The position numbers and the translations under genes are program-made. Below are positions 1-64,000 of a DNA stretch of 64,000 bases, piece after piece. The notes beneath the pieces are model-generated. The model saw only the letters and a list, made by a program, of their open reading frames with translations, made no database searches and had not been told where the DNA came from. Each line of letters begins with the position of its first letter. Position 1 is the stretch's first letter. The DNA is from Paraburkholderia phenazinium (lineage in GTDB: Bacteria > Pseudomonadota > Gammaproteobacteria > Burkholderiales > Burkholderiaceae), in the NCBI RefSeq assembly GCF_900142845.1, contig NZ_FSRU01000001.1, positions 124,001-188,000 of the forward strand. The letters are read 5' to 3'.

Positions 1-278
1 CAGAATGCGTCGGTGCGCTTGCCGATTTCGGCCGCGAAGCGGTCCAGATAGGGCTTGCGTCCACCCGCACCCAATGCGGCCCACGCGGGGAAGGCGTGGG
101 CCGCGGCAGCGACGGCGGCGTCGACTTCCTCGCCGCCTGCTTCATGAATGAAGCCGAGCGAACGCCCATCGATTGGCGAGAAGTTTTCGAACGTGTCGCC
201 CGATGCAACGCGTTCGCCGTCGATGTAGTGCGCCGCCGAAACCGTAACGCCGGCGATCTCCAGAAGCGATTGAGTCAT
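1..278 (-). CDS. hpaE: 5-carboxymethyl-2-hydroxymuconate semialdehyde dehydrogenase, N-terminal part
   Basis: The first 92 residues of an aldehyde dehydrogenase; the rest lies beyond the left edge. The visible part has the usual ALDH opening: a YIDGE strand, an NFSPIDG segment and the alanine-rich helix with AFPAWAAL. The start at 278 is backed by an AGAGGA ribosome site about six bases upstream. It is the third gene of a minus-strand operon after hpaH and hpaI, 20 bases downstream of hpaI. In that setting the expected reaction is NAD-dependent oxidation of the semialdehyde made by homoprotocatechuate ring cleavage. The family is clear; the substrate is inferred from the neighbours, since the catalytic Cys and Glu are outside the window. 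Confidence 0.7.
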   Translation of the reverse strand, partial: MTQSLLEIAGVTVSAAHYIDGERVASGDTFENFSPIDGRSLGFIHEAGGEEVDAAVAAAAHAFPAWAALGAGGRKPYLDRFAAEIGKRTDAF

Positions 279-298
279 GTACTTTCCTCTGCAAGAAC

Positions 299-1069
299 TC
301 AGGCCGGCCTGAACCGGGCTGCAAGCGCGCGCGCTGTCTGCGCGAGCAGTGAGGTATCGACGCCGACCGCGGCGAAGCGTATCCCGCCCGCGATGTAATG
401 GCGCGCCAGCGTCTCATCGGTGCACAGGATGCCCGCCGGTTTGCCGGCACGCGCGAGGGTCCGGATCGCGTCGTCGATGACGGCCTGCACCTCGGCATGC
501 GTGGGCTTGCCGAGATACCCCATCGAAGCGGCCAGATCCGCGGGACCGATGAAAATGCCGTCGACGCCGTCGACCTGCGCGATCGCCTCGAGCTGTGAGA
601 TCGCGTCGATCGTCTCGACCTGCACGAGCAGACATACCTCGTCGTCGGCACGCTCGAGATAGTCCACAAAACCGTTCCAGCGAGACGAGCGCGCGAGACC
701 GCTGCCAACCCCGCGTGTGCCGGCCGGCGGATAGCGCATCGCCCGGGCAAGCTGCTGCGCTTGCACCGCGTCTTCGACCATCGGCACAAGCAGCGTCTGC
801 GCGCCGATCTCCAGCACCTGCTTGATGAGCGATGGATCGCCGTGCGGGATGCGCACGACCGGATGCGATCCATAAGCGGCAACGGACTGCAATGTCGCGA
901 GCATCGAACGCAGATCGTTCGGCGCGTGCTCGCCGTCGATCAGCAGCCAGTCGAAACCGCACGAGGCGCACAGCTCGGCCGCATAGGGATCGCCCAAGCC
1001 GAGCCAGAGTCCGATCTGGATGCGGTCCGACGCGAGTGCTTTCTTGAACGCATTGGCAGGAGTACGCAT
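299..1069 (-). CDS. hpaI: 4-hydroxy-2-oxoheptanedioate aldolase
   Basis: A 256-residue class II aldolase of the HpcH/HpaI family, the usual length. It splits 4-hydroxy-2-oxoheptanedioate into pyruvate and succinate semialdehyde, the last step of the homoprotocatechuate meta pathway. Visible hallmarks are the [14 protein letters not shown] opening, the DGEHAPND active-site loop with its catalytic His, the PVVRIPHGD strand with its Arg, and the late [13 protein letters not shown] segment typical of the family. The longer reading frame to 1324 is an antisense extension; the start at 1069 has a GAGGA site and lies 8 bases after the hpaH stop. The tight spacing supports one transcript hpaH-hpaI-hpaE. 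Confidence 0.9.
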
Positions 1070-1077
1070 CGTATTCC

Positions 1078-1881
1078 TCACCCGAAACGCACGGAGACGC
1101 TGCCGAGCGCGCCATAGTCGGCGGTCAGCACATCGCCGGCGGCACACGCCACCGGACGCGTGAACGAGCCTCCCAGCACGATTTCGCCGGCAGCGAGCCC
1201 TTCGCCGTAAGGCGCGAGCTTGTTCGCCAGCCAGGCAACGCCGTTGGCAGGATGATTGAGTACCGCGGCGCCGAGACCGGATTCTTCGATCACGCCATTT
1301 TTGAACAGCATGGCGCCGGCCCAACGAAGATCGATTGCATCGGGCTTCACCGGGCGCCCGCCCAGCACGATCGCGGCATTCGCGGCGTTGTCCGCGACGG
1401 TGTCGAGCACCTTGCGTGGCGTCCCGGTCTCACGATCGGTCAGCGCGATGCGCGCATCGATCAGTTCAAGTGCGGGCACGACATAGTCGGTCGCTGCCAG
1501 CACATCGAAAATCGTCACATTCGGCCCCGAGAGCGGCTTGGCCAGAATGAACGCAAATTCAACCTCGATGCGCGGGACGATGAAGCGCGCCGCTTCGATC
1601 GTCGTACCTTCGGCAATCAACATGTCGTCCAGCAACGTACCGTAGTCGGGTTCGGTGATCTGCGCGGCAATCTGCATCGCACGCGACGTGAGCCCGATCT
1701 TGTGACCGATGACGCGACGCCCCTGGCCAAGCTTGATCGCGAGCCACGCGCGCTGGATTGCATAACTGTCGGCGAGCGTCATCTCCGGATAACGCTTCGA
1801 AAAATGATCCAGTTGCCGTCGGCTGTGCTCAGCGTGGTGCAGCTCCTCGGCCAGGGTGCGATGAAGGTGGGGATCCAGCAT
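1078..1881 (-). CDS. hpaH: 2-oxo-hept-4-ene-1,7-dioate hydratase
   Basis: A 267-residue member of the hydratase/decarboxylase fold (HpaH, close to MhpD). It hydrates 2-oxohept-4-ene-1,7-dioate to the substrate of HpaI. The GHKIGLTS segment, the [11 protein letters not shown] loop and the IEVEFAFIL metal-ligand segment are family hallmarks. The start at 1881 has GGAG eight bases upstream. It is the first visible gene of the minus-strand hpa operon. The divergent LysR gene begins about 210 bases away, which makes that gap the likely promoter region for both. The order H-I-E differs from the E. coli order G-E-D-F-H-I, so the rest of the pathway presumably lies left of the window. Confidence 0.88.
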
Positions 1882-2090
1882 TGCGATGTCTCCGGATAGG
1901 CGCGGCAGGTGGCGCGCTCTGTGATGTCATCGCTGGATTCTCACGGCGCCACATCTCGCAGACAAGCGATAGATCCTGTGCAATTGCGAAGAAAAACTTG
2001 ATAATCGGGCACAACGCCGGACCGGGCCTTCGCGCATGAATCCGAGCCCGTGCAAGCCCCTTCCCTGACGACACATCATGGAGCCCTGTC

Positions 2091-3023
2091 ATGCCGCAAT
2101 CCCGGATCACCCTGCGACAGCTCGAAGCATTTCTGGCGACCAGCGACGAACTCAGCTTCGCCGCCGCGGGTGAACGGATGGGGTTGACGTCGTCGGCCGT
2201 CAGCCAGCTCGTAGCGGAACTCGAATCGGTGCTGGGGTTTCGTCTGTTCGACCGGACCACGCGCCGGGTGAATTTGTCGAGCGCGGGCCGGGATTTCATG
2301 GCGTCCGCCGAGTCGGTGCTGAGATATTTGCGCGCAGCGGAAACGACGGCGGACGATTTACGCAACCGCGCCGCAGGGATCGTGCGCGTCGGCGCACCGC
2401 TCATTCTGGCTGCCACAGCGCTGCCCGCCGCGATCCGGGATTACGCCAAGGTGATGCCCAAAGTCGTGGTCCGTATTCGCGACACGCCCGTCGACGCGCT
2501 CGTCGAACGTGTCGCGAGCGGCGACGTCGATCTGGCAATAGGTCCCAACCGGCCAACCGCCGCCACCGTCGAATCGCTGCCCGCGTTCGACAGTCCGTGG
2601 GTCCTGTGGTGCAGTCCGGGCATCGCGCTCGCCAAGCGCAAACGCGTATCGTGGGCGGATTTGCGCAGCATCCCGCTTGTCGCAGCGGGCAGGGATCATG
2701 AAATGAGCGTGGCGCAGATGCGCAGCAGCGCGCCTCCCGATGCGCGCATCGTGCCCATCGATGTGGTCGACAACATCACCACGGCGCTCGGAATCGCGGC
2801 GCATGGCCTCGCGGCGACGCTCGCACCTCAATACGTAGGCGTGCTCGCCGAGGCGTTCGGGCTCACCATGCGGCGCGTCGTCGATCCGGAAACGATCCGG
2901 CAGGTGTGCGTCTACCGGCCCGTCAGACGTGCAAGCTCGCCGGCAGCCGACGGATTTCTGGCTTACCTGTTGGACTGGCTGCGGAATTGGCAACACGCAA
3001 CGGGGCAAACGCGAGCCAGGTAG
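2091..3023 (+). CDS. LysR-family transcriptional regulator
   Basis: A 310-residue LysR-type regulator. The N-terminal winged helix-turn-helix spans residues 5-65 (RQLEAFLATSDELSFAAAG, then SAVSQLVAELES and LFDRTTRRV), followed by a linker helix and an inducer-binding domain from about residue 90. The start has GGAG seven bases upstream. It is transcribed away from hpaH, the classic layout of a LysR regulator controlling its neighbour. This would be unlike E. coli, where an AraC-type HpaA and a MarR-type HpaR do the job. Its ligand is not predictable, and control of the hpa operon is an inference from position. Confidence 0.88.
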   Translation: MPQSRITLRQLEAFLATSDELSFAAAGERMGLTSSAVSQLVAELESVLGFRLFDRTTRRVNLSSAGRDFMASAESVLRYLRAAETTADDLRNRAAGIVRVGAPLILAATALPAAIRDYAKVMPKVVVRIRDTPVDALVERVASGDVDLAIGPNRPTAATVESLPAFDSPWVLWCSPGIALAKRKRVSWADLRSIPLVAAGRDHEMSVAQMRSSAPPDARIVPIDVVDNITTALGIAAHGLAATLAPQYVGVLAEAFGLTMRRVVDPETIRQVCVYRPVRRASSPAADGFLAYLLDWLRNWQHATGQTRAR

Positions 3024-3099
3024 CCAGAGGTGAGTACCGGCGCAGCCGAGCGGCGACCATAGCAGACGGCCGATCGGCCCGCCCGTTTCCGCACGGCCG

Positions 3100-3903
3100 T
3101 TACGTCTTGCGTTGCAGGAACGACGAAAGAAAGGCCGCGAGCAGCGGATCGGTCACCATCGTGGTGCCGGCATTCGGTTGTGCGGTGATGACCTTCAGCG
3201 CGCGCTCGTGGTAAGCCAGCGCGGCGGTCCTCGCCGCCTTCGGATCCTTCGCCTCGATCGCCTTCAGAACGCGCTGCCGCTCCTTGCCGATCGACCCCGT
3301 GGTGGCCCGCCAACTCTCCACGGTTCCGCCGGACAATTCGCGGGCAAGGCCGATCTGGAGACTCGTAAAAAACCGGCAGAGCGCGGCAAGCAGGGGATTC
3401 CCGGATGCCTGCCCGATTTCGCCGACGAACGCGCTGACAGCGCCGGAAATGCCCTCCGCGCTGTCGCCGTCCTGGATCTGCCGCAAGGCTTGCCGCATGG
3501 CCTCGATGTCTTCCGCCGTCGCGTGCTTTGCGGCCAGTTCCGCCGCATACGAGATCAGCGCCCCCAGCACGCCGAGCACCTGCGGCACACCGATGCGCTC
3601 GATCTGGATCATCGAGGAAAGCGACGCCGCGATCAGTTGATCGGTCTGTGCCGTCACATAGGCGCCGCTTCCATGCCGAACCTCGATGAGCTGCGCCGTG
3701 ACGAGTCCGCGCACGGCTTCGCGAACAGTCGCGCCGCTGACCCCATAGCCTTCGGCCAACTGCTTTTCCGTGGGTAGCTTGGTCCCGCGTGGCAACTGTC
3801 CGCTCAAGATGCGATCGCGCAAATCCTCAAGGATCTGTTCCGCAGCATTGCCACGCTCAAGACGTTTCGAAGGTTGCCAATCGGGGCCGGTCGCATCAGA
3901 CAT
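3100..3903 (-). CDS. GntR-family (FadR subfamily) transcriptional regulator
   Basis: A 267-residue FadR-type regulator. A GntR winged helix lies at residues 18-85 (EQILEDLRDRILSG, LPTEKQLAEGYGVSGATVREAVRGL, VRHGSGAYV), followed by an all-helical FCD-like effector domain. The start at 3903 has an AAAGGAG site. A TATAAT hexamer (3928-3933, minus strand) is followed upstream by the perfect palindrome at 3942-3958, so the protein probably represses its own promoter and the divergent cupin operon. The same palindrome recurs before the gene at 9165, which makes the two converging operons the probable regulon. FadR-type proteins usually bind an organic acid; the ligand here is unknown. Confidence 0.9.
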   Translation of the reverse strand: MSDATGPDWQPSKRLERGNAAEQILEDLRDRILSGQLPRGTKLPTEKQLAEGYGVSGATVREAVRGLVTAQLIEVRHGSGAYVTAQTDQLIAASLSSMIQIERIGVPQVLGVLGALISYAAELAAKHATAEDIEAMRQALRQIQDGDSAEGISGAVSAFVGEIGQASGNPLLAALCRFFTSLQIGLARELSGGTVESWRATTGSIGKERQRVLKAIEAKDPKAARTAALAYHERALKVITAQPNAGTTMVTDPLLAAFLSSFLQRKT

Positions 3904-3927
3904 GAATTCTCCTTTTCTGCCAATTGC

Positions 3928-3933
3928 ATTATA
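3928..3933 (-). promoter_or_regulatory. -10 element of the gntR promoter
   Basis: Read on the minus strand the bases are a perfect TATAAT, 25 bases upstream of the gntR start. The 17-bp palindrome lies 9-25 bases further upstream, across the spacer and -35 zone. No good -35 hexamer is seen at 17 bases. Confidence 0.5.
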
Positions 3934-3939
3934 CTGATT

Positions 3940-3958
3940 TCAAGTCACCTGGTGACTT
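3940..3958. promoter_or_regulatory. Operator of the GntR regulator, copy 1
   Basis: The core AAGTCACCTGGTGACTT (3942-3958) is a perfect 17-bp palindrome with 8-bp arms. The 19 bases 3940-3958 recur identically at 9192-9210. This copy lies between gntR and the divergent cupin operon, 39 bases from the gntR start and about 100 bases from the cupin start, with an extra GTGAC half-site just downstream. FadR-type repressors bind short palindromes of this size. The role as operator is inferred from the exact repeat and its two promoter positions. Confidence 0.8.
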
Positions 3959-4059
3959 AGTGACAAATTAACTATGGCTGCCGGTTGTGCGCCGGCCGGG
4001 TTTATTGCCGCGACTGGGCGCAACGCGCCGCATCCGCGGATCCGATCAAAGGAGGATGC

Positions 4060-4962
4060 ATGAAAATCAAACACTTCAGCGACACCGACTGGCATAAGGA
4101 CCATCCTACTGGAATCGTCGTATTCCAGTACTGTCTCGAAGGTGACGATCCGATGTCCCCGGAAAACTTCATGCTGGTGCTCGGACGGCAGGACGGCGAC
4201 TTCCACATGCCCCGCCATCGGCACAATTTCGAGCAGATCCGTTTGCCGCTTGTCGGCGACATGAACATCGGCGACGGCCTCAAACTGAAGGAGGGACAAG
4301 TCGGATATTTTCCCGAAGGACAACCGTACGGTCCGCAGGACGACCCACTCGGCAAGACGCCGCCGGGAGAGCGTCTGCAACTCGTCCTGCAGTTCGGCGG
4401 TTCATCGGGCTGCGGCTTCATGAGCATGCAGCAACGACTGGCCGCGCGAGACGAACTCGCGAGGATCGGCGAATTCGTCGGTCCCAACTACCGCCATCCG
4501 AACGGCAAGCTCGAATGGGGTCTCAACGTGATCTGGAAGCACGTCTTCGGCGAACGCCTGAAGTATCCGATGCCCCGTTACCCCGGCGTCGTGATCGCCG
4601 ATCCGAGCCGATTCAACTGGATACCCGTGCAAGGCGCCAAGGGCGTGTCGAACAAGTTTCTTGGTTCGTTCTCCGAACGTGCCGCGTGGACGGAACTGGT
4701 CAAGCTCGCGCCGGGTGCCACGTGGACGTCCACGCATGAAACGGCACGACGGCTCCTGTTCGTGACGGGCGGCAGCGGCACGGCCGGCGCGGAAGCGATC
4801 GGGCTCTACGCGTCGATCCAGACGGAGCCCGGTGAAACCATGACGTTGACTGCCAAGGACGAACTGCAGATCTTCCTGATGGGCTTGCCGCCGATCGTCA
4901 TCGAGCAAGACAGCGAGGCCGAGTTCGAATTCGTTGACGGAGAGGCCGATGACCGCGTTTGA
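4060..4962 (+). CDS. Cupin-domain protein of unknown function
   Basis: A 300-residue protein, first gene of the plus-strand operon of the GntR unit. Residues 45-95 form a cupin barrel with a metal-like motif H53-x-H55 and E58. The second cupin motif (GYFPEGQPYG) lacks the usual metal His, so either the metal site is unusual or the role is in binding. A second, degenerate cupin half follows at about 195-290. The start at 4060 is preceded by a near-perfect AAAGGAGG site; a longer frame from 3985 has none. It overlaps the next gene by 14 bases. Cupins in catabolic operons are often dioxygenases, isomerases or sugar-acid enzymes; the reaction here cannot be named. Confidence 0.75.
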   Translation: MKIKHFSDTDWHKDHPTGIVVFQYCLEGDDPMSPENFMLVLGRQDGDFHMPRHRHNFEQIRLPLVGDMNIGDGLKLKEGQVGYFPEGQPYGPQDDPLGKTPPGERLQLVLQFGGSSGCGFMSMQQRLAARDELARIGEFVGPNYRHPNGKLEWGLNVIWKHVFGERLKYPMPRYPGVVIADPSRFNWIPVQGAKGVSNKFLGSFSERAAWTELVKLAPGATWTSTHETARRLLFVTGGSGTAGAEAIGLYASIQTEPGETMTLTAKDELQIFLMGLPPIVIEQDSEAEFEFVDGEADDRV

Positions 4963-5356
4963 CCTCGCATCCATCGAGCGCTTGCTCAGCGATTTCGCCT
5001 GGTGTGCCGATCGTGGAGATGGCGCCGGGCTGGCGCAGCTCTTCGTCGCGGACGGTGTGCTCCATCTGGGTGAGCGTGAGTTCGTTGGCCGCGCGGCCAT
5101 CGCGAGGGACTGCGAGGTGCGTGCAAGCACACCTGGCCGGAAGACGCGGCACGTCTGGTCGAATCTGCGCGTCGTGCGCAGAGAGGAAGCCAGCGCGAGC
5201 CTGACCGCGGTGCAGCTCACCTTCGAGCAGCGTGGCGACGATGTGCCCGCCGAACTGCGGATCAGCGACCTGCGCGATGACGTCTGCAAGGATGCCGACG
5301 GTGCCTGGCGCTTCTCGCGCCGCGTCATCCAGCGCCAGATGACGCTCCCGATGTAG
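4949..5356 (+). CDS. SnoaL-like / NTF2-fold protein
   Basis: A 135-residue protein of the NTF2/SnoaL fold. It opens with an IERLLSDFAWCADRGDGAGLAQLF helix-turn typical of this fold, then LHLGEREFVGRAAIARD, and ends with a Trp-Arg-Phe strand that closes the cone. Family members are small hydratases, isomerases, dehydratases or ring-hydroxylating dioxygenase beta-like subunits. The start at 4949 has GGAGAGG just upstream and overlaps the end of the cupin gene, implying translational coupling. An upstream TTG at 4934 is possible but lacks a ribosome site. With the cupin protein it is the likely enzyme core of the operon; the reaction is unknown. Confidence 0.72.
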   Translation: MTAFDLASIERLLSDFAWCADRGDGAGLAQLFVADGVLHLGEREFVGRAAIARDCEVRASTPGRKTRHVWSNLRVVRREEASASLTAVQLTFEQRGDDVPAELRISDLRDDVCKDADGAWRFSRRVIQRQMTLPM

Positions 5357-5439
5357 CGGGCTGCGCGGCGAACCATTGCGGGCCCGCCTTGGCGCGCGTC
5401 GGGCAGGCTCGTTCTTTCATCCAACACGAGGGTCGCTTG

Positions 5440-6180
5440 ATGGATTCGCTCGTTCTTCAACAGCTCGCGCCTCACGGCGTGCTGCGTACGGGCATCAACC
5501 TTGCCAATTTTCTGCTCGTGGGCCCCGCCGACGCAAAAGGTCATCGGACCGGGCTCGGGCCGGAATTCGCCCGTATGATCGCGTTGCGGTTGGGTGTTCC
5601 GTTTACCTGCGTGCCCTTCGTATCGCCGCGCGAACTCGCCGACGCGGCCAACCGCGATGCCTGGGACATCTGCCTTATCGGCGCGGAGCGCGACCGTGCG
5701 CAGACGATCGCGTTCACCTCAGCCTATCTCGAGATCGACGCAACCTGCCTCGTGCACGCCGAATCGCCGCTAATGTCCGCACAGACGCTCGACCGCGCCG
5801 GCGTCAGCATCGCGGCCGCAACCGGCAGCGCATACGAGCTGTGGCTGACGCGGCACATGAGGCACGCGCAGTTGCTGCGCGCGCCCACGCACGATCACGC
5901 GTACGAGGCATTTGCGCAGGGAAAAGCGGATGCCCTCGCCGGGCTCAGGCCGCGGCTCCTCCGCGACGAATCAACGCTTGCCGGCGTGAGATTGCTCGAC
6001 GGATGCTTTACCGCGGTCCAGCAGGCGGTCGGCACCCATCTCCAGCACGAAGCAGGCGCGGCGTTCCTCGAACGCTTCGTCGAGGAAGCGAAGGCCTCGG
6101 GCTTGATTGACGAGCTGATCGAACGTCACCAGGTACGCGGCGTTCGCACTGCCCCGCTCCTGTCCTCCAGCAGCCGTTAA
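5440..6180 (+). CDS. Solute-binding-protein-like domain without signal peptide
   Basis: A 246-residue protein of the family 3 periplasmic-binding fold (amino-acid binding or cyclohexadienyl dehydratase-like). Typical pieces are LRTGINLANFLLV near the N-terminus, LGPEFARMIALRLGVPF, the WDICLIGAERDRA strand and an EAFAQGKADALAG segment before the C-terminal lobe. There is no signal peptide, so it is probably cytoplasmic, and no ABC permease or ATPase is nearby. It may therefore be an enzyme or ligand-binding accessory rather than a transporter part. The start at 5440 (MDSLVLQQL) was preferred over 5389. It closes the plus-strand operon, 83 bases after the SnoaL-like gene and facing the HbpS-like gene. 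Confidence 0.7.
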   Translation: MDSLVLQQLAPHGVLRTGINLANFLLVGPADAKGHRTGLGPEFARMIALRLGVPFTCVPFVSPRELADAANRDAWDICLIGAERDRAQTIAFTSAYLEIDATCLVHAESPLMSAQTLDRAGVSIAAATGSAYELWLTRHMRHAQLLRAPTHDHAYEAFAQGKADALAGLRPRLLRDESTLAGVRLLDGCFTAVQQAVGTHLQHEAGAAFLERFVEEAKASGLIDELIERHQVRGVRTAPLLSSSSR

Positions 6181-6258
6181 GGCCACCCACGGCGACGGAG
6201 CAAACGCTCCGCCCGCCGCGTCGGTACCGCTACGCATCGAAACCGGTCGGCGCCGGGA

Positions 6259-6690
6259 TCACGTCACATCGGCCTGCAGGCCTGCCCTACCGATCCCACG
6301 CATCGCGCAGGCCTCATCCTTGTCGGGATGGTCCCCGCTGATGCCGACCGCGCCAACCACATTACCCTGTGCATCGCGGACCAGTACGCCGCCCGGCACC
6401 GGCGCGATACGTCCACCGGAGATGTCCGTCAGCGCGGCATAGAATGCGGGCGCGCTAGCCGCCCGCTCGGCCAGCGTGCGTCCTCCGTGCCCCATGCCTA
6501 ATGCGCCCCACGCCTTCGCCTGGGCAATCTGGGGACGCAGGATGCCGCTGCCGTCTTCACGCTTCAGTGCCAACAGGTGGCCACCGGCATCGAGCACGGC
6601 GACGGTCAGCGGATGACAACCAAGCTCCCGCGCATGAGCGAGCGCGGCGTCGACGATGACCGATGCCTGATCCAGTGTAAAAGTTTGCAT
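6259..6690 (-). CDS. HbpS/GlcG-like protein (DUF336)
   Basis: A 143-residue member of the heme-binding HbpS/GlcG family. It carries AVLDAGGHLLALKREDGS near the N-terminus, the RIAPVPGGVLV loop and GAVGISGDHPDKDEACA, the three segments that define the family. Such proteins often lie in catabolic operons for aromatic or glycolate-like compounds, and their biochemical role is poorly defined. The start at 6690 was chosen for homology; the ribosome site is weak. It is the last gene of the minus-strand operon porin-MFS-HbpS and ends facing the plus-strand half of the same unit. Confidence 0.8.
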   Translation of the reverse strand: MQTFTLDQASVIVDAALAHARELGCHPLTVAVLDAGGHLLALKREDGSGILRPQIAQAKAWGALGMGHGGRTLAERAASAPAFYAALTDISGGRIAPVPGGVLVRDAQGNVVGAVGISGDHPDKDEACAMRGIGRAGLQADVT

Positions 6691-6777
6691 GGTGTGTATT
6701 GGCTCTCGAAGAAAAAAGCAGCATGAGCGGGGGCGACGCTTCCTGCTCATGCCGGACATGCAAGGGCACGGTCCTGC

Positions 6778-8157
6778 TCAACCCGCATGACGCGACGCCG
6801 CAGCGCTCGCTCCGTACTCCGGCGCGCCATCGGATTGCGGCTGCCGGACACGCAGCACGAAACGTCCGATGGCAAACGAAGTAATCGCTGCGCCAAGTGA
6901 GGTCGCACCGACCAGCAGAAAGAGCGCCGAAGGCGCCATGCCCGCGGCCAGCAACACGCCGCCGAGGACAGGGCCGACGATGGCGCCGATCCGGCCCACG
7001 CCCATCGACCAGCCGATTCCCGTGGCACGGGAGAACGTGTCGTAGAACGCCGCACACATCGCAACCGTGCAAATCTGCGCCCCGATGCTGAAGAATCCCG
7101 CAATGAAGGCAACCGCTCCCAGCAGCGTGCCCGACGCAGCCGCCCGGCCTATCAATGCGATCGCGATCGCGCCAAGCAGGAAGCCGCATCCGACCACACG
7201 CGCCGTGCCGACACGGTCCGCAAGCCGCCCAAGCACGATGCAGCCAAATATCGAGCCGAAGTTCAGCATCGAAGCCGCCCGGACCGCACTCCCAATACTG
7301 AGCCCGTTGTGCCCCGCGACAACCGGCACCCAGTTGACGAGAAAATACGTCAGCAACAAGCTCAAGAACAACGTGATCCACAACAGGACCGTACCTAACG
7401 CGCGCCCCTCCCTGAACAGATTGACAACGGGCGTGCGGGCACCATGCCCAATGCTGGGCGCTTCACCGCTCCATTCGAATTCCGAACGCATGCGCCGCAG
7501 CAAACGGGTGATGGCTTTGCGATCGCCGCGCAACTCGAGAAAACGGGCGGATTCGGGCGCGAACGCGATCAGCAGAGGAATGGTGAATAACGGCAGCACA
7601 CCACCGACGACAAATACACTTCGCCATCCGACCGCGGGAATCAATTGTGCGGAGACGAACCCGCCAATGACCGCGCCCAGCGGGAAACCGCAGAACATGG
7701 TGGTGACGAGCGTTGCACGCAATCGCTTTGGCGCATATTCGGAGGTGAGAGAGACGAAGCACGGCAGCGCGCCGCCCAGTCCAAGACCCGTGACAGAACG
7801 CGCCGCCGTCAGCGAAGACAGCGAATCGCACAACGGCGTGAGCAAAGACCCGATCGAGAAGAGCAGAACCGTGCCCAGAAGAACGGGCTTCCGGCCAAAC
7901 CGGTCGCCCGTGATGCCGAAAACAATCGCGCCAAGCAAGCCACCCAGCAAACCCGCACCGAATACTGGCCCGAAGGCCGCGGGCGCCACATGCCAACTTC
8001 CGACGATGGCCGGCGCCACGAACGCAATCGTCTGCGTATCGCACCCGTCAAGCATGGCTACGAGTCCGCACAACGCCATGATCGAGATCTGAAAGCGGCT
8101 CACAGGGCTCGCATCGATGATCGATTCGAGGTCCAGCTTCACGGCGTTTTGCATCAT
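6778..8157 (-). CDS. MFS transporter, aromatic acid:H+ symporter (AAHS) type
   Basis: A 459-residue, 12-helix major facilitator. The first helix carries LDGCDTQTIAFVAPAI, matching the DGxD motif of AAHS carriers such as PcaK, and the loop between helices 2 and 3 has GDRFGRKPVLL. The N-terminal LESIIDASPVSRFQ segment is also typical of that subfamily. An AAGGAG site spaced for the ATG at 8157 or 8154 argues against the longer frame from 8217. It lies between the outer-membrane channel and the HbpS-like gene in one minus-strand operon, and probably moves the unit's organic acid across the inner membrane. The substrate is unknown. Confidence 0.87.
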   Translation of the reverse strand: MMQNAVKLDLESIIDASPVSRFQISIMALCGLVAMLDGCDTQTIAFVAPAIVGSWHVAPAAFGPVFGAGLLGGLLGAIVFGITGDRFGRKPVLLGTVLLFSIGSLLTPLCDSLSSLTAARSVTGLGLGGALPCFVSLTSEYAPKRLRATLVTTMFCGFPLGAVIGGFVSAQLIPAVGWRSVFVVGGVLPLFTIPLLIAFAPESARFLELRGDRKAITRLLRRMRSEFEWSGEAPSIGHGARTPVVNLFREGRALGTVLLWITLFLSLLLTYFLVNWVPVVAGHNGLSIGSAVRAASMLNFGSIFGCIVLGRLADRVGTARVVGCGFLLGAIAIALIGRAAASGTLLGAVAFIAGFFSIGAQICTVAMCAAFYDTFSRATGIGWSMGVGRIGAIVGPVLGGVLLAAGMAPSALFLLVGATSLGAAITSFAIGRFVLRVRQPQSDGAPEYGASAAASRHAG

Positions 8158-8220
8158 CCATCTCCTTTCGTCAGGCGAGAACGCTGACTCTTTTGCACCG
8201 GCAATCATGCGACTCACCGG

Positions 8221-9165
8221 CTAGAACTTGAAACCGACGTTGGCGTACACGTGGTATCCCTTAGTGATCGTGGCCGCGTCCGTTGGTACGTTGCCGCCGG
8301 TCGCGCTTGCAAGCACATCCTTCGTCGCCGACAGGCCCAGTACTACGCGTCCAAAGTTATAGCTGACCTGGCCGCCCACTGCGAGCAGGTTATAGCGATC
8401 CGTCACGATGGTGTTATGGTAGAAAGCGCTGGACGTGTCATTGCTGATCTGCCCCACGTAGGTCAACACGGGCCCGACGGACCATTGTCCAAACGACTTG
8501 GTGGCGGCAAGGTCCGCATGCAGGATGTCGCCTGTCCGATAGCCGGTGTACGTGTTCGCGGTGTTGAATTCCGTCGAGAAGTTCGCCGTCACGTGCCAGC
8601 CGAATCTCAGGTAAGAAACACTCAGCGAAGGCTGAATGATCCACCACGGGTTGCCGATATTGCTGAGTCCCGCCGCCCCCGTGATGGTGCCGTCAGGCAC
8701 CACCACGGCAAGACCGGTCTTCACGTAGAGGCCGGTATTACCGAGTTGCCAGCTCAACTGGGCGGGCGAGATCACCGTATTGTGCAAGCCCGACTTACTG
8801 CTGTTAATCGGGGCGCCCGCATCGGCCATGGTGGCCGGCTGCAGGAGCATCGCCTCATAATTGGCGCCGAGAAAGGTCCAGCCGGGAGACCAGAGAAGCG
8901 CTGACACGGCTGTGACCACATCGACCGAGGTCGTCTGCTTGTCGGCGCCCGGACCGGTTGTGCTCGTCTGCTGGACATATATCTGGTTGAAGCTGTAGAA
9001 GCCCGGCTGCGGCTGCGGTGCAGCCGTCATGCCCAACGTCGCGCCCGGTGGCATCGACCAGCCCGGATATCCCGGCTCGTAAGCGTGCGCCGGCGTCATC
9101 CCGATGCCGCAGACGAGGCTGGCTGCGCTCAGCAGCCAGCCGCGCAGTTTCCCTGCATGACCCAT
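8221..9165 (-). CDS. Outer-membrane channel, phenol-degradation MetA type
   Basis: A 314-residue beta-barrel with a signal peptide (about residues 1-28, ending AHA). The mature part has the YSFNQIYVQQTSTT opening and alternating aromatic strands ending GYHVYANVGFKF, with a terminal Phe as needed for barrel assembly. It matches the Phenol_MetA_deg/SphA-like family found in operons for aromatic compounds. The start has a GGAGGAG site. It heads the minus-strand operon, and the shared palindrome 9194-9210 lies 29-45 bases upstream of its start. It probably carries the substrate across the outer membrane for the MFS carrier encoded next. Confidence 0.82.
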   Translation of the reverse strand: MGHAGKLRGWLLSAASLVCGIGMTPAHAYEPGYPGWSMPPGATLGMTAAPQPQPGFYSFNQIYVQQTSTTGPGADKQTTSVDVVTAVSALLWSPGWTFLGANYEAMLLQPATMADAGAPINSSKSGLHNTVISPAQLSWQLGNTGLYVKTGLAVVVPDGTITGAAGLSNIGNPWWIIQPSLSVSYLRFGWHVTANFSTEFNTANTYTGYRTGDILHADLAATKSFGQWSVGPVLTYVGQISNDTSSAFYHNTIVTDRYNLLAVGGQVSYNFGRVVLGLSATKDVLASATGGNVPTDAATITKGYHVYANVGFKF

Positions 9166-9191
9166 GTCTCCTCCGATTTATGTTTGACTCA

Positions 9192-9210
9192 TCAAGTCAC
9201 CTGGTGACTT
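9192..9210. promoter_or_regulatory. Operator of the GntR regulator, copy 2
   Basis: The 19 bases are identical to 3940-3958, with the 17-bp perfect palindrome at 9194-9210. On the minus strand it lies just downstream of a TACACT hexamer (9218-9223) that could be the -10 element of the porin-MFS-HbpS operon, so binding would block transcription start. No other copy was noticed in the window by eye. Confidence 0.8.
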
Positions 9211-9504
9211 GGTATCGAGTGTAGCGCGACTAAAAGCGATCCGAAAGGAGTCCGGGACACGGTGTTTTCCCGTAGATTGAGCGCAGCAGCCGGATTCGGC
9301 GTCGCCGCGGTGCCTGCACCGATCCGGCAGGTTCGAGGCGGAGGTGTGTCGTATCATGGGTTGAAAGGCAAACCACTTTCGACGGGCATCGCGTTGATCG
9401 CGTTGATTCACCGACCGCGCGAAAGGTCGCCAACCTCACCGAACTTCCGTCCGTAACTTGCGGCAGCAGCGAGTGGCCGCGTGCACCCACAAAGGAGATT
9501 GAGC
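9211..9504. other. Divergent intergenic region, porin operon / PEP mutase-like gene
   Basis: With the operator, 339 bases separate the two divergent genes. I see a candidate minus-strand -10 at 9218-9223 and a small tandem CGCGTTGAT repeat near 9390-9407, but no convincing gene; the short frames here lack ribosome sites. Confidence 0.5.
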
Positions 9505-10329
9505 ATGTCCAGCACCATTGCCGAAAAGCGCCGGGCCTTTCGCGCGTTGCATGCAGCAGGATGTTTTGTGTTGCCGAATCCGTGGGACGTCGGCAGCGCG
9601 CGTTATCTCGCGAGTGTCGGCTTCAAGGCGCTAGCCACGACCAGCTCGGGCTTCGCGTGGTCCACCGGCCGGCCCGACAACGGCGTGCCGCGCGACACGA
9701 TCCTCGCGCACCTGCGCGAGGTGGTCGGCGCGACGGATCTGCCGGTCAACGCCGACTTCGAAAGCGGCTTCGGCAAGGATCCGGCCGAAGTCGCGCAAAG
9801 CGTCCGGCTCGCGATCGACACCGGCATCGCCGGGCTGTCGATCGAAGACTCGACAGCCGATCCGAAGTCGCCGCTGTTGCCGCTCAATGTGGCCGTCGAA
9901 CGGATCGCTGCGGCAAGACGCGCGATCGACGAAGCAGGCGGCGACACGCTGCTCGTCGGACGCGCGGAGAATTTCGTCGCCGGCGTACCCGACCTTGAAG
10001 ACGCGATCGCGCGTCTGCGAGCTTATGCGCAAGCGGGTGCCGACTGCCTGTACGCGCCGGGCATCAATACGCGCGAGCAGATCGAAGCCGTGGTCGCCGC
10101 GGTCAGGCCGAAGCCGGTCAATCTGTTGATCGGCGGGCCGTCCGCGTTCACGCTCGACGAGCTGACGAAGCTCGGCGTGCGGCGCGTGAGCGTAGGCGGG
10201 GCGCTCGCCCGCGCGGCGTGGGGTGGCCTTGTCACTAGCGTTCAAGGGCTGGCGGACGGCCGCTTCGACAGCTTGCCGAAGGAGCCGTCAGGCGGGTGGC
10301 TGAACAGCATGTTTAACGACGTCGCATAG
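9505..10329 (+). CDS. Isocitrate lyase/PEP mutase superfamily protein
   Basis: A 274-residue TIM-barrel enzyme. Family marks are LPNPWDVGSARYLASVGF at the N-terminus, TTSSGFAWSTG, the NADFESGFG metal strand and the GLSIEDST loop with acidic ligands. The strict isocitrate lyase KKCGH signature is absent, so it is more like oxaloacetate decarboxylase, carboxyvinyl-phosphonate mutase or methylisocitrate-lyase relatives. The exact reaction is uncertain. The start at 9505 has AAAGGAG eight bases upstream. It stands alone, divergent from the porin operon and facing the persulfide dioxygenase gene. Confidence 0.82.
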   Translation: MSSTIAEKRRAFRALHAAGCFVLPNPWDVGSARYLASVGFKALATTSSGFAWSTGRPDNGVPRDTILAHLREVVGATDLPVNADFESGFGKDPAEVAQSVRLAIDTGIAGLSIEDSTADPKSPLLPLNVAVERIAAARRAIDEAGGDTLLVGRAENFVAGVPDLEDAIARLRAYAQAGADCLYAPGINTREQIEAVVAAVRPKPVNLLIGGPSAFTLDELTKLGVRRVSVGGALARAAWGGLVTSVQGLADGRFDSLPKEPSGGWLNSMFNDVA

Positions 10330-10336
10330 CGTCGCG

Positions 10337-10378
10337 TCCCGGCCGCTTCGATATCGCGGCAATCAGTCGTGGCCGGGA
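10337..10378. terminator. Inverted repeat between converging genes
   Basis: Arms TCCCGGCC (10337-10344) and GGCCGGGA (10371-10378) enclose 26 bases that can themselves fold (GCCGC/GCGGC). It fills the 52-base gap between two converging stops. There is no T-run, so a terminator role is only suggested by position. Confidence 0.35.
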
Positions 10379-10381
10379 GCG

Positions 10382-11455
10382 CTACCCGCTAGCGTTTTCG
10401 ACCACGCGGCCTTCCGCGCGCCAACGCAGCATGCCGCCGGCGAGATTGGCAACGGCCTCGAATCCTGCCTGCCGCAAGATGACCGTGGCTTGCGCCGACC
10501 GTCCACCGGCCCGGCATACCGTCACGATCGGGCGTTCCTTTGTGAGTTCAGCGGCGCGGTCAGCCAGATCGCCGAGTGAAATGAGTCGGGCTGCGGGAAT
10601 GCGCCCGAGCGCCCCGTCGAACTCGTCAGGCTCGCGCACATCGACAATCTGGACGGCGCGAAGATTCTCCTCGAGCCACTGAGGATTGATTTCCCAGATG
10701 CCCGCGAAGGTGTACGTCAACGGCGCCCACTCGGGCTCGGCCATCTGCGTGGGGTCACGGGTGGCCAGGCCGCATTTCAGGTTGGCCGGCACCGCGACGT
10801 CGATCTGCTTCGGATGCGGCAAGCGCAGGTTCGTCATGTGCACGCTGAAATCGTCTTCGCACAGCTCGCCGCCAAGGCGCGGATTGAAGTGCCGTTCCTC
10901 GCCGACACTCGTGACCGTCAAGCCGCGGTAGTCGTGCGCCGGATAAAGCAGGCAAGTGTTGGGCAGCGTGAAAATCTGCTGATGGACCGCACGGAACATC
11001 GCGCGCGCATCGCCGTGCTGGAAATCGGTCCGGCCTGTGCCCCTGATCAGCAGACAATCTCCGGTGAACGCGAGGGTCTCGTCGTCAAGCACGAGGCTGA
11101 TGCATCCATTCGTATGGCCCGGCGTCGCGCGCACTTGCAGGTGCCGCGCGCCGAACTCACACCGGTCGCCATGGCTCAGATAGCGGTCCGCGCCTTCGGC
11201 GCCGCTCGCCGCCGATATCGCAATCTGGCTGCCTGTGTGGCGCTTCAGCATCCATGCACCGGTCACATGATCGGCGTGGACGTGGGTGTCGATGGTGTAC
11301 AGGAGGCGCAATCCCAGTTCTTCGATCAGCGCGGTCTCGCGGCGCACCTGCTCGAATACCGGATCGATCAGCACCGCCTCTCCCGTCACGCTATCCGCAA
11401 GAAGATAGGTGTAGGTAGACGATTGCTGATCGAATAGCTGCCGGAAGATCAACAC
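10382..11455 (-). CDS. Persulfide dioxygenase-rhodanese fusion protein
   Basis: A 357-residue fusion. Residues 1-235 are an ETHE1-like metallo-beta-lactamase domain with THVHADH, GHTNG and LLIRGTGRTDFQ, which bind iron and oxidise glutathione persulfide to sulfite. Residues 260-350 are a rhodanese domain with active-site loop C314-RAGGR, which moves sulfane sulfur. The layout and the Cys position agree with what I recall of the characterised Burkholderia phytofirmans fusion enzyme BpPRF. The start is a GTG at 11455 with GGAG seven bases upstream. Such enzymes clear sulfide and persulfides in the cytoplasm. No sulfide:quinone reductase is adjacent. Confidence 0.9.
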   Translation of the reverse strand: MLIFRQLFDQQSSTYTYLLADSVTGEAVLIDPVFEQVRRETALIEELGLRLLYTIDTHVHADHVTGAWMLKRHTGSQIAISAASGAEGADRYLSHGDRCEFGARHLQVRATPGHTNGCISLVLDDETLAFTGDCLLIRGTGRTDFQHGDARAMFRAVHQQIFTLPNTCLLYPAHDYRGLTVTSVGEERHFNPRLGGELCEDDFSVHMTNLRLPHPKQIDVAVPANLKCGLATRDPTQMAEPEWAPLTYTFAGIWEINPQWLEENLRAVQIVDVREPDEFDGALGRIPAARLISLGDLADRAAELTKERPIVTVCRAGGRSAQATVILRQAGFEAVANLAGGMLRWRAEGRVVENASG

Positions 11456-11537
11456 GATTTGGCTCCGTCGGAATGCAGGTCGTGCCTATAGCGTAGAACA
11501 TTTGCATCCGGAGGTCACATATCGGCTACGTTTGCCA

Positions 11538-12641
11538 TTACGGCAGCGTAATCGGCACAGGACGCGTGAGCAGGTCGACGTAGAGACTGAAGAACCGGTT
11601 GTTGTCGAACTGCGTCACGTAGGTGATCTTCTGCGGCGAAGCGCCTGATGCAGGTTGATCGGGGTACACCGTCACATGCCCCTGGTCCTCGCCGGCCGTG
11701 GTGTCGATATCTAGGTAAGCGCTTTTCGTTTGCGTCGCATAGGTGGGGTCCATGAAATACGCGATCGTCAACGTATCGTACAGATCGGTGTTCTCGGCAA
11801 ACGCACCTGCATTGGCGACGGCGTACGCCTTCGTCACCGCAGTCTGCTTGTTGGGGTTGTTGACGATTTCGTTGTACACCGTCTGCGTGAGCGGCACGGT
11901 ATTGGTCACGTCGAGCGGAATGTCGCTCTGCGGAATCGTAGTCTGCAAAACCGTACGGACGGCGAGCGGGTCAAACCACCAGTTCAGTTCCGCCACGGCG
12001 TTGGCATTGCCCGGCACGGCCATCGCCCCGCCCATATAGACGATCTGCTTGATCAGCGGCACGATCTCCGGCGCCTTCATGATGGCTGTGGCGAGATTGG
12101 TCGGCGGTCCGACCTCCAGAATGGTGACCTGATTCGGATAGCGCTTGATGGTCTGGATCATGAAATCCGCCGCGCTTTGCGCCTGCAGTTTCGTCGACAC
12201 CGCGAAACCGTCCGAGGGCGCAACAAGCTGGGACTGCTCCGTCGGTTCCGGCCGGCTCCACGCACCGAAATAGCCTTGCGGATTGGCCGCCTGCTGAGCG
12301 CGAATACTCGCAAGGTTGTACTGCAACGGATAGTCGGCCCCGCCGTAGACGCCCACTACGTTCTGCACCCCCATGCGCTCCACGGCCTTGAGCGCATCCG
12401 CTTCTTCCTGAATCAGCCAGTCGTTGCCCGTCACGACGCACAGCCCGAGCAGGTTGACCTTACCTTCGCCCATCAACTGCGTGGTCATGGCGAAAAGCTG
12501 ACCGTCGTCGCCCATGGTGTTGAAGTCCGAGTCGATGATGACCTTCGGCGCGGTAGCGAGCGGATCGGTCACCGAGACGCTGCCGCCGCATCCGGCAAGA
12601 ACCGCCGACATAATAAGGATGCCTATATATTGTGATTTCAT
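11538..12641 (-). CDS. Lipoprotein nucleoside hydrolase (IUNH family)
   Basis: A 367-residue inosine-uridine-type nucleoside hydrolase carrying a lipoprotein signal (LAGC, lipid Cys18). It should therefore act outside the cytoplasm, tethered to a membrane, releasing ribose and base. The metal motif is stretched: D37-S-D39, then D45-D46, two residues longer than the usual DTDPGxDD. The family's C-terminal HDPLA-like segment reads YDTLT, keeping the metal Asp but with Tyr for the catalytic His. Activity may be altered or restricted. It follows the rbs operon, but a terminator at 12677-12698 separates it from rbsK. Released ribose would fit the RbsABC importer upstream. Confidence 0.83.
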   Translation of the reverse strand: MKSQYIGILIMSAVLAGCGGSVSVTDPLATAPKVIIDSDFNTMGDDGQLFAMTTQLMGEGKVNLLGLCVVTGNDWLIQEEADALKAVERMGVQNVVGVYGGADYPLQYNLASIRAQQAANPQGYFGAWSRPEPTEQSQLVAPSDGFAVSTKLQAQSAADFMIQTIKRYPNQVTILEVGPPTNLATAIMKAPEIVPLIKQIVYMGGAMAVPGNANAVAELNWWFDPLAVRTVLQTTIPQSDIPLDVTNTVPLTQTVYNEIVNNPNKQTAVTKAYAVANAGAFAENTDLYDTLTIAYFMDPTYATQTKSAYLDIDTTAGEDQGHVTVYPDQPASGASPQKITYVTQFDNNRFFSLYVDLLTRPVPITLP

Positions 12642-12676
12642 GTTTCGTCCTCAAGCAGAGACCGCGATTAACCAGG

Positions 12677-12698
12677 AAAACACCCTCTGGCGAGGGTG
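12677..12698 (-). terminator. Intrinsic terminator after rbsK
   Basis: On the minus strand a perfect 7-bp stem (CACCCTC/GAGGGTG at 12681-12698, 4-base loop) is followed by TTTT. It lies 70 bases after the rbsK stop and before the nucleoside hydrolase gene. Confidence 0.75.
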
Positions 12699-12767
12699 CC
12701 GGCAATGCAACGTCGAACCACTCAGCGTGGCAAGCCGGACAACCTCATGTCACAACAGGCGTCCGGT

Positions 12768-13700
12768 TCAAGCTGCGCGGTCGACTTCCGCACGAGTCGG
12801 GATCGACGGCTGCGCGCCGGCGCGCGTCACCGAAATCGACGCCGCCCGTTGCGCGAGGCTGATCGCGCCTTCCAGCGGCTGCCGCGCGGCGAGCTGCGCG
12901 GCAAACACCCCAATGAAGGTATCGCCGGCCGCTGTCGTATCGACCGCCCGCACCTGCGGCGCCGGAAAATGCGTGCCCTCGCCGCCTTCCAGCAACAGAT
13001 AAGCGCCTTGCGCACCGAGCGTGACGATCACGTTGCGCGCGCCGCCGCGTTGCAACTCCGTCGCCGCCCTTCTCGCGCCGCTTTGCGATTCGACCGGCAG
13101 ACCGGCGAGGATCGCGGCCTCGACCTCGTTCGGAACGAGGAAATCGATCAAGGGCAGCCATTCCGCAGGCAGCGGGCCGGTTGCGGGCGCCGGGTTCAGC
13201 ACCGTGATCTTGCCCAGTCGCCGGGCCAGCGCGAGCGCCGCGTGGACTGAATCCCAGGGCGTTTCGAGTTGGCAGACCACCACATCGCAGGCCTTGATCG
13301 CCGCCTCGTGGCGTGCGACGCCTTCGGGCGTCAGTGAGCCGTTACTGCCCGCGACCACGACGATGGTGTTCTGCCCATCGTCCGATACCGTCACCATGGC
13401 CACGCCGGTCGGCTGCGCCGGGTCGACTTCGATACCGGCGCAGTCGATGCCCTCCGCTTCCAGATCCTTGACCCGCTGGGTGCCGTTCGCATCCTTGCCC
13501 ACGCAACCGACCATGGCCACGCGCGCACCGATGCGCGCGGCCGCCACCGCCTGGTTGCCGCCCTTGCCGCCTGCGACCTGCGAGAACTCATGACCGCCGA
13601 TGGTCTCGCCAGGCCGCGGCAAATGCGGGGAACGGGCGACCAGATCGGTATTGATGCTACCCACCACGAGTACCCGGCCCTGCTTGGCTTCTTTCGACAT
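12768..13700 (-). CDS. rbsK: Ribokinase
   Basis: A 310-residue PfkB-family sugar kinase that phosphorylates ribose to ribose 5-phosphate in the cytoplasm. Marks are VVGSINTDLV, the GGKGGNQAVAAARIGA motif, LVPNEVEA, and the C-terminal DTTAAGDTFIG anion hole with the catalytic Asp. These distinguish ribokinase from other PfkB kinases. The start has AGGAG seven bases upstream. It is the last gene of rbsB-A-C-K, 37 bases after rbsC, and is followed by an intrinsic terminator. Confidence 0.92.
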   Translation of the reverse strand: MSKEAKQGRVLVVGSINTDLVARSPHLPRPGETIGGHEFSQVAGGKGGNQAVAAARIGARVAMVGCVGKDANGTQRVKDLEAEGIDCAGIEVDPAQPTGVAMVTVSDDGQNTIVVVAGSNGSLTPEGVARHEAAIKACDVVVCQLETPWDSVHAALALARRLGKITVLNPAPATGPLPAEWLPLIDFLVPNEVEAAILAGLPVESQSGARRAATELQRGGARNVIVTLGAQGAYLLLEGGEGTHFPAPQVRAVDTTAAGDTFIGVFAAQLAARQPLEGAISLAQRAASISVTRAGAQPSIPTRAEVDRAA

Positions 13701-13737
13701 TCATATTCTCCTGCCGGCCATTCACCGAATGGTCGAA

Positions 13738-14739
13738 TTATGCGGCGCGGCGCCGGCTTCGATAGGTATCCAGCACGACGGCCACGACAATCACGGCACC
13801 CGTAATAATGCGCTTGGTCGGCTCGGTCGCCCCAATCTGGGCGAGACCCGCGGCCAGCACCGAGATGATCAGCACGCCGAAAAAGGTGCTGGTGACGGAA
13901 CCGCGCCCGCCCATCAAACTCGTGCCGCCGATCACGACCGCCGCAATCACCTGCAATTCGATGCCCGACCCGGCGTTCGGATCCGCCGCTTCGAGCCGCG
14001 ATATCTGGAACAGCGAAGCGAGACCGGCGAGCAGACCCATCATCCCGAATACCGCAATCTTATAGGGCCGCGGGTTGACGCCCGCGAGACGCACCGCTTC
14101 CTCATTCGTGCCGATGCCCACCAGATAGCGGCCGAAGACCGTACGGGTCAGCACGAGTTGAGCGGCGACCATCACCGCAATCGCAATCAGGAACGCGGGC
14201 GAAATGCCGAACGCAATCGGGTTGGAGAGGAAATCGAACGCATCGCCGATGTAGGCCGTGCGCGAGTTCGTCAATTGATACGCGACGCCGCGAGCCGCTT
14301 CGAGCACGCCGAGCGACACGATGAACGACGGAATCCGCCACGCCACCGTAATCGCGCCGGTCACGCAACCCGTCAGCGTGGCGCCCGCCATGCCGAGCAG
14401 GGCGGAGGGCAAGGCCGGCCAATGCCACTGCAAGGCCGCGACGCTGGTGAGCGCCGCGCCGAGCGCCAGCACGGAGCCAACCGACAGGTCGATGCCCGCG
14501 ATGATCAGGACAAAGGTCATGCCGATCGACATCACGACGAGATCGGGGATCTGGTTCGCGATCGTGCTGAAGGTGTCGTAGGTCAGGAAGTGCGAGCTCA
14601 GCAGCGAGAACAGCACAATCATGCCGAGGAGCGCGCCGAGCAGGCCGAGATAGTTCGAGAAGCCAAGGCGTGTGCCGATCGGCTTCGTGTCTTTGGGCGG
14701 TTCGTTCTGCAGCGTAGGCAGGCTGGTGGGTGCGGTCAT
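13738..14739 (-). CDS. rbsC: Ribose ABC transporter permease
   Basis: A 333-residue membrane permease of the monosaccharide ABC family with about ten hydrophobic segments. The GIDLSVGSVLALGAALTS segment after the third helix and the ATGA-like tight spacing to rbsA (3 bases after its stop) are typical. The C-terminal GGTSLMGGRGSVTSTFFG loop is the family's ATPase-coupling region. It works as a homodimer with RbsA and the periplasmic RbsB to import ribose. Assignment to ribose rests on the adjacent ribokinase. Confidence 0.88.
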   Translation of the reverse strand: MTAPTSLPTLQNEPPKDTKPIGTRLGFSNYLGLLGALLGMIVLFSLLSSHFLTYDTFSTIANQIPDLVVMSIGMTFVLIIAGIDLSVGSVLALGAALTSVAALQWHWPALPSALLGMAGATLTGCVTGAITVAWRIPSFIVSLGVLEAARGVAYQLTNSRTAYIGDAFDFLSNPIAFGISPAFLIAIAVMVAAQLVLTRTVFGRYLVGIGTNEEAVRLAGVNPRPYKIAVFGMMGLLAGLASLFQISRLEAADPNAGSGIELQVIAAVVIGGTSLMGGRGSVTSTFFGVLIISVLAAGLAQIGATEPTKRIITGAVIVVAVVLDTYRSRRRAA

Positions 14740-14742
14740 GCT

Positions 14743-16377
14743 TCAATACTCCACTGATTTCTCGCCGGGCTTGTTGCCGGGCCGTTCGTCGGGCACGCGC
14801 GCGTCGGGTTCGATCGGCTCGTGCAGCAGTTCGTCGCGTTGGGTGTAGCCCGCGAATGCTGCCGCGAGCAGCGCGTCCTGTGTCCAGGCGCCGCGCTCGA
14901 ACACGCCCGTCATGCGTCCCGCCGACATCACGCCGATCCGGTCGCAAATCGACATCAACTCGCGCAGATCGCTCGACACCACCACCAACGCGCGGCCTTC
15001 CCGCGCCAGCGCGCCCATCAGGCCATAGATGTCGAACTTGGCGCCGACGTCGATGCCGCGCGTGGGCTCGTCGAACAGCAGCACCGTGCAATCGCGCGCG
15101 AGCCAGCGGCCGATCACCACCTTCTGCTGGTTGCCGCCCGACAGCTCCGACACCGTCTGCGCCGGGCCCGCGCAGCGAATCCGCATGGCGTCGATCTGTT
15201 GGCCCGCCAGCGCCGCCTCGCGCGCGGCATCCACCACGCCGTGTTTCGACACCGCGCGCAGATGGCCGAGCGAGATATTGGCGGCAATCGGCTGGGTGAG
15301 CAGGAGACCTTCGCCTTTGCGATCTTCGGTGATCAGCGCGACGCCGTTCTGCACCGCGTCCGAGGGCGACGCGATCTTCACCGGCTCGAGCGCGCCGCCG
15401 CCATAGGCGATGGACACCGTACCGGCATCCGCACGATCCGCGCCGTAGATAAGCCGCATCAACTCCGTACGGCCTGCTCCGATCAGGCCGCTGATGCCGA
15501 AGATCTCGCCGGCCTTGACCTCGAAGGAGACATCGCGCACGGCCGGCGCGCGGGTCATCCCCGCGACCTTCAGCGCCACGTTGCCAATACGGCGCTCGCC
15601 GAGATCGATTCGCTCGCCGATATCGCGGCCCACCATCAACGTCACGAGACGGTCGGCCGAGAGGTTCGCCATTTCGTCGACATGCACGAGACGGCCGTCG
15701 CGCAGCACGGCAGCGCGCTTCGCGATCCGCTTCAGTTCTTCGAGGCGATGCGAGATGTACACCAGCGCGACGCCGCGCGCCTGCAGCCGCTCGACCTGCT
15801 CGAACAGCAGATCCACCTCGCGGGCGGTGAGCATCGCGGTGGGCTCGTCGAGGATCAGCACGCGGCAATCGCCGATCAGATTGCGCGCGATCTCCACCAT
15901 CTGCTGATGGCCGATGCCGAGGGTGCCCACCAGCGTGTCGGGATGGATCGCGTCGAGCCCGACTTGCGCCATGGCATGCCGCGCGTCCTCGCGGAGTTTG
16001 GCGCGGTCGATCCAGCCGAACACGCCGCGCTGCGGCAAACGGTTTAGAAACAGGTTCTCGGCCACCGAGAGGGTCGGCAGCAGGTTGAGCTCCTGCATGA
16101 CCATGCGTACGCCGAGCGCTTCGGCGTCCTTGCGGCTGGCGGGCGCGTAAGCTGCGCCGGCCAGCGTCATCGAGCCGGTGGTCGGCGTGACCAGACCGCC
16201 GACGATCTTCGACAACGTGCTCTTGCCCGCGCCGTTCTCGCCGGTCAGCGCCAGCACTTCGCCGGCGCGCAGGTCCAGCGAGATATCGGCGAGCACGGGT
16301 TCGGCGTAGGTCTTGCCGATGCCCTCCACCCGCAACACGGGTGGGGCATCAACAAGGGATAGGATGGGAGTGGACAT
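14743..16377 (-). CDS. rbsA: Ribose ABC transporter ATP-binding protein
   Basis: A 544-residue double ATPase of the sugar ABC family. The first half has an intact Walker A (GENGAGKST), LGIGHQQMVEIAR as signature and LILDEPTA. The second half has a degenerate Walker A (GLIGAGRTE) but an intact LSGGNQQKV signature and LLFDEPTRGIDVG, as is normal for RbsA. I start it at the ATG 16377; a GTG at 16380 is also possible and the ribosome site is weak. Translation may depend on the hairpin between rbsB and rbsA, which would lower RbsA relative to RbsB. Confidence 0.9.
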   Translation of the reverse strand: MSTPILSLVDAPPVLRVEGIGKTYAEPVLADISLDLRAGEVLALTGENGAGKSTLSKIVGGLVTPTTGSMTLAGAAYAPASRKDAEALGVRMVMQELNLLPTLSVAENLFLNRLPQRGVFGWIDRAKLREDARHAMAQVGLDAIHPDTLVGTLGIGHQQMVEIARNLIGDCRVLILDEPTAMLTAREVDLLFEQVERLQARGVALVYISHRLEELKRIAKRAAVLRDGRLVHVDEMANLSADRLVTLMVGRDIGERIDLGERRIGNVALKVAGMTRAPAVRDVSFEVKAGEIFGISGLIGAGRTELMRLIYGADRADAGTVSIAYGGGALEPVKIASPSDAVQNGVALITEDRKGEGLLLTQPIAANISLGHLRAVSKHGVVDAAREAALAGQQIDAMRIRCAGPAQTVSELSGGNQQKVVIGRWLARDCTVLLFDEPTRGIDVGAKFDIYGLMGALAREGRALVVVSSDLRELMSICDRIGVMSAGRMTGVFERGAWTQDALLAAAFAGYTQRDELLHEPIEPDARVPDERPGNKPGEKSVEY

Positions 16378-16408
16378 CACATTGACAAAGCCGGACGGAG
16401 ATCAGGAA

Positions 16409-16437
16409 GCGTGGCTCCCTGCAGGAGCGAGCCACGC
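16409..16437 (-). promoter_or_regulatory. Intercistronic hairpin rbsB-rbsA
   Basis: Perfect 9-bp arms GCGTGGCTC (16409-16417) and GAGCCACGC (16429-16437) with an 11-base loop lie between the rbsB stop and the rbsA start. Hairpins at this point in binding-protein operons protect the upstream mRNA or partly stop transcription so that the binding protein is made in excess. There is no T-run. Confidence 0.65.
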
Positions 16438-16449
16438 GTGGTGCCGGTC

Positions 16450-17415
16450 TTACTTGGTGACCAGATCGACAGGCGTTTCGACGACGCCCGACAATTCCGA
16501 CTGCTTCTTGTGTTCGGCGATGGCCTTCAGCGCCGTGTCGATACCGAACACCGCCTGTTTCGCAGCGTACTGATCCGCTGTGGCGAGGACGCGGCCGTCG
16601 GCGAGCATCGGCTTGATCGCGCTGATGTCGTCATAGCCCACCACCTGGATCTTGCCGGCCTTGCCCGCCGCACGCACCGCCGAGACCGCGCCGATCGCCA
16701 TGTTGTCGTTGCCGCACAGCAGCGCCTTGACGTCCGGGTTGGCATTGAGGATCTGGCCCGCGACCGCGTTGCCCTTGTCGATTTCCCACTCGCCCGATTG
16801 CAGCGAGACAACCTTCATGCCGCCAGCCGCCATGGACTGCTTGAAGCCGGCCGTGCGTTGCTGCGCGTTGGTGGTGGTCGAGACGCCTTCGATAATGGCG
16901 ACGTTATCGCCCGCCTTCAGGTGCTTGGCCAGGTAGTCACCCACCTTTTGCGCGCCCTTGGCATTATCCGGGCCGACGAACGGAATGTTCAGGTCTTTCG
17001 ACTTGAGCACGTCCCGGTCCAGCTGGTTGTCGATGTTGACCACGATAATGCCCGCATCCACCGCCTTCTTGAGCACCGGCACCAGTGCCTTGGAATCGGC
17101 CGGGGCGATCACCAGGGCGTCGACCTTCGACACGATCATCTGCTCGACGATACGAATCTGGTTAGCCGTGTCCGTTTCGTCCTTGATACCGTTCGTGATC
17201 AGGTCGAACTTGTCGGGGTTCTGCTTCTGATAGTCCTTTGCGCCGGTTTCCATGGTGAGGAAAAACTCGTTCGCCAACGACTTCATCACGAGCGCGACCT
17301 TCGGCTTGTGGGCGGTCTGGGCGAATGCGGCGGGCATGGGCAGAAGCGACGCTGCGAAGAGGGCAGCGCCGACGACGATAGCGCGACGCCGCGCCGGTTG
17401 GAAATGGCGGTTCAT
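16450..17415 (-). CDS. rbsB: Ribose ABC transporter substrate-binding protein
   Basis: A 321-residue periplasmic binding protein of the Peripla_BP_4 family. A signal peptide covers about residues 1-32 (Arg-rich start, then AALFAASLLPMPAAFA). The mature part has the VALVMKSLANEFFLTM opening strand, IVVNIDNQLDRD in the hinge area and ALLCGNDNMAIGA, typical of ribose and galactose binders. The start has GGAGA six bases upstream. It is the first and probably the most expressed gene of the rbs operon. A LysR gene lies divergently 205 bases upstream, whereas most rbs operons use a LacI-type RbsR. Confidence 0.9.
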   Translation of the reverse strand: MNRHFQPARRRAIVVGAALFAASLLPMPAAFAQTAHKPKVALVMKSLANEFFLTMETGAKDYQKQNPDKFDLITNGIKDETDTANQIRIVEQMIVSKVDALVIAPADSKALVPVLKKAVDAGIIVVNIDNQLDRDVLKSKDLNIPFVGPDNAKGAQKVGDYLAKHLKAGDNVAIIEGVSTTTNAQQRTAGFKQSMAAGGMKVVSLQSGEWEIDKGNAVAGQILNANPDVKALLCGNDNMAIGAVSAVRAAGKAGKIQVVGYDDISAIKPMLADGRVLATADQYAAKQAVFGIDTALKAIAEHKKQSELSGVVETPVDLVTK

Positions 17416-17620
17416 TAGATGTCTCCGTATCGCTCTTTCGGTCTACGTACTGATAGCCGGTGAGTCGTGTGATGGGTCGGGATGCCACGCTTGCCTCCGG
17501 CTGCCTTGATGAAACCGTCAAGCGGCTTCGCCAGATGCTGGGACAAGTATGACTGGCTTCAATCCTATCCTCGCGATCCCGGTTATGCTATGCCAAATTT
17601 CAAAATCGAGCGTTTCAAAA

Positions 17621-18490
17621 ATGGAACATGTGGACTGGGACGACCTGAGGATTCTGGTGGCGATCGCGCGTGGCGGCACCATGCGCGCCGCCGCCGCGGC
17701 TTGCGACTTGAGCGCGCCGACCCTGTCGCGCCGCCTGACCGAGCTCGAGCGGCGGCTGGGCGAGCCGCTCATCGACCGGGTGCCGTCGGGCTGTACCGTG
17801 ACGGCTTTCGGCGCCCGGGTGCTGGCCTGGGCCGAGCAGATGGAAGACCTCGCCCACCGGATCGAACGCGCCGCGGACGTAACCGGCGGCGGCCCGCACG
17901 GCACGGTGCGGATCAACGCCGTCGAATGGCCGTCCTACATTCTGCTGAAACTGCTCGGCTCGTTCCAGGAGCGGCTGCCCGGACTCGCCATCGAAGTGCT
18001 GACGTCGCGACGGCCTTATAGCCTCGCAAGACGCGAAGCGGATATTGCGCTGTGGTCGGAATGTCCCGACGCGGGCGACCTGTATGTCCGGCGCATAGGC
18101 CGGATCCGCTTCGGGCTGTTCGGCTCGCGCGACTACTATCTGCGCCACAAGGCGGCGATCACGCGCAAGGAATGGGACAAGCTGTCGTTTGTCGGCTATG
18201 ACGACCGGCAGCCGGATCACCCGGCTACGCAATGGCTGAAGACGCTGCCGGGTGCGCCGGCGCCCTCGCTGCGCAGCAGCTACGGCATGGGCGTATTCGA
18301 TGGGGTGCTGGGCGGTTCCGGCCTCGGCGTGCTCGCCCAGCTCGCGGGCGACACGACGAGCGATCTGGTTTGTGTGGAGCGGCACATCAAGGCGCTCGAT
18401 CAGGACGTGTGGATGGTGCTGCATCCCGCCCTGCGCGATAGCGAGCGGATACGGACCGTGGCGAATCTGATTGCCGAGATTTTCCGGTAG
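17621..18490 (+). CDS. LysR-family transcriptional regulator
   Basis: A 289-residue LysR-type regulator. The winged helix covers residues 1-62 (WDDLRILVAIARGGTMRAAAA, SAPTLSRRLTELERRLGEPLI), followed by a LysR substrate domain that is rather short and rich in Trp/Tyr near its start (VEWPSYILLKLLGSF). I use the ATG at 17621; the frame is open upstream to 17549 but without a ribosome site. It is divergent from rbsB, so it may control the ribose operon, which would replace the usual RbsR. Alternatively it regulates a remote target; the gap contains TTTCAAAA repeats but no clear LysR box. Confidence 0.83.
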   Translation: MEHVDWDDLRILVAIARGGTMRAAAAACDLSAPTLSRRLTELERRLGEPLIDRVPSGCTVTAFGARVLAWAEQMEDLAHRIERAADVTGGGPHGTVRINAVEWPSYILLKLLGSFQERLPGLAIEVLTSRRPYSLARREADIALWSECPDAGDLYVRRIGRIRFGLFGSRDYYLRHKAAITRKEWDKLSFVGYDDRQPDHPATQWLKTLPGAPAPSLRSSYGMGVFDGVLGGSGLGVLAQLAGDTTSDLVCVERHIKALDQDVWMVLHPALRDSERIRTVANLIAEIFR

Positions 18491-18553
18491 GGTTTTTAGT
18501 GCCCCAGTCACGCGACGGCATGCGCAACCGCGATGCGACTCCCGACGCGCCTG

Positions 18554-18952
18554 CTATACCTGGCGCTGAACCGTCCGGCCGTCGGCAAGATCGATCGTCT
18601 CGCCGATCTTGAGCGCCTGAATCTGCTGGACCTGCTGCGCCGAGAACTTGTGTTCGGGGTCGAGAAACACGTGCAAGGGATACACGAAGGTGCCCTGCTT
18701 CCAGTACCGCTTGTCGAAGGTCACAGCGAACCTCTTCTCGACCGGCTTGACTGGGCTAAGCGACTCCAGCTTCGCGCGAAACCTGACGACTTCACCGCGA
18801 ACCACCTCGCTCTGCGACGTCACCAGCATTGCGACCTCGCTTTCCGGGTCGCTCACGCCCGGGCAATTTTCAGCCGCCGCGAGAGCGGCCTCGCCTGCCA
18901 GAACCAGTCCCTCCAGCCAGCGCTTCGTATCGGGCAGTCCGTTATTTTCCAT
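18554..18952 (-). CDS. Conserved-looking hypothetical protein
   Basis: A 132-residue soluble protein of no family I recognise. It has an acidic N-terminal half (NCPGVSDPESEVAML) and a basic middle (EKRFAVTFDKRYWKQGTFVYPL). The end LKIGETIDLADGRTVQRQV looks like a small beta domain. No signal peptide or membrane segment is visible. The codon use and an AAGGAAG site upstream support a real gene. It lies between the end of the converging LysR gene and the divergent beta-lactamase gene, with the 17-bp palindrome 19056-19072 in the shared upstream gap. Confidence 0.6.
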   Translation of the reverse strand: MENNGLPDTKRWLEGLVLAGEAALAAAENCPGVSDPESEVAMLVTSQSEVVRGEVVRFRAKLESLSPVKPVEKRFAVTFDKRYWKQGTFVYPLHVFLDPEHKFSAQQVQQIQALKIGETIDLADGRTVQRQV

Positions 18953-19055
18953 CGCGTTTCACACTTCCTTGGTATCACTGACTCAATTTGCCAGCCACGC
19001 CTGGACGTGTCAATGACCGGCTCCTCGGCGCCAACTGTCCCCAGTTAGGCCTATC

Positions 19056-19072
19056 CAAAAGAATTTCTTTTG
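19056..19072. promoter_or_regulatory. Perfect 17-bp palindrome upstream of the beta-lactamase gene
   Basis: CAAAAGAA, a central T, then TTCTTTTG: a perfect inverted repeat of 8-bp arms in a GC-rich genome. It lies 114 bases before the beta-lactamase start and 104 bases before the divergent small gene. It could be an operator for either; no regulator gene is adjacent. Confidence 0.5.
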
Positions 19073-19185
19073 CCCGAACCTAGATATCCTCGATAGTCGA
19101 CTAGCCGGAGAGCGGAGATACTCCGTCCTTACCTCGTTTGCAGCCGTATCGGCCTGCGAACTCGTGCTTTGAAGGACTCCGGCAG

Positions 19186-20355
19186 ATGACTCGAAAACCC
19201 CTAAGCCTCATGGCGGCGACCGCCTTTGCATGCGCGATCACGCCGGTCAGCCACGCGGCGGACGATCAGCAAGACGCGATCAGAACCACAGTGACCCGCG
19301 CCATCCAGCCGGTGATGGCCGGGAACAATGTGCCGGGCATGGCGATTGGCGTCGTCATCGGCGACCGGCACTACGTGTTCAACTATGGTGTGGCGTCGAA
19401 GGAGACCAGAAAGCCCGTCACGGACGATACCTTGTTTGAACTCGGCTCCGTCAGCAAGACGTTGACGGCGACGCTGGCGTCGTATGCGCAGGTAAGCGGC
19501 TATCTGTCCTTGTCCGACCCGACGGGCAAGTTCCTCCCGTCTCTGCAGCACAGTCCGTTCGGCAATGTGAGCCTGCTCACTCTGGGTACGCACACGCCCG
19601 GAGGACTGCCGTTGCAGGTGCCGGACAATATCCATAACGACGATCAGTTGCTGCAGTATTTCCGGGCATGGCGGCCCACCTATGCGCCCGGCACGTATCG
19701 GACTTACGCCAATCCGGGCATCGGCGCACTCGGGCTGATCACGGCAAAGAGCATGGGGCAGGACTTCAGCGCGCTGATGCAGCATCAACTGTTTCCCGCG
19801 CTCGGCATGAAGAGCAGCTACATCGACATCCCCGCCGCGAAATTGCCCGACTACGCCGAGGGCTACACGAAAGACGGCGCGCCGATCAGGATGGCGCCCG
19901 GCGTGCTGTGGTCCGAAGCCTATGGCGTCCGGACGACCGCTGCCGACATGACCCGCTTCCTCGAAGCCAACATGAATCTGCTCCCGTTGCCCCCGAAGCT
20001 TCAGCGCGCGGTTACGGAGACCCACACCGGCTACTTCAAGGCGGGGCCCATGACGCAGGACCTGATATGGGAACAATACCCGTATCCGGTCACCTTGAAG
20101 ACGCTACAGGACGGCAACTCGCCGGCGATGATTTTCGACGCAACACCGGTCACGCCAATCACGCCACCGCAGGCTCCGCGAGAAGACGTCTGGATCAACA
20201 AGACCGGCTCGACCAACGGCTTCGGCGCTTACATCGCCTTCGTTCCGCAGAAGCGGATAGGGATCGTCATCCTCGCCAACAAAAACTTCCCCATCGATCA
20301 ACGGGTCACCGCTGCGTACAGGATTCTCACGTCGCTGGCCGACAGCGAGCATTGA
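19186..20355 (+). CDS. ampC: Class C beta-lactamase
   Basis: A 389-residue serine beta-lactamase with a signal peptide (cleavage after the HA of VSHA, about residue 24). The class C catalytic set is complete: S88-V-S-K91, Y174-A-N176 and K339-T-G341. The length is that of AmpC enzymes. It hydrolyses cephalosporin-type beta-lactams in the periplasm. The start at 19186 has AAGGA nine bases upstream; a longer frame from 19138 lacks a site. No ampR gene is divergent from it, unlike most inducible ampC loci, so expression may be constitutive or use the palindrome at 19056. Confidence 0.9.
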   Translation: MTRKPLSLMAATAFACAITPVSHAADDQQDAIRTTVTRAIQPVMAGNNVPGMAIGVVIGDRHYVFNYGVASKETRKPVTDDTLFELGSVSKTLTATLASYAQVSGYLSLSDPTGKFLPSLQHSPFGNVSLLTLGTHTPGGLPLQVPDNIHNDDQLLQYFRAWRPTYAPGTYRTYANPGIGALGLITAKSMGQDFSALMQHQLFPALGMKSSYIDIPAAKLPDYAEGYTKDGAPIRMAPGVLWSEAYGVRTTAADMTRFLEANMNLLPLPPKLQRAVTETHTGYFKAGPMTQDLIWEQYPYPVTLKTLQDGNSPAMIFDATPVTPITPPQAPREDVWINKTGSTNGFGAYIAFVPQKRIGIVILANKNFPIDQRVTAAYRILTSLADSEH

Positions 20356-20390
20356 TCGATGAGGGACGATTTATTGAACCATCCTGAACC

Positions 20391-22391
20391 TCAGATGTTT
20401 TCGATCACCACCGGTTCGATCGTGTCCGCCGGTTCGAAACCGAAAATCTTGCCGTAGAAGTACAACTCGGCTTCCAGCGAATGGGTGATGGTTTCGGCTC
20501 GCCTGAAGCCGTGCCCTTCCCCCTCATACAGCACGTGGGCCACCGGCAGGCCTTTCGTGCGGACCACCTGATAGATCGATTCGGCCTGGTTCGGCGGCAC
20601 GACCTTGTCCTCTGCGCCCTGGAACAGGATCATGGCGCTCGACATCTGCTCCACGAAATGAATGGGCGAGCGCGCCTGATAAAGGGCTTGCTCTTCCGGA
20701 TACGGGCCCACCAGCCGAATCATGTAACGCGACTCGAACTTGTGCGTGTCCTTCATCAGCGCTTCGAGGTCGCCCACGCCGTAGTAGCTCGCGCCCGCCT
20801 TGAAGAAATCGTGGAACGCCAACGCGCACAGCACCAGATAACCGCCGGCACTGCCGCCGCGCACTGCGAGCGCGTCCTGATTCACGCGCCCTTGCTCGAT
20901 CAGGTACCGCGCTGCATTGATCGCGTCGTTGACGTCGGTGACGCCCCATTGGCCATCCAGACGTTGACGGTACGCCCGGCCGTGTCCGCTGCTGCCGCCG
21001 TAGTCCACGTCGACAACGGCAAAGCCGCGACTGGTCCAGTACTGGATCGGCAAGCGGAATCCGGAATGCGTCGACGAGGTCGGACCGCCGTGGGCAATCA
21101 CGATCAGCGGCGGCAACGTGCCCTCGGGGCCCTTGAAGTCGGGATTGGCCGGCGGATAGAAGAATGCATGCGCATGCAGACCGCCTTCCGTCGGGAAGCG
21201 GATCGGCTCGGCAATCGATACGTAGCGCGCATCCACCGCGGCGCCGCCCGATTGGCGCAGTACGCGGCAGGTGTGTGTGCGCAGATCGAGTTCGACGATC
21301 GCTTCGCCTGAGGTCGGCGAACTACCGACGAACACCGCCCGTTCGCCCTCGACCTGCAGGTCGCGCATCGTGCTGTATGGCGTCAGAATGTCGGCGAACG
21401 CACCGCTCGACGGATCGCATGCCGCCAGGTGCGCGACGCCATCCTGCTCGTAAAGACATACGATGCGGCCGTCTGCCGCGAAGCCATAGGTTGTCATCCC
21501 GAAGACCCACTGGGGCTTGCCGAATTCGGCGTCCATCGGATGAAGGGCTTCGAGCGCGGTGTCGCTGTTGGTGCCGATGCTCGCAGCCGTGGATGCGCCG
21601 ACGCGCACCCGATACAGATTCCACCAGCCGCTACGGTCTGAGACGACATATAGATCGCCAGCCGGCGACCACGCGGGTTGAAACAGCGACTCGGTATGGC
21701 CGCCGGCAATCCGGCGCGGCGTCCCGATCGCACCGTTGGCCGCAATCTCCGCCACCCACAGTTCCGTGCCGTCCCATGGCATGTTCGGATGGTCCCAGGT
21801 CAACCATGCGAGATGCGTTCCATCGGGACTCAGGCAGGGCGAGGCAAAGAAGTCGTGACCCTCTGCGATCGTTTCGGTCGCTCCGCTTGCCAGATCGATG
21901 CTCACGAGTGTATTCACCGGCTCATGACTGCCTGCGCGGTGGTCCTCGCACACGCCGATCAACCGCCCACGGACCGGATCGGCGATCAGATCCGCATAGC
22001 GAAGGCCCTCGGTCTGTGTCACCGCTTTCGGCTGGCCGGATGGGTCGACCGCATAGACCTGTTGGTCCTTGAAGTTGACGAAGAACACGCCCAGTGCCGT
22101 CACCGCCAGGGCGCCCCCGCCGTACTCGTGCACGCGCGAGGCCGCGTCGAACGGTGCGGCGGTCAGTTCTTCGATTTCGCCGTCGGCGCGAAACCGGACG
22201 ATTGCATGCCGGCCCTTTTCCTGCGGACGTCCCTCGGTCCAGACGATCCCCGCGCTGCCGATGCGAGGTTGTCCGAGCCGCAGCGATTCGCCGACGACCA
22301 GTTGGGCGGTCACCGGCGATTTCCAGCTACCGAATGCAGCGTAAGTGGGCGAGCCTGCTTGCGACGGGGAAATGGAAGGGGTGGAATTCAT
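20391..22391 (-). CDS. S9 family prolyl oligopeptidase-like peptidase
   Basis: A 666-residue protein with an N-terminal beta-propeller (WSPAGDLYVVSDRSGWWNLYRV is one blade) and a C-terminal alpha/beta hydrolase domain from about residue 410. The catalytic triad is visible as GGSAGG (Ser), GAEDKVVPP (Asp) and EGHGFRR (His). No signal peptide is seen, so it is probably cytoplasmic and cuts short peptides or acyl-peptides. It converges with the beta-lactamase gene, 35 bases apart, and lies last in a minus-strand row with the SnoaL-like and aldo-keto reductase genes, though the 87-base gap leaves co-transcription open. Confidence 0.87.
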   Translation of the reverse strand: MNSTPSISPSQAGSPTYAAFGSWKSPVTAQLVVGESLRLGQPRIGSAGIVWTEGRPQEKGRHAIVRFRADGEIEELTAAPFDAASRVHEYGGGALAVTALGVFFVNFKDQQVYAVDPSGQPKAVTQTEGLRYADLIADPVRGRLIGVCEDHRAGSHEPVNTLVSIDLASGATETIAEGHDFFASPCLSPDGTHLAWLTWDHPNMPWDGTELWVAEIAANGAIGTPRRIAGGHTESLFQPAWSPAGDLYVVSDRSGWWNLYRVRVGASTAASIGTNSDTALEALHPMDAEFGKPQWVFGMTTYGFAADGRIVCLYEQDGVAHLAACDPSSGAFADILTPYSTMRDLQVEGERAVFVGSSPTSGEAIVELDLRTHTCRVLRQSGGAAVDARYVSIAEPIRFPTEGGLHAHAFFYPPANPDFKGPEGTLPPLIVIAHGGPTSSTHSGFRLPIQYWTSRGFAVVDVDYGGSSGHGRAYRQRLDGQWGVTDVNDAINAARYLIEQGRVNQDALAVRGGSAGGYLVLCALAFHDFFKAGASYYGVGDLEALMKDTHKFESRYMIRLVGPYPEEQALYQARSPIHFVEQMSSAMILFQGAEDKVVPPNQAESIYQVVRTKGLPVAHVLYEGEGHGFRRAETITHSLEAELYFYGKIFGFEPADTIEPVVIENI

Positions 22392-22478
22392 GGGGAGCGG
22401 GAGATGAGGGGTAGGGAATGAATCATGACCTATCGCCCTCTCGCATTCAACCCGTCCAGATGGCCAAATTTCGCCCCA

Positions 22479-22862
22479 TCACGCGATCTTCCGAACCCAT
22501 TGACTCCGCCAGGCCGGTGCTTCAAAGGGCTCCGAAAAATACTGCGTCTCGTGCACGACCTTGCCGTTGCGAAACTCCATCACGCTGACGGTGTAAGCCG
22601 CTTGTCCCTTATAAGCGATGGTGTACTCCGTGACCCAGAGATTACCGTCACCTTGAATGCGCCTGACATCGAAACCCGATGGCTTATCTGGATGATGACC
22701 TCGCAGCGCCTGCAAATTCTTTCGCCCGAGGATTCGTTCGCCTGATTGGGGATAGTCGCAGATAGCATCGTCATCGTAGATATCGTGTTCTGCGTCGAGA
22801 TCGCCGGCCGCCGATGCCTGCCAGTGCGCATTCAGCGCCTCACGGATTGTTTCGTCCTGCAT
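22479..22862 (-). CDS. SnoaL-like / NTF2-fold protein
   Basis: A 127-residue single-domain NTF2-fold protein. It has the ALNAHWQASAAGDLDAEHDIY helix pair, DDDAICDYPQSGER as the acidic loop, and the TEYTIAYKGQAAYTVSVMEF strand pair usual for the SnoaL-like group. The reaction is not predictable. It starts 30 bases after the aldo-keto reductase stop on the same strand, so the two are probably one operon. It is not closely similar by eye to the SnoaL-like protein at 4949. Confidence 0.75.
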   Translation of the reverse strand: MQDETIREALNAHWQASAAGDLDAEHDIYDDDAICDYPQSGERILGRKNLQALRGHHPDKPSGFDVRRIQGDGNLWVTEYTIAYKGQAAYTVSVMEFRNGKVVHETQYFSEPFEAPAWRSQWVRKIA

Positions 22863-22892
22863 GGAGTGCCCCCGGATAGCGTTGACATCTGT

Positions 22893-23834
22893 CTATTGCG
22901 CACGTCGCGGAATAAACCCGGGGCTGCCCGTCTTGACCACTTCGTTGAACCGCTGCCTCGTCTCAATCCGGTTGATCTCGTCGAATGCGTCAGCCGGCAG
23001 CGCGGCGATGTCGAAATTCTCGCGCGCGCGATCCGCAGTCTTCGGCGTGGTGAGTAAAGCCCCACCCCGCTGGATCGCCCAGGCCAGCAATACCTGTGCT
23101 GTTGTCTTGCCGGTTCGCGCGGCAATCTGCGCGATAACGGGATCCTCAAGCGGCCCCGGCCTGATTCCGTGACCCAATGGCGCAAAGGCCAAAAACACGA
23201 TGTCTTTCTCTTTGCAGAATTCCAGCAGTTCGGTTTCCGGAAGATACGGATGGGCCTCGACCTGCACCGCCGCCGGCTTGATTCGGGCCGACTCATAGAG
23301 AGGCTGCAAATCGTCCAGGCCGATGTCGGACAGTCCGATAGCCCGGCATCTTCCCTGGTCGACGAGCGCTTCCATCGCTCGCCACGTGTCCAGCAGCGTC
23401 ACACCTTGGTCGTAAATGACCTGACCGTTGTCATCGCGTGGGTCCTGCTCATCGCCCGGTTGAAATGCAAACGGCGTGTGTATCAGATAGAGATCGAGAT
23501 AGTCGAGTCCGAGCCTTTCAAGACTTGCCTCGAAAGCCGGTTGGACACGCTCGGGCCGATGATTGGAGTTCCACAACTTGGTGGTCATGAAAATGTCTTC
23601 GCGTGCGACCCCTGCGGCAGGAAGCCCTGTCTGCAGCGCTTCGCCGACCTCGCGCTCGTTCCGGTATCGCTCGGCACAATCGAAGTGTCGATAGCCGGCT
23701 TCCAGCGCTTCTCGGGTAGCGCGGAGGGTCGTAGCTGCATCGGGAATCAGCGTGCCGAATCCAAGCGCGGGCATACGGCCGCCTCCGTGATTCAGCACGA
23801 TCTTTTTGCTCCGAAAATCGGAAGACTCAATCAT
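22893..23834 (-). CDS. Aldo-keto reductase
   Basis: A 313-residue NADPH-dependent oxidoreductase of the AKR TIM-barrel. The catalytic tetrad is present: Asp and Tyr in FDCAERYRNE, Lys in MTTKLWNSNHRP, and His in LYLIHTPF. A PKTADRARENF segment near the C-terminus binds the cofactor phosphate. The start at 23834 has a GGAGGT site six bases upstream, better than the upstream frame start at 23858. It probably reduces aldehydes or ketones in the cytoplasm and heads a small operon with the SnoaL-like gene. Confidence 0.88.
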   Translation of the reverse strand: MIESSDFRSKKIVLNHGGGRMPALGFGTLIPDAATTLRATREALEAGYRHFDCAERYRNEREVGEALQTGLPAAGVAREDIFMTTKLWNSNHRPERVQPAFEASLERLGLDYLDLYLIHTPFAFQPGDEQDPRDDNGQVIYDQGVTLLDTWRAMEALVDQGRCRAIGLSDIGLDDLQPLYESARIKPAAVQVEAHPYLPETELLEFCKEKDIVFLAFAPLGHGIRPGPLEDPVIAQIAARTGKTTAQVLLAWAIQRGGALLTTPKTADRARENFDIAALPADAFDEINRIETRQRFNEVVKTGSPGFIPRRAQ

Positions 23835-24050
23835 GGCGACACCTCCGCAATCGTTCATGCCCGGCGACGAAGGATCGGCGCCGGGGCCTGCAAGAATCCC
23901 TTCTTTCAGGCCGGATTGGTGTTGAATGTGCGGAAAGTGAAGCCGTCAAAGCGAGTCTCGCTGATTTGCTGCTCAGCCGTCGCCATCAGGGTCAAACCGA
24001 GCACCAACCAAACAGGTCTGCTTCTCGACCCAGTGTAGCAAATGAACGGC

Positions 24051-24197
24051 TTACAAGCGGCGGTAAAACTTCGCAAGCAGCAGTTTGAGGCGCAGCGCGA
24101 TACGCTTGCCCTGTGCTGTCCGATACGGAGAAAGGTGCGCGGCGAAGCTGCCGAGCAGTGCAAGCGCGCCGATCGTCTCGAGCAGGGCTGACATCAT
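24051..24197 (-). CDS. Small hydrophobic/basic protein of 48 residues
   Basis: A short frame with a good GAGGAAG ribosome site five bases before its first ATG. It encodes MMSALLETIGALALLGSF, a hydrophobic stretch, followed by a basic amphipathic tail rich in Arg, Lys and Leu (IALRLKLLLAKFYRRL). It starts 40 bases downstream of the TauE stop on the same strand and may be its translational partner. Nothing else is coded between TauE and the aldo-keto reductase gene. I do not recognise the family. It could be a small membrane-associated protein or the stub of a larger gene. Confidence 0.45.
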   Translation of the reverse strand: MMSALLETIGALALLGSFAAHLSPYRTAQGKRIALRLKLLLAKFYRRL

Positions 24198-24236
24198 GGC
24201 TTCCTCACAGGCTGACGCGCGCGCATAGCGCCTCGG

Positions 24237-25013
24237 TCATCGGTGCAATATCGCCGGAGCGTAAGTTCGCGCGAAGAACACCAGCGTGACGCAGAAGGTC
24301 AAAGTCAACGTACCCGCCCGGATCATTTGGGGCGGCGCGCGTCGGCCGATTTGCGCGCCGCCATAACCGCCGATGATCGCCGCAATCAGCATCACCAGCG
24401 TTTCGGGCCAATGCACCGCGCGAGCCACGATGAAGGTGAGAACCGCACTGGCATTCGCCACACTGACGAGCAGCGTTCGGGGCGCGTTCAAACGCTTGAG
24501 ATCGCGCCCGTCAATCAGCCCCCACATCGCGATCATCATGATGCCGACCGCCCCGCCGAAATAACCGCCATACAAACCGAGGGCAAACTGAATCGCCAGC
24601 ACCGCAGACCCTGGCAAGTGCCGGCGACTGCGCAGCGCTTCGCCGAGTCGGCGGCCGAAAGCCAGCGCAACACTCGCGAACAGGAGCAGCCAGGGGAGTG
24701 CGAAAGAGAAGGCCGCCGACGAAGTCCACAGCAACAGGATCCCACCGAGAAATCCGCCGCACAACGTCGCAATCAGCAACGCGCGCATCGTCACGGAACC
24801 CACCGGTCCGATCCCATCGCGATACGCCCATGCACTGGCCACGCCGCCCGGAAACAGCGCCACCGTGCTCGAAGCATTCGCCTGAACCGGTGGCACACCT
24901 GCGGCGATGAGCGCCGGCAGGCTGACGAACGAACCGCCGCCTGCCAGCGCATTCATCGCGCCAGCCAGTATTCCCGCGCCAAAGATGAGAAAATGAGGAT
25001 GCATGGGAGTCAT
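24237..25013 (-). CDS. TauE/SafE-family anion exporter
   Basis: A 258-residue membrane protein with about eight helices. The LAGGGSFVSLPALIAAGVPPVQANASSTVAL segment near the N-terminus and the repeated GLYGGYFGGAVGIMM in the second half are the two family repeats. Members export sulfite, sulfoacetate or other organic anions. The divergent LysR gene 99 bases away is its likely regulator. The start at 25013 is followed closely by another ATG (25004), either of which could serve. Confidence 0.87.
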   Translation of the reverse strand: MTPMHPHFLIFGAGILAGAMNALAGGGSFVSLPALIAAGVPPVQANASSTVALFPGGVASAWAYRDGIGPVGSVTMRALLIATLCGGFLGGILLLWTSSAAFSFALPWLLLFASVALAFGRRLGEALRSRRHLPGSAVLAIQFALGLYGGYFGGAVGIMMIAMWGLIDGRDLKRLNAPRTLLVSVANASAVLTFIVARAVHWPETLVMLIAAIIGGYGGAQIGRRAPPQMIRAGTLTLTFCVTLVFFARTYAPAILHR

Positions 25014-25111
25014 CCTAGCGGCCCCGCTGTATGCCTACAATCTGGCATTCCCCATGCTGGACTTCGGCGAAACCGAAGGATAGCGATGACGGCATCGAGG
25101 AGCGATAACGC

Positions 25112-26026
25112 ATGCGTTTCGATCTGACCGACCTGCGGCTTTTCCTGGTGGTGGTTGAGCACGGCAGCCTCACACGGGGCGCGCGGGTCATGCACCTGGC
25201 GCTGGCCTCGGTCAGCGAGCGTATCGCAGGCATGGAGACGGCATTGGGTGCGCCGCTGCTGGAGCGCAACCGCCGCGGCGTGCGTGCGACGGCGGCAGGC
25301 GTGGCGCTGGTCCGGCATGCCCGCCTGATCCTCGGCCAGGTCGAACAGATGCGCGGCGAATTGCGAACGTACGCGACGGGTCTGAAGGGGCGCATCAGGC
25401 TGCTATCCAACACCGCCGCATTGGCCGCTTTTCTGCCGCAGCAGCTCAACCGTTTCCTCGCGAGCTACCCTGATCTGTCGATTGACCTCGAAGAACGGCC
25501 TAGCCCGGAGATCGTCAAGGCGTTGGCGGAGGGGCGAGCGGATCTCGGCATCGTCGCCGACATCGCAGACCTCGCGGCCCTGCAGACGCATTTGATTGCA
25601 CAGGATCAGCTCGTGGTCGTGGCTAACCGTTCGCATCCCGTGGTCACCGGGATGCCCGTATCGTTCGCGGAGATTTTGGACGAGGCCTTTATCGGACTTT
25701 CGGACGCGGCATTGGAGACGCATCTGGCGGATCGCGCCTCGCGTCTCGGTCGTCAGCTCAACTATCGTATCCAGATGCGCAGTATCGAGAATGTGGCGAT
25801 GCTGGTCGAAGCGGGCAACGGCATCGCGATTCTGTCCGAGGCATCGATCGACATGTCGCGTCGGCCGGGGCTCGTGATCTCGCCGCTTTCGGAATCGTGG
25901 ACGGCGAGGCGGCTTCATCTTTGCGCGCGCAATTTTGCTGCGCTGACACCGCATGCCAGTCTGCTCGCGCAGCAGTTGATGGAAAGCGCCGCGCAGCCGC
26001 TGCGGTCAACGGCACCTTCACCCTGA
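25112..26026 (+). CDS. LysR-family transcriptional regulator
   Basis: A 304-residue LysR-type regulator. The winged helix is at residues 3-60 (LTDLRLFLVVVEHGSLTRGAR, ASVSERIAGMETALGAPLLERNRRGVR). The substrate domain has IRLLSNTAALAAFLPQQLNRFLASYPDLSIDL. The start has AGGAG nine bases upstream. It is divergent from the TauE exporter; a CTTCGG/CCGAAG hairpin (25062-25078) lies just before its ribosome site. Control of the exporter is an inference from layout. Confidence 0.87.
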   Translation: MRFDLTDLRLFLVVVEHGSLTRGARVMHLALASVSERIAGMETALGAPLLERNRRGVRATAAGVALVRHARLILGQVEQMRGELRTYATGLKGRIRLLSNTAALAAFLPQQLNRFLASYPDLSIDLEERPSPEIVKALAEGRADLGIVADIADLAALQTHLIAQDQLVVVANRSHPVVTGMPVSFAEILDEAFIGLSDAALETHLADRASRLGRQLNYRIQMRSIENVAMLVEAGNGIAILSEASIDMSRRPGLVISPLSESWTARRLHLCARNFAALTPHASLLAQQLMESAAQPLRSTAPSP

Positions 26027-26071
26027 ATGCCGGCGAATGGATGTTCGCAACGCCCCCCGTCCTGCCGTCCT

Positions 26072-26698
26072 CTACGACGCCGACGCGACGAGGCTCTCCG
26101 GTTCATCCTCGCGCCGGGCATCAATGAGGCGGACGAGATCAAGTTTGAGCGGGTTCCGGCGGGCGTAATAGCGTAGCTCCCACTCTGCGAGCGAGAGTTG
26201 TTGCGACGCCGCCTCCTTCTTCAGAGCGCGTATTGCAAGCAGGTACTCGTCGACCGAGGTGATTTCGGTCCAGTTGATTTCGACCTGACCAGACGTCCGC
26301 TCGATGATCAGGCGGTCCACCGGGCAATGGGGCGGCTCGGCAATCAGACCCACGGACCACAACGACTTGAGAGACAGATTGAAGAACTTCTGGGCGATAC
26401 CCAGCCGGTATCCGTGCTTGTCGAACAGCGTGCCGCCGATTCGCGTGCCATGCTCGCATAGCCGAAGCGTGTTCTGCAGATGTTGTTCCTCTGTGCATCC
26501 GTTGACGTAATGCGGCAGCAGGTTCTGTTCCGCGAAGGCCAAAAGATCCTGACGGAACTGGCTTGTCGAAGGGCGATCCTTCGCTTTGGTTTCAGAATTG
26601 AATGCGTTGGCTCGCTGTACGGACGCGGCCCATGCGACCATGAGCAATTCGCCGACGAGATAGGTGAGATGATAGATAGCGGGTTGCGGCTTGGTCAC
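26072..26698 (-). CDS. Hypothetical protein, 208 residues
   Basis: I do not recognise this family. The N-terminus has a moderately hydrophobic stretch (IYHLTYLVGELLMVAWAAS); the middle contains a Cys/His-bearing segment, YVNGCTEEQHLQNTLRLCEHGTRIGG; and the C-terminus is helical and charged (LAEWELRYYARRNPLKLDLVRLIDARRED). There is no clear signal peptide. It begins the left side of a lower-GC patch that also holds the truncated phosphotransferase and the GNAT gene, all on the minus strand. The patch may have been acquired laterally. Confidence 0.55.
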   Translation of the reverse strand: MTKPQPAIYHLTYLVGELLMVAWAASVQRANAFNSETKAKDRPSTSQFRQDLLAFAEQNLLPHYVNGCTEEQHLQNTLRLCEHGTRIGGTLFDKHGYRLGIAQKFFNLSLKSLWSVGLIAEPPHCPVDRLIIERTSGQVEINWTEITSVDEYLLAIRALKKEAASQQLSLAEWELRYYARRNPLKLDLVRLIDARREDEPESLVASAS

Positions 26699-26715
26699 AG
26701 TTGACTCCCAAACGA

Positions 26716-27141
26716 TTAAACTCCAATCGCTTCCAGGAACAGCTCGCTATGCGCCTTGGTGAAGTCCATTTCACGCCGGGACCCATCGACACGCTCCTGA
26801 ATTTCCGCGGCGTTTGTCGGGGGACCCTCGAAGGCATCAATTCGCTCACTCCAGAATGCGATGTTTTGCGACTGACGCTGGATCATCGCAGCCACGGGCC
26901 CCTGGCGATCCTGACGAGCCAAACCATACGCATCCGCAAGTACCCGCAACTGGGCAGCCTGCAGCTCGACAGAACCCCGTTCGGGTTTCGAGGAGACACA
27001 CCAGGTCCAGGCCATATAGCCCACGTCCTCGAGAATCCCTCCAGGCGCGGCGAAATCGAAATCGATGAAGGCCACCGACAGGCCGTTCCGAAAGACGGTG
27101 TTGTTCGGCCCGGGATCATGGTGACCGTGATCAGAAGACAA
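26716..27141 (-). pseudogene. Truncated aminoglycoside phosphotransferase-family protein
   Basis: The 141 residues match only the C-terminal lobe of an APH-type kinase. The catalytic loop HHDPGPNNTVF and the metal strand VAFIDFDFAAPGG followed by LEDVGYMAWTWCV are well preserved. The N-terminal ATP-binding lobe, about 100 residues, is missing. The frame runs upstream into the end of the GNAT gene without a good start: the first start codon is a TTG with no ribosome site. A 5' deletion is the simplest reading. A functional short protein is unlikely. Confidence 0.6.
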
Positions 27142-27190
27142 GCACTTGCTCCGAGTTTGCGCGACGCGCTCGTTCGATGCGATCCCGTCG

Positions 27191-27631
27191 CTACAGCCTA
27201 GGCGCCGCGTAGGACATGAAATACCGTTCGTCGGTTGAGCGATCTACTTTGAATCCGTTTCTCTCATAGAGTTGCCGGGCGGGGTTGACACGAAGAACAC
27301 GCAAGCGGATCGGTTTCCCACTAGCGTGAGCACGCTCGATAACACAGCCTAGCAACAACGTACCAATGCCGCGCCTTTGATGACTCGGAAGTATATAGAG
27401 CTTTTCCAGCATCAAAGCGTCCGCCTCATCGATCAATGCGATGCAACCCATCTCGACTCCATCGCATTCAATGATCTGATGGATTTCCGGTCGAAAATTG
27501 CCCCGTGGTTCGGGTATCCAATTACCCCAGGTGCGTTCGGCGTATTCCCTCATGCACGTTTCCTGAACGACGCATAAGAAGTCCCAGTCGGACTCGTTGG
27601 CCGGGCGCAGCGTGACATTTAGCATGGGCAT
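27191..27631 (-). CDS. GNAT-family N-acetyltransferase
   Basis: A 146-residue acetyltransferase. The acetyl-CoA loop LYILPSHQRRGIGTLLL (Q/R-x-x-G-x-G) and the C-terminal NPARQLYERNGFKVD segment are standard GNAT motifs. The opening LRPANESDWDFLC is the usual first strand and helix. The substrate is unknown. It lies upstream of the truncated phosphotransferase on the same strand, in DNA with visibly lower GC than its surroundings. Confidence 0.85.
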   Translation of the reverse strand: MPMLNVTLRPANESDWDFLCVVQETCMREYAERTWGNWIPEPRGNFRPEIHQIIECDGVEMGCIALIDEADALMLEKLYILPSHQRRGIGTLLLGCVIERAHASGKPIRLRVLRVNPARQLYERNGFKVDRSTDERYFMSYAAPRL

Positions 27632-27874
27632 AGCTGTTCGGTGGTTTGTCTAGAACAGCCATTGTCAATGAATCGGGGCACAAGGTCGACAGGCCGAAAT
27701 CGGCCGGGTTGACGCCCTCACCCACCATCGCATAGCATCGAAGCTAGCGGTGCAGGCCGCTTCCGGGTCCGCGGAAAGGGTTGAACCCACCTGTTGCAGT
27801 GCGTCAGATCTCTCCCCATCCTTTGTGCTGGCGGTATTGCGGACCTTCGGCCATCCAATGCACGAGGATCCGTC

Positions 27875-29536
27875 ATGAACAAGCTGCCTCCCAAGGCCAA
27901 TCTTGACCATCTGAAGAAGCAGGCGAAGGCGTTGTTGCGCCTTTACCGCAACGGCGACGCAGCAGCCATCGCGCGCTTCATCCATCATCTTCCCGCTGCT
28001 GCGCACCGTACCGAGAGTGAAGTAGTAGCGCTTCAACTTCGCCTGCACGATGCGCAATCCTGCATCGCCCGCGAGTATGGCTTTCCTTCCTGGGCAGAAC
28101 TCAGCGTGCATGTCGAGGCAAGCGGCCTCGCGCATCACGAACAGGCTGTGCTGATACGCCGCTGGCTTGACCTCGCCTACGGCGGCGACGTCACCGGTAC
28201 CTATCTCGCAGCACGCCCACGCGTCGCCGTTCAACTGCTGCACAACCACCCCGACCTTATCGCAACCGACGCCTACGTCGCCTGCGCAGCGGGCCATCTC
28301 GAGACAGTGTCCCGGACCGCGACAACCGATCCCGATTGGCTCCACCGCGCAGGCGGACCGCTGAACCTGCCGCCGCTTGTCGCCGTAACCCACTCGTGCC
28401 TGGGACAACTGCCGGAGGTCACCACTCAGCTACGCGAATGCGCGCAACATCTCCTGCAAGCCGGGGCCAATCCCAACCAGCATATCGGCAACCGGTTACC
28501 GCCGGCTTCGCTCGCAACCCCCAACGAGATGGAGCCGCTATCCGCCCTCTACGGCGCCGCTGGCGTGATCCGCGATCCGGCGCTCACCGAGCTGCTTCTG
28601 AAGGCCGGCGCCGACCCCAACGACGGTGAATCGCTCTATCACTCGCTGGAAAACCCGGACTGCACGCGCTTGCTGCTCCGCCACGGCGCGCGCGTTGCCG
28701 GTACGAATGCATTACGGCGAGCGCTCGATATGCCGGACCCCACCGCCCTCGAACTGCTGCTGGCTCATGGCGGCGACGCTAACGAGCCGGCCGGAGAAGG
28801 ACCCACGAAAACCTGGGGAGCGCCGTTGCTGCGTGCGATCGCTGTGCGCAGATCGCCTCGCCATATTGCCGCACTGCTGGCGGCCGGTGCCGATCCCAAA
28901 GCACAGACAGCGGACGGCGTCAGTGCCTGGCGGCTAGCGACGCAGGTCGGCCTACCGGAGGTCGTAGCGCTCCTGCGCACCTACGGAGCGGAGGAGAAGC
29001 TCACCGCGGACGATGAGTTCGTGGCGGCTTGCGCCCGCGCCGACGCGAGCGAGGCGCGCCGCATTCAGACACGATATCCCGACCTGCCAGGCTCACTGCC
29101 GGAGGACCGGCTTCGGCTACTGCCCGACACCGCAGCTTGGGGATCCCGTGCTGCGGTCAAGGTCATGGTCGAACTCGGCTGGCCCATCGATGCGCGTGGA
29201 GGCGACTGGGACGCCTCAGCGCTCAACCACGCCGTCTTCAGTGGCGACGCGGAACTAACGGCGTTTCTGCTCGCTCATGGCGCGAGCTGGCGTGAGACGC
29301 AAGGCTTCGGAGACAACGTCCTCGGTACGCTGTCCTGGGCCTCCGTCAACGAGCCAACCGGGCCGGAGAATCCCGACTGGACCGGTTGCGCTCGCGCGCT
29401 CATGGCTCACGGACTGCCCAAGGTGGAGCAGGATCCGTCAAACCCGCAACGGTTGCTCATCGAAGGCCGGCCCACGCGGTTTTCCGAGGAAGTGACCGAG
29501 GTCTTGCTGGCAGCCGGCGGCGTAACCGCCGAATAG
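27875..29536 (+). CDS. Ankyrin-repeat protein
   Basis: A 553-residue protein with no signal peptide or membrane segment. Residues 1-75 form an N-terminal module beginning LPPKANLDHLKKQAKALLRLYR, a head known from bacterial ankyrin proteins, with a FPSWAEL motif. Ankyrin repeats follow from about residue 120 to the end, seen in LLQAGANPNQ, LLKAGADPND, LLLRHGARV, LLAHGGDAN, LLAAGADPKAQ and FLLAHGASW. It is a protein-binding scaffold with no evident catalytic domain. The start at 27875 has GAGG eight bases upstream. It faces the porin gene, 9 bases between stops. Confidence 0.85.
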   Translation: MNKLPPKANLDHLKKQAKALLRLYRNGDAAAIARFIHHLPAAAHRTESEVVALQLRLHDAQSCIAREYGFPSWAELSVHVEASGLAHHEQAVLIRRWLDLAYGGDVTGTYLAARPRVAVQLLHNHPDLIATDAYVACAAGHLETVSRTATTDPDWLHRAGGPLNLPPLVAVTHSCLGQLPEVTTQLRECAQHLLQAGANPNQHIGNRLPPASLATPNEMEPLSALYGAAGVIRDPALTELLLKAGADPNDGESLYHSLENPDCTRLLLRHGARVAGTNALRRALDMPDPTALELLLAHGGDANEPAGEGPTKTWGAPLLRAIAVRRSPRHIAALLAAGADPKAQTADGVSAWRLATQVGLPEVVALLRTYGAEEKLTADDEFVAACARADASEARRIQTRYPDLPGSLPEDRLRLLPDTAAWGSRAAVKVMVELGWPIDARGGDWDASALNHAVFSGDAELTAFLLAHGASWRETQGFGDNVLGTLSWASVNEPTGPENPDWTGCARALMAHGLPKVEQDPSNPQRLLIEGRPTRFSEEVTEVLLAAGGVTAE

Positions 29537-29545
29537 TTCGTAGAA

Positions 29546-31009
29546 CTACCATCCACATTTGAGTTCGGTTCCAACATAATCCGCGTTCCGGCCGCCAAGG
29601 TTACGGATGGAATCGCCCACCTGGAAATGCACAGCTTCGACCGAACCGACCAGGTTGGAGGCAATGGTCCAATCGGCTCGAAGCTGTACATACATGCCGG
29701 TCCATAAGCTTCCATGGCCCGCCGTGCCCGGCACCACCGCATTGCCTTGCTGATAAACGGCATCCCCTGTCGTCTCGCGCCACTGGAATCCCAGCGCGCC
29801 GAGCAAGGTCAGGCGGCTGGATGGTTTGAGCGTAATCGACGGCTTGATATGCACGAGATTCGAGTATCCGGTGTACCCCGCCAGGGTGAAGTAATAGCCG
29901 TTCGGGAACAACGGATTGAAGGTTTCGACACGGCCGTCGCCCGGATGCCGGTCGCCGGACGCGGCGTCGATCTGCAGGCCGAGCCGTGGTGACCACGCCG
30001 TGTCAAACGTGTAGCCGGCCAGCGAACCCACGGCCCAGGCGCCAATCGTATCCACACCGACATGCCCTGACTGATACATCGACTCGACATCCCAGTCGGC
30101 ACGGCCGGTCTTGCCGGTGTACCGGAGGTCGTAGATATCGCGGTGCTCGGTGCCGGAAGCATCGAGGAAACTGGCGTGAGTCCGGTTGTAGCGCGAATAG
30201 TAGCCGGAGAGATCGCCGGGCCCTGTCTCCTGATGCTCGAAGCGCACGCCGCTAAACGTGAGGCGGCGGTTCGAGACGTCGTCGAACGTCGACACGTCGC
30301 GGTTTTGCACCGGCTGGGTTGCGTAACCTATGAAACGCCACTTCCGGAACTCGTAGTCTGCCCAGATTCCGTCGAACGCCTGGCGTACGTTCGGACCATC
30401 GCGCACCGCGATAAAGCGCTGCAAGTCAAACGCCATCTCCTGACGCCCCACTCTGACCTTCACGGTGCCGCCTCCAAGCGGACTCACCCATGCGGCAAAC
30501 GCCTGCTCGAGATCGAGCGGATTCTTATCGACGGGCGAAACGTTGTCCTTGCCATAGGCTCGTGCGTCTTCCAATTGAACGAAGAACTGCCAATGCTGAT
30601 CGATATGCGCATCGGCATTCACCTCCGCACGCTGGATCAGATAGGTATTCGAATGCCCCGCTCCAATACCAAAGAGCGGCGCATCGTTGACTTCGACACG
30701 TTCCCGCAGATTGGCGCCCAGCGACAACCATGAGCCGGGGCTCCCGAGCGGGATGTACTTGAGGCCATCCAACGGTTCGGCCGGCACGCATGGGTTCGCC
30801 AGAACCGACCAATCTTCCTGCCATCGATTGAAGTTGACCGCCGGCCTTTTGCCCGTACATACGGGTACGACATCCGACGCAGCGGGGCCGGCCGAATCGG
30901 CGATCGCACTATCGCTCAATCCGAGCGCAAAGCCTACCGTCAGAATGAGCCGAACGATGGGTTCAATAGCGTCAGTGCATCGGGTACGTCGTTTCAGCCG
31001 CAACGCCAC
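29546..31009 (-). CDS. Outer-membrane porin, alginate-export (AlgE-like) family
   Basis: A 487-residue beta-barrel. I place the start at a GTG (31009) with GGAGGG six bases upstream. This puts a signal peptide at the N-terminus (basic MALRLKRRTR, hydrophobic LILTVGFALGL, cleavage near SAIADSA). The longer frame from 31117 would bury it. The mature protein has SWLSLGANLRERVEVNDAPLFG and the VRVGRQEMAFDLQRFIAVRDG segment of alginate-export-type porins. The C-terminus is aromatic (KCGW). The substrate is unknown. It is a single-gene unit. Confidence 0.8.
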   Translation of the reverse strand: MALRLKRRTRCTDAIEPIVRLILTVGFALGLSDSAIADSAGPAASDVVPVCTGKRPAVNFNRWQEDWSVLANPCVPAEPLDGLKYIPLGSPGSWLSLGANLRERVEVNDAPLFGIGAGHSNTYLIQRAEVNADAHIDQHWQFFVQLEDARAYGKDNVSPVDKNPLDLEQAFAAWVSPLGGGTVKVRVGRQEMAFDLQRFIAVRDGPNVRQAFDGIWADYEFRKWRFIGYATQPVQNRDVSTFDDVSNRRLTFSGVRFEHQETGPGDLSGYYSRYNRTHASFLDASGTEHRDIYDLRYTGKTGRADWDVESMYQSGHVGVDTIGAWAVGSLAGYTFDTAWSPRLGLQIDAASGDRHPGDGRVETFNPLFPNGYYFTLAGYTGYSNLVHIKPSITLKPSSRLTLLGALGFQWRETTGDAVYQQGNAVVPGTAGHGSLWTGMYVQLRADWTIASNLVGSVEAVHFQVGDSIRNLGGRNADYVGTELKCGW

Positions 31010-31193
31010 GGATGGCCCTCCCAGGACCGCCACAGAGCCAAACGTGTCCACGTAGCCGGTATTCTCCGCCGGCACATTACCTTCGGACTGCATAATTTTC
31101 CTGAGACGAGACAGCACGCTTTAATTCCGGCCTGAACACACTCGCCGACCGTGCCATGAGCGGCAGTAGCGTGCGTTCAGGCTCCGGTTCTGC

Positions 31194-32093
31194 CTATTGC
31201 GTCAACGCGTGGATCTCAGCGATGTAACCGCCGGGGAACTGCACCAGGGCCGCTTCGCGCTTGTCGGATGAGAATGCCGGCACCAATACCGTTGCGCCTG
31301 CGGCCTGCGCCTTTTGCAGCGTACCGGCCAGGTCGCTAACCTCGTAGCCCGTCATTTCGCGGCCGAACGGATAGGGCAAATGCCCATCTGTTACCAGCAC
31401 GGTCATGTTTCCGAAACCCGACGTGAGACGAATGCGGCGATAGGTATCGTCCGGCCGGCCGATTTCGACACCCGGAGCCTTGCGATCGTCCGAGACCACC
31501 TTGCCATGCGAAAACGCCAGGAAGTTGCGCACCAACGCATCGGCTCGCTCGGGCGACACATAGACGCGGTTCTCCGGAACCGTCTCCAGCGCGTCATACT
31601 TGGGCGGTTTGGTATGCCAGTACAACTGCATGTGCACGCCGCCGGGCCACTCGACAATCACGTCGCGGCCGATCGGATCGGGAAAGGTTGCGACCGTCAC
31701 GTCCGCGCCATGCGCCTTGGCGGACTTGACCGCGGCGTCCATGTCGGTCACCAGGTAGCCCGTACGCTCGTCACCGAACGGATAAGGAATCGGCGTCTTG
31801 AAGCCGAACACCGACAGCGTGCCGGCGGGCGTAAAGACGAGCTGCGACATGGTCTGGCTCGGCGTAGGCGTCACCTGGAACACGCCCTGCGGCGATTTGT
31901 GGCCGCCGAATGTCGCCACAAGGCTGTCGGTGAATTTGTCGAAATCCTCCGGCGCCACGTAGACGTGCGTGGTGTCGTATTGAGGACCGACCGAGAGATC
32001 CGGACTGGCCGGCTGTCCAGCTGAAGCCGGCAACGCTCCCGCAAACAGACCGGCGGCCAGCATGGTCAGAACGACGGAACAAAGCTTGCGCAT
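31194..32093 (-). CDS. Exported VOC-fold (glyoxalase-like) protein
   Basis: A 299-residue protein with a signal peptide (residues 1-25, ending ASA). Two vicinal-oxygen-chelate modules follow at about 40-160 and 175-298; each starts with a strand like THVYVAPEDFDKF or NRVYVSPERADAL and ends with a GG-rich strand (WPGGVHMQLYW, FPGGYIAEIHALTQ). Periplasmic location is unusual for the fold. It lies 27 bases from the DoxX gene on the same strand and is probably co-transcribed with it, opposite the LysR gene at 32696. Confidence 0.82.
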   Translation of the reverse strand: MRKLCSVVLTMLAAGLFAGALPASAGQPASPDLSVGPQYDTTHVYVAPEDFDKFTDSLVATFGGHKSPQGVFQVTPTPSQTMSQLVFTPAGTLSVFGFKTPIPYPFGDERTGYLVTDMDAAVKSAKAHGADVTVATFPDPIGRDVIVEWPGGVHMQLYWHTKPPKYDALETVPENRVYVSPERADALVRNFLAFSHGKVVSDDRKAPGVEIGRPDDTYRRIRLTSGFGNMTVLVTDGHLPYPFGREMTGYEVSDLAGTLQKAQAAGATVLVPAFSSDKREAALVQFPGGYIAEIHALTQ

Positions 32094-32120
32094 AGTGATG
32101 AAGTCCTTTCGAAGTGGATT

Positions 32121-32585
32121 CTACAAACGGTCGCTTCCGGAGCGTTGCTTGCTGCTTACCATCCACGTTGCCATGGCGAATGCAGCGATCAGCCCAAGAT
32201 GCTCAAAAAAATTGTTCAAGGCAATGAAGCGTGCTTGTCCCGCGAGATTCCAGAAATCATTTGCGACATACATCGCGACAGCGGTCAGGCATCCAAGGCC
32301 GCCTGCACCGAACCAGACCCAACGATTCGCGATCACACAGGCCGATCCGAACAATTCGACGAGGATCGCCAGCACGGCCCATAGCGCACCCGGATGCAGT
32401 CCAAAATGTTCCTGCTCCATGACGGCCCCATGAAAATTCACGAGCTTTGTCACGCCACCGATCAAGTAGGCCGAGACCAGCGCAAGGCGCAGCAGCGGCA
32501 GCATCCATGGCTGGTCGAGAAGCGCCGCCACCCATGGCGGATTGTCACTCATGCCTCTATGCTGCCGCACCGCAGAGCGTTGCAT
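32121..32585 (-). CDS. DoxX-family membrane protein
   Basis: A 154-residue four-helix membrane protein. LLRLALVSAYLIGGVTKLVNF, then WAVLAILVELFGSACVI, identify DoxX; members are electron-transfer or redox-associated membrane subunits. I keep the start at 32585, which has AAGGA at good spacing; the internal ATG at 32552 does not. It is divergent from the LysR gene at 32696 and heads a two-gene operon with the exported VOC protein. Confidence 0.82.
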   Translation of the reverse strand: MQRSAVRQHRGMSDNPPWVAALLDQPWMLPLLRLALVSAYLIGGVTKLVNFHGAVMEQEHFGLHPGALWAVLAILVELFGSACVIANRWVWFGAGGLGCLTAVAMYVANDFWNLAGQARFIALNNFFEHLGLIAAFAMATWMVSSKQRSGSDRL

Positions 32586-32664
32586 ACGCCATCCTTTGTC
32601 TCGACTACGTGCATTCTGTTTAGTGCAGCGATAGTATGGGAGCTTCCAGAACCGACAAATAGAA

Positions 32665-32686
32665 GGAATGGAATTTCATCCATTCC
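32665..32686. promoter_or_regulatory. Inverted repeat before a LysR gene
   Basis: Perfect 8-bp arms GGAATGGA (32665-32672) and TCCATTCC (32679-32686) end 9 bases before the LysR start codon. It is a likely autoregulatory site. A GGAATGGATG half-site recurs at 34554-34563, upstream of the isochorismatase-like gene. Confidence 0.55.
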
Positions 32687-32695
32687 AGAATCTTC

Positions 32696-33634
32696 ATGCA
32701 GACACTTCCCGACTTTGAAGCCTGGGCCATTTTTGCCCGCGTTGTAGAAACAGGTTCATTCGCCAAAGCGGCGGAGTCGTTGGGTATGTCGCAGCCCACC
32801 GTCTCGAAGGCCATCGCCCGGCTTGAACAACGCTTAGGCACACCCCTCCTGTATCGCACATCGCGCAGGCTTTCGTTGGCGCCTCTCGGCGAGATTGCCC
32901 ACGACCGCGCTCGACGGCTCTTGAACGAAGCTGAAGCCATGGAGGCCGAAGCATCCGCACAAGCCCTATCGCCACAAGGGTTGGTCAGGATTGCCGCACC
33001 CATGTCGTTCGGCCTGAAGTACCTCGCCCCTTTGCTGCCCGGATTTCTCGACCGCTATCCGCAAATCGACGTCGACATTTCCCTCGGCGATCACATGATC
33101 GACGTGGTGGCCGGCGGATTCGACATGGCGATACGCATCGCCGAGCTTGAAGACTCATCGCTGCGCTATCGCAGACTATGCGCCGTACGACGTCCTTTGG
33201 TCGCCACCCCGGGTTATCTCGAGCGGCACGGACGCCCCAGTCATCCCCGCGATCTGAACCAGCACACCTGTCTGCTTTACACCAATCTGCCCACGCCGGA
33301 GACCTGGAAATTCCGTCACAAGTCGGGCGAGGAATACGCCGCATCGGTACGAGGCCGCATGCGGAGCAACAACGCGGAATTGATCGTCCCGGCGTTGCTC
33401 AACGGACAGGGCCTTGCACTGCAACCGGACTTCATCGTATGGGACGCGATCGAACGCGGCGAGCTGGAAGAGGTATTGCCCGAGTGGCAGATTGCCAGCA
33501 TCAACGTAAATCTTCTTACGCCGCCCGGAGTTCTGAGACCGGCAAGGGTAACCGTGCTGCTCGATTACCTGACCGAGCAACTCTCGAGCACCCCGTGGGC
33601 CACCGGCGTTCCCGCCTCCGCCGATGCGATCTAA
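32696..33634 (+). CDS. LysR-family transcriptional regulator
   Basis: A 312-residue LysR-type regulator of the AaeR/DmlR-like group. The winged helix lies at residues 5-63 ([51 protein letters not shown]). The inducer domain has [33 protein letters not shown] and [14 protein letters not shown]. It is divergent from DoxX and faces the isochorismatase-like gene. Targets on either side are possible; the inverted repeat next to its start suggests self-control. Confidence 0.88.
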
Positions 33635-33661
33635 AGCTGAACTTCAGACGAATTCAGCGAA

Positions 33662-33696
33662 AGCGAAGGCGAAAGCTTGCGGCCTTCACCTTCGCT
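33662..33696. terminator. Hairpin between converging genes
   Basis: Arms AGCGAAGGCGAA (33662-33673) and TTCACCTTCGCT (33685-33696) match at 11 of 12 positions around an 11-base loop. It lies in the 109-base gap between the converging LysR and isochorismatase-like genes and could stop both, though no T-run follows on either strand. Confidence 0.5.
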
Positions 33697-33743
33697 CTCG
33701 TCACGCACCCGGAATAGCGTTTCGTATTTCAGGCTAAGCGGGC

Positions 33744-34433
33744 TTACTTCGCGGCGGGAACCGGCGCGAGCACAACGGACGGCGTCGCCGTGCGTTGCGG
33801 CGCCTTGTGAACCATGGTGTAAGCGTAATCGACACCCATGCCATAGGCGCCCGAATGCTCCTTGACGAGTTGCATCACCGCGTCGTACGTCTCGTGGCGG
33901 GCCCAGTCGCGCTGCCATTCGAGCACGACCTGTTGCCAGCTCATCGGCACGACGCCCGCCTGCACCATGCGCTGCATCGCGTAGTCATGCGCGTCCTTCG
34001 AAGTACCGCCCGAAGCATCGCCCACCATGTAGATCTCGTAGCCGCCCTCGAGCATCGCCGACAAGGCGAACGTGGTGTTGCACACCTCCGTCCACAGCCC
34101 CGCCACAATCACCTTCTTGCGACCGTGCCCGGCCAGCGCGTCCCTGACCTTCTGGTCGTCCCAGGAGTTCATCGAGGTCCGTTCGAGCACCTTCTCGCCA
34201 GGAAACACGTCGAGTAGTTCGGGGTATGTGTAGCCCGAGAAGCTCTCGCTCTCGACCGTCGTAATGGTCGTCGGGATGTCGAACACCTTCGCCGCCTTCG
34301 CGAGCCCCACGACGTTGTTCTTCAGCGCCTGGCGATCGATCGACTGCACGCCGAATGCCATCTGCGGTTGCTGATCGATAAAGATCAACTGCGAATTCTG
34401 CGGTGTCAGTACTTCAAGCTTAGGATTGCTCAT
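33744..34433 (-). CDS. Isochorismatase-family cysteine hydrolase
   Basis: A 229-residue member of the YcaC-like isochorismatase fold. The catalytic Asp (LIFIDQQPQMAFGV), Lys (GHGRKKVIVAGL region) and Cys (WTEVCNTTFAL) can be placed. The proline-rich tail (APQRTATPSVVLAPVPAAK) is longer than usual. Members hydrolyse amides, nicotinamide-like compounds or isochorismate. It is transcribed away from the XapX/amidohydrolase pair with a 317-base gap between them. Confidence 0.83.
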   Translation of the reverse strand: MSNPKLEVLTPQNSQLIFIDQQPQMAFGVQSIDRQALKNNVVGLAKAAKVFDIPTTITTVESESFSGYTYPELLDVFPGEKVLERTSMNSWDDQKVRDALAGHGRKKVIVAGLWTEVCNTTFALSAMLEGGYEIYMVGDASGGTSKDAHDYAMQRMVQAGVVPMSWQQVVLEWQRDWARHETYDAVMQLVKEHSGAYGMGVDYAYTMVHKAPQRTATPSVVLAPVPAAK

Positions 34434-34750
34434 GAGTCATTTCGTCCATGAATCGAGAAAGTAAAGGCCGCACCGCCTTCGTGCGGCACCGGTCAGGCAA
34501 GCACTGAGGCGTTCATTTGACACGGAAAACCCATCGATTGACATAGAAGAAATGGAATGGATGACTTTCCGGAATTGCCGTCGATATCTTTTTCTCTTCA
34601 TCGCAGAATTCTCCGGACTCGCTTCGCAATCCGATCGATCTCGATGGCTGCCTTGCGTGTCGTCACGTCCAGGCTGCGCGCAGGTTCGCGCTGCCTTGCG
34701 GCGTAAGCATCGTCTAGCTGCACCTAGCTGCCCTCCACCATGGTGAGTCG
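34434..34750. other. Divergent intergenic region, isochorismatase-like gene / XapX
   Basis: The 317 bases hold no convincing gene. A GGAATGGATG element (34554-34563) resembles the arm of the palindrome before the LysR gene at 32696. The stretch 34570-34620 is AT-richer and may hold promoters. Confidence 0.45.
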
Positions 34751-35041
34751 ATGAAACCCTACCTTTTCTCCCTGCTCGCAGGCCTGCTCGTCGGCGTGAT
34801 CTACAGCCTGATGAATGTCCGTTCGCCCGCGCCGCCGTTGATCGCACTAGTCGGGCTGTTGGGCATCCTCGCAGGCGAACAGCTCTTGCCGGTCGCCAAA
34901 CAGGTTCTCTCCGGCAGCGCATTTCATACCGCGTGGAACGAATCGAAATGCAGCCAACACATGTTCGGCTCGCTGCCTGGACGCAATAGCGGCGCCCCAT
35001 CGGACGTCGCTACCACTCACTCACCGGATAAACGCTCATGA
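34751..35041 (+). CDS. XapX-domain membrane protein
   Basis: A 96-residue small membrane protein. The XapX (DUF1427) core is residues 3-52: YLFSLLAGLLVGVIYSLMNVRSPAPP and ALVGLLGILAGEQLLPVAK, two helices with a conserved SPAPP turn. The remaining 45 residues are polar and contain Cys and His (NESKCSQHMFG). Its last codon overlaps the amidohydrolase start by 4 bases, so translation is coupled. XapX genes commonly sit beside amidohydrolase or isochorismatase genes; the function is unknown. Confidence 0.85.
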   Translation: MKPYLFSLLAGLLVGVIYSLMNVRSPAPPLIALVGLLGILAGEQLLPVAKQVLSGSAFHTAWNESKCSQHMFGSLPGRNSGAPSDVATTHSPDKRS

Positions 35042-36936
35042 ACCAATCTGCCGGCAAGACACCCGATGTGATCCTCCATCATGGCCGCTTTACGACGCTG
35101 GACCGTAGCCAACCCGAAGCCAGCGCCGTCGCCATCCGCGCAGGCGTGTTCATCGCCGTGGGCAGCGATGCCGAGATCCTCCCGCTTGCGGGCTCCACGA
35201 CCCAGTTGATCGACTTGCAGGGCCAACGTGCCCTACCCGGCTTGATCGACAATCATTTGCACCTCATTCGCGGCGGCCTGAACTACAACATGGAGTTGCG
35301 CTGGGACGGCGTGCCCTCGCTGGCCACCGCCATGCAGATGCTGCGCGAGCAGGTTGCCATCACACCGGCGCCGCAATGGGTTCGCGTGGTTGGCGGTTTC
35401 ACCGAGCATCAGTTCGCCGAAAAGAGACTGCCGACCATCGAGGAGCTGAACGCAGCCGCGCCGGACACGCCGGTCTTCATCCTGCACCTGTACGATCGCG
35501 CGCTGCTCAATGCGGCGGCCCTGCGGGTGGTCGGCTATACGAAGGACACACCGCCCCCGCCCGGCGGCGAGATCGTTCGGGACTCCGCGGGTAATCCGAC
35601 GGGTTTGCTGCTCGCCAGGCCCAACGCGAGCATCCTGTACGCCACGCTGGCGAAGGGGCCGAAACTGCCTGTCGAGTACCAGGAGAATTCGACGCGCCAT
35701 TTCATGCGCGAGCTGAATCGCCTGGGCGTGACCGGCGTCATCGATGCCGGAGGCGGCTCCCAGAATTTTCCCGAGGACTACGCTGTCGTCGAAAAACTTG
35801 CCGCGGAGAACCAACTGACGGTCCGCATTGCGTACAACCTGTTCACGCAAAAGCCAAAGGGCGAGAAGCAAGACTTCGTGAATTGGACCCAGTCGACGCA
35901 GTACGCCGATGGCACCGATTATTTCCGGCACAACGGCGCGGGCGAGATGCTGGTGTTCTCGGCGGCGGACTTCGAAGACTTCCGCGTGCCGCGGCCCGAG
36001 TTGAGTCCCGATATGGAAGGCGAACTGGAAGACGTGGTTCGCGTGCTCGCCCAAAACCGCTGGCCATGGCGCATGCACGCCACCTACGACGAAACCATCG
36101 CGCGCTCGCTCGACGTGTTCGAGAAGGTGAATCGCGATGTGCCGTTAGCGGGCCTGAACTGGTTTTTCGACCATGCGGAGACCATCAGCGATCGATCGAT
36201 TGATCGCATTGCGGCGTTGGGCGGAGGCATTGCGGTGCAACATCGCATGGCCTATCAAGGCGAGTACTTCGTCGAGCAATACGGTGCCAAGGCGGCCGAG
36301 GCAACGCCACCTGTTGCGCGCATGCTCGAAAAAGGCGTGAAGGTATCGGCCGGTACGGATGCCACCCGTGTGGCCTCGTACAACCCGTGGATCGCACTGG
36401 CCTGGCTCGCCACGGGCAAAACGCTTGCCGGTCTGCGCCTCTATCCGCAACGCAATTGCCTTGATCGCGAAACCGCGCTGCGCATGTGGACGGAGTACGT
36501 CACCTGGTTTTCTAACGAGGAAGGCAAGAAAGGCCGGATTGCCGTCGGGCAGCTTGCCGATCTGATCGTGCCGGATCGCGACTATCTGACTTGCCCCGAA
36601 GCCGACATTGCCGACACGACCTCGCTTCTCACCATGGTGGGCGGCAAGATCGTCTACGGCGCCGGCCCGTTCTCACACTACGATGCGCCCATCCCGCCGG
36701 CCATGCCGGACTGGTCGCCGACGCGCCGCTATGGCGGCTACGCCGGCTGGGGCATGACACGGCGCAGCGGCGACCATCCCGAGGGCGCGCCCCTGCAGAT
36801 GGCCGCGCAATGCGGCTGCGCGAATGCGTGCGGCGTCCACGGTCACGCGCATGCGCGAGCGTGGTCCGGCAATGCGCCGACGTCGGACCTCAAGGGCTTC
36901 TGGGGCGCGCTCGGCTGCGCCTGCTGGGCGATATAA
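35038..36936 (+). CDS. Metal-dependent amidohydrolase (YtcJ-like) with Cys/His-rich tail
   Basis: A 632-residue amidohydrolase. The N-terminal composite barrel ends in the metal motif DNHLHLIRGG, with later WRMHATYDE, WFFDHAET and AGTDATRVASYNPW supplying the remaining ligands and catalytic Asp. Unusually, the C-terminus adds about 75 residues beyond the second beta domain. They include WSPTRRYGGYAGWG, then CGCANACGVHGHAHARAW, and end GALGCACWAI: six Cys and three His, apt to bind a metal. No signal peptide is visible. It is translationally coupled to XapX. The substrate is unknown. Confidence 0.85.
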   Translation: MNQSAGKTPDVILHHGRFTTLDRSQPEASAVAIRAGVFIAVGSDAEILPLAGSTTQLIDLQGQRALPGLIDNHLHLIRGGLNYNMELRWDGVPSLATAMQMLREQVAITPAPQWVRVVGGFTEHQFAEKRLPTIEELNAAAPDTPVFILHLYDRALLNAAALRVVGYTKDTPPPPGGEIVRDSAGNPTGLLLARPNASILYATLAKGPKLPVEYQENSTRHFMRELNRLGVTGVIDAGGGSQNFPEDYAVVEKLAAENQLTVRIAYNLFTQKPKGEKQDFVNWTQSTQYADGTDYFRHNGAGEMLVFSAADFEDFRVPRPELSPDMEGELEDVVRVLAQNRWPWRMHATYDETIARSLDVFEKVNRDVPLAGLNWFFDHAETISDRSIDRIAALGGGIAVQHRMAYQGEYFVEQYGAKAAEATPPVARMLEKGVKVSAGTDATRVASYNPWIALAWLATGKTLAGLRLYPQRNCLDRETALRMWTEYVTWFSNEEGKKGRIAVGQLADLIVPDRDYLTCPEADIADTTSLLTMVGGKIVYGAGPFSHYDAPIPPAMPDWSPTRRYGGYAGWGMTRRSGDHPEGAPLQMAAQCGCANACGVHGHAHARAWSGNAPTSDLKGFWGALGCACWAI

Positions 36937-37028
36937 ACCGCGTGCCGTCGTCGTTGTCGTATCTTCGTCGTGCGTGCCGGGTAGGGTTACGATAGTCTTC
37001 CCTTCCCTACCCTCGACAGGACTCTGCA

Positions 37029-38120
37029 ATGACCCGACTCGCATCCCTGCTGGCCACCGCAGGAATGTACGTGCTGACCGGCCTCGCGCCGGCCGGCGCC
37101 GCGCCAATGGAACCGGCTTCCGCGCAGGCAGCCGATTTCACTGAGCACGACTTTCACTTTTCCGACGGCGCCACGCTGCCGGACATTCGCATCCACTACG
37201 TCACCTTGGGCACGCCGCGGCGCGATGCGCACGGCGAGATCGACAACGCCGTGTTGCTGATGCACGGCACCACCGGCACCGGCAAAGCTTTCCTCGCACC
37301 GGCGATGCAGCGCGAACTGTTCGCCCCGGGCCAGCCGCTCGACACGAGCCGGTACTTTGTCGTCATCCCCGATGGCCTGGGCCGGGGCGGTTCGAGCAAG
37401 CCGAGCGACGGCCTGCATGCGCGATTCCCGCATTACGGCTATGGCGACGTCGTCGAAGCGAACCATCGCCTGCTCGTCGAAGGGCTGCACATTCATCATC
37501 TGCGCCTCGTGCTCGGCACGTCGATGGGCGGCATGCAGACCTGGATGTGGGGTGAGCGCTATCCGGAGATGGCGGATGCGTTGATGCCCATCGCCAGCCA
37601 ACCGATCGCGATGGCTGGGCGCAACTGGCTCTGGCGGCAGATGATCGTCGGCGCGATTCGCAACGACCCGGGCTGGCAGGGCGGCGACTATGCCGTGCCG
37701 CCCACCCAATGGACCCGCGTGATGCCCATTTTCACGATCATCACCAACAACCCGGCCCGCATGCAAAGCGAAGCGCCCAATCGCGACGCGGCCACGCACC
37801 TGTACGACACGCTCGTCGACGACGCCGGGAAGAACGACGCCAACGACGTCCTGTACTGGTTCGAATCGTCGTGGGACTACAACCCCGCGCCGGAGTTGTC
37901 GAAGATTCGCGCGCGGCTCTTTGCCGTCAATTTTGCCGACGACCTGATCAACGCCGCCGATCTCGGTGTCATGCAGCAGGCAATGAAGGCTGTGCCGAAC
38001 GGCGCGTTCGTGGAAATTCCGGAGACTGTGCAATCGTACGGCCATCAAACCCTCGCTCACCCTGAAGTGTGGAAGCCCTACCTGGTGCAGTTGCTGAGCG
38101 ATACGGCGAAGGCACACTGA
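37029..38120 (+). CDS. Exported alpha/beta hydrolase, homoserine acetyltransferase-like
   Basis: A 363-residue alpha/beta hydrolase with a signal peptide (about residues 1-24, ending AGA). After the VLLMHGTTGTGKAF strand-loop come the nucleophile elbow GTSMGGMQ, and near the end the His loop SYGHQTLAHPEVW. The spacing resembles homoserine O-acetyltransferases, but export argues for an esterase or other hydrolase acting in the periplasm. It follows the amidohydrolase by 92 bases on the same strand and may share its transcript. Confidence 0.82.
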   Translation: MTRLASLLATAGMYVLTGLAPAGAAPMEPASAQAADFTEHDFHFSDGATLPDIRIHYVTLGTPRRDAHGEIDNAVLLMHGTTGTGKAFLAPAMQRELFAPGQPLDTSRYFVVIPDGLGRGGSSKPSDGLHARFPHYGYGDVVEANHRLLVEGLHIHHLRLVLGTSMGGMQTWMWGERYPEMADALMPIASQPIAMAGRNWLWRQMIVGAIRNDPGWQGGDYAVPPTQWTRVMPIFTIITNNPARMQSEAPNRDAATHLYDTLVDDAGKNDANDVLYWFESSWDYNPAPELSKIRARLFAVNFADDLINAADLGVMQQAMKAVPNGAFVEIPETVQSYGHQTLAHPEVWKPYLVQLLSDTAKAH

Positions 38121-38127
38121 CCCGACA

Positions 38128-38161
38128 GCGCCGGCATCGCCATCCTGTGGCGTGCCGGCGC
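38128..38161 (+). terminator. Strong hairpin after the alpha/beta hydrolase gene
   Basis: Perfect 9-bp arms GCGCCGGCA (38128-38136) and TGCCGGCGC (38153-38161) with an inner GCCA/TGGC pair, 7 bases after the stop codon. No T-run follows, so it may end transcription weakly or protect the mRNA end. Confidence 0.5.
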
Positions 38162-38371
38162 AAGCGATCGGGCGGCACGTTGCGGGACCCATCGCCGGTC
38201 CTGCAAGTAAGGGCCCGTAAGACGACTACTGCGCTGTTTCCAGTGCCTCGGGCGGCTCAAGTCCCCCTCTTCCCCTTCATATTCCCGCTCCATTGCCGTA
38301 AACCCCAATAAACCCGCGTGCTTTCCAGGCGCGTCGCTTTCCTGTTCCGCTTGCTGCGCCTTGAGGCATCC

Positions 38372-39922
38372 ATGTTTTCGAACATCACGATCCGCGCCCG
38401 TCTCGCCCTTGCGATGGGTTTTCTCGGCTTGCTCATGGCGATTGGCGCCGCGCTTGGCGTGGCCGGCATCGCCCTGAGTAACGCCGATCAGAAGAAGCTG
38501 TACTCCAACCAACTCGCGTCGGCCATTGCCATCGGCAAGTTCGATTTCTTCTATGCTCGCGGCCGACTGGTACTCGACCGGATCGCAGCGCAACCTGATC
38601 GCCCGGATATCGCGAACCTCGAAGCGCGTGCCCGCGAGCAATTCGCGATCGGCGACAAAGCCTGGCAGACCTATCGCGCGTTGCCCGCCGAACCGCAAGA
38701 GCAACAACTGGCCGAAGCGGTCGAAGCCAAGCGGACGCTTGCGATGGACGGACCCGTCGCCCAGGTGTTTGCGGCGATCGACCGGCGCGACACCGCGCAA
38801 CTCGCCGATCTGATCTCGAACAAGATGACGGCGCCATTCAACGAGATCACGGACCGTTCCGAGGAGCTCGACAAGATGCAGGCGGAGCAGGCGCGCAGCC
38901 TGTACGAAGCGGCGCAGGACCGCTTTCACGCGATTCTCGCCATCGCCGCCGTCGGTCTTCTGATCGGGCTCGCGATGGCCGCTTTCGCATGGCACGCCCT
39001 GCGTAAATCGATTGCCGGCCCGCTCGATGAAGCCATGCATCACTTCCGCGCCATTGCCGACGGCGACCTTAGCCGGTCTGTCGAGATACGCTCGCGAGAC
39101 GAAATGGGCCAGATGATGGAAGACCTGCGTCTGATGCAGTCACGCTTAAGGGACGCCATGGTCTCGGTACGCGACGGCGCGCAATCTATTTCCACGGCGA
39201 CCGCGCAGATCTCGGCAGGCAACACCGATTTGTCGCAGCGCACCGAAGAACAGGCCGCGTCGCTGGAAGAAACCGCCTCGAGCATGGCGGAGCTGACTTC
39301 GACCGTCCGCCAGAACGCCGACAACGCGCGTCAGGCGAGCGATCTCGCGCGCGTCGCGGTGGGCGTGGCGCACGACGGCAGCGAAGTCGTCGCAAAGGTC
39401 GTGACGACCATGGACGAAATCAACGCGAGCTCGAAGCAGATTTCCGACATCATTGGCGTGATCGAGGGTATCGCCTTCCAGACCAATATCCTCGCGTTGA
39501 ACGCCGCCGTCGAAGCGGCGCGAGCGGGCGAACAAGGCCGCGGCTTTGCGGTGGTGGCGGGCGAAGTGCGTACGCTGGCGCAACGCAGCGCCTCGGCGGC
39601 CAAGGAAATCAAAACGCTGATCAGCGAATCGGTCGACCGCGTGGGTAATGGCACCGAACTGGTGGGTCGAGCGGGAAAGACGATGACGGAGATCAACGAC
39701 GCGGTGCATCGCGTGACCGACATCATGGCTGAGATTGCGGCGGCGTCCGAAGAACAGAGCGACGGCATCGAGCAGGTCAACAAGGCCGTCTCGCAGATGG
39801 ATGAAGTCACGCAGCGCAATGCCGCGCTTGTCGAGCAGGCCGCGGCCGCAGCGGTCTCGTTGGAAGAACAGGCCGCGCGCATGAGCGAAGTGGTCGGCGT
39901 GTTCCAGTTGCCCGCGAATTAA
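38372..39922 (+). CDS. Methyl-accepting chemotaxis protein
   Basis: A 516-residue chemoreceptor. TM1 is at about 9-31 and a four-helix periplasmic sensor at 32-188, followed by TM2 (ILAIAAVGLLIGLAMAAFAW) and a HAMP domain at about 213-265. The cytoplasmic signalling hairpin has its tip at GIAFQTNILALNAAVEAARAGE. The methylation helices carry TEEQAASLEETASSM. The C-terminus (GVFQLPAN) lacks the CheR-binding pentapeptide. I start at 38372, with GAGG seven bases upstream, which places TM1 correctly. The ligand is unknown. Confidence 0.9.
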   Translation: MFSNITIRARLALAMGFLGLLMAIGAALGVAGIALSNADQKKLYSNQLASAIAIGKFDFFYARGRLVLDRIAAQPDRPDIANLEARAREQFAIGDKAWQTYRALPAEPQEQQLAEAVEAKRTLAMDGPVAQVFAAIDRRDTAQLADLISNKMTAPFNEITDRSEELDKMQAEQARSLYEAAQDRFHAILAIAAVGLLIGLAMAAFAWHALRKSIAGPLDEAMHHFRAIADGDLSRSVEIRSRDEMGQMMEDLRLMQSRLRDAMVSVRDGAQSISTATAQISAGNTDLSQRTEEQAASLEETASSMAELTSTVRQNADNARQASDLARVAVGVAHDGSEVVAKVVTTMDEINASSKQISDIIGVIEGIAFQTNILALNAAVEAARAGEQGRGFAVVAGEVRTLAQRSASAAKEIKTLISESVDRVGNGTELVGRAGKTMTEINDAVHRVTDIMAEIAAASEEQSDGIEQVNKAVSQMDEVTQRNAALVEQAAAAAVSLEEQAARMSEVVGVFQLPAN

Positions 39923-39959
39923 GGCCTGCGTTCGCCGCGACTCCGATTAGGCAGACCGC

Positions 39960-40751
39960 CTAGCGTGTCGGACCTCGCATGCGCTCGATCTGATCGTTGA
40001 GCCTCGCGACCGAATTGTCGAGAAACGCGACTCGGGCATCGAGGCGTGAAAGAAGCAGCGTCCCAATCAGAATCACCAGCGCGAACAGAGTCACGGCGTC
40101 AGCGAGCCATTGAGGCTTCACGCCGTGCGCTGCGCCACAAACCGATCCAATGGGGAAATTCGCCGCGGCCATGCCGGTGTAATGCATGCCGGCGATGGCA
40201 ATGCCCATGACACAGGCCGCGCCAATGCGCTTGCGCATCACATGGTCCTGATGCGCGCCGCGCAGGGTATGCGCGACCCACAGTGCCGCCGTGGAGGCTG
40301 CGATAGCAATGAGAATGGACGCAGCAAAGATGCGTGGTTCGTAGCGAATCGCGGGCTGCATCAGCATCGCGGCCATTCCCATGTAATGCATGCCGGCGAT
40401 GCCCAAACCCATCAGAACGCCACCCGCGAGCAACCAGGGCAGCTTCAAACGTTCACGCGTGACGACATGCAACGCAAACCAGGACACGAGTACGGCGATC
40501 ACGAGCGAATAACAGGTGATGGCGGGATCGTAGCCAAGCGGAATGCTTAGCGAGAACGAGAGCATGCCGATGAAGTGCATCGACCAGATACCGATGCCCA
40601 TGGCCAACGCGCCGGCCGCCAGCCATATGTGGCGGGCGCGAGCGTAAGCCAGTATGGAAAGCCGGTCCGCGAGATCAATTGCCGTGAAAGAGGCAAGCGT
40701 CGCGACAATAAGGGAAATGGCGACCAACCCGGGGTTGTAGGTGCTTGGCAT
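39960..40751 (-). CDS. Stand-alone MHYT-domain membrane sensor
   Basis: A 263-residue integral membrane protein with seven helices. Three copies of the MHYT-type motif are visible: MHFIGM, MHYMGM and MHYTGM, whose Met/His residues are thought to bind copper or sense diatomic gases. A short C-terminal coiled segment follows (VAFLDNSVARLNDQIERM). Unlike most family members it has no GGDEF or EAL domain, so any output must go through a partner. It converges with the chemoreceptor gene, 37 bases apart. Confidence 0.88.
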   Translation of the reverse strand: MPSTYNPGLVAISLIVATLASFTAIDLADRLSILAYARARHIWLAAGALAMGIGIWSMHFIGMLSFSLSIPLGYDPAITCYSLVIAVLVSWFALHVVTRERLKLPWLLAGGVLMGLGIAGMHYMGMAAMLMQPAIRYEPRIFAASILIAIAASTAALWVAHTLRGAHQDHVMRKRIGAACVMGIAIAGMHYTGMAAANFPIGSVCGAAHGVKPQWLADAVTLFALVILIGTLLLSRLDARVAFLDNSVARLNDQIERMRGPTR

Positions 40752-40937
40752 CTCTCGGCGGCTTTTTTACAAAAGCTCGATTAGTGGTAGGTAACAGCCT
40801 CGTAGAGATGAAGGTAAAGCAGAGTTGGTTTCCGAGCAAGACGATTGAGCCGCGCTCTCGCGAATCGACGCCTGGTAAGGAGGAGGTCGGGCAGGCTGAT
40901 GCTGAATGCATCAACCTTTGACGATGTCGCGCCCGCT

Positions 40938-41591
40938 TCAGGCCTGCGTGCTGATCATGCCGGTCGTCGTGCCGGATGCGAGCATCAGTTGTGCAAGCTC
41001 GCCGGTCGCGACGTCGATAGCGGAGCTGATGGTCGTGGCTTCGTTTTGCAGGGACGTCGTTCTAGCGGCCTGCTGGCTGGCTCGCGACTGATCCGCCGTC
41101 GATTGGGTCGAATCGCCGGCTGTCGCGGCACTGCCGTGCTGTCCGGCGCCGCTTGCCGGAGCTGAACCCGCGGACGATGCGCCCCCAGACTGCGCCAACT
41201 GCGCTTGCACCGACGCGAGCTGAGCCTTCAGCGACTTGATCAATTGTTCGAGTTGCTGCTCCTGAACGCTGCTGGTGCTCGAACTGCTGCTGCCGCCTCC
41301 GCCGCCACCACCTCCCCCGCCGCCGCCGCTGGGTGTCGCACTCGTCGTGGACGAACCGCTGCCTGACGTGCTCGAAGAAGACGAAGACGTCGACCCGGCG
41401 CTGGTCGTGCCCGACTGCGAATCGGAGGCGGTAGACGTGGAACCGGACGCCGATGACGCGGACGACGCGGACGACGCGGACTTCGAGCCAGACGCCGCCG
41501 TGCCGTTCGACGCGGCGTTAGTCGTGCCTGAAGCGGTTCCGCTGCCGGTGGTCTGCCATGCGGTTACGCTGGTGGTGCTTGTGATCTGCAT
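40938..41591 (-). CDS. Ser/Gly-rich FlxA-like protein
   Basis: A 217-residue low-complexity protein. Residues 1-107 are nearly all Ser, Thr, Gly and Ala, with a run of 12 Gly. A coiled coil (SVQEQQLEQLIKSLKAQLASVQAQLAQ) then resembles FlxA-like proteins, which are linked to flagellar regulons. The C-terminus is Ala/Ser-rich. There is no signal peptide. An AAAGGA site precedes the ATG. Nearby chemoreceptor and MHYT genes fit a motility context, but the family call is tentative. Confidence 0.6.
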   Translation of the reverse strand: MQITSTTSVTAWQTTGSGTASGTTNAASNGTAASGSKSASSASSASSASGSTSTASDSQSGTTSAGSTSSSSSSTSGSGSSTTSATPSGGGGGGGGGGGGSSSSSTSSVQEQQLEQLIKSLKAQLASVQAQLAQSGGASSAGSAPASGAGQHGSAATAGDSTQSTADQSRASQQAARTTSLQNEATTISSAIDVATGELAQLMLASGTTTGMISTQA

Positions 41592-41623
41592 CAGCGCACA
41601 TCCTTTTTATAGATTGATTCGAC

Positions 41624-41649
41624 GAAAACGCGCCATCCTCGCATGGCGC
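41624..41649 (-). terminator. Intrinsic terminator after the FAD monooxygenase gene
   Basis: On the minus strand a 7-bp stem (GCGCCAT/ATGGCGC, 41630-41649) with a 6-base loop is followed by GTTTTC. It lies 84 bases after the monooxygenase stop and 33 bases before the FlxA-like start. Confidence 0.6.
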
Positions 41650-41732
41650 CTCATCTTGGATAACGGCAGACTTCCTGTGATTCTTTAGCGGTTTTTTAGT
41701 GATTCTTTCACGCGTCACGCGTCCTTCCGGCG

Positions 41733-42863
41733 CTATGCCACCGCTTTCAGCACGTCGCTCAGGTCGATACCGTTCTTGGCCGCGGTCATCTGATCGTCCG
41801 GCGTCGGGCCCTCGCGCGTGAGGTCGACGAGTGCCTGATTGAGATTCACATAGGGCCGCATACGGTGTTCATAGGCGGCAAAAGCCTGCGCAGGACGATC
41901 CCAGTTTCGCAACAGTTCATAAACGAGCACACAGGCACCGACTAGCGCGAGGCTCGTACCTTGACCCGAGAAAGGCGATGCGCAGTGCGCAGCGTCGCCG
42001 GCAAGCGCGACCCGGCCGTTCGACCACGACGGCATGCGGATCTGTGCGAGCTCGTTGAAGTAAAACTGATCGGTTGTACTCATCGCATCGATGAATTGAG
42101 GAAACGTGCCCTTCAGATGCGCGCATTGCTCGGCCACCATGCGCTTTTGTGTTTCGACATCGCCTCGGGACACTGCGGATTCAGGCGCCGCGAAACCCAC
42201 GCCAATCCGCAATTCGCGCTTGTCGTAGCTGGGGTAGATCACGTAGCCCACGCCGTCCTGGCGATGGCCGAGTTGCCAATCGGTCAGATCGATCAGGTTA
42301 GGCGTCGAAAAAAGAGCAAGCACCACGCCCAACGGAAAGACAACCGAGGCTTCATCCGCGAAACACTGCTTGCGGACATTGGAGTAGATGCCGTCAGCGC
42401 CGATCACCAGATCGAATGCTCTCTTCACGCCCGTGGCGAAAGTGACCGCCACACCATCGCCTTGATCATCGATGGCGGCGACGCTGTCGTCGTAGATGAA
42501 TTCAACGCGGTCGCTCATCGCACCCATCAGAAGCTCGCACAGATCGTCGCGAAAGATTTCGATGTCTTCGCTGTCCAGGCGGCCGGCGCTGAAGGTGCGC
42601 TCTTCGGTACGTTCCAGCTCGTTGCCGTCGGCATCGAGCATCGACATGCCCTTAAGCCGTGTGCGCAACGCGCGGGCATCGTCCAGCAAGCCCATTACGT
42701 TGACGACATCGAGCGCGACGCCGCGGATATCCACGGCTTGCCCGCCGCGACGAAACGCCGGAGCGCGCTCGACCAGCGTCGTAGCCACGCCCACGCGATC
42801 CAGCCAGTAAGCCACGGCCAGACCCGCAACCCCTGCGCCGGAGATCAGTACCTTGCCATTCAT
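41733..42863 (-). CDS. FAD-dependent monooxygenase
   Basis: A 376-residue flavoprotein of the PHBH/TetX class. The N-terminal ISGAGVAGLAVAYWL dinucleotide fold, the internal DLVIGADGIYSNVRKQ (DG motif) and ALAGDAAHCASPFSGQGTSLALV (GD motif) are complete. It probably hydroxylates a small aromatic or a drug-like compound using NAD(P)H and oxygen. I use the ATG at 42863, six bases after GAGG; 42866 is also possible. The divergent TetR gene and the palindrome between them suggest induction by the substrate. Confidence 0.87.
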   Translation of the reverse strand: MNGKVLISGAGVAGLAVAYWLDRVGVATTLVERAPAFRRGGQAVDIRGVALDVVNVMGLLDDARALRTRLKGMSMLDADGNELERTEERTFSAGRLDSEDIEIFRDDLCELLMGAMSDRVEFIYDDSVAAIDDQGDGVAVTFATGVKRAFDLVIGADGIYSNVRKQCFADEASVVFPLGVVLALFSTPNLIDLTDWQLGHRQDGVGYVIYPSYDKRELRIGVGFAAPESAVSRGDVETQKRMVAEQCAHLKGTFPQFIDAMSTTDQFYFNELAQIRMPSWSNGRVALAGDAAHCASPFSGQGTSLALVGACVLVYELLRNWDRPAQAFAAYEHRMRPYVNLNQALVDLTREGPTPDDQMTAAKNGIDLSDVLKAVA

Positions 42864-42899
42864 CATGAGCCTCGTCTCTATCGTCGAAACAGGAATAAT

Positions 42900-42914
42900 A
42901 TGAGCCACGCTCAT
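42900..42914. promoter_or_regulatory. TetR operator candidate
   Basis: ATGAGC-CAC-GCTCAT is a perfect 6-3-6 palindrome in the 97-base gap between the divergent monooxygenase and TetR genes, 37 and 47 bases from their starts. TetR-family proteins typically bind such sites over both promoters. Confidence 0.6.
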
Positions 42915-42960
42915 GTTTTGAAACTCGCGTTCCGCGGCCTTGGAATCGGCAATAAAGTCT

Positions 42961-43620
42961 ATGAATAATCAAACACTTAACCGACGCAACCCGCGGCAAG
43001 CCCGATCTCAACACAAGGTCGAACTCATGTTGGAGGCGGCCATGCAGTTGCTGGAGACCGGTGACATCGCCTCGCTGACGACCAATGCCGTGGCGGCGAA
43101 AGCCGGTGTGAGTATCGGCACGCTTTACCAGTACTTCGGCAGCAAGCACGCATTGCTCGACGCCCTGGTGACGCGCGAGCTCGGCGCCATGACAGACAAG
43201 ATCGTCGATTCGATGCAGCGCGCAACGCCCACGGCGCCTGGCGACCCGATTCGTGAAATCGTTCGTGCCGTGACGGCCTCGTATGGCGGGCGAAACCGCG
43301 TTCATCGCCTGTTGATGGAGCATTCGTCGACGAGCAACGCGCAAGGGGGACGCCTCGCACCGTTCTACGCGCGGCTACTTGAAATTTCAACCGCAGATGA
43401 AGTTGCGATGCCTGATGGGCACACTCGCAAACCCACCGAAGCCGAGGCGTTTGTGCTGACCTTTGCTGTGACGGGCGTGCTGCGTATGCTGGCGGCGAGC
43501 GCCGATCCACCGCCGTTGCAAGAGGTGGAAGATGCGCTTGTGCGGCTGGTGACGGGTTTTACTGCGCAGCGCTCGACACCAGAAAACCCGGCATATCGAT
43601 CACTGCGGCCCTGCGCATGA
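42961..43620 (+). CDS. TetR-family transcriptional regulator
   Basis: A 219-residue TetR-type repressor. The helix-turn-helix is at about residues 18-62 (MLEAAMQLLETGDIASLTTNAVAAKAGVSIGTLYQYFGSK), followed by a ligand domain of usual length. I start at the ATG 42961; a TTG at 42940 also opens the frame but both ribosome sites are poor. It is divergent from the FAD monooxygenase, the probable target, and converges with ilvD. Confidence 0.87.
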   Translation: MNNQTLNRRNPRQARSQHKVELMLEAAMQLLETGDIASLTTNAVAAKAGVSIGTLYQYFGSKHALLDALVTRELGAMTDKIVDSMQRATPTAPGDPIREIVRAVTASYGGRNRVHRLLMEHSSTSNAQGGRLAPFYARLLEISTADEVAMPDGHTRKPTEAEAFVLTFAVTGVLRMLAASADPPPLQEVEDALVRLVTGFTAQRSTPENPAYRSLRPCA

Positions 43621-43634
43621 CTGCGGCAGGGCCG
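43606..43634. terminator. Hairpin between tetR and ilvD
   Basis: Perfect 9-bp arms CGGCCCTGC (43606-43614) and GCAGGGCCG (43626-43634) around an 11-base loop span the tetR stop codon, 8 bases from the ilvD stop. Probably a shared terminator of the converging genes; T-runs are weak. Confidence 0.5.
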
Positions 43635-43641
43635 TTCGGTC

Positions 43642-45504
43642 TTACTTGCGCTTCAGTTGCGAGAGATCGCGCACCGCGCCACGGTCGGCCGAGGTCGCCA
43701 GCGCCGCGTAGGCCTGCAACGCTTGCGACACCACGCGTTCACGATTCACCGGCATCCACGCGTCGGCTCCGCGTGCCTCCATGGCTTCGCGACGGCGTGC
43801 CAGGGCCTCGTCCGACACCACCAGGTGCATCTTGCGGTTAGGAATGTCGATCTCGATCACGTCACCCTCTTCCACCAGGCCGATCGTGCCGCCTTCCGCC
43901 GCTTCCGGCGACGCATGCCCGATCACCAGGCCCGACGAACCGCCGGAGAAACGGCCATCGGTAAACAGCGCGCAAGACTTGCCGAGTCCCTTGGACTTCA
44001 GATACGACGTGGGATACAGCATTTCCTGCATGCCGGGGCCGCCCTTCGGGCCTTCGTAACGGATCACCACCACGTCGCCCGCCACGACCTTGTCGCCCAG
44101 AATGGCTTCGACGGCGTCGTCCTGGCTCTCGAAGACGCGTGCGCGGCCCGAGAAGACCCACTGCGATTCGTCGACACCCGCGGTCTTGACGATGCAGCCC
44201 TTCTCCGCGAGGTTGCCGTACAGCACAGCAAGGCCGCCGTCTTTCGAATACGCGTTCTGCTTGCTGCGGATACAACCGGACTTGCGGTCGGTATCGAGCG
44301 ACGCGAAGGTCGCTTCCTGGCTGAATGCGACGGTGGTCGGAATCCCGCCCGGCGCCGCACGGAAGAGCTTCTGCGCTTCTTCGCCCGCACCACCGGCGAC
44401 GTCCCATTTGGTAATCGCCTCACCCAGCGTGCCGCTATGCACGTTGCCGCACGACAGGTCGAGCAGCTCCGCACGGGCCAGCTCGCCGAGAATGCCGGGG
44501 ATGCCGCCGGCGCGATGCACGTCTTCGATATGGAATTTATCGGTTGCGGGCGCGACCTTGCACAGGCACGGCACTTTGCGCGAGATGCGATCGATGTCGG
44601 ACATCGTGAAATCGACGCCACCTTCCTGCGCAGCGGCCAGCAAGTGCAGCACGGTGTTGGTCGAACCGCCCATGGCCACGTCGAGCGCCATGGCGTTCTC
44701 GAAGGCCTGCTTGCTGGCGATGTTGCGCGGCAGGACCGACGCGTCGTCTTCCTGATAGTAACGGCGGCACAGATCCACCACCAGACGGCCAGCCTGTTCG
44801 AACAGCCCCTTGCGCCATGCATGCGTAGCGACGATCGTGCCGTTGCCCGGCAACGCCAGGCCGATTGCCTCGGTCAGGCAATTCATCGAGTTCGCGGTGA
44901 ACATGCCCGAGCAGGAACCGCACGTCGGGCAGGCGCTGCGCTCGATTTCCGCGACTTCGGCGTCGCTGACTCTGGAGTCGCCCGCCTTGATCATGGCGTC
45001 GATCAGGTCGATCTTGGCGATCACCTGGCCGTCGGTTGGCGACTTGACCTTACCCGCTTCCATCGGACCGCCGGACACGAAGACCACGGGGATGTTCAGG
45101 CGCATCGCGGCCATCAGCATGCCCGGGGTGATCTTGTCGCAATTGGAGATGCAGACCATGGCGTCGGCGCAGTGCGCGTTGACCATGTATTCCACCGAGT
45201 CGGCAATCAGTTCGCGCGACGGCAGCGAGTACAGCATGCCGCCGTGGCCCATGGCGATGCCGTCGTCGACCGCGATGGTGTTGAATTCCTTGGCGACGCC
45301 GCCGGCCGCTTCGATTTCCTTCGCGACCAGCGCGCCCAGATCGCGCAGATGCACATGGCCCGGCACGAACTGGGTGAACGAGTTCACCACCGCAATGATG
45401 GGCTTGCCGAAATCGCCGTCCTTCATACCGGTGGCGCGCCACAAAGCGCGGGCGCCGGCCATGTTGCGGCCGTGCGTCGAAGTTCGCGATCGATAGTCAG
45501 GCAT
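43642..45504 (-). CDS. ilvD: Dihydroxy-acid dehydratase
   Basis: A 620-residue Fe-S dehydratase of the IlvD/Edd family, third step of valine and isoleucine synthesis. The cluster ligands are in [13 protein letters not shown] and [22 protein letters not shown]; the C-terminal [12 protein letters not shown] is the swivelling active-site motif. Three spaced Cys as in E. coli IlvD suggest a [4Fe-4S]-type enzyme. The start at 45504 has AGAGGA five bases upstream and gives the usual N-terminus ([21 protein letters not shown]). A long antisense frame covers it but has no family features. Confidence 0.95.
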
Positions 45505-45825
45505 CTGTGTCCTCTGTATTGGGGTCGTCGAATTGGAATGGTGCCCAGGCCCGCCATGCACCGTTGGGGACGGCGACGGCATACCGGTCGCCCGCAGGCG
45601 AAGGTGCGCATGACGCGCGTTGTACTGGGAATGTACGAAGTGTGCGAGAGGGCCGGTAAGACGTCCAATATATTTTTCTGACTGAATTAGGTCGGAAAAG
45701 ATATTAGTTGGCGGCGAGGCAGCGCTATCGATGATGGGCTAGCGCCGAAGGGGGTAACGGCCGCCCTTCGGCTTTTGGAGCGAGCGCGACGCTGTGGATG
45801 TCGACGGAACGCTCGGATTACTGAA
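45505..45825. other. ilvD upstream region
   Basis: The 321 bases hold the ilvD promoter region but no gene I can support. The stretch 45665-45711 is AT-rich with an imperfect inverted repeat (TTTTCTGAC/GTCGGAAAA around TGAATTAG). A plus-strand terminator-like hairpin lies at 45744-45776. Confidence 0.5.
45744..45776 (+). terminator. Orphan plus-strand intrinsic terminator
   Basis: A 9-bp stem GCCGAAGGG (45744-45752)/CCCTTCGGC (45764-45772) with an 11-base loop is followed by TTTT on the plus strand. No plus-strand gene lies upstream, only the ilvD promoter region, so it may end an unannotated transcript. It is also 54 bases past the stop of the minus-strand gene at 45826. Confidence 0.55.
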
Positions 45826-46569
45826 TCAAAACCGGTTCGCCGACTTTCCTGTTTTCTCGAGTTTATCGACAGGCTGCGAGAATTTCAGCAGCACGTTCTG
45901 CAACAGCGGAACGGAATAGGTTCCGTCGCTTTCTTTGGACATCACCACCGCCCCTTCGGTCGGAGCTTTCAAATCGGTGAGCACGCCACTCGGTTTCTGA
46001 TCATAGTCGCTATATACAAGTGAATAACCTTGATTCGAATTATCCACACAGGAAATGGTCTTTATCGACAAAACGGCTTTATTCGATGACGGATCAAAAT
46101 CTGTTGCATACCCTAGAAAACGACATTCGCCGCCGTCGAAGGTGAAGTCAGAGCTGGCCGGCTTAAACGGACTGACGGAAACGAGCGCAAAGAAAGAGTT
46201 TTTCTTGTCCAAAGGGGAACTCACGGTTGGCCGAACATAAAACTTGGCCACCACTTCCGTGGCACTTGGCACAGTGAACTTGGCCCCCTCCATCTTTGCC
46301 ATCGTGATGGCGCGCCGTAAATTATCCTTCTCGCTCACGGGAACAGAAAGCTCAGAGGGCTCCTGATGAGTCGGTAGTACGCTCCAGATCGATGCAGCAC
46401 CCGCACCCACGGTAAAAACCGCGGTAAAGACCCAGCCCATCCATTGGCGGTCATGATCTGCACAAAAAAATCGCCAATTCCCTCGCCGGGCACATCGACG
46501 CAGGTTGGCGGTACGGCCGTAGCAACGATTATTTCTTTGAGCAGGTTGGGGATTGATTATTCTATTCAT
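45826..46569 (-). CDS. Unknown single-pass membrane protein with N-terminal Cys/His cluster
   Basis: A 247-residue protein of no family I can name. Residues 14-42 hold CYGRTANLRRC, then FCADHD, a C-x9-C-x8-C-x2-H pattern like the small zinc-ribbon heads of unrelated bacterial proteins. One membrane helix follows at about 44-64. The rest is a predicted extracytoplasmic domain of alternating strands, with two more Cys. The GC content is clearly lower than its neighbours, suggesting acquisition. It stands alone between ilvD and dctA. Confidence 0.65.
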   Translation of the reverse strand: MNRIINPQPAQRNNRCYGRTANLRRCARRGNWRFFCADHDRQWMGWVFTAVFTVGAGAASIWSVLPTHQEPSELSVPVSEKDNLRRAITMAKMEGAKFTVPSATEVVAKFYVRPTVSSPLDKKNSFFALVSVSPFKPASSDFTFDGGECRFLGYATDFDPSSNKAVLSIKTISCVDNSNQGYSLVYSDYDQKPSGVLTDLKAPTEGAVVMSKESDGTYSVPLLQNVLLKFSQPVDKLEKTGKSANRF

Positions 46570-46819
46570 TGATTCGGAAATGTGTGGTCGTTAATTATCG
46601 TATTTATGTCGCAGATTGTACGTCGGTGAAAACGCCCCCGGCAAGACCGCCGCGTTGATCGGCGTGCACAACGAGGCGGATTTATAGACGAGCTACGCCC
46701 TGAGAGTCAATGGCGACGATGGCTGACGAATCACACAGCATCCGCAAGAGCGCCGCAACGAGATGCGGGTTGGCCTGACCAATCCGGTCCGATGCTTGAT
46801 GGCGAAACGCGAGGAAAGC

Positions 46820-48175
46820 TCAATGCGATTGCGACCGCATCCCCGCATCCTCCGCCGGCATCCGCCCGGCCGGCAATGCCTCGGTGGACTCCAACGCATT
46901 AAGGCTCGTGTCGTCGCGATCGAGCATCGCGCGAGCCTTGTTCATATCAAGCGCTCCTTCCCAGCGGGCAACCACAATGGTCGCCACGCCATTGCCGATC
47001 AGGTTCGTGACGGCACGCGCCTCGTTGAGGAAGCGATCCACGCCGAGCAGCAGCACCAGGCCGGCCACGGGGATGGTGTGCATCGAGGCCAGCGTGGCAG
47101 CCAGCGCAACGAATCCAGCACCGGCAACGCCCGCAGACCCCTTTGAAGTCAGCAGCATCACGCCGAGCAGCAACAGTTGATCCCACAGCGTCAGGTGGAT
47201 GTTCATGGCCTGCGCGACGAACATCGAGGCCATGGTCAGATAGATCGCCGTCCCATCGGCGTTGAAGGTATAGCCGGTAGGCAACACCATCCCGACTACG
47301 GGCCGCGAACATCCCAGCTTCTCCATCTTGATCAGCATCTGCGGCAGCACCGCTTCAGTGGACGCGGTCCCGAGGGTGATGAAAATTTCGTCCTTGATGT
47401 AGCGGAGATACTTCCACAGCGACAGCCCGCTGACTCGCATCACGAGGCCCAGGACGACGACCACGAAGAATACCGAGGTCAGGTAAAGGCACAACATCAG
47501 TTGACCGAAAGATGCCAGCGTGCCGATTCCATACTTGGCGATGGTAAAGGCCATGCCGCCAAAAGCGCCGATGGGTGCAACGTACATGACGATTCGCACA
47601 ATGCCGAACATACCCTGCAGCAACATATCGAGCATGTCGACGAACGGTGCAGTGCGCGGGCCCAGCTTGGCGAGCGCGATCGCGAGCAGCAGCGAAAAGA
47701 AGATGATGGGCAGCATGTCCCCATTCGCGAATGCGCCGACAATGCTGTTCGGCACGATGCTCATGAGGAAGTCGAGTATCCCGTGCTGTTGTGCCGCATG
47801 CGTGTAGGTGGAGATCGCCGAGCCGTCGATATGCGCGGGATCGATGTTCATCCCGCTGCCCGGCTTGATGACGTTCACGATGACGAGGCCAACCGCGAGC
47901 GCAATCGTCGACGCCACCTCAAAGTACACGACCGCCTTGACGCCGACGCGACCGGCCTCATGAAGGTCGCTCATACGCGCAATGCCCACCACGACAGAGG
48001 CGAAAATGATCGGCGCGAGCAGCATCCGGATCAGCTTGATGAACAGATCGCCGAGCGGCTTGAGTTGCGAGCCGACGTCAGGATAGAAGTGGCCGACGAG
48101 GACACCCGCCACAATGCCGATCAGCACCTGGACGTAGAGCCTGGAAAGCGATTTTCTGATCTTTGAAACCCGCAT
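46820..48175 (-). CDS. dctA: C4-dicarboxylate:cation symporter
   Basis: A 451-residue DAACS-family carrier. The N-terminal YVQVLIGIVAGVLVGHFYP, the serine-rich loop (TLGTASTEAVLPQM), the VLPTGYTFNADGTAIYL hairpin and the LTSKGSAGVAGAGFV segment are DctA hallmarks. The length and motifs fit succinate/fumarate/malate uptake with protons or sodium. It lies 163 bases after the dehydratase gene on the same strand, so here it may import tartrate-like dicarboxylates. The start has AGGAG six bases upstream. Confidence 0.92.
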   Translation of the reverse strand: MRVSKIRKSLSRLYVQVLIGIVAGVLVGHFYPDVGSQLKPLGDLFIKLIRMLLAPIIFASVVVGIARMSDLHEAGRVGVKAVVYFEVASTIALAVGLVIVNVIKPGSGMNIDPAHIDGSAISTYTHAAQQHGILDFLMSIVPNSIVGAFANGDMLPIIFFSLLLAIALAKLGPRTAPFVDMLDMLLQGMFGIVRIVMYVAPIGAFGGMAFTIAKYGIGTLASFGQLMLCLYLTSVFFVVVVLGLVMRVSGLSLWKYLRYIKDEIFITLGTASTEAVLPQMLIKMEKLGCSRPVVGMVLPTGYTFNADGTAIYLTMASMFVAQAMNIHLTLWDQLLLLGVMLLTSKGSAGVAGAGFVALAATLASMHTIPVAGLVLLLGVDRFLNEARAVTNLIGNGVATIVVARWEGALDMNKARAMLDRDDTSLNALESTEALPAGRMPAEDAGMRSQSH

Positions 48176-48338
48176 GACTGTCTCCTATGCGTGGCATCTT
48201 TAGTGAAAGTCAGAACGCGCTACCGCAGCGGGATCTACCGTTACGGTGAGCGCGGACCGATTTCGCTCACGTTTCTTTGGTCTATTTTTATGAACGCTGC
48301 GCCGGCGCTTTTGCCAGCGCGTTTCGCCGCTTGAGCGC

Positions 48339-49505
48339 TTATGCAGACAGCTTTTGCATCTCGGCGAACAGATCGGCCTTCCCTTCAAAGCCGATACCAG
48401 GCAGGTCAGGCATCGTGATGAAGCCGTTCTCCACCTTCACGCCATCGGGGAAGCCACCATACGGCTGAAACAGGTCCGGATAGGATTCATTGCCGCCCAA
48501 ACCAAGGCCGGCCGCGATGTTCAACGACATCTGGTGTCCGCCGTGCGGAATGCATCGGCTCGGCGACCAGCCGTGCTGATGCAGCATGTCGAGCGTGCGC
48601 AGATATTCGACGAGGCCGTAGCTCAGCGCGCAATCGAACTGCAGCCAGTCGCGGTCGGCACGCATGCCGCCGTAGCGGATCAGGTTGCGGGCGTCCTGCA
48701 TCGAGAACAGGTCCTCGCCGGTCGCCATCGGCTTGTCGTAGTAATTGCGCAGGGTCGCCTGCAATTCGAAGTCGAGCGGGTCGCCCGGCTCTTCGTACCA
48801 GAACAGGTCGTACTGCGACAACGCCTTCGCGTACTGGATGGCTGTGTCGAGATCGAAACGACCGTTAGCGTCGACGGCGAGTTTCTGTCCATCGCCGAGC
48901 ACGCTCAGAATCGAATCGATGCGGCGCAAGTCTTCATCGAGCGAAGCGCCGCCAATCTTCTTCTTCACAACCGTGTAGCCGCGGTCGATGTAGCTGCGCA
49001 TCTCGTCCTTCAGCTTCCCGTGATCCTGGCCCGGGTAGTAGTAACCGCCGGCCGCGTAGACGAAAATCTTGCGGTCGGGCTGACCATTGCCGTAGCGGTC
49101 GGCCAGTAGCTGAAACAGCGGCTTGCCTTCGATCTTCGCAACCGCATCCCAGATCGCCATATCGATCGTGCCGATCGCGACCGAACGCTCGCCATGGCCG
49201 CCCGGCTTTTCGTTCGTGAACATGGTGGCCCAGATCTTGTGCGGATCGAGGTTATCGCCGGCCTCGTTGACGAGCGTCGCCGGATCCGCTTCGAGGATGC
49301 GCGGAATGAAGCGCTCCCGCATCAGCTTGCCCTGGCCGTAGCGGCCGTTCGAGTTGAATCCATAGCCGATCACCGGCTTGCCATCCCGGATGACATCCGT
49401 CACCACGGCGACGAGACTCAGCGTCATCTTGCTGAAGTCGATGTAGGCATTGCGGATGGGGGAACTGATCGGAACAGTCTTTTCGCGGATTTCAACGATT
49501 CGCAT
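48339..49505 (-). CDS. Enolase-superfamily sugar-acid dehydratase, D-tartrate dehydratase-like
   Basis: A 388-residue member of the mandelate racemase/muconate lactonising group. The KKKIGGA strand carries the general base Lys, metal ligands are in VDANGRFD, WYEEPGD and TGEDLFS, and the C-terminal IPHGGHQMSLN supplies the His. The motif set and length resemble the characterised D-tartrate dehydratase of Bradyrhizobium, giving oxaloacetate. The start at 49505 has AGGAG eight bases upstream. The adjacent dicarboxylate carrier and divergent LysR gene fit a tartrate catabolic unit; other C4-C6 acid sugars remain possible. Confidence 0.8.
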   Translation of the reverse strand: MRIVEIREKTVPISSPIRNAYIDFSKMTLSLVAVVTDVIRDGKPVIGYGFNSNGRYGQGKLMRERFIPRILEADPATLVNEAGDNLDPHKIWATMFTNEKPGGHGERSVAIGTIDMAIWDAVAKIEGKPLFQLLADRYGNGQPDRKIFVYAAGGYYYPGQDHGKLKDEMRSYIDRGYTVVKKKIGGASLDEDLRRIDSILSVLGDGQKLAVDANGRFDLDTAIQYAKALSQYDLFWYEEPGDPLDFELQATLRNYYDKPMATGEDLFSMQDARNLIRYGGMRADRDWLQFDCALSYGLVEYLRTLDMLHQHGWSPSRCIPHGGHQMSLNIAAGLGLGGNESYPDLFQPYGGFPDGVKVENGFITMPDLPGIGFEGKADLFAEMQKLSA

Positions 49506-49649
49506 GGCGGTGTCTCCTGGACTTTGGGCAAGGATTGCGTGCATCTGCTGACACGCATCCGGCTGCAACGGAACCTAGCTTATCCGCGAACGGTGGCGTT
49601 AGAATTCGCTCAGATTCATTTCATTTTTTACTTTGGGTGAATAACGGAA

Positions 49650-50606
49650 GTGAGCACTGATCCGGCGTCCGACTTCGAATTCTTCATCCTCCTCGCCAAG
49701 CTGAAAAGCCTGTCGGGAGCCGCGCGGGCGCTCGATCTCACCCCGCCGGCCGCCACCAAGCGCCTCGGGCTGATGGAGCAACGACTCGGGGCGCGGCTCG
49801 TCAACCGGACAACCCGAAGTGTCAGCCTGACACCGGAAGGCGAGACCTACCTGCGCTATGCCACGCAGATCGTGGGGCAAGTCCGCCAGATGGAAGACGA
49901 GATCTCCGGCGCCCGCACCGATCCGCAAGGTCTGCTACGCGTGAATGCGACGCTCGGTTTTGGGCGTACCACCATCGCGCCGCTGGTATCCGAATTCGCC
50001 AAGCGTTTCCCCCATGTGGAGATCCAGTTTGAAGTAACCGACCGGCCCATCGATCTGGTGGAGGAAGCGTTCGATATGGCGATCCGTTTTGGCACACTTC
50101 CCGACAGCCGGCTCAGCGCCCGGCGCATCATGAGCAATCGTCGTTTTCTTTGCGCCTCGCCGAAATACCTCGAGCGCTTCGGGACACCCGAGCGTGTGGA
50201 GGACCTTGTCCGGCACCGTTGCATCATTCATCGCCAGAACGACGACGCTTATGGCGTATGGCGTTATATGCAGGGAGATCACACCGAGGCGCTGAAGGTC
50301 AAAGGCGCGCTTTCAAGCAACGATGGCGATATCGTGCTGCGGTGGGCACTCGATGGACACGGGATACTGATTCGCTCCGAATGGGATCTGGCCAAGTACG
50401 TGCAAAGCGGGCGGCTCAAGCTGGTCTTGCCGAATATCGTCCTGCCGTCAGCCGATCTGTTTGTCTACTACCCCAGCCAGCGAAACCAGACCGCGCGCGC
50501 CCGGGCCTTCATCGACTTTCTGATCGCCCATTTCCAGGCGCCGTTCACGCCGGTCGATACCGGCGTCGTCAAGGCATCTCGGGGCAAAATAGGGGCCGGC
50601 GGCTGA
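49650..50606 (+). CDS. LysR-family transcriptional regulator, DmlR/TtdR-like
   Basis: A 318-residue LysR-type regulator with a GTG start. The winged helix is at residues 6-65 (FEFFILLAKLKSLSGAARAL, TPPAATKRLGLMEQRLGARLVNRTTRSV). The effector domain has LLRVNATLGFGRTTIAPLVSEFAKRFPHVEIQF and DMAIRFGTLPDSRL, close in style to DmlR and TtdR, which respond to malate or tartrate. It is divergent from the dehydratase gene across a 144-base AT-rich gap, and probably activates the dehydratase and dctA. Confidence 0.88.
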   Translation: MSTDPASDFEFFILLAKLKSLSGAARALDLTPPAATKRLGLMEQRLGARLVNRTTRSVSLTPEGETYLRYATQIVGQVRQMEDEISGARTDPQGLLRVNATLGFGRTTIAPLVSEFAKRFPHVEIQFEVTDRPIDLVEEAFDMAIRFGTLPDSRLSARRIMSNRRFLCASPKYLERFGTPERVEDLVRHRCIIHRQNDDAYGVWRYMQGDHTEALKVKGALSSNDGDIVLRWALDGHGILIRSEWDLAKYVQSGRLKLVLPNIVLPSADLFVYYPSQRNQTARARAFIDFLIAHFQAPFTPVDTGVVKASRGKIGAGG

Positions 50607-50667
50607 TCCTCTTTGCCGGCCACTGCACGGTAAAGACACCCCGCCGGTGTGATCCAGGCTGCAGTCA

Positions 50668-50695
50668 CGCAGTGGGTGCATCTGCGCCCACTGCG
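50668..50695. repeat. Inverted repeat after the LysR gene
   Basis: Perfect 9-bp arms CGCAGTGGG and CCCACTGCG with a 10-base loop lie 62 bases after the LysR stop and 167 bases before the nucleoside permease start. It could be a terminator (no T-run) or an operator for the downstream gene. Confidence 0.45.
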
Positions 50696-50861
50696 ACTTG
50701 GCATGTGCTGTGCTTATAGCTCTCTCGCGCCTCAAAAGGGAACCGTTTGCCTGACCGTCCGCGCATAGGCTGCCAAAGCCTGCTGCATATGCGCACGATT
50801 GTTGGGCACTCAAGCACAAAGCTGGGCTATCGAGCCAAGCCACCTTCAATAAAAGCACCTT

Positions 50862-51905
50862 ATGTATAAAAACAAACTGCTGCGGATTCTTGTTTGCGCC
50901 GGTCTTGCATGCCTCATTCAAACGGGCGCCTATGCAACGCCCTCTCCTTCTACGCCGCGGCCCGTCAAGGTACTCATCATTTCGATGTTCGGACCAGAAG
51001 GCAAAACATGGCTCGATCATCTCGGGCAAACCCAGGCCATTACCGTAGCGGGTTTATCGCCGGATTATCCGGCTGTTCATTGCAACCGCGATGACGTGTG
51101 CGTCATCACGACCGGCATGGGCCATGCGAATGCCGCCGCCTCAATGGCTGCACTGGTGTATTCGCGCAAGTTCGATCTGCGCAAGACCTATTTCCTGATC
51201 TCGGGCATTGCGGGCATCGATCCGGCGCAAGGCACGCTCGGTTCGGCAGCATGGGCTCGCTATCTCGTGGACTTCGGCATTCAGTGGGAACTCGATGCGC
51301 GCGAGATTCCCGGCAACTGGAAGTCCGGCTATCTCGGGATCAACACCCACAGCGAAACCGAAAAGCCGCCGCTGGATTACCACACAGAAGTCTTTCAGTT
51401 GAATGAAGCACTGCTACAAAAAGCCTACGCGCTGTCACGCAACGTCACGCTCACCGATGGTCCGGCCGCTCAGACCTACCGAGCGAAATACGCAAGCGCA
51501 CCGGCCAATCAACCGCCCGCGGTTATTCAGTGCGACACGCTCGCAAGCGACACATGGTTCTCCGGCGAGGCCCTGGGACAACGCGCGCGCGACTGGACCA
51601 AACTGCTGACCGACGGCAAGGGCACCTACTGCACCACCCAACAGGAAGACAACGCCACGTTCGAGGTCATCAAACGCGCCGCAGCCGCAGGTCTGGCCGA
51701 CACGAACCGCGTGGCGGCCCTGCGCGCGGGGTCGGACTTCGATCGCCCGCCACCGGGCGTATCGAACGCGGACAACCTGCTGGACTACCAGCAGCAAGGC
51801 GGCTTCGTGCCTGCGGTAGACAACCTCTACCTGGCGGGTTCGCCGCTGGTCAACGCCATCGTCAGGAACTGGGCGCAGTGGAAAAACGGCGTCCCTGTTA
51901 ACTAG
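50862..51905 (+). CDS. Purine nucleoside permease-family protein, periplasmic
   Basis: A 347-residue protein of the NUP family, named after the Candida purine nucleoside permease. A signal peptide (residues 1-25, ending AYA) should place it in the periplasm. Family features include VLIISMFGPEGKTWLDHL, the VITTGMGHANAAASMAALVYS segment, ISGIAGIDPAQGTLGSAAWARYLVD, and SDFDRPPPGVS. These share the nucleoside-phosphorylase fold (GIAG, SDF motifs), so it may bind or cleave nucleosides. It lies directly upstream of the TonB-dependent receptor on the same strand. The start lacks a good ribosome site. Confidence 0.85.
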   Translation: MYKNKLLRILVCAGLACLIQTGAYATPSPSTPRPVKVLIISMFGPEGKTWLDHLGQTQAITVAGLSPDYPAVHCNRDDVCVITTGMGHANAAASMAALVYSRKFDLRKTYFLISGIAGIDPAQGTLGSAAWARYLVDFGIQWELDAREIPGNWKSGYLGINTHSETEKPPLDYHTEVFQLNEALLQKAYALSRNVTLTDGPAAQTYRAKYASAPANQPPAVIQCDTLASDTWFSGEALGQRARDWTKLLTDGKGTYCTTQQEDNATFEVIKRAAAAGLADTNRVAALRAGSDFDRPPPGVSNADNLLDYQQQGGFVPAVDNLYLAGSPLVNAIVRNWAQWKNGVPVN

Positions 51906-52271
51906 ATCTGGCGCCGCCGCGCTGCAAGTGTTTCGCGTATCACCCGTCTCGAAGTGCTTCATCCGTATGGTCTGCAGCCATGTACGCCATGGCTGCGCGT
52001 TCCCGATTGCCTATTTGCAGCCCAACCCACCGACGGGCAATAGGTAGGCATTCGTTTCTTTCAGGTTCAGGCATCAATCCGTATTTTAGTAATCCTACTT
52101 AATTTAAATGTAATCGATCTGCATGCAATTGGTGGGGGTTTCTGCTGTGCCGAAGTACCAGGGCGGGCGAATTGAAAAATTCCGCACCGCCTAATGTCGA
52201 AAAAAAATGCCCGGGCGCAACACGTTAGTCGCGCAACGGGTTTGGCTTACTGACAAGAGTGAAGGGAAATC
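51906..52271. other. Upstream region of the TonB-dependent receptor gene
   Basis: The 366 bases contain no gene I can support. An AT-rich patch (52080-52130) is the likely promoter. A GCGCAAC direct repeat (52215-52221 and 52231-52237, one and a half helical turns apart) lies 35-57 bases before the start and might bind a regulator. Confidence 0.45.
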
Positions 52272-55019
52272 ATGAAACAAAGGACTTTGGCATCGGCCAT
52301 CAGAAAGATACTTTGGGCTGAGATAGCGTTGTCAGCCGCATTCGGCCCATCCGCATTCGCCCAGAGCCAGGCGGCGACGGCAGATACTTCGACGCCGGCG
52401 GCGCCCGCCGCCGCAGCAAGCTCGGCAACGGCCGCGGCACCGGCTACCACCGCAACGACGCAGAACGGCGCCACGTCCGCGACAACAGGAAAAACCACCC
52501 AGCTGAAGCGCTTCGAGGTGACGGGTTCGCTGATTCGCAGTGCCGACAAGGTTGGCTTCAACCAGGTCCAGACCGTCACAGCAAAGGATATCCAGGACAG
52601 CGGCGCCAACAGCGTCTCCGACTTTCTGCGCAGCACCACCGCTAACTCGGCCGATAGCTGGAGCGAAGCCGAATCCAACAACTTTGCGGCAGGCGCATCG
52701 GGTATGGCGTTGCGCGGCCTGAGCGAAAAATACACACTGGTGTTGATCGACGGACAGCGGGTCGCGCCGTTCGCGTTCTTTTCGAACGGCGTGGATACGT
52801 TCTTCGACCTGAACACGCTGCCGCTCAGTGCAATCGATCGCATCGAAATCGTCAAGACCGGCGCCGTCTCGCAGTATGGTTCGGATGCGATCGCAGGCGT
52901 GGTCAACATCATCACCAAGCACAATTTCCAGGGCCTGCAGTTGGACAGCAGCTATGGCGGTTCCACCGATGGCCGCGGCGGCAACGGTACGGCGAAGTTC
53001 AGTGCGCTCGGTGGGTTCGGCAATCTCACTTCCGACGGCTACAACGTCACGGCATCTGCGAGCTTCTTCAGGGACAACGGCTCCACGCTGGCCGATCGCG
53101 ATTCGACCTCGGCCATGGACTTCACGAACCAGCCTGGCGGCATGTCGATGCTCGCGCCTTCATACTGGACCAATCCAACGACGGGCAATGCGCAGGCGCT
53201 GAGCTCGTGCCCGTACGGCAGTTCGGTTAAACCGGCTAGCACGAACTTCACGTCCGTCTTCTACGGCCAGACCACCGGTACGGTTTGCGGACTCAACACC
53301 GGCAACGGCTTCTCCATCGAGCCGTGGAGCCAGCGTCTGAGCGCGAAGGTGGATGCGCAGTTCAAGATCAACGACACGACCACGGCATTTGTGGATCTGT
53401 GGGAGAGCAACAACACGAGCGTCCAGGGCGGTGGGGTGTGGAACAACACCGTCGGCGGGACCAATTCGTCGCTGGTGTACAACCCTACGACGAAGCAGTT
53501 CTCGCTGTTCAACAACACCGTGCCGGCGAGCAACCCATATAACCCGTTCGGGGTGGCGACGCCGCTCGTCTACTCGTTCCCTGACGCCGTAGCGGAAACG
53601 ACAGACGCCAACTACTGGCGCGCGGCCACGGGCGTCAAGGGTACGCTCACGCTGCCGAACGGTGACTGGGACTGGGCGACCACGTACACGCACTCGCAAA
53701 GCGACGTGTCCAATACATACTCGAACCAGTTGAACGTCAGCGTTCTGAACAACATCTACCAGAACGGCACCTACGACTTCGCGAATCCGTCTGCGACACC
53801 GAACGCGCTGAACGGCCTGTACATGGACGCGAACAATATCGCCGTCTCGAAGCTCGATACTCTTGATGCGACGATTTCCACCCCGACGCTGTTCCACTTG
53901 CCGACCGGCGACGTGGGCCTGGGTCTCGGCGCCGAGTTCTTCCACCAGAGCGAATCCCTGAGTCAAGGTGCAGCGTATGCGGAAGGTCTGGTCCTCACGC
54001 CGGACGAGGAGGAGGTGCAAGGCCAGCGCAACGTCGCAGCGGTGTACTACCAGTTCGACATTCCGATCGTGAAGACACTGACGTTTAGCCAGTCGGGCCG
54101 CTACGACCACTACAGCGATGTCGGCGGCGCGTTCTCGCCGCGTTTCGCCTTGCGCTGGCAGCCGGTCAAGGCATTGACTGCCTATGCGTCTTACGATCGC
54201 GGTTTCCGTGCGCCCACGTTTGTCGAGGACAGCACCTCACAGAACATGGCGCTCGTGATCAATCAGTCGGGTTCCGTCACATCGCTCACTTCCGGCAATC
54301 CGGACCTGCAACCGGAACGCACGAAGAACTACAACATTGGCTTCGAGCTGTCGCCAACCCGCACGACCGACGTCGGGCTCGACTGGTACCGCATTCACAT
54401 CAGCAACGTGATCGGCATCGACCAGCCGTCGTCGACGGTCTATTACCCCGGTTCGACCACACCCGAATACGAGACCTTCCAGTATGAGAACCTCGGGAAT
54501 CTCGATACGAGCGGTTTCGAAACCACCTTCCGCCAGTCGTTGCCGACCTCGATCGGCACGTTCACGCTGTCGGGCGACTGGGCTTATGTGGATACGTTCA
54601 AGTTCCAGCTAGGCGGTCAGACGGTGAATGCGGCTGGCAACAACCTCGCGCTCAACGAGCCGTTCGGCGGCAGCTTCCCGCGCTGGAAGGGCAACACCAC
54701 CTTGAGCTGGGCGTATCACCAGTGGAATACGGCGCTGTCGTGGCAGTACACGGGACCGTACACGCAGACCTTCACCTATATCCCGACGCCGACGCCGCAA
54801 AACGGCAGCGTGGGGTCCTATAGCCAGTTCAATCTGATGGTGACCTACACGGGCTTCAAGCACTGGACGATCTACGGCGGCATCGACAACATCTTCAACC
54901 GCGTGCCGCCGTTCGATGCGGTATGGGCGGATGGTCCGCTGTGGCAGCAGGGCTATGACACGTCGCTGTACACGTATGTCGGCCGCTTCGCGCAGATTGG
55001 TGCGACGTACAAGTTCTGA
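52272..55019 (+). CDS. TonB-dependent outer-membrane receptor
   Basis: A 915-residue receptor with a signal peptide (residues 1-30, ending AFA), an Ala/Thr-rich linker, then the plug domain from about 78 to 215. The TonB box region reads KRFEVTGSLIR; the plug has MALRGLSEKYTLVLIDGQRVAPF and IEIVKTGAVSQYGSDAIAGVVNIIT. The barrel ends GRFAQIGATYKF with the terminal Phe. The plug resembles receptors for carbohydrates and other non-iron substrates more than siderophore receptors. The upstream nucleoside permease-family gene suggests nucleosides as ligand. The start has AAGGGA four bases upstream. Confidence 0.9.
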   Translation: MKQRTLASAIRKILWAEIALSAAFGPSAFAQSQAATADTSTPAAPAAAASSATAAAPATTATTQNGATSATTGKTTQLKRFEVTGSLIRSADKVGFNQVQTVTAKDIQDSGANSVSDFLRSTTANSADSWSEAESNNFAAGASGMALRGLSEKYTLVLIDGQRVAPFAFFSNGVDTFFDLNTLPLSAIDRIEIVKTGAVSQYGSDAIAGVVNIITKHNFQGLQLDSSYGGSTDGRGGNGTAKFSALGGFGNLTSDGYNVTASASFFRDNGSTLADRDSTSAMDFTNQPGGMSMLAPSYWTNPTTGNAQALSSCPYGSSVKPASTNFTSVFYGQTTGTVCGLNTGNGFSIEPWSQRLSAKVDAQFKINDTTTAFVDLWESNNTSVQGGGVWNNTVGGTNSSLVYNPTTKQFSLFNNTVPASNPYNPFGVATPLVYSFPDAVAETTDANYWRAATGVKGTLTLPNGDWDWATTYTHSQSDVSNTYSNQLNVSVLNNIYQNGTYDFANPSATPNALNGLYMDANNIAVSKLDTLDATISTPTLFHLPTGDVGLGLGAEFFHQSESLSQGAAYAEGLVLTPDEEEVQGQRNVAAVYYQFDIPIVKTLTFSQSGRYDHYSDVGGAFSPRFALRWQPVKALTAYASYDRGFRAPTFVEDSTSQNMALVINQSGSVTSLTSGNPDLQPERTKNYNIGFELSPTRTTDVGLDWYRIHISNVIGIDQPSSTVYYPGSTTPEYETFQYENLGNLDTSGFETTFRQSLPTSIGTFTLSGDWAYVDTFKFQLGGQTVNAAGNNLALNEPFGGSFPRWKGNTTLSWAYHQWNTALSWQYTGPYTQTFTYIPTPTPQNGSVGSYSQFNLMVTYTGFKHWTIYGGIDNIFNRVPPFDAVWADGPLWQQGYDTSLYTYVGRFAQIGATYKF

Positions 55020-55260
55020 GCGTAATTGAACAAGCGGGTCTCGCGCTCCTGTCCTTACGTTGTAGAGGCGGGAGCGGGCCCGCGCTTTGCCGCTACGCGC
55101 CGCTTGATTCACGCGACCCATGCGTCTTGGGTAAATTCGCATTGCAACGTCTGAATCCCTAGAATAATCGCGACCATTTTGGAAAATCGATCATTCAAGG
55201 CATCGCTCGCAAAGAACGGTTCCGATCACACGTTCTGGGGCAATGGGAGACGGTATCGCA

Positions 55261-56217
55261 ATGAACAATACGACCATCGAGGTGGCCTGCACACTCTTCG
55301 TGATCGCGGTTTTCGCCACGCTGCCGGCCCGCCGGAAGCGGCAAAAGAAGAAGCCCGAAACACGCAAGACGGAGCCCTTGACACTACGCTGGCAAACATC
55401 GCCCAGCACCTTCCAGCCTGAGCCGCAGTATTGGGCGCTGGCCAACACATTGGTCTTCAACGTGCGCAACGGATGCGCCTGGGATAGCTTGCGTCTGGAC
55501 GCTTCCGCCGACGAAACCCGTCAGTCCCTGCGTCAATCGTGGGGCATTAGCGATCGTGCCACGCTACTCGAGCAGCTTCACGGCGTATTCACGGGTGGAC
55601 ATCGTCAGGCGCTCCAGCCGTTTGTCGGCCACTACGCCGGTTTGCCAGAAGCAGCGTTCAAGCAGGAGGTCGAACGGCTGCGCGAGGATCGTGAACTGCC
55701 TGACGAAGAGCGGCGCGAGTCCCTATGGCAAATGCAGGCTGCGCGAGACAACCGCGATGGTGTGCAGTCGGTTAACTTTCTCGCCTGGGACATGGTGCGA
55801 TTCATCATGCTTTGCCAGAACGGCTTGTTGCTGGACCTCATTGACGAACGGGAAGCGCGTGACTTCATTCTGCTGCCCTCGCTCTACCTGCAGCGCGACT
55901 ACAAAAGCTGGCTCGACTGCGCCGATCAGTTCATGCGGGCACGCGGTTTTTGGGCCGGCGGTGACCCCGCCATGATCCCCACCCAGGAGGCCACCCGCGA
56001 AGTCATCGAACTGGCGCAACGAGATCCGCACAGCCCATGGAAACTGCTCGCCTGGGAGATGGCGCTGCCTGCCCCCCAATGGTTGTTCGTCTCCGCGCTC
56101 TACGAGATGCAATTGCTCGCTCCGCTCTCCGAACGCGAGCGTGGCGAAGCTAACGAATTCGAACTGCTGCTGGATAACGCGCTCCAAAAGATTCACCTCA
56201 CCGACCTGGCGCGATGA
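55261..56217 (+). CDS. DUF1266-family protein, N-terminally anchored
   Basis: A 318-residue protein. A hydrophobic N-terminus (IEVACTLFVIAVFATL) followed by a basic stretch suggests a membrane anchor with a cytoplasmic body. The DUF1266 marks are SWGISDRATLLEQLHGVFTGGHR, FLAWDMVRFIMLCQNGLL, and DYKSWLDCADQFMRARGFW. The function is unknown; E. coli relatives are YbeR and YbeU. I start at 55261; an ATG at 55243 is possible. Its stop overlaps the start of the next gene, also DUF1266. Confidence 0.75.
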   Translation: MNNTTIEVACTLFVIAVFATLPARRKRQKKKPETRKTEPLTLRWQTSPSTFQPEPQYWALANTLVFNVRNGCAWDSLRLDASADETRQSLRQSWGISDRATLLEQLHGVFTGGHRQALQPFVGHYAGLPEAAFKQEVERLREDRELPDEERRESLWQMQAARDNRDGVQSVNFLAWDMVRFIMLCQNGLLLDLIDEREARDFILLPSLYLQRDYKSWLDCADQFMRARGFWAGGDPAMIPTQEATREVIELAQRDPHSPWKLLAWEMALPAPQWLFVSALYEMQLLAPLSERERGEANEFELLLDNALQKIHLTDLAR

Positions 56218-57080
56218 TTCCGCTACTGCTCGATCCGGCGCTGTGGGTCGGCCTGCTTGCAGGCTGGGCGATTTTCGCAAGCGTGCAACGCCTGTATGCG
56301 CGTTTCGGCCGTCGTGGAGAAAAAACAGGAGAACGTAGCACTGATCCGCCGCGTGGCATCAATCTTGTCGATGTCCGCGAGGGGCTGTATCAACATGGCC
56401 CTCCGGCCGATACCCCGGTGCAATGGGCCATCGCGTTGTCCGCCCTGGATTGCGAGCGCGAGCGGTTCTATCACGACCGGCTCGATCTTCTGCCGCCTGA
56501 TGCGCGTCAGGCAGCGCGTTTCATGGCCCGCTTCGCCTCGCGCCATGAGATCAACAGCCCGGCGGCGTGGACGATGCGACTGCGATGGCTACGCGAAGGC
56601 GGTCATCGGCGCGACATCGCCCTGATCAGAGCGCTCATGTCGCGATTGGCCCGTGGCGAGCAGACGCACGATGCGGGTTCCACAGGAGATTGGTTATCGG
56701 CGTTTTCGCATACCTACGGCCCGCTGCGAGGCATGCGCGAGCAACAGTTCCGTGCGTTGCGGGAGCAGCCTGACCGGTGGCGGCAGATGAACGGCCTCGC
56801 CTATGACGCCAGTCGCATGGTGCTCTACTACCGGGCTGGGTGCCGCTTAGGTTACGTTGCGGAGGCCGAGGCTCGCACGCGGATCGAAGAAGTCGCGCAG
56901 GAAGTCGCGATGCACTACGCCGACTGGCAAGACTTCGAAACCGACCTGCTTTTGACGGCAGGCTTCGTCGAAGATAACGCGGCTTCCGCGCAAACGGCGG
57001 CGCTGCGCCTTCGCGCTGCCGGTAACGCGCCCTGGCAGGTGCTGACCTGGCCAGTCATGCGTGAACCGACGGTTTCCTGA
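56214..57080 (+). CDS. Second DUF1266-family protein, N-terminally anchored
   Basis: A 288-residue protein overlapping its upstream paralogue by 4 bases (ATGA). It too begins with a hydrophobic segment (LLLDPALWVGLLAGWAIFASV) and basic residues. The DUF1266 pattern is divergent but present: WTMRLRWLREGGHRRD, LAYDASRMVLYYRAGCRLGY and ADWQDFETDLLLTAGF. The two proteins probably form a complex at the inner membrane. A tandem, coupled pair suggests duplication followed by division of roles. Confidence 0.72.
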   Translation: MIPLLLDPALWVGLLAGWAIFASVQRLYARFGRRGEKTGERSTDPPRGINLVDVREGLYQHGPPADTPVQWAIALSALDCERERFYHDRLDLLPPDARQAARFMARFASRHEINSPAAWTMRLRWLREGGHRRDIALIRALMSRLARGEQTHDAGSTGDWLSAFSHTYGPLRGMREQQFRALREQPDRWRQMNGLAYDASRMVLYYRAGCRLGYVAEAEARTRIEEVAQEVAMHYADWQDFETDLLLTAGFVEDNAASAQTAALRLRAAGNAPWQVLTWPVMREPTVS

Positions 57081-57190
57081 CGACACCCAACTGCATCCAG
57101 CATCGCGCATCGAATCGCACAACAAGGTGCGTCGAAGACGGCGTGACTGCCCCTGCTTCTGACGCAACAAAACACTGATAAGGAACCGTG

Positions 57191-58192
57191 ATGAAGGCAT
57201 TTGTTGTCGATCGATATGGACGCAAGAGTGGCATACGGGCCGCTGATATGCCGGTCCCCGAGCCGCGCGAAGACGACGTGTTGATCCAGATCCACGCCGC
57301 GGGCGTGAACCCTCTCGACGCAAAGATCAGGGACGGAGAGTTCAAACTCATTTTGCCCTATCGTTTGCCGCTGATTTTGGGCAACGATGTGGCCGGCGTC
57401 GTGGTCCGCGTCGGATCGCGTGTGCAGCAATTCAAGCCGGGCGATGAGGTCTATGCCCGTCCGCATAAAGATCGGATCGGTACGTTTGCGGAATTCATCG
57501 CGCTTAGGGAAGACGCCGTCGCCCTCAAGCCTAAAACACTCACGATGGAAGAAGCGGCTTCAATCCCGCTGGTGGGCTTGACCGCCTGGCAAGCGCTGAT
57601 TGAAAAAGGACAACTGAAGAAAGGGCAGAAGGTGCTTATACATGCCGGCTCGGGCGGCGTCGGCACCTTTGCCATTCAACTGGCGAAGCATGTGGGCGCG
57701 ACCGTCGCGACGACGGCGAGCGCAGGAAATGCCGAATGGCTGAAGCAACTCGGTGCGGACATCGTCATCGACTACAGGAAAGATGACTTTGCCGCCGTCC
57801 TGAAAGACTTCGACGTGGTGCTGGACACACAGGGCGGAAAGACCCTCGAGCGATCACTGCAAGTGCTCAAGCCAGGTGGCAGGCTGATCGGGATCGCCGG
57901 TCCGCCCGATCCGGATTTTGCCAAAGAGATCGGCGCCGCCTGGTTCCTGAAAACAGCGATGCGCTTTCTGAGCTATCGCGTCAGAAAAGCGGCGAAACGT
58001 CATGACGTCACCTATTCATTTCTTTTCATGCGTGCCGATGGGAGCCAGTTGGCGCAGATCGCTGCGCTCATCGACGCAGGTGTAATCAAGCCTGTGATCG
58101 ATCGGGTCTTCCCGTTTGCATCAACCCAAGAGGCCTTGGCCTACGTCGAAACAGGGCGTGTAAAGGGGAAGGCCGTCGTCAAGATCCGATGA
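57191..58192 (+). CDS. MDR-family NADP-dependent oxidoreductase (quinone reductase-like)
   Basis: A 333-residue zinc-free medium-chain reductase. The N-terminal GroES-like domain has VNPLDAKIRDG and LGNDVAGVVVRVG; the cofactor fold carries HAGSGGVGTFAIQLAKHVGA. No structural zinc Cys cluster is visible, as in quinone and enoyl reductases. It likely reduces alpha,beta-unsaturated ketones or quinones. The ATG at 57191 follows AAGGA at six bases; a GTG at 57188 is less likely. It lies 110 bases after the DUF1266 pair. Confidence 0.88.
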   Translation: MKAFVVDRYGRKSGIRAADMPVPEPREDDVLIQIHAAGVNPLDAKIRDGEFKLILPYRLPLILGNDVAGVVVRVGSRVQQFKPGDEVYARPHKDRIGTFAEFIALREDAVALKPKTLTMEEAASIPLVGLTAWQALIEKGQLKKGQKVLIHAGSGGVGTFAIQLAKHVGATVATTASAGNAEWLKQLGADIVIDYRKDDFAAVLKDFDVVLDTQGGKTLERSLQVLKPGGRLIGIAGPPDPDFAKEIGAAWFLKTAMRFLSYRVRKAAKRHDVTYSFLFMRADGSQLAQIAALIDAGVIKPVIDRVFPFASTQEALAYVETGRVKGKAVVKIR

Positions 58193-58210
58193 TAGCCAGC
58201 GCGAGGTACG

Positions 58211-58798
58211 CTACCCCCGCGCCCGATTGATCGCGCTCGTCGCCAGCTCGCGCGCCAGGTCCGCGTATAACTCGGCCCACTTGCCCAGCAAGCTGGAGTC
58301 GTCGGTCAGGAAAAGCGGATGGTCGGCCCATGCGCTGACGTTCGAGCCTTCCCAGGCCACCTCGAACAGGCGCAGATCCTCATCCTCGCTGACGCCGCTA
58401 TCGATCAGCTCGCGAAACGAGGCGAGGTTATAGACACACACTTCGTCGGGCGCCATGCAATGGATAGCGGCGAGCGCGTCCGTCGCCTCCTTTTGCGCGG
58501 CGGCGCGGCTGGCGGCCATCAGGAAGACGATGCATTCGTCATGCGCCTGGCCGAACATCAGCCGGTACAACGAAGTTTTACAGCGTTGGCTTAATTGCGT
58601 GCCGACCGTTTCCTCAACGGCCGCTGGCGCTTCGTGAGTGCGCGGGTTCGCCCACCCAACGCTCATGGGCCACTGTGGCCGCTGTTTTCGGCTGCGATAG
58701 CGATCGCTACACCAGTACACGTACAAGCCGCAGGCAACCAGGCAAGCTAGCGCCAGAATCCCGACGCCCGCGAGTACCGTCAAATCGGTGCGCACCAT
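58211..58798 (-). CDS. Hypothetical membrane-anchored protein
   Basis: A 195-residue protein with one N-terminal helix (LTVLAGVGILALACLVACGLYVYW) followed by basic residues, so the body is probably cytoplasmic. The body is helical with an acidic patch (SGVSEDEDLRLFEVAWEGSN). I do not recognise the family. The start at 58798 follows a strong GGAGGGAG site, which rejects the longer frame to 58849. It faces the MDR gene, 18 bases between ends. The anchor-plus-body layout is like the nearby DUF1266 proteins but the sequence is not. Confidence 0.65.
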   Translation of the reverse strand: MVRTDLTVLAGVGILALACLVACGLYVYWCSDRYRSRKQRPQWPMSVGWANPRTHEAPAAVEETVGTQLSQRCKTSLYRLMFGQAHDECIVFLMAASRAAAQKEATDALAAIHCMAPDEVCVYNLASFRELIDSGVSEDEDLRLFEVAWEGSNVSAWADHPLFLTDDSSLLGKWAELYADLARELATSAINRARG

Positions 58799-58982
58799 GT
58801 CAGGCTCCCTCCAGTCCCGCGCGGGCTTCGTCTGCGACGTCCCGCGCATCTCCTGTCTATATTTACAACGCTTTTATTCTAGTAAGCAATCTATCCCGCT
58901 TTAGGACACTTCTCTACCCCGGACTACCCCTTACATGACCGTTGCACGCCAGCGTGAGATGCGGATCGAATCGTGAGGGCAG

Positions 58983-59843
58983 CTACGTATTCGCCACCAG
59001 CAGTTCCTCCGCATTGGCCGGCGGACGCAGACCGTCCGGCCTGCCTGCGAAGTAACGCTGGGTGAGATCGCCCGCCGAAACGTGCCGTGCCTCCCGGAAG
59101 CCGGCTTCCCGCGCCAGCGCCTGGATCTCCGGCGGGGTGAAGAAGCTGATAAAAGGCGTGCCGCTTGCTCGTGCCCCTTTCTCCGCCATCTCGAGTCCCG
59201 GACGAACCTCGGGGTCCGCCAGCTCCAGCGGGAGCAGGAACGTCATGGCCAGCGTCGATCCTGGGGCGAGGGCCGCGACCTCGCGCAACGTGGCCGCGTT
59301 CGCTTCCCTGGTGAGGTACATGCTGACACCTGTAGACACCACGATGGCCGGCTGGCTGTTATCGAAGCCCGCCTTCACGAGGCCATCCTGCCAACTGGCG
59401 CCGGCTTCGAAATCGACGGGTACGAAGCGCAGCCAGTCCGGCACGCCAAAGCCGAGTTCGATCAGGCGCTGACGCTTCCATGCCTGAGGACCCGGCTGGT
59501 CGACCTCGAACACCTTCAGGCGGGAGGCGATCTCAGGCCGCCGCTGCGCGAAGCTGTCCAGCCCTGCGCCGAGGATCACGTACTGACTCAGCCCGCGCCC
59601 GGCCTGCTCCACCACCAGATCCTCGATGAAGCGGGCACGCGCTACGATTGAAGCGCGGAATGGTCGGGTGAACTGCGGATCCATGTCCCCGCGGCGGCGC
59701 CAGTTCTCGCCCGGGGCCAGCAGCTTGAGGCCGATTTCGTCTTCGAGCACATGCGGCGGCGCGTCGGCTTCGACATGCAGCGCGCGCCACAAGGCGACAC
59801 GTGCGGCTGTGCTGTCCGGTGCCGGATCTTGCCGATCGGTCAT
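58983..59843 (-). CDS. Class I SAM-dependent methyltransferase, LCMT-like
   Basis: A 286-residue methyltransferase of the leucine carboxyl methyltransferase superfamily. The SAM-binding strand YVILGAGLDSFAQR, the VFEVDQPGPQAWKRQRL acidic loop, and VVSTGVSMYLTREA are the diagnostic motifs of this bacterial group, which acts on carboxylates or small polyketide-like molecules. The substrate is unknown. It precedes a second, unrelated methyltransferase gene on the same strand. Confidence 0.85.
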   Translation of the reverse strand: MTDRQDPAPDSTAARVALWRALHVEADAPPHVLEDEIGLKLLAPGENWRRRGDMDPQFTRPFRASIVARARFIEDLVVEQAGRGLSQYVILGAGLDSFAQRRPEIASRLKVFEVDQPGPQAWKRQRLIELGFGVPDWLRFVPVDFEAGASWQDGLVKAGFDNSQPAIVVSTGVSMYLTREANAATLREVAALAPGSTLAMTFLLPLELADPEVRPGLEMAEKGARASGTPFISFFTPPEIQALAREAGFREARHVSAGDLTQRYFAGRPDGLRPPANAEELLVANT

Positions 59844-59950
59844 GGGTGTCTCCTGTTGGCTCGTCTTCGCTTCAGCTTAAACCACCTCAACCGGTGTCAC
59901 TCTTCGGACTCCACAGCGGAGGACTCCACGTCGGCCACTCCGGCCACCCG

Positions 59951-60508
59951 TCACCGCGCTTGAGCTTTGCGTGCAGGCCAGAAATACAACGCCGCCGCAC
60001 CGCGCAATCCGGGACCTTGCCGGCTCGCCACAACTTCGCGCTCACGGAACCAGAACGTGAGCGACACCACTGGCGTCCCAGGCTTGAGCATACGATCAAG
60101 CAGCGCCGCCAGTTTGGGCATCGGCTTGATCATCAGGTAGCAGGTGACGGCGTGCGCGTCCTGCAGATTGCACGCGTAGAAATTGGCTCGCTGCAAAGCA
60201 ACATTGGCTAGCTTGCGGGTCCGAAACCGCGCGACCCAGTAGGGCAGCGGCGACATTTCGATGCCGCGTATCCGCGCCTCGGGAAACGCCTTGGCCAGCG
60301 CGATGACGAGCGAACCCCAGCCGCTGCCCAGCTCGTACACGATGGCCTGCTGCGGCAAGTTCGCCTGCCGCAATAGCGCCACGACGTCGGCCGCTTCCGA
60401 CGCTTTTGACGGCATAGGCGGTACGCCCGTGATGAGCTGAAAAACCAGCAGCGAGAGACACAGTAACGCGACGATCAGCAACGCAACAAATGATGGAAGG
60501 TCAGGCAT
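59951..60508 (-). CDS. Membrane-anchored class I methyltransferase-like protein
   Basis: A 185-residue protein. An N-terminal helix (FVALLIVALLCLSLLVFQLI) is followed by a compact Rossmann methyltransferase core: IVYELGSGWGSLVIALAKAFP (motif I), IRGIEMSPLPYWVARFR, then CYLMIKPMPKLAALLDRMLKPG. The core is shorter than usual, with no added substrate domain. The ATG at 60508 lacks a good ribosome site; the frame is open further upstream to 60649. It is divergent from the ABC transporter genes across a 140-base gap. Confidence 0.75.
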   Translation of the reverse strand: MPDLPSFVALLIVALLCLSLLVFQLITGVPPMPSKASEAADVVALLRQANLPQQAIVYELGSGWGSLVIALAKAFPEARIRGIEMSPLPYWVARFRTRKLANVALQRANFYACNLQDAHAVTCYLMIKPMPKLAALLDRMLKPGTPVVSLTFWFREREVVASRQGPGLRGAAALYFWPARKAQAR

Positions 60509-60648
60509 AGGCGATTGAGCTTGTGGTGGTGCCGGTCTTGGGTCCGGTAAGAGCTTAGAAAGAAAATTCCTAGCACCGTTGATTATCTTTGTTTTAAGCT
60601 TGGCACCGGCCCATCTCCATCGATAATAACAAGCACTGCTGCTTAACA

Positions 60649-61404
60649 ATGATTAAATTCCAGGGGTTATCCAAACAGTACGGCAGCTTTGATGCTGTGC
60701 ATCCGTTGGATCTGCAAATCTCCAGTGGAGAACTATTCGGCTTCCTGGGTCCTAATGGCGCAGGTAAAACCACCACCATCCGCATGATGATGGGCTTGCT
60801 GGTGCCGAGCAGCGGCTCGGTCCAGATCGACGGACTCGATTGCCACGCCGACAACACCGAAGTCAAACGTCGCATCGGCTACCTGCCCGACAATCCGATT
60901 TTCTACGACTACCTGCGCGGTCACGAGATTCTCCAGTTCGTCGGCGAGATGCATGGTCTGCCGCGCGCAGAAGCAAAACAGCGCACGCAGCGCTTGCTGA
61001 AAGAGTTCAGCCTCGATGACGCGAGCGAAGAATTCGCCGTCAATTACTCAATGGGCATGAAAAAGAAACTTGCCCTTGCCTGCGCGCTGATTCACGAACC
61101 ACGCGTGCTGATTCTGGACGAGCCGATCAACGGTCTCGATCCGCGCGCCGCGCGCGAGGTCAACGAGCGTCTGCTCCAATGCGCAGCGCAAGGCATGACC
61201 ATTTTCGTCTCAACCCATTTGCTGGACATGGCCGAGCGGCTGTGCAGCAGGGTCGGCATCATCCACCACGGCAAGCTGGTCGCCACCGGCACGCTCGACC
61301 AGATTCGCGCCGCCACAGCCACCAACGGTTCGCTCGAAGAGATCTTCCTCAGCCTGACGAACGACGTCTCGCCGACGAGCGAGTCAATCTCCAGGGTGGC
61401 GTGA
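60649..61404 (+). CDS. ABC transporter ATP-binding protein
   Basis: A 251-residue ABC ATPase of the multidrug/NatA type. Walker A is GPNGAGKTTTIR, the signature is YSMGMKKKLALACAL (SMGMK in place of LSGGQ, as is common in this group), and Walker B is VLILDEPINGLDP. The switch His is in STHLLDMAERL. The C-terminus has the short LEEIFLSLT tail typical of ABC-2 partners. It overlaps nothing but ends 1 base before the start of the fused permease, so the two proteins are made together. Confidence 0.92.
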   Translation: MIKFQGLSKQYGSFDAVHPLDLQISSGELFGFLGPNGAGKTTTIRMMMGLLVPSSGSVQIDGLDCHADNTEVKRRIGYLPDNPIFYDYLRGHEILQFVGEMHGLPRAEAKQRTQRLLKEFSLDDASEEFAVNYSMGMKKKLALACALIHEPRVLILDEPINGLDPRAAREVNERLLQCAAQGMTIFVSTHLLDMAERLCSRVGIIHHGKLVATGTLDQIRAATATNGSLEEIFLSLTNDVSPTSESISRVA

Positions 61405-61405
61405 C

Positions 61406-63772
61406 ATGGCCTATCACGAGGCACTGCGCGCAACCCGTGTGCTCGCCGGCCTGCGCCTGCGCAGGCTGCACAACATCATGACTGTCACCACCTTGCGGCG
61501 GCTGTCCAAAGGGGTAGCGAAAGGCGACCATCGGCAAGCCACACCGGCCAAGGCGGGTATAGGCTGGCTGGTGATGCTATGCGTGGCCGCGATGATGGCC
61601 TCGTCATTCGGCAACAGCACGCGGGCGTTTCTGCTCACGCTGTATTGCCAGGGCAACGCAGCGTGCAGCGGCATATCTTCGATGCTCTCTCCCCGGATTG
61701 CCGCGTACGCGCACATGACGCCGTTCAGCGACGGCATGACGCGCGGCATGACGATGTTGATGAGCGTGATGGGGCTATTCGCCTTGCTGTATCCGTTCGT
61801 GTCGTCGATGCGATCCGGTCCCGACTGGGACTTCGAATGGATCGCGACTCTACCGATGACACGAACCACGCTGCTATGCACGCGAATCGCCGAACGCGCC
61901 CTCATCAACCCAACCGCGTGGCTCGCGTTCGGTATTACCGGTGGGATCACCGCGTGGTATGCCAATGCAGGCTGGTTGACGCCGCTCTATACGCTACTGA
62001 TCATCCCGCCTTTGCTATTGCTGGTCGCTTCGCTCTGGACCGTCCTCGATCTGGGGCTGCATGTCATGCTGCCACCGGCTGCGTTGCGTAATTTTCAGGC
62101 CATCCTCATGCTCGTGGTGGGTCCGGTGGTTTATCTGGTGATGTCGCTTCAGTCGCCAACCGCCAGGCACTATGCACTGATGCTTGCCGGGCACACGCCG
62201 CAGTGGGCCATCTGGACGCCGCCCGGCGTCGCCATCCAGATACTGTCCGCGCCGTTCGAACTGCACGCCCTGAGCCTGTACGGCATCTTGCTGGTGGAGG
62301 CCGGCATGGTTGCGCTACTCAGCGTGTTGTTCCTGCGCTTTCAGTTGCGCGCGGGCATTGTGACGCACGGCCTGCGCGAGAGCGGCCGGTCCGCGCGGCA
62401 TACCCGCAAGTCGCGCGAAGACGAACAGACACGCGAGCGCACTCGCAACGCTGGCAGGGTGTGGCTATCGCCCGTCAAACGACGCGAACTGATTTTGCTT
62501 TTGCGCGATCGCCGCCATCTGATCCAATGCCTGGGCCTGCCGCTCATGATGGTGTTCGGCCAGTTCCTGCTCAACGACCATCTGGGCGCGACGGTCATGC
62601 AGAATCCCGCGTTCACGGCGAGCGTCGCATTCTTTATCGGCGCGTACACCTTCATGCAGACCGTGATGCCGGCGTTGATCACGGAAGGCGAACGGCTCTG
62701 GCTGCTTTATACATTCCCCCGCTCGCTCGCCGGCGTATTGCTGGAAAAAGCGCAGTTCTACTGCGGGATCGCACTCATTTATCCGCTGCTGTTGTTCGCC
62801 GGTTGCATGACGCTGTCCCATCTTGCGCCCTGGCATTTTGCAGTAGGCGCCCTGCTGGTCTTGCTCGGTTTGCCCATCTACGCCGTGATCGCGCTATCGC
62901 TAGGCGTATTGTCCGGGATGCCCGCTGAAACAGGCAGGCGCCAGCTAGGAATCCGCTATGCCTATCTTTTCATGGCACTGGCAGGGTTCTATATTTACGC
63001 GCTGGCGTCCCACGTCTGGTGGCAGCAGATCACCACACCCATCCTGTGCGGCGCGCTCGCTTTTGCGCTTTGGCAAAAGGCGAGCGACAGGCTGCCCTAT
63101 CTGCTCGATCCCACGGCTACTCCGCCGTCGCAGGTCTCGCTGGCCGACGGTCTGATCGCGGCGATGCTGTTCTTCGTGCTGCAGTTCATTGCCGGCTACG
63201 TGTTGAAGCAAACAGTGCATGTCGATGCGTTCACGCGCGTGCTGCTTGGCTATGTGTGTGCCGGGGCCGTGACCTATCTGTTGATGCGCACTGCGTTCTG
63301 GAGCCTGAAAACCCGTGGCATACCACACGTTCTTGGCCCTCAACCGATCCGCGCCGTCGCATACGGCGCTGCAATCGGCGTGCTCTGCGGCGGCGTGGGC
63401 CTGCTCTACCTGTGGCTGACCAGGCGCTATGGGTTTGCACCCGCTATCCCACCGACATTGCTATCACCGTCCGCTCGCCTCGCCCTCTGCGCCTTGACCG
63501 TATGCGCAGCGCCGGTGTTCGAGGAATTCGTGTTCCGCGGCCTCATCTTCGGCGGCATGCGCCGCTCGCTCAATGTCTTGCTGTCGGCCTTGGGGAGCGC
63601 AGCCTTATTTGCCATCGTTCACCCGCCTTTCTCTATGCTGCCGGTGTTCGCGCTGGGTCTCGGAACGGCATGGGTGTACGGGCGCAAGAAAATGCTGCTC
63701 GCGTCGATGGCGACTCACGCTGTCTACAACGCTATCGTGGTCGGGTTCCAGCTTGCCACGCTCTACACCTGA
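61406..63772 (+). CDS. ABC permease fused to a CPBP intramembrane metalloprotease
   Basis: A 788-residue polytopic membrane protein. Residues 1-560 resemble an ABC-2-type permease in two halves, each with several helices, joined by a basic loop at about 318-360 that is rich in Arg. Residues 575-788 are a CPBP (CAAX/Abi) domain with all three motifs: E706-E707-x-x-x-R711, F-x-x-x-H739, and H771-x-x-x-N775. The protease should therefore be active. With the ATPase just upstream this makes a transporter whose permease carries its own protease. Related ATPase/permease-CPBP fusions exist in databases, as I recall, but their substrate is not known to me. Confidence 0.85.
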   Translation: MAYHEALRATRVLAGLRLRRLHNIMTVTTLRRLSKGVAKGDHRQATPAKAGIGWLVMLCVAAMMASSFGNSTRAFLLTLYCQGNAACSGISSMLSPRIAAYAHMTPFSDGMTRGMTMLMSVMGLFALLYPFVSSMRSGPDWDFEWIATLPMTRTTLLCTRIAERALINPTAWLAFGITGGITAWYANAGWLTPLYTLLIIPPLLLLVASLWTVLDLGLHVMLPPAALRNFQAILMLVVGPVVYLVMSLQSPTARHYALMLAGHTPQWAIWTPPGVAIQILSAPFELHALSLYGILLVEAGMVALLSVLFLRFQLRAGIVTHGLRESGRSARHTRKSREDEQTRERTRNAGRVWLSPVKRRELILLLRDRRHLIQCLGLPLMMVFGQFLLNDHLGATVMQNPAFTASVAFFIGAYTFMQTVMPALITEGERLWLLYTFPRSLAGVLLEKAQFYCGIALIYPLLLFAGCMTLSHLAPWHFAVGALLVLLGLPIYAVIALSLGVLSGMPAETGRRQLGIRYAYLFMALAGFYIYALASHVWWQQITTPILCGALAFALWQKASDRLPYLLDPTATPPSQVSLADGLIAAMLFFVLQFIAGYVLKQTVHVDAFTRVLLGYVCAGAVTYLLMRTAFWSLKTRGIPHVLGPQPIRAVAYGAAIGVLCGGVGLLYLWLTRRYGFAPAIPPTLLSPSARLALCALTVCAAPVFEEFVFRGLIFGGMRRSLNVLLSALGSAALFAIVHPPFSMLPVFALGLGTAWVYGRKKMLLASMATHAVYNAIVVGFQLATLYT

Positions 63773-64000
63773 TCGGCCGACACGCCCCCTACCCCCTCAC
63801 TCACTCGCAAGGTGACCGGTCCACGAATCAACACCAGATACGCCAGCGCCGCGAACAACGACATCCCCGCGCCCAGGTATAACGCCGGCACAAAGGACCC
63901 CGTCTTTTGCACGATCAGTCCGGTCACGATCGGCGCGAGCGAGCCGCCCATATAGCCACCGAAGTTCTGCAGCGCACCGAGCGAACCGGTACACCGCTGC
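63763..64000 (-). CDS. MFS transporter, C-terminal end
   Basis: The last 78 residues of a major facilitator; the start lies right of the window. GALQNFGGYMGGSLAPIVTGLIVQKTGSFVPAL and the next helix are typical of helices 11-12 of ACS-type carriers for organic anions such as tartrate or glucarate. Its stop overlaps the end of the converging ABC-CPBP gene by 10 bases. The substrate cannot be inferred from this part. Confidence 0.78.
   Translation of the reverse strand, partial: QRCTGSLGALQNFGGYMGGSLAPIVTGLIVQKTGSFVPALYLGAGMSLFAALAYLVLIRGPVTLRVSEGVGGVSADQV

Follow-up and report, generated by a model that had tools for sequence, protein, structure and literature searches.

A GntR-family protein with an FCD domain very probably binds two identical 17-bp palindromes and, from them, represses two converging operons until an inducer releases it. 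The DNA analyzed here, called the window, is a 64-kb stretch from a soil bacterium. Sequence comparison makes a local repressor circuit well supported: its logic would be ordinary, with an operator and a recognition helix that appear unusual for the subfamily.

Gene layout and operator sequence

The regulator gene gntR (3100–3903, minus strand) encodes a protein of 267 aa, whose N-terminal winged helix scores 70.9 bits against PF00392 (cut-off 27) and whose C-terminal FCD domain scores 47.2 bits against PF07729 (cut-off 24.3). It points away from a plus-strand operon coding for a 300-aa bicupin protein (4060–4962; PF12973), a SnoaL-like protein (4949–5356; PF13577), and an SBP_bac_3-like protein (from 5389 or 5440 to 6180). 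Running toward this operon on the minus strand are the genes for an outer-membrane porin-like protein (8221–9165; PF13557), an MFS carrier (6778 to about 8157 or 8217), and an HbpS-like protein (6259–6690; PF03928). Start codons in the window were picked by eye. A LysR protein gene (2091–3023) is the neighbor of gntR. The idea that the cluster is a horizontal island was dropped on base composition (63.2% GC vs 62.0% for the window).

The same 19 bases, TCAAGTCACCTGGTGACTT, are found at 3940–3958 and 9192–9210, and within them 3942–3958 (operator 1) and 9194–9210 (operator 2) form a perfect 17-bp palindrome, AAGTCACC-T-GGTGACTT, with two arms of 8 bases around a single central base. Operator 1 lies between gntR and the cupin operon, 38 bp from the gntR ATG and 101 bp from the cupin ATG, and operator 2 heads the porin-MFS-HbpS operon, 28 bp from the porin ATG. 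The earlier note had described this repeat and had placed all six structural genes of two converging operons between its copies, and both the sequence and the gene coordinates agree with that description.

As an exact sequence, the palindrome is restricted to these two places. With up to 3 mismatches allowed, the window contains no other match, and 100 shuffles gave a mean of 0.14 matches, with 1 shuffle reaching 2. Across the whole genome (8,526,942 bases in 3 contigs), the 17-mer occurs exactly twice; relaxing the match to 1 or 2 mismatches adds nothing, and 5 further places appear only at 3. The reversed pattern, used as a control, matches 8 times when up to 3 mismatches are allowed. The 19-mer could have been a common repeat scattered through the genome, as the earlier note had warned, but the genome-wide search excludes this, and a chance repeat was dropped on the same counts. 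The 15-bp core matches 3 places in the genome at 1 mismatch and 105 at up to 2 mismatches, compared with 163 for its reversed control, and is therefore too loose for finding more members of the regulon.

Conservation in related genomes

We found 13 sites in 8 genomes, ahead of the same kinds of genes. Across these sites, which were partly picked by similarity, G, T, A, and C at positions −6, −5, −3, and −2 and T, G, A, C, and T at +3 to +7 are invariant, and the conserved operator core is GTCAC-N3-GTGAC. P. susongensis (L024, counted once with L068, judged the same contig by its length of 175,458) encodes the full set of seven genes in unchanged order (70–87% identity) and carries both sites, with 1 mismatch in the counterpart of operator 1 and 2 in that of operator 2. 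Single sites are present in a betaproteobacterial MAG (L025: gntR, cupin, and the start of SnoaL), a Rhodospirillales MAG (L027: SnoaL, cupin, and HbpS), and P. elongata (L030: a shortened aldolase, a porin piece, MFS, HbpS, and cupin). In all three, the site either heads the operon or separates gntR from cupin; no GntR was recognized on the locus DNA examined for L027 and L030. A cupin-protein scan of the named genome contigs gave 29 loci (354,492 bases). When up to 2 mismatches are allowed, these contain 5 sites, whereas 40 palindromes built from shuffled half-sites averaged 0.1 and never exceeded 1. Allowing a third mismatch leaves the number of sites at 5 and makes the control noisy (mean 1.35, maximum 11). 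Sites occur in 4 of the 7 loci with a cupin identity above 50% and in none of the 22 others.

Searching 299 genomes of the family with the operator alone, at up to 1 mismatch, returned 3 genomes (own included) vs 6 for the reversed control, a count that is not enriched and proves nothing alone. Two of the 3 sites outside the own genome (L020 and L021) lie in 3-kb loci without relatives of the cluster proteins. The same DNA-only search led to G296, where two converging operons lie between two sites as in the window, with different genes inside. Its first site heads an HpcH-type aldolase, a small cupin, porin (58%), MFS (60%), and HbpS (72%); on the other strand, SnoaL (54%) is followed by the second site (2 mismatches) and then gntR (59%). 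Relatives of the GntR protein itself (E ≤1e-45) are rare, being found in at least 2 of 399 genomes of the order (own included; at most 6 candidates scored per genome), 5 of 144 genomes of the genus (own included), and 1 of 60 genomes of the genus of G296. Two more clusters were found by the GntR protein. G775 is laid out like G296 and has two sites as well (2 and 1 mismatches). In G706, which lacks SnoaL, all genes run in one direction, with one site ahead of the aldolase (1 mismatch) and one directly ahead of gntR (3 mismatches). In G296, G775, and G706, the aldolase and small cupin replace the bicupin, and the stable gene set across clusters is GntR, MFS, and HbpS, mostly with porin and SnoaL.

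The sites bracket two converging operons in four genomes, with gene content differing in two of them. That two strong sites are kept at the outer ends in all four would suit cooperation between two dimers that loop the 5.2-kb cluster. We consider such a loop unlikely, as any pair of converging operons with one site apiece would have them at the outer ends, and G706, with all its genes running one way, still keeps two sites.

Promoter geometry and proposed mechanism

A −10-like element at 3931–3937, 6 bp ahead of operator 1, reads TATACT on the plus strand, and the overlapping bases on the minus strand, toward gntR, read TATAAT. On the porin strand, TACACT (9218–9223, minus strand) precedes operator 2 by 7 bp; both hexamers are kept in P. 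susongensis. When the structural-gene strand is scored, without a shuffle control, 9 of the 13 sites have a best −10 hexamer that shares 5 of 6 positions with TATAAT, and these nine lie 4–6 bp ahead of the site or overlap it by 4. In the two porin promoters the hexamer is TACACT (4 of 6), 7 bp ahead of the site, and at two sites (L027 and L071, gntR strand) the strand that was scored offers no good −10. The −35 boxes are poor, and neither window operator coincides with a promoter in a consensus scan. A terminator in the cupin leader was also considered and dropped: the hairpin is strong in P. susongensis (z −3.11) and not in the window (z −0.81).

From these data, we infer that the GntR/FCD protein, presumably dimeric, binds both palindromes. 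At site 1 it would repress the cupin-SnoaL-SBP operon and probably also gntR itself, and at site 2 it would cover the −10/start region and so repress the porin-MFS-HbpS operon. Release would come from an inducer, probably the imported compound or its product, and entry (porin and MFS) and breakdown (cupin, SnoaL, and HbpS) would then switch on together. The conservation of site, position, and gene content in relatives supports the earlier proposal that one GntR protein could serve both operons from both sites. A protein bound overlapping or just after a −10 normally blocks polymerase, and one bound at site 1 would be expected to block both the cupin and the gntR promoters. The protein is likely to be a self-controlling repressor; the G706 site directly ahead of gntR, where there is no divergent gene, argues for autoregulation.

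The sign of regulation is something that sequence alone cannot give, and GntR might bind both sites as an activator, or repress one operon and activate the other. Such an arrangement is quite improbable given that the site at most promoters coincides in part with the −10 hexamer or comes right after it, where a bound protein normally stands in the way of polymerase.

Coupling of the site to one group of GntR proteins

The site lies beside the gene for the window GntR and for the five orthologs examined (L024, L025, G296, G775, and G706). Clade-B paralogs have no 17-mer within 4 mismatches (L023) or within 3 (L069 of G779 and L072 of G710). In a 14-row tree, a branch with a support of 99 of 100 parts the six site-bearing from the three site-less GntR proteins, although 21 of 500 label shuffles separate the two groups equally well and several inner forks are open. 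The clean split is further weakened by L023, the clade-B locus of the same genome, which was counted as site-less and holds an exact GTCAC-N3-GTGAC core at 9067–9079, between MFS and LysR. This cluster (C1, about 647.7–656 kb) resembles that of the window in keeping MFS, SnoaL, HbpS, bicupin, and GntR together, with a GntR 55% identical to the window protein. It differs in having a LysR gene before gntR, a GntR with a different recognition helix, and, despite the exact core, no 17-mer. In L060 (G668), whose more distant GntR (45%) has a recognition helix with the same S-G-P-T start, there is no 17-mer within 2 mismatches; two copies of ACCTAGTCACTT are present, one ahead of the aldolase and one ahead of the MFS gene.

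The palindromes could belong to another regulator, such as the LysR protein of 2091–3023, whose gene adjoins gntR in the window as LysR genes do in clade-B clusters, but this is very improbable, since the sites flank gntR itself in G296 and G775 and lie directly ahead of it in G706, the tree shows the site tracking the GntR group, and comparing the window LysR with the conserved clusters turned up nothing better than a 22% match in L061, 12 kb from gntR.

DNA recognition and effector

The GntR protein favored here as the ligand of both palindromes departs from its relatives at a key residue of the recognition helix. Among the best 30 of 63 GntR-domain matches in the genome, this position is Arg in 23, Lys in 2, Val in 2, and Gln, Ser, and Gly in 1 each, the sole Gly being that of the window GntR. 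The FadR Arg45-type residue that contacts G is thus replaced by Gly, with Arg45 placed on the Gly column by our reading of Table 1 in PMC4494728; the Arg is given there as the residue through which FadR and AraR chiefly contact the bases. The same paper describes sites of the subfamily as usually TKGT/ACMA, with GT and AC 2–3 nt apart, and counts NanR and BioR among the exceptions. The window operator contains no GT-N2-AC, GT-N3-AC, or GT-N4-AC. The operator is thus not a FadR-type palindrome of the usual kind.

The histidines of the FCD domain bind metal and are usual in many FadR-subfamily members without defining the subfamily. Where 2di3 and 9jpj have the His of their FH and EH motifs, the window GntR has Val and Arg. 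They are also replaced in L024, L025, L061, and L023, with L060 keeping FH. As the FCD domain is without the histidines seen in its PdhR and LldR relatives, an organic-acid effector is no more than a possibility, and the general statement that FadR-type proteins bind organic acids does not simply carry over.

The chances seem evenly balanced that a clade of the FadR subfamily gave up the recognition-helix Arg together with the GT-N2/3-AC pattern and reads a palindrome of opposite polarity, with an effector other than a metal-chelated carboxylate. This opposite-polarity palindrome can be written (A/T)AGTCAC-N3-GTGACT(T/A), in which AC and GT flank the dyad. If true, FCD regulators would include a different recognition code, tied to a widely reshuffled porin/MFS/SnoaL/HbpS/cupin module.

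Possible function of the cluster

The earlier note had assigned the carrier to the AAHS family. The protein is AAHS-like, but its score against TIGR00895 (363.9 bits) is below the curated cut-off for membership (418.55). Together, the porin and the AAHS-like MFS point to uptake of a carboxylic, perhaps aromatic, substance. The binding-like protein is a member of a large SBP family whose sequences, inspected by eye, show no signal peptide, so it is probably cytosolic. In cyclohexadienyl dehydratase, the catalytic Glu lies near a D-x-x-E segment, which aligns with GLRPR in the window protein, so that the Glu is not conserved there. The bicupin model is a confident prediction of a bicupin fold (mean pLDDT 92.5), and its motif HRHNF-(E/D)-QIR, including Q59 and R61, is invariant in 71 aligned relatives.

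The regulon would join poorly understood HbpS-like, SnoaL-like, bicupin, and signal-less SBP-like proteins into one functional unit, so that their common substrate could be found by a growth or induction screen. With one regulator, two identical sites, seven genes, and natural variants in relatives, the cluster is also a clean, small test case. As near paralogs differ in both recognition helix and operator, pairs of them can be compared for how GntR/FCD proteins choose DNA without the Arg-G contact.

Comparison with known systems

Literature searches did not find this regulon, the site lists of PMC4494728 being outside their scope, and the matches listed for the two 8-mers of the palindrome were judged unrelated by title. 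The window regulator shares its GntR winged helix and FCD domain with the FadR subfamily (PdhR, LldR, GlcC, and FadR), and its solved relatives include PdhR- and LldR-type chains, among them 2di3, which PMC4494728 identifies as LldR. In the divergons of the subfamily described there, a site occupies the regulator–operon gap, as site 1 does here. Unlike the subfamily, the window has a GTCAC-N3-GTGAC core instead of TKGT/ACMA with GT and AC 2–3 nt apart, and its GntR has Gly for the recognition-helix Arg and lacks the FCD histidines of PdhR and LldR. A further comparison is offered by HypR of Streptomyces coelicolor, a FadR-subfamily protein of hydroxyproline metabolism that is both repressor and autorepressor, according to PMC6608401. 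Its motif, CTNTGC(A/C)ATGTCAC, ends in the GTCAC also found in the window operator. HypR binds zinc, and the symmetry of its motif is described there as not clear, whereas the window has a perfectly palindromic operator and a GntR without the aligned histidines.

The core of the putative GntR operator recurs in a second cluster of the same genome (L023, G000:C1:645000-660000), which comprises MFS, SnoaL, HbpS, bicupin and MFS genes together with a LysR gene and a GntR gene whose product is 55% identical to that of the window. An exact GTCAC-N3-GTGAC core stands in its intergenic region, at 9067-9079. The clade-B clusters L023, L069 and L072 also have ATTTCTAATAT in common directly upstream of the LysR start, and a CCATGCAGGG-type sequence before the LysR gene is shared by L023 and L072. 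In a more distant relative, L060, ACCTAGTCACTT occurs twice, at 5005 and 5988, preceding aldolase and MFS genes, and a gene for a GntR of 45% identity lies close to these copies. ACCTAGTCACTT is perhaps the operator of this more distant regulator.

In the window, the LysR gene is adjoined by the genes for HpaI, a 4-hydroxy-2-oxoheptanedioate aldolase (299-1069, minus strand; 382.3 bits, cut-off 368.8), and HpaH, a 2-oxo-hept-4-ene-1,7-dioate hydratase (1078-1881, minus strand; 438.3 bits, cut-off 351.5). These are lower homoprotocatechuate pathway genes, which lie beside the putative GntR regulon and outside it.

Within the cupin operon, the SBP-like protein (5440-6180) is one member of a large family in which a signal peptide is not evident; of 8000 candidates that were scored, 5160 matched. 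Its R86 is invariant across 44 aligned rows. The leader between the operator and the cupin gene folds strongly in P. susongensis (L024, 7902-7999; z -3.11), and the window leader has no strong fold (z -0.81).

At the operator between gntR and the cupin gene (3942-3958), an additional GTGAC box lies 8 bp beyond the right half, in the 3952-3964 region (GTGACTTAGTGAC). For GntR sites, one section of a published account describes neighbouring half-sites spaced 7-12 nt (PMC4494728, section 17).
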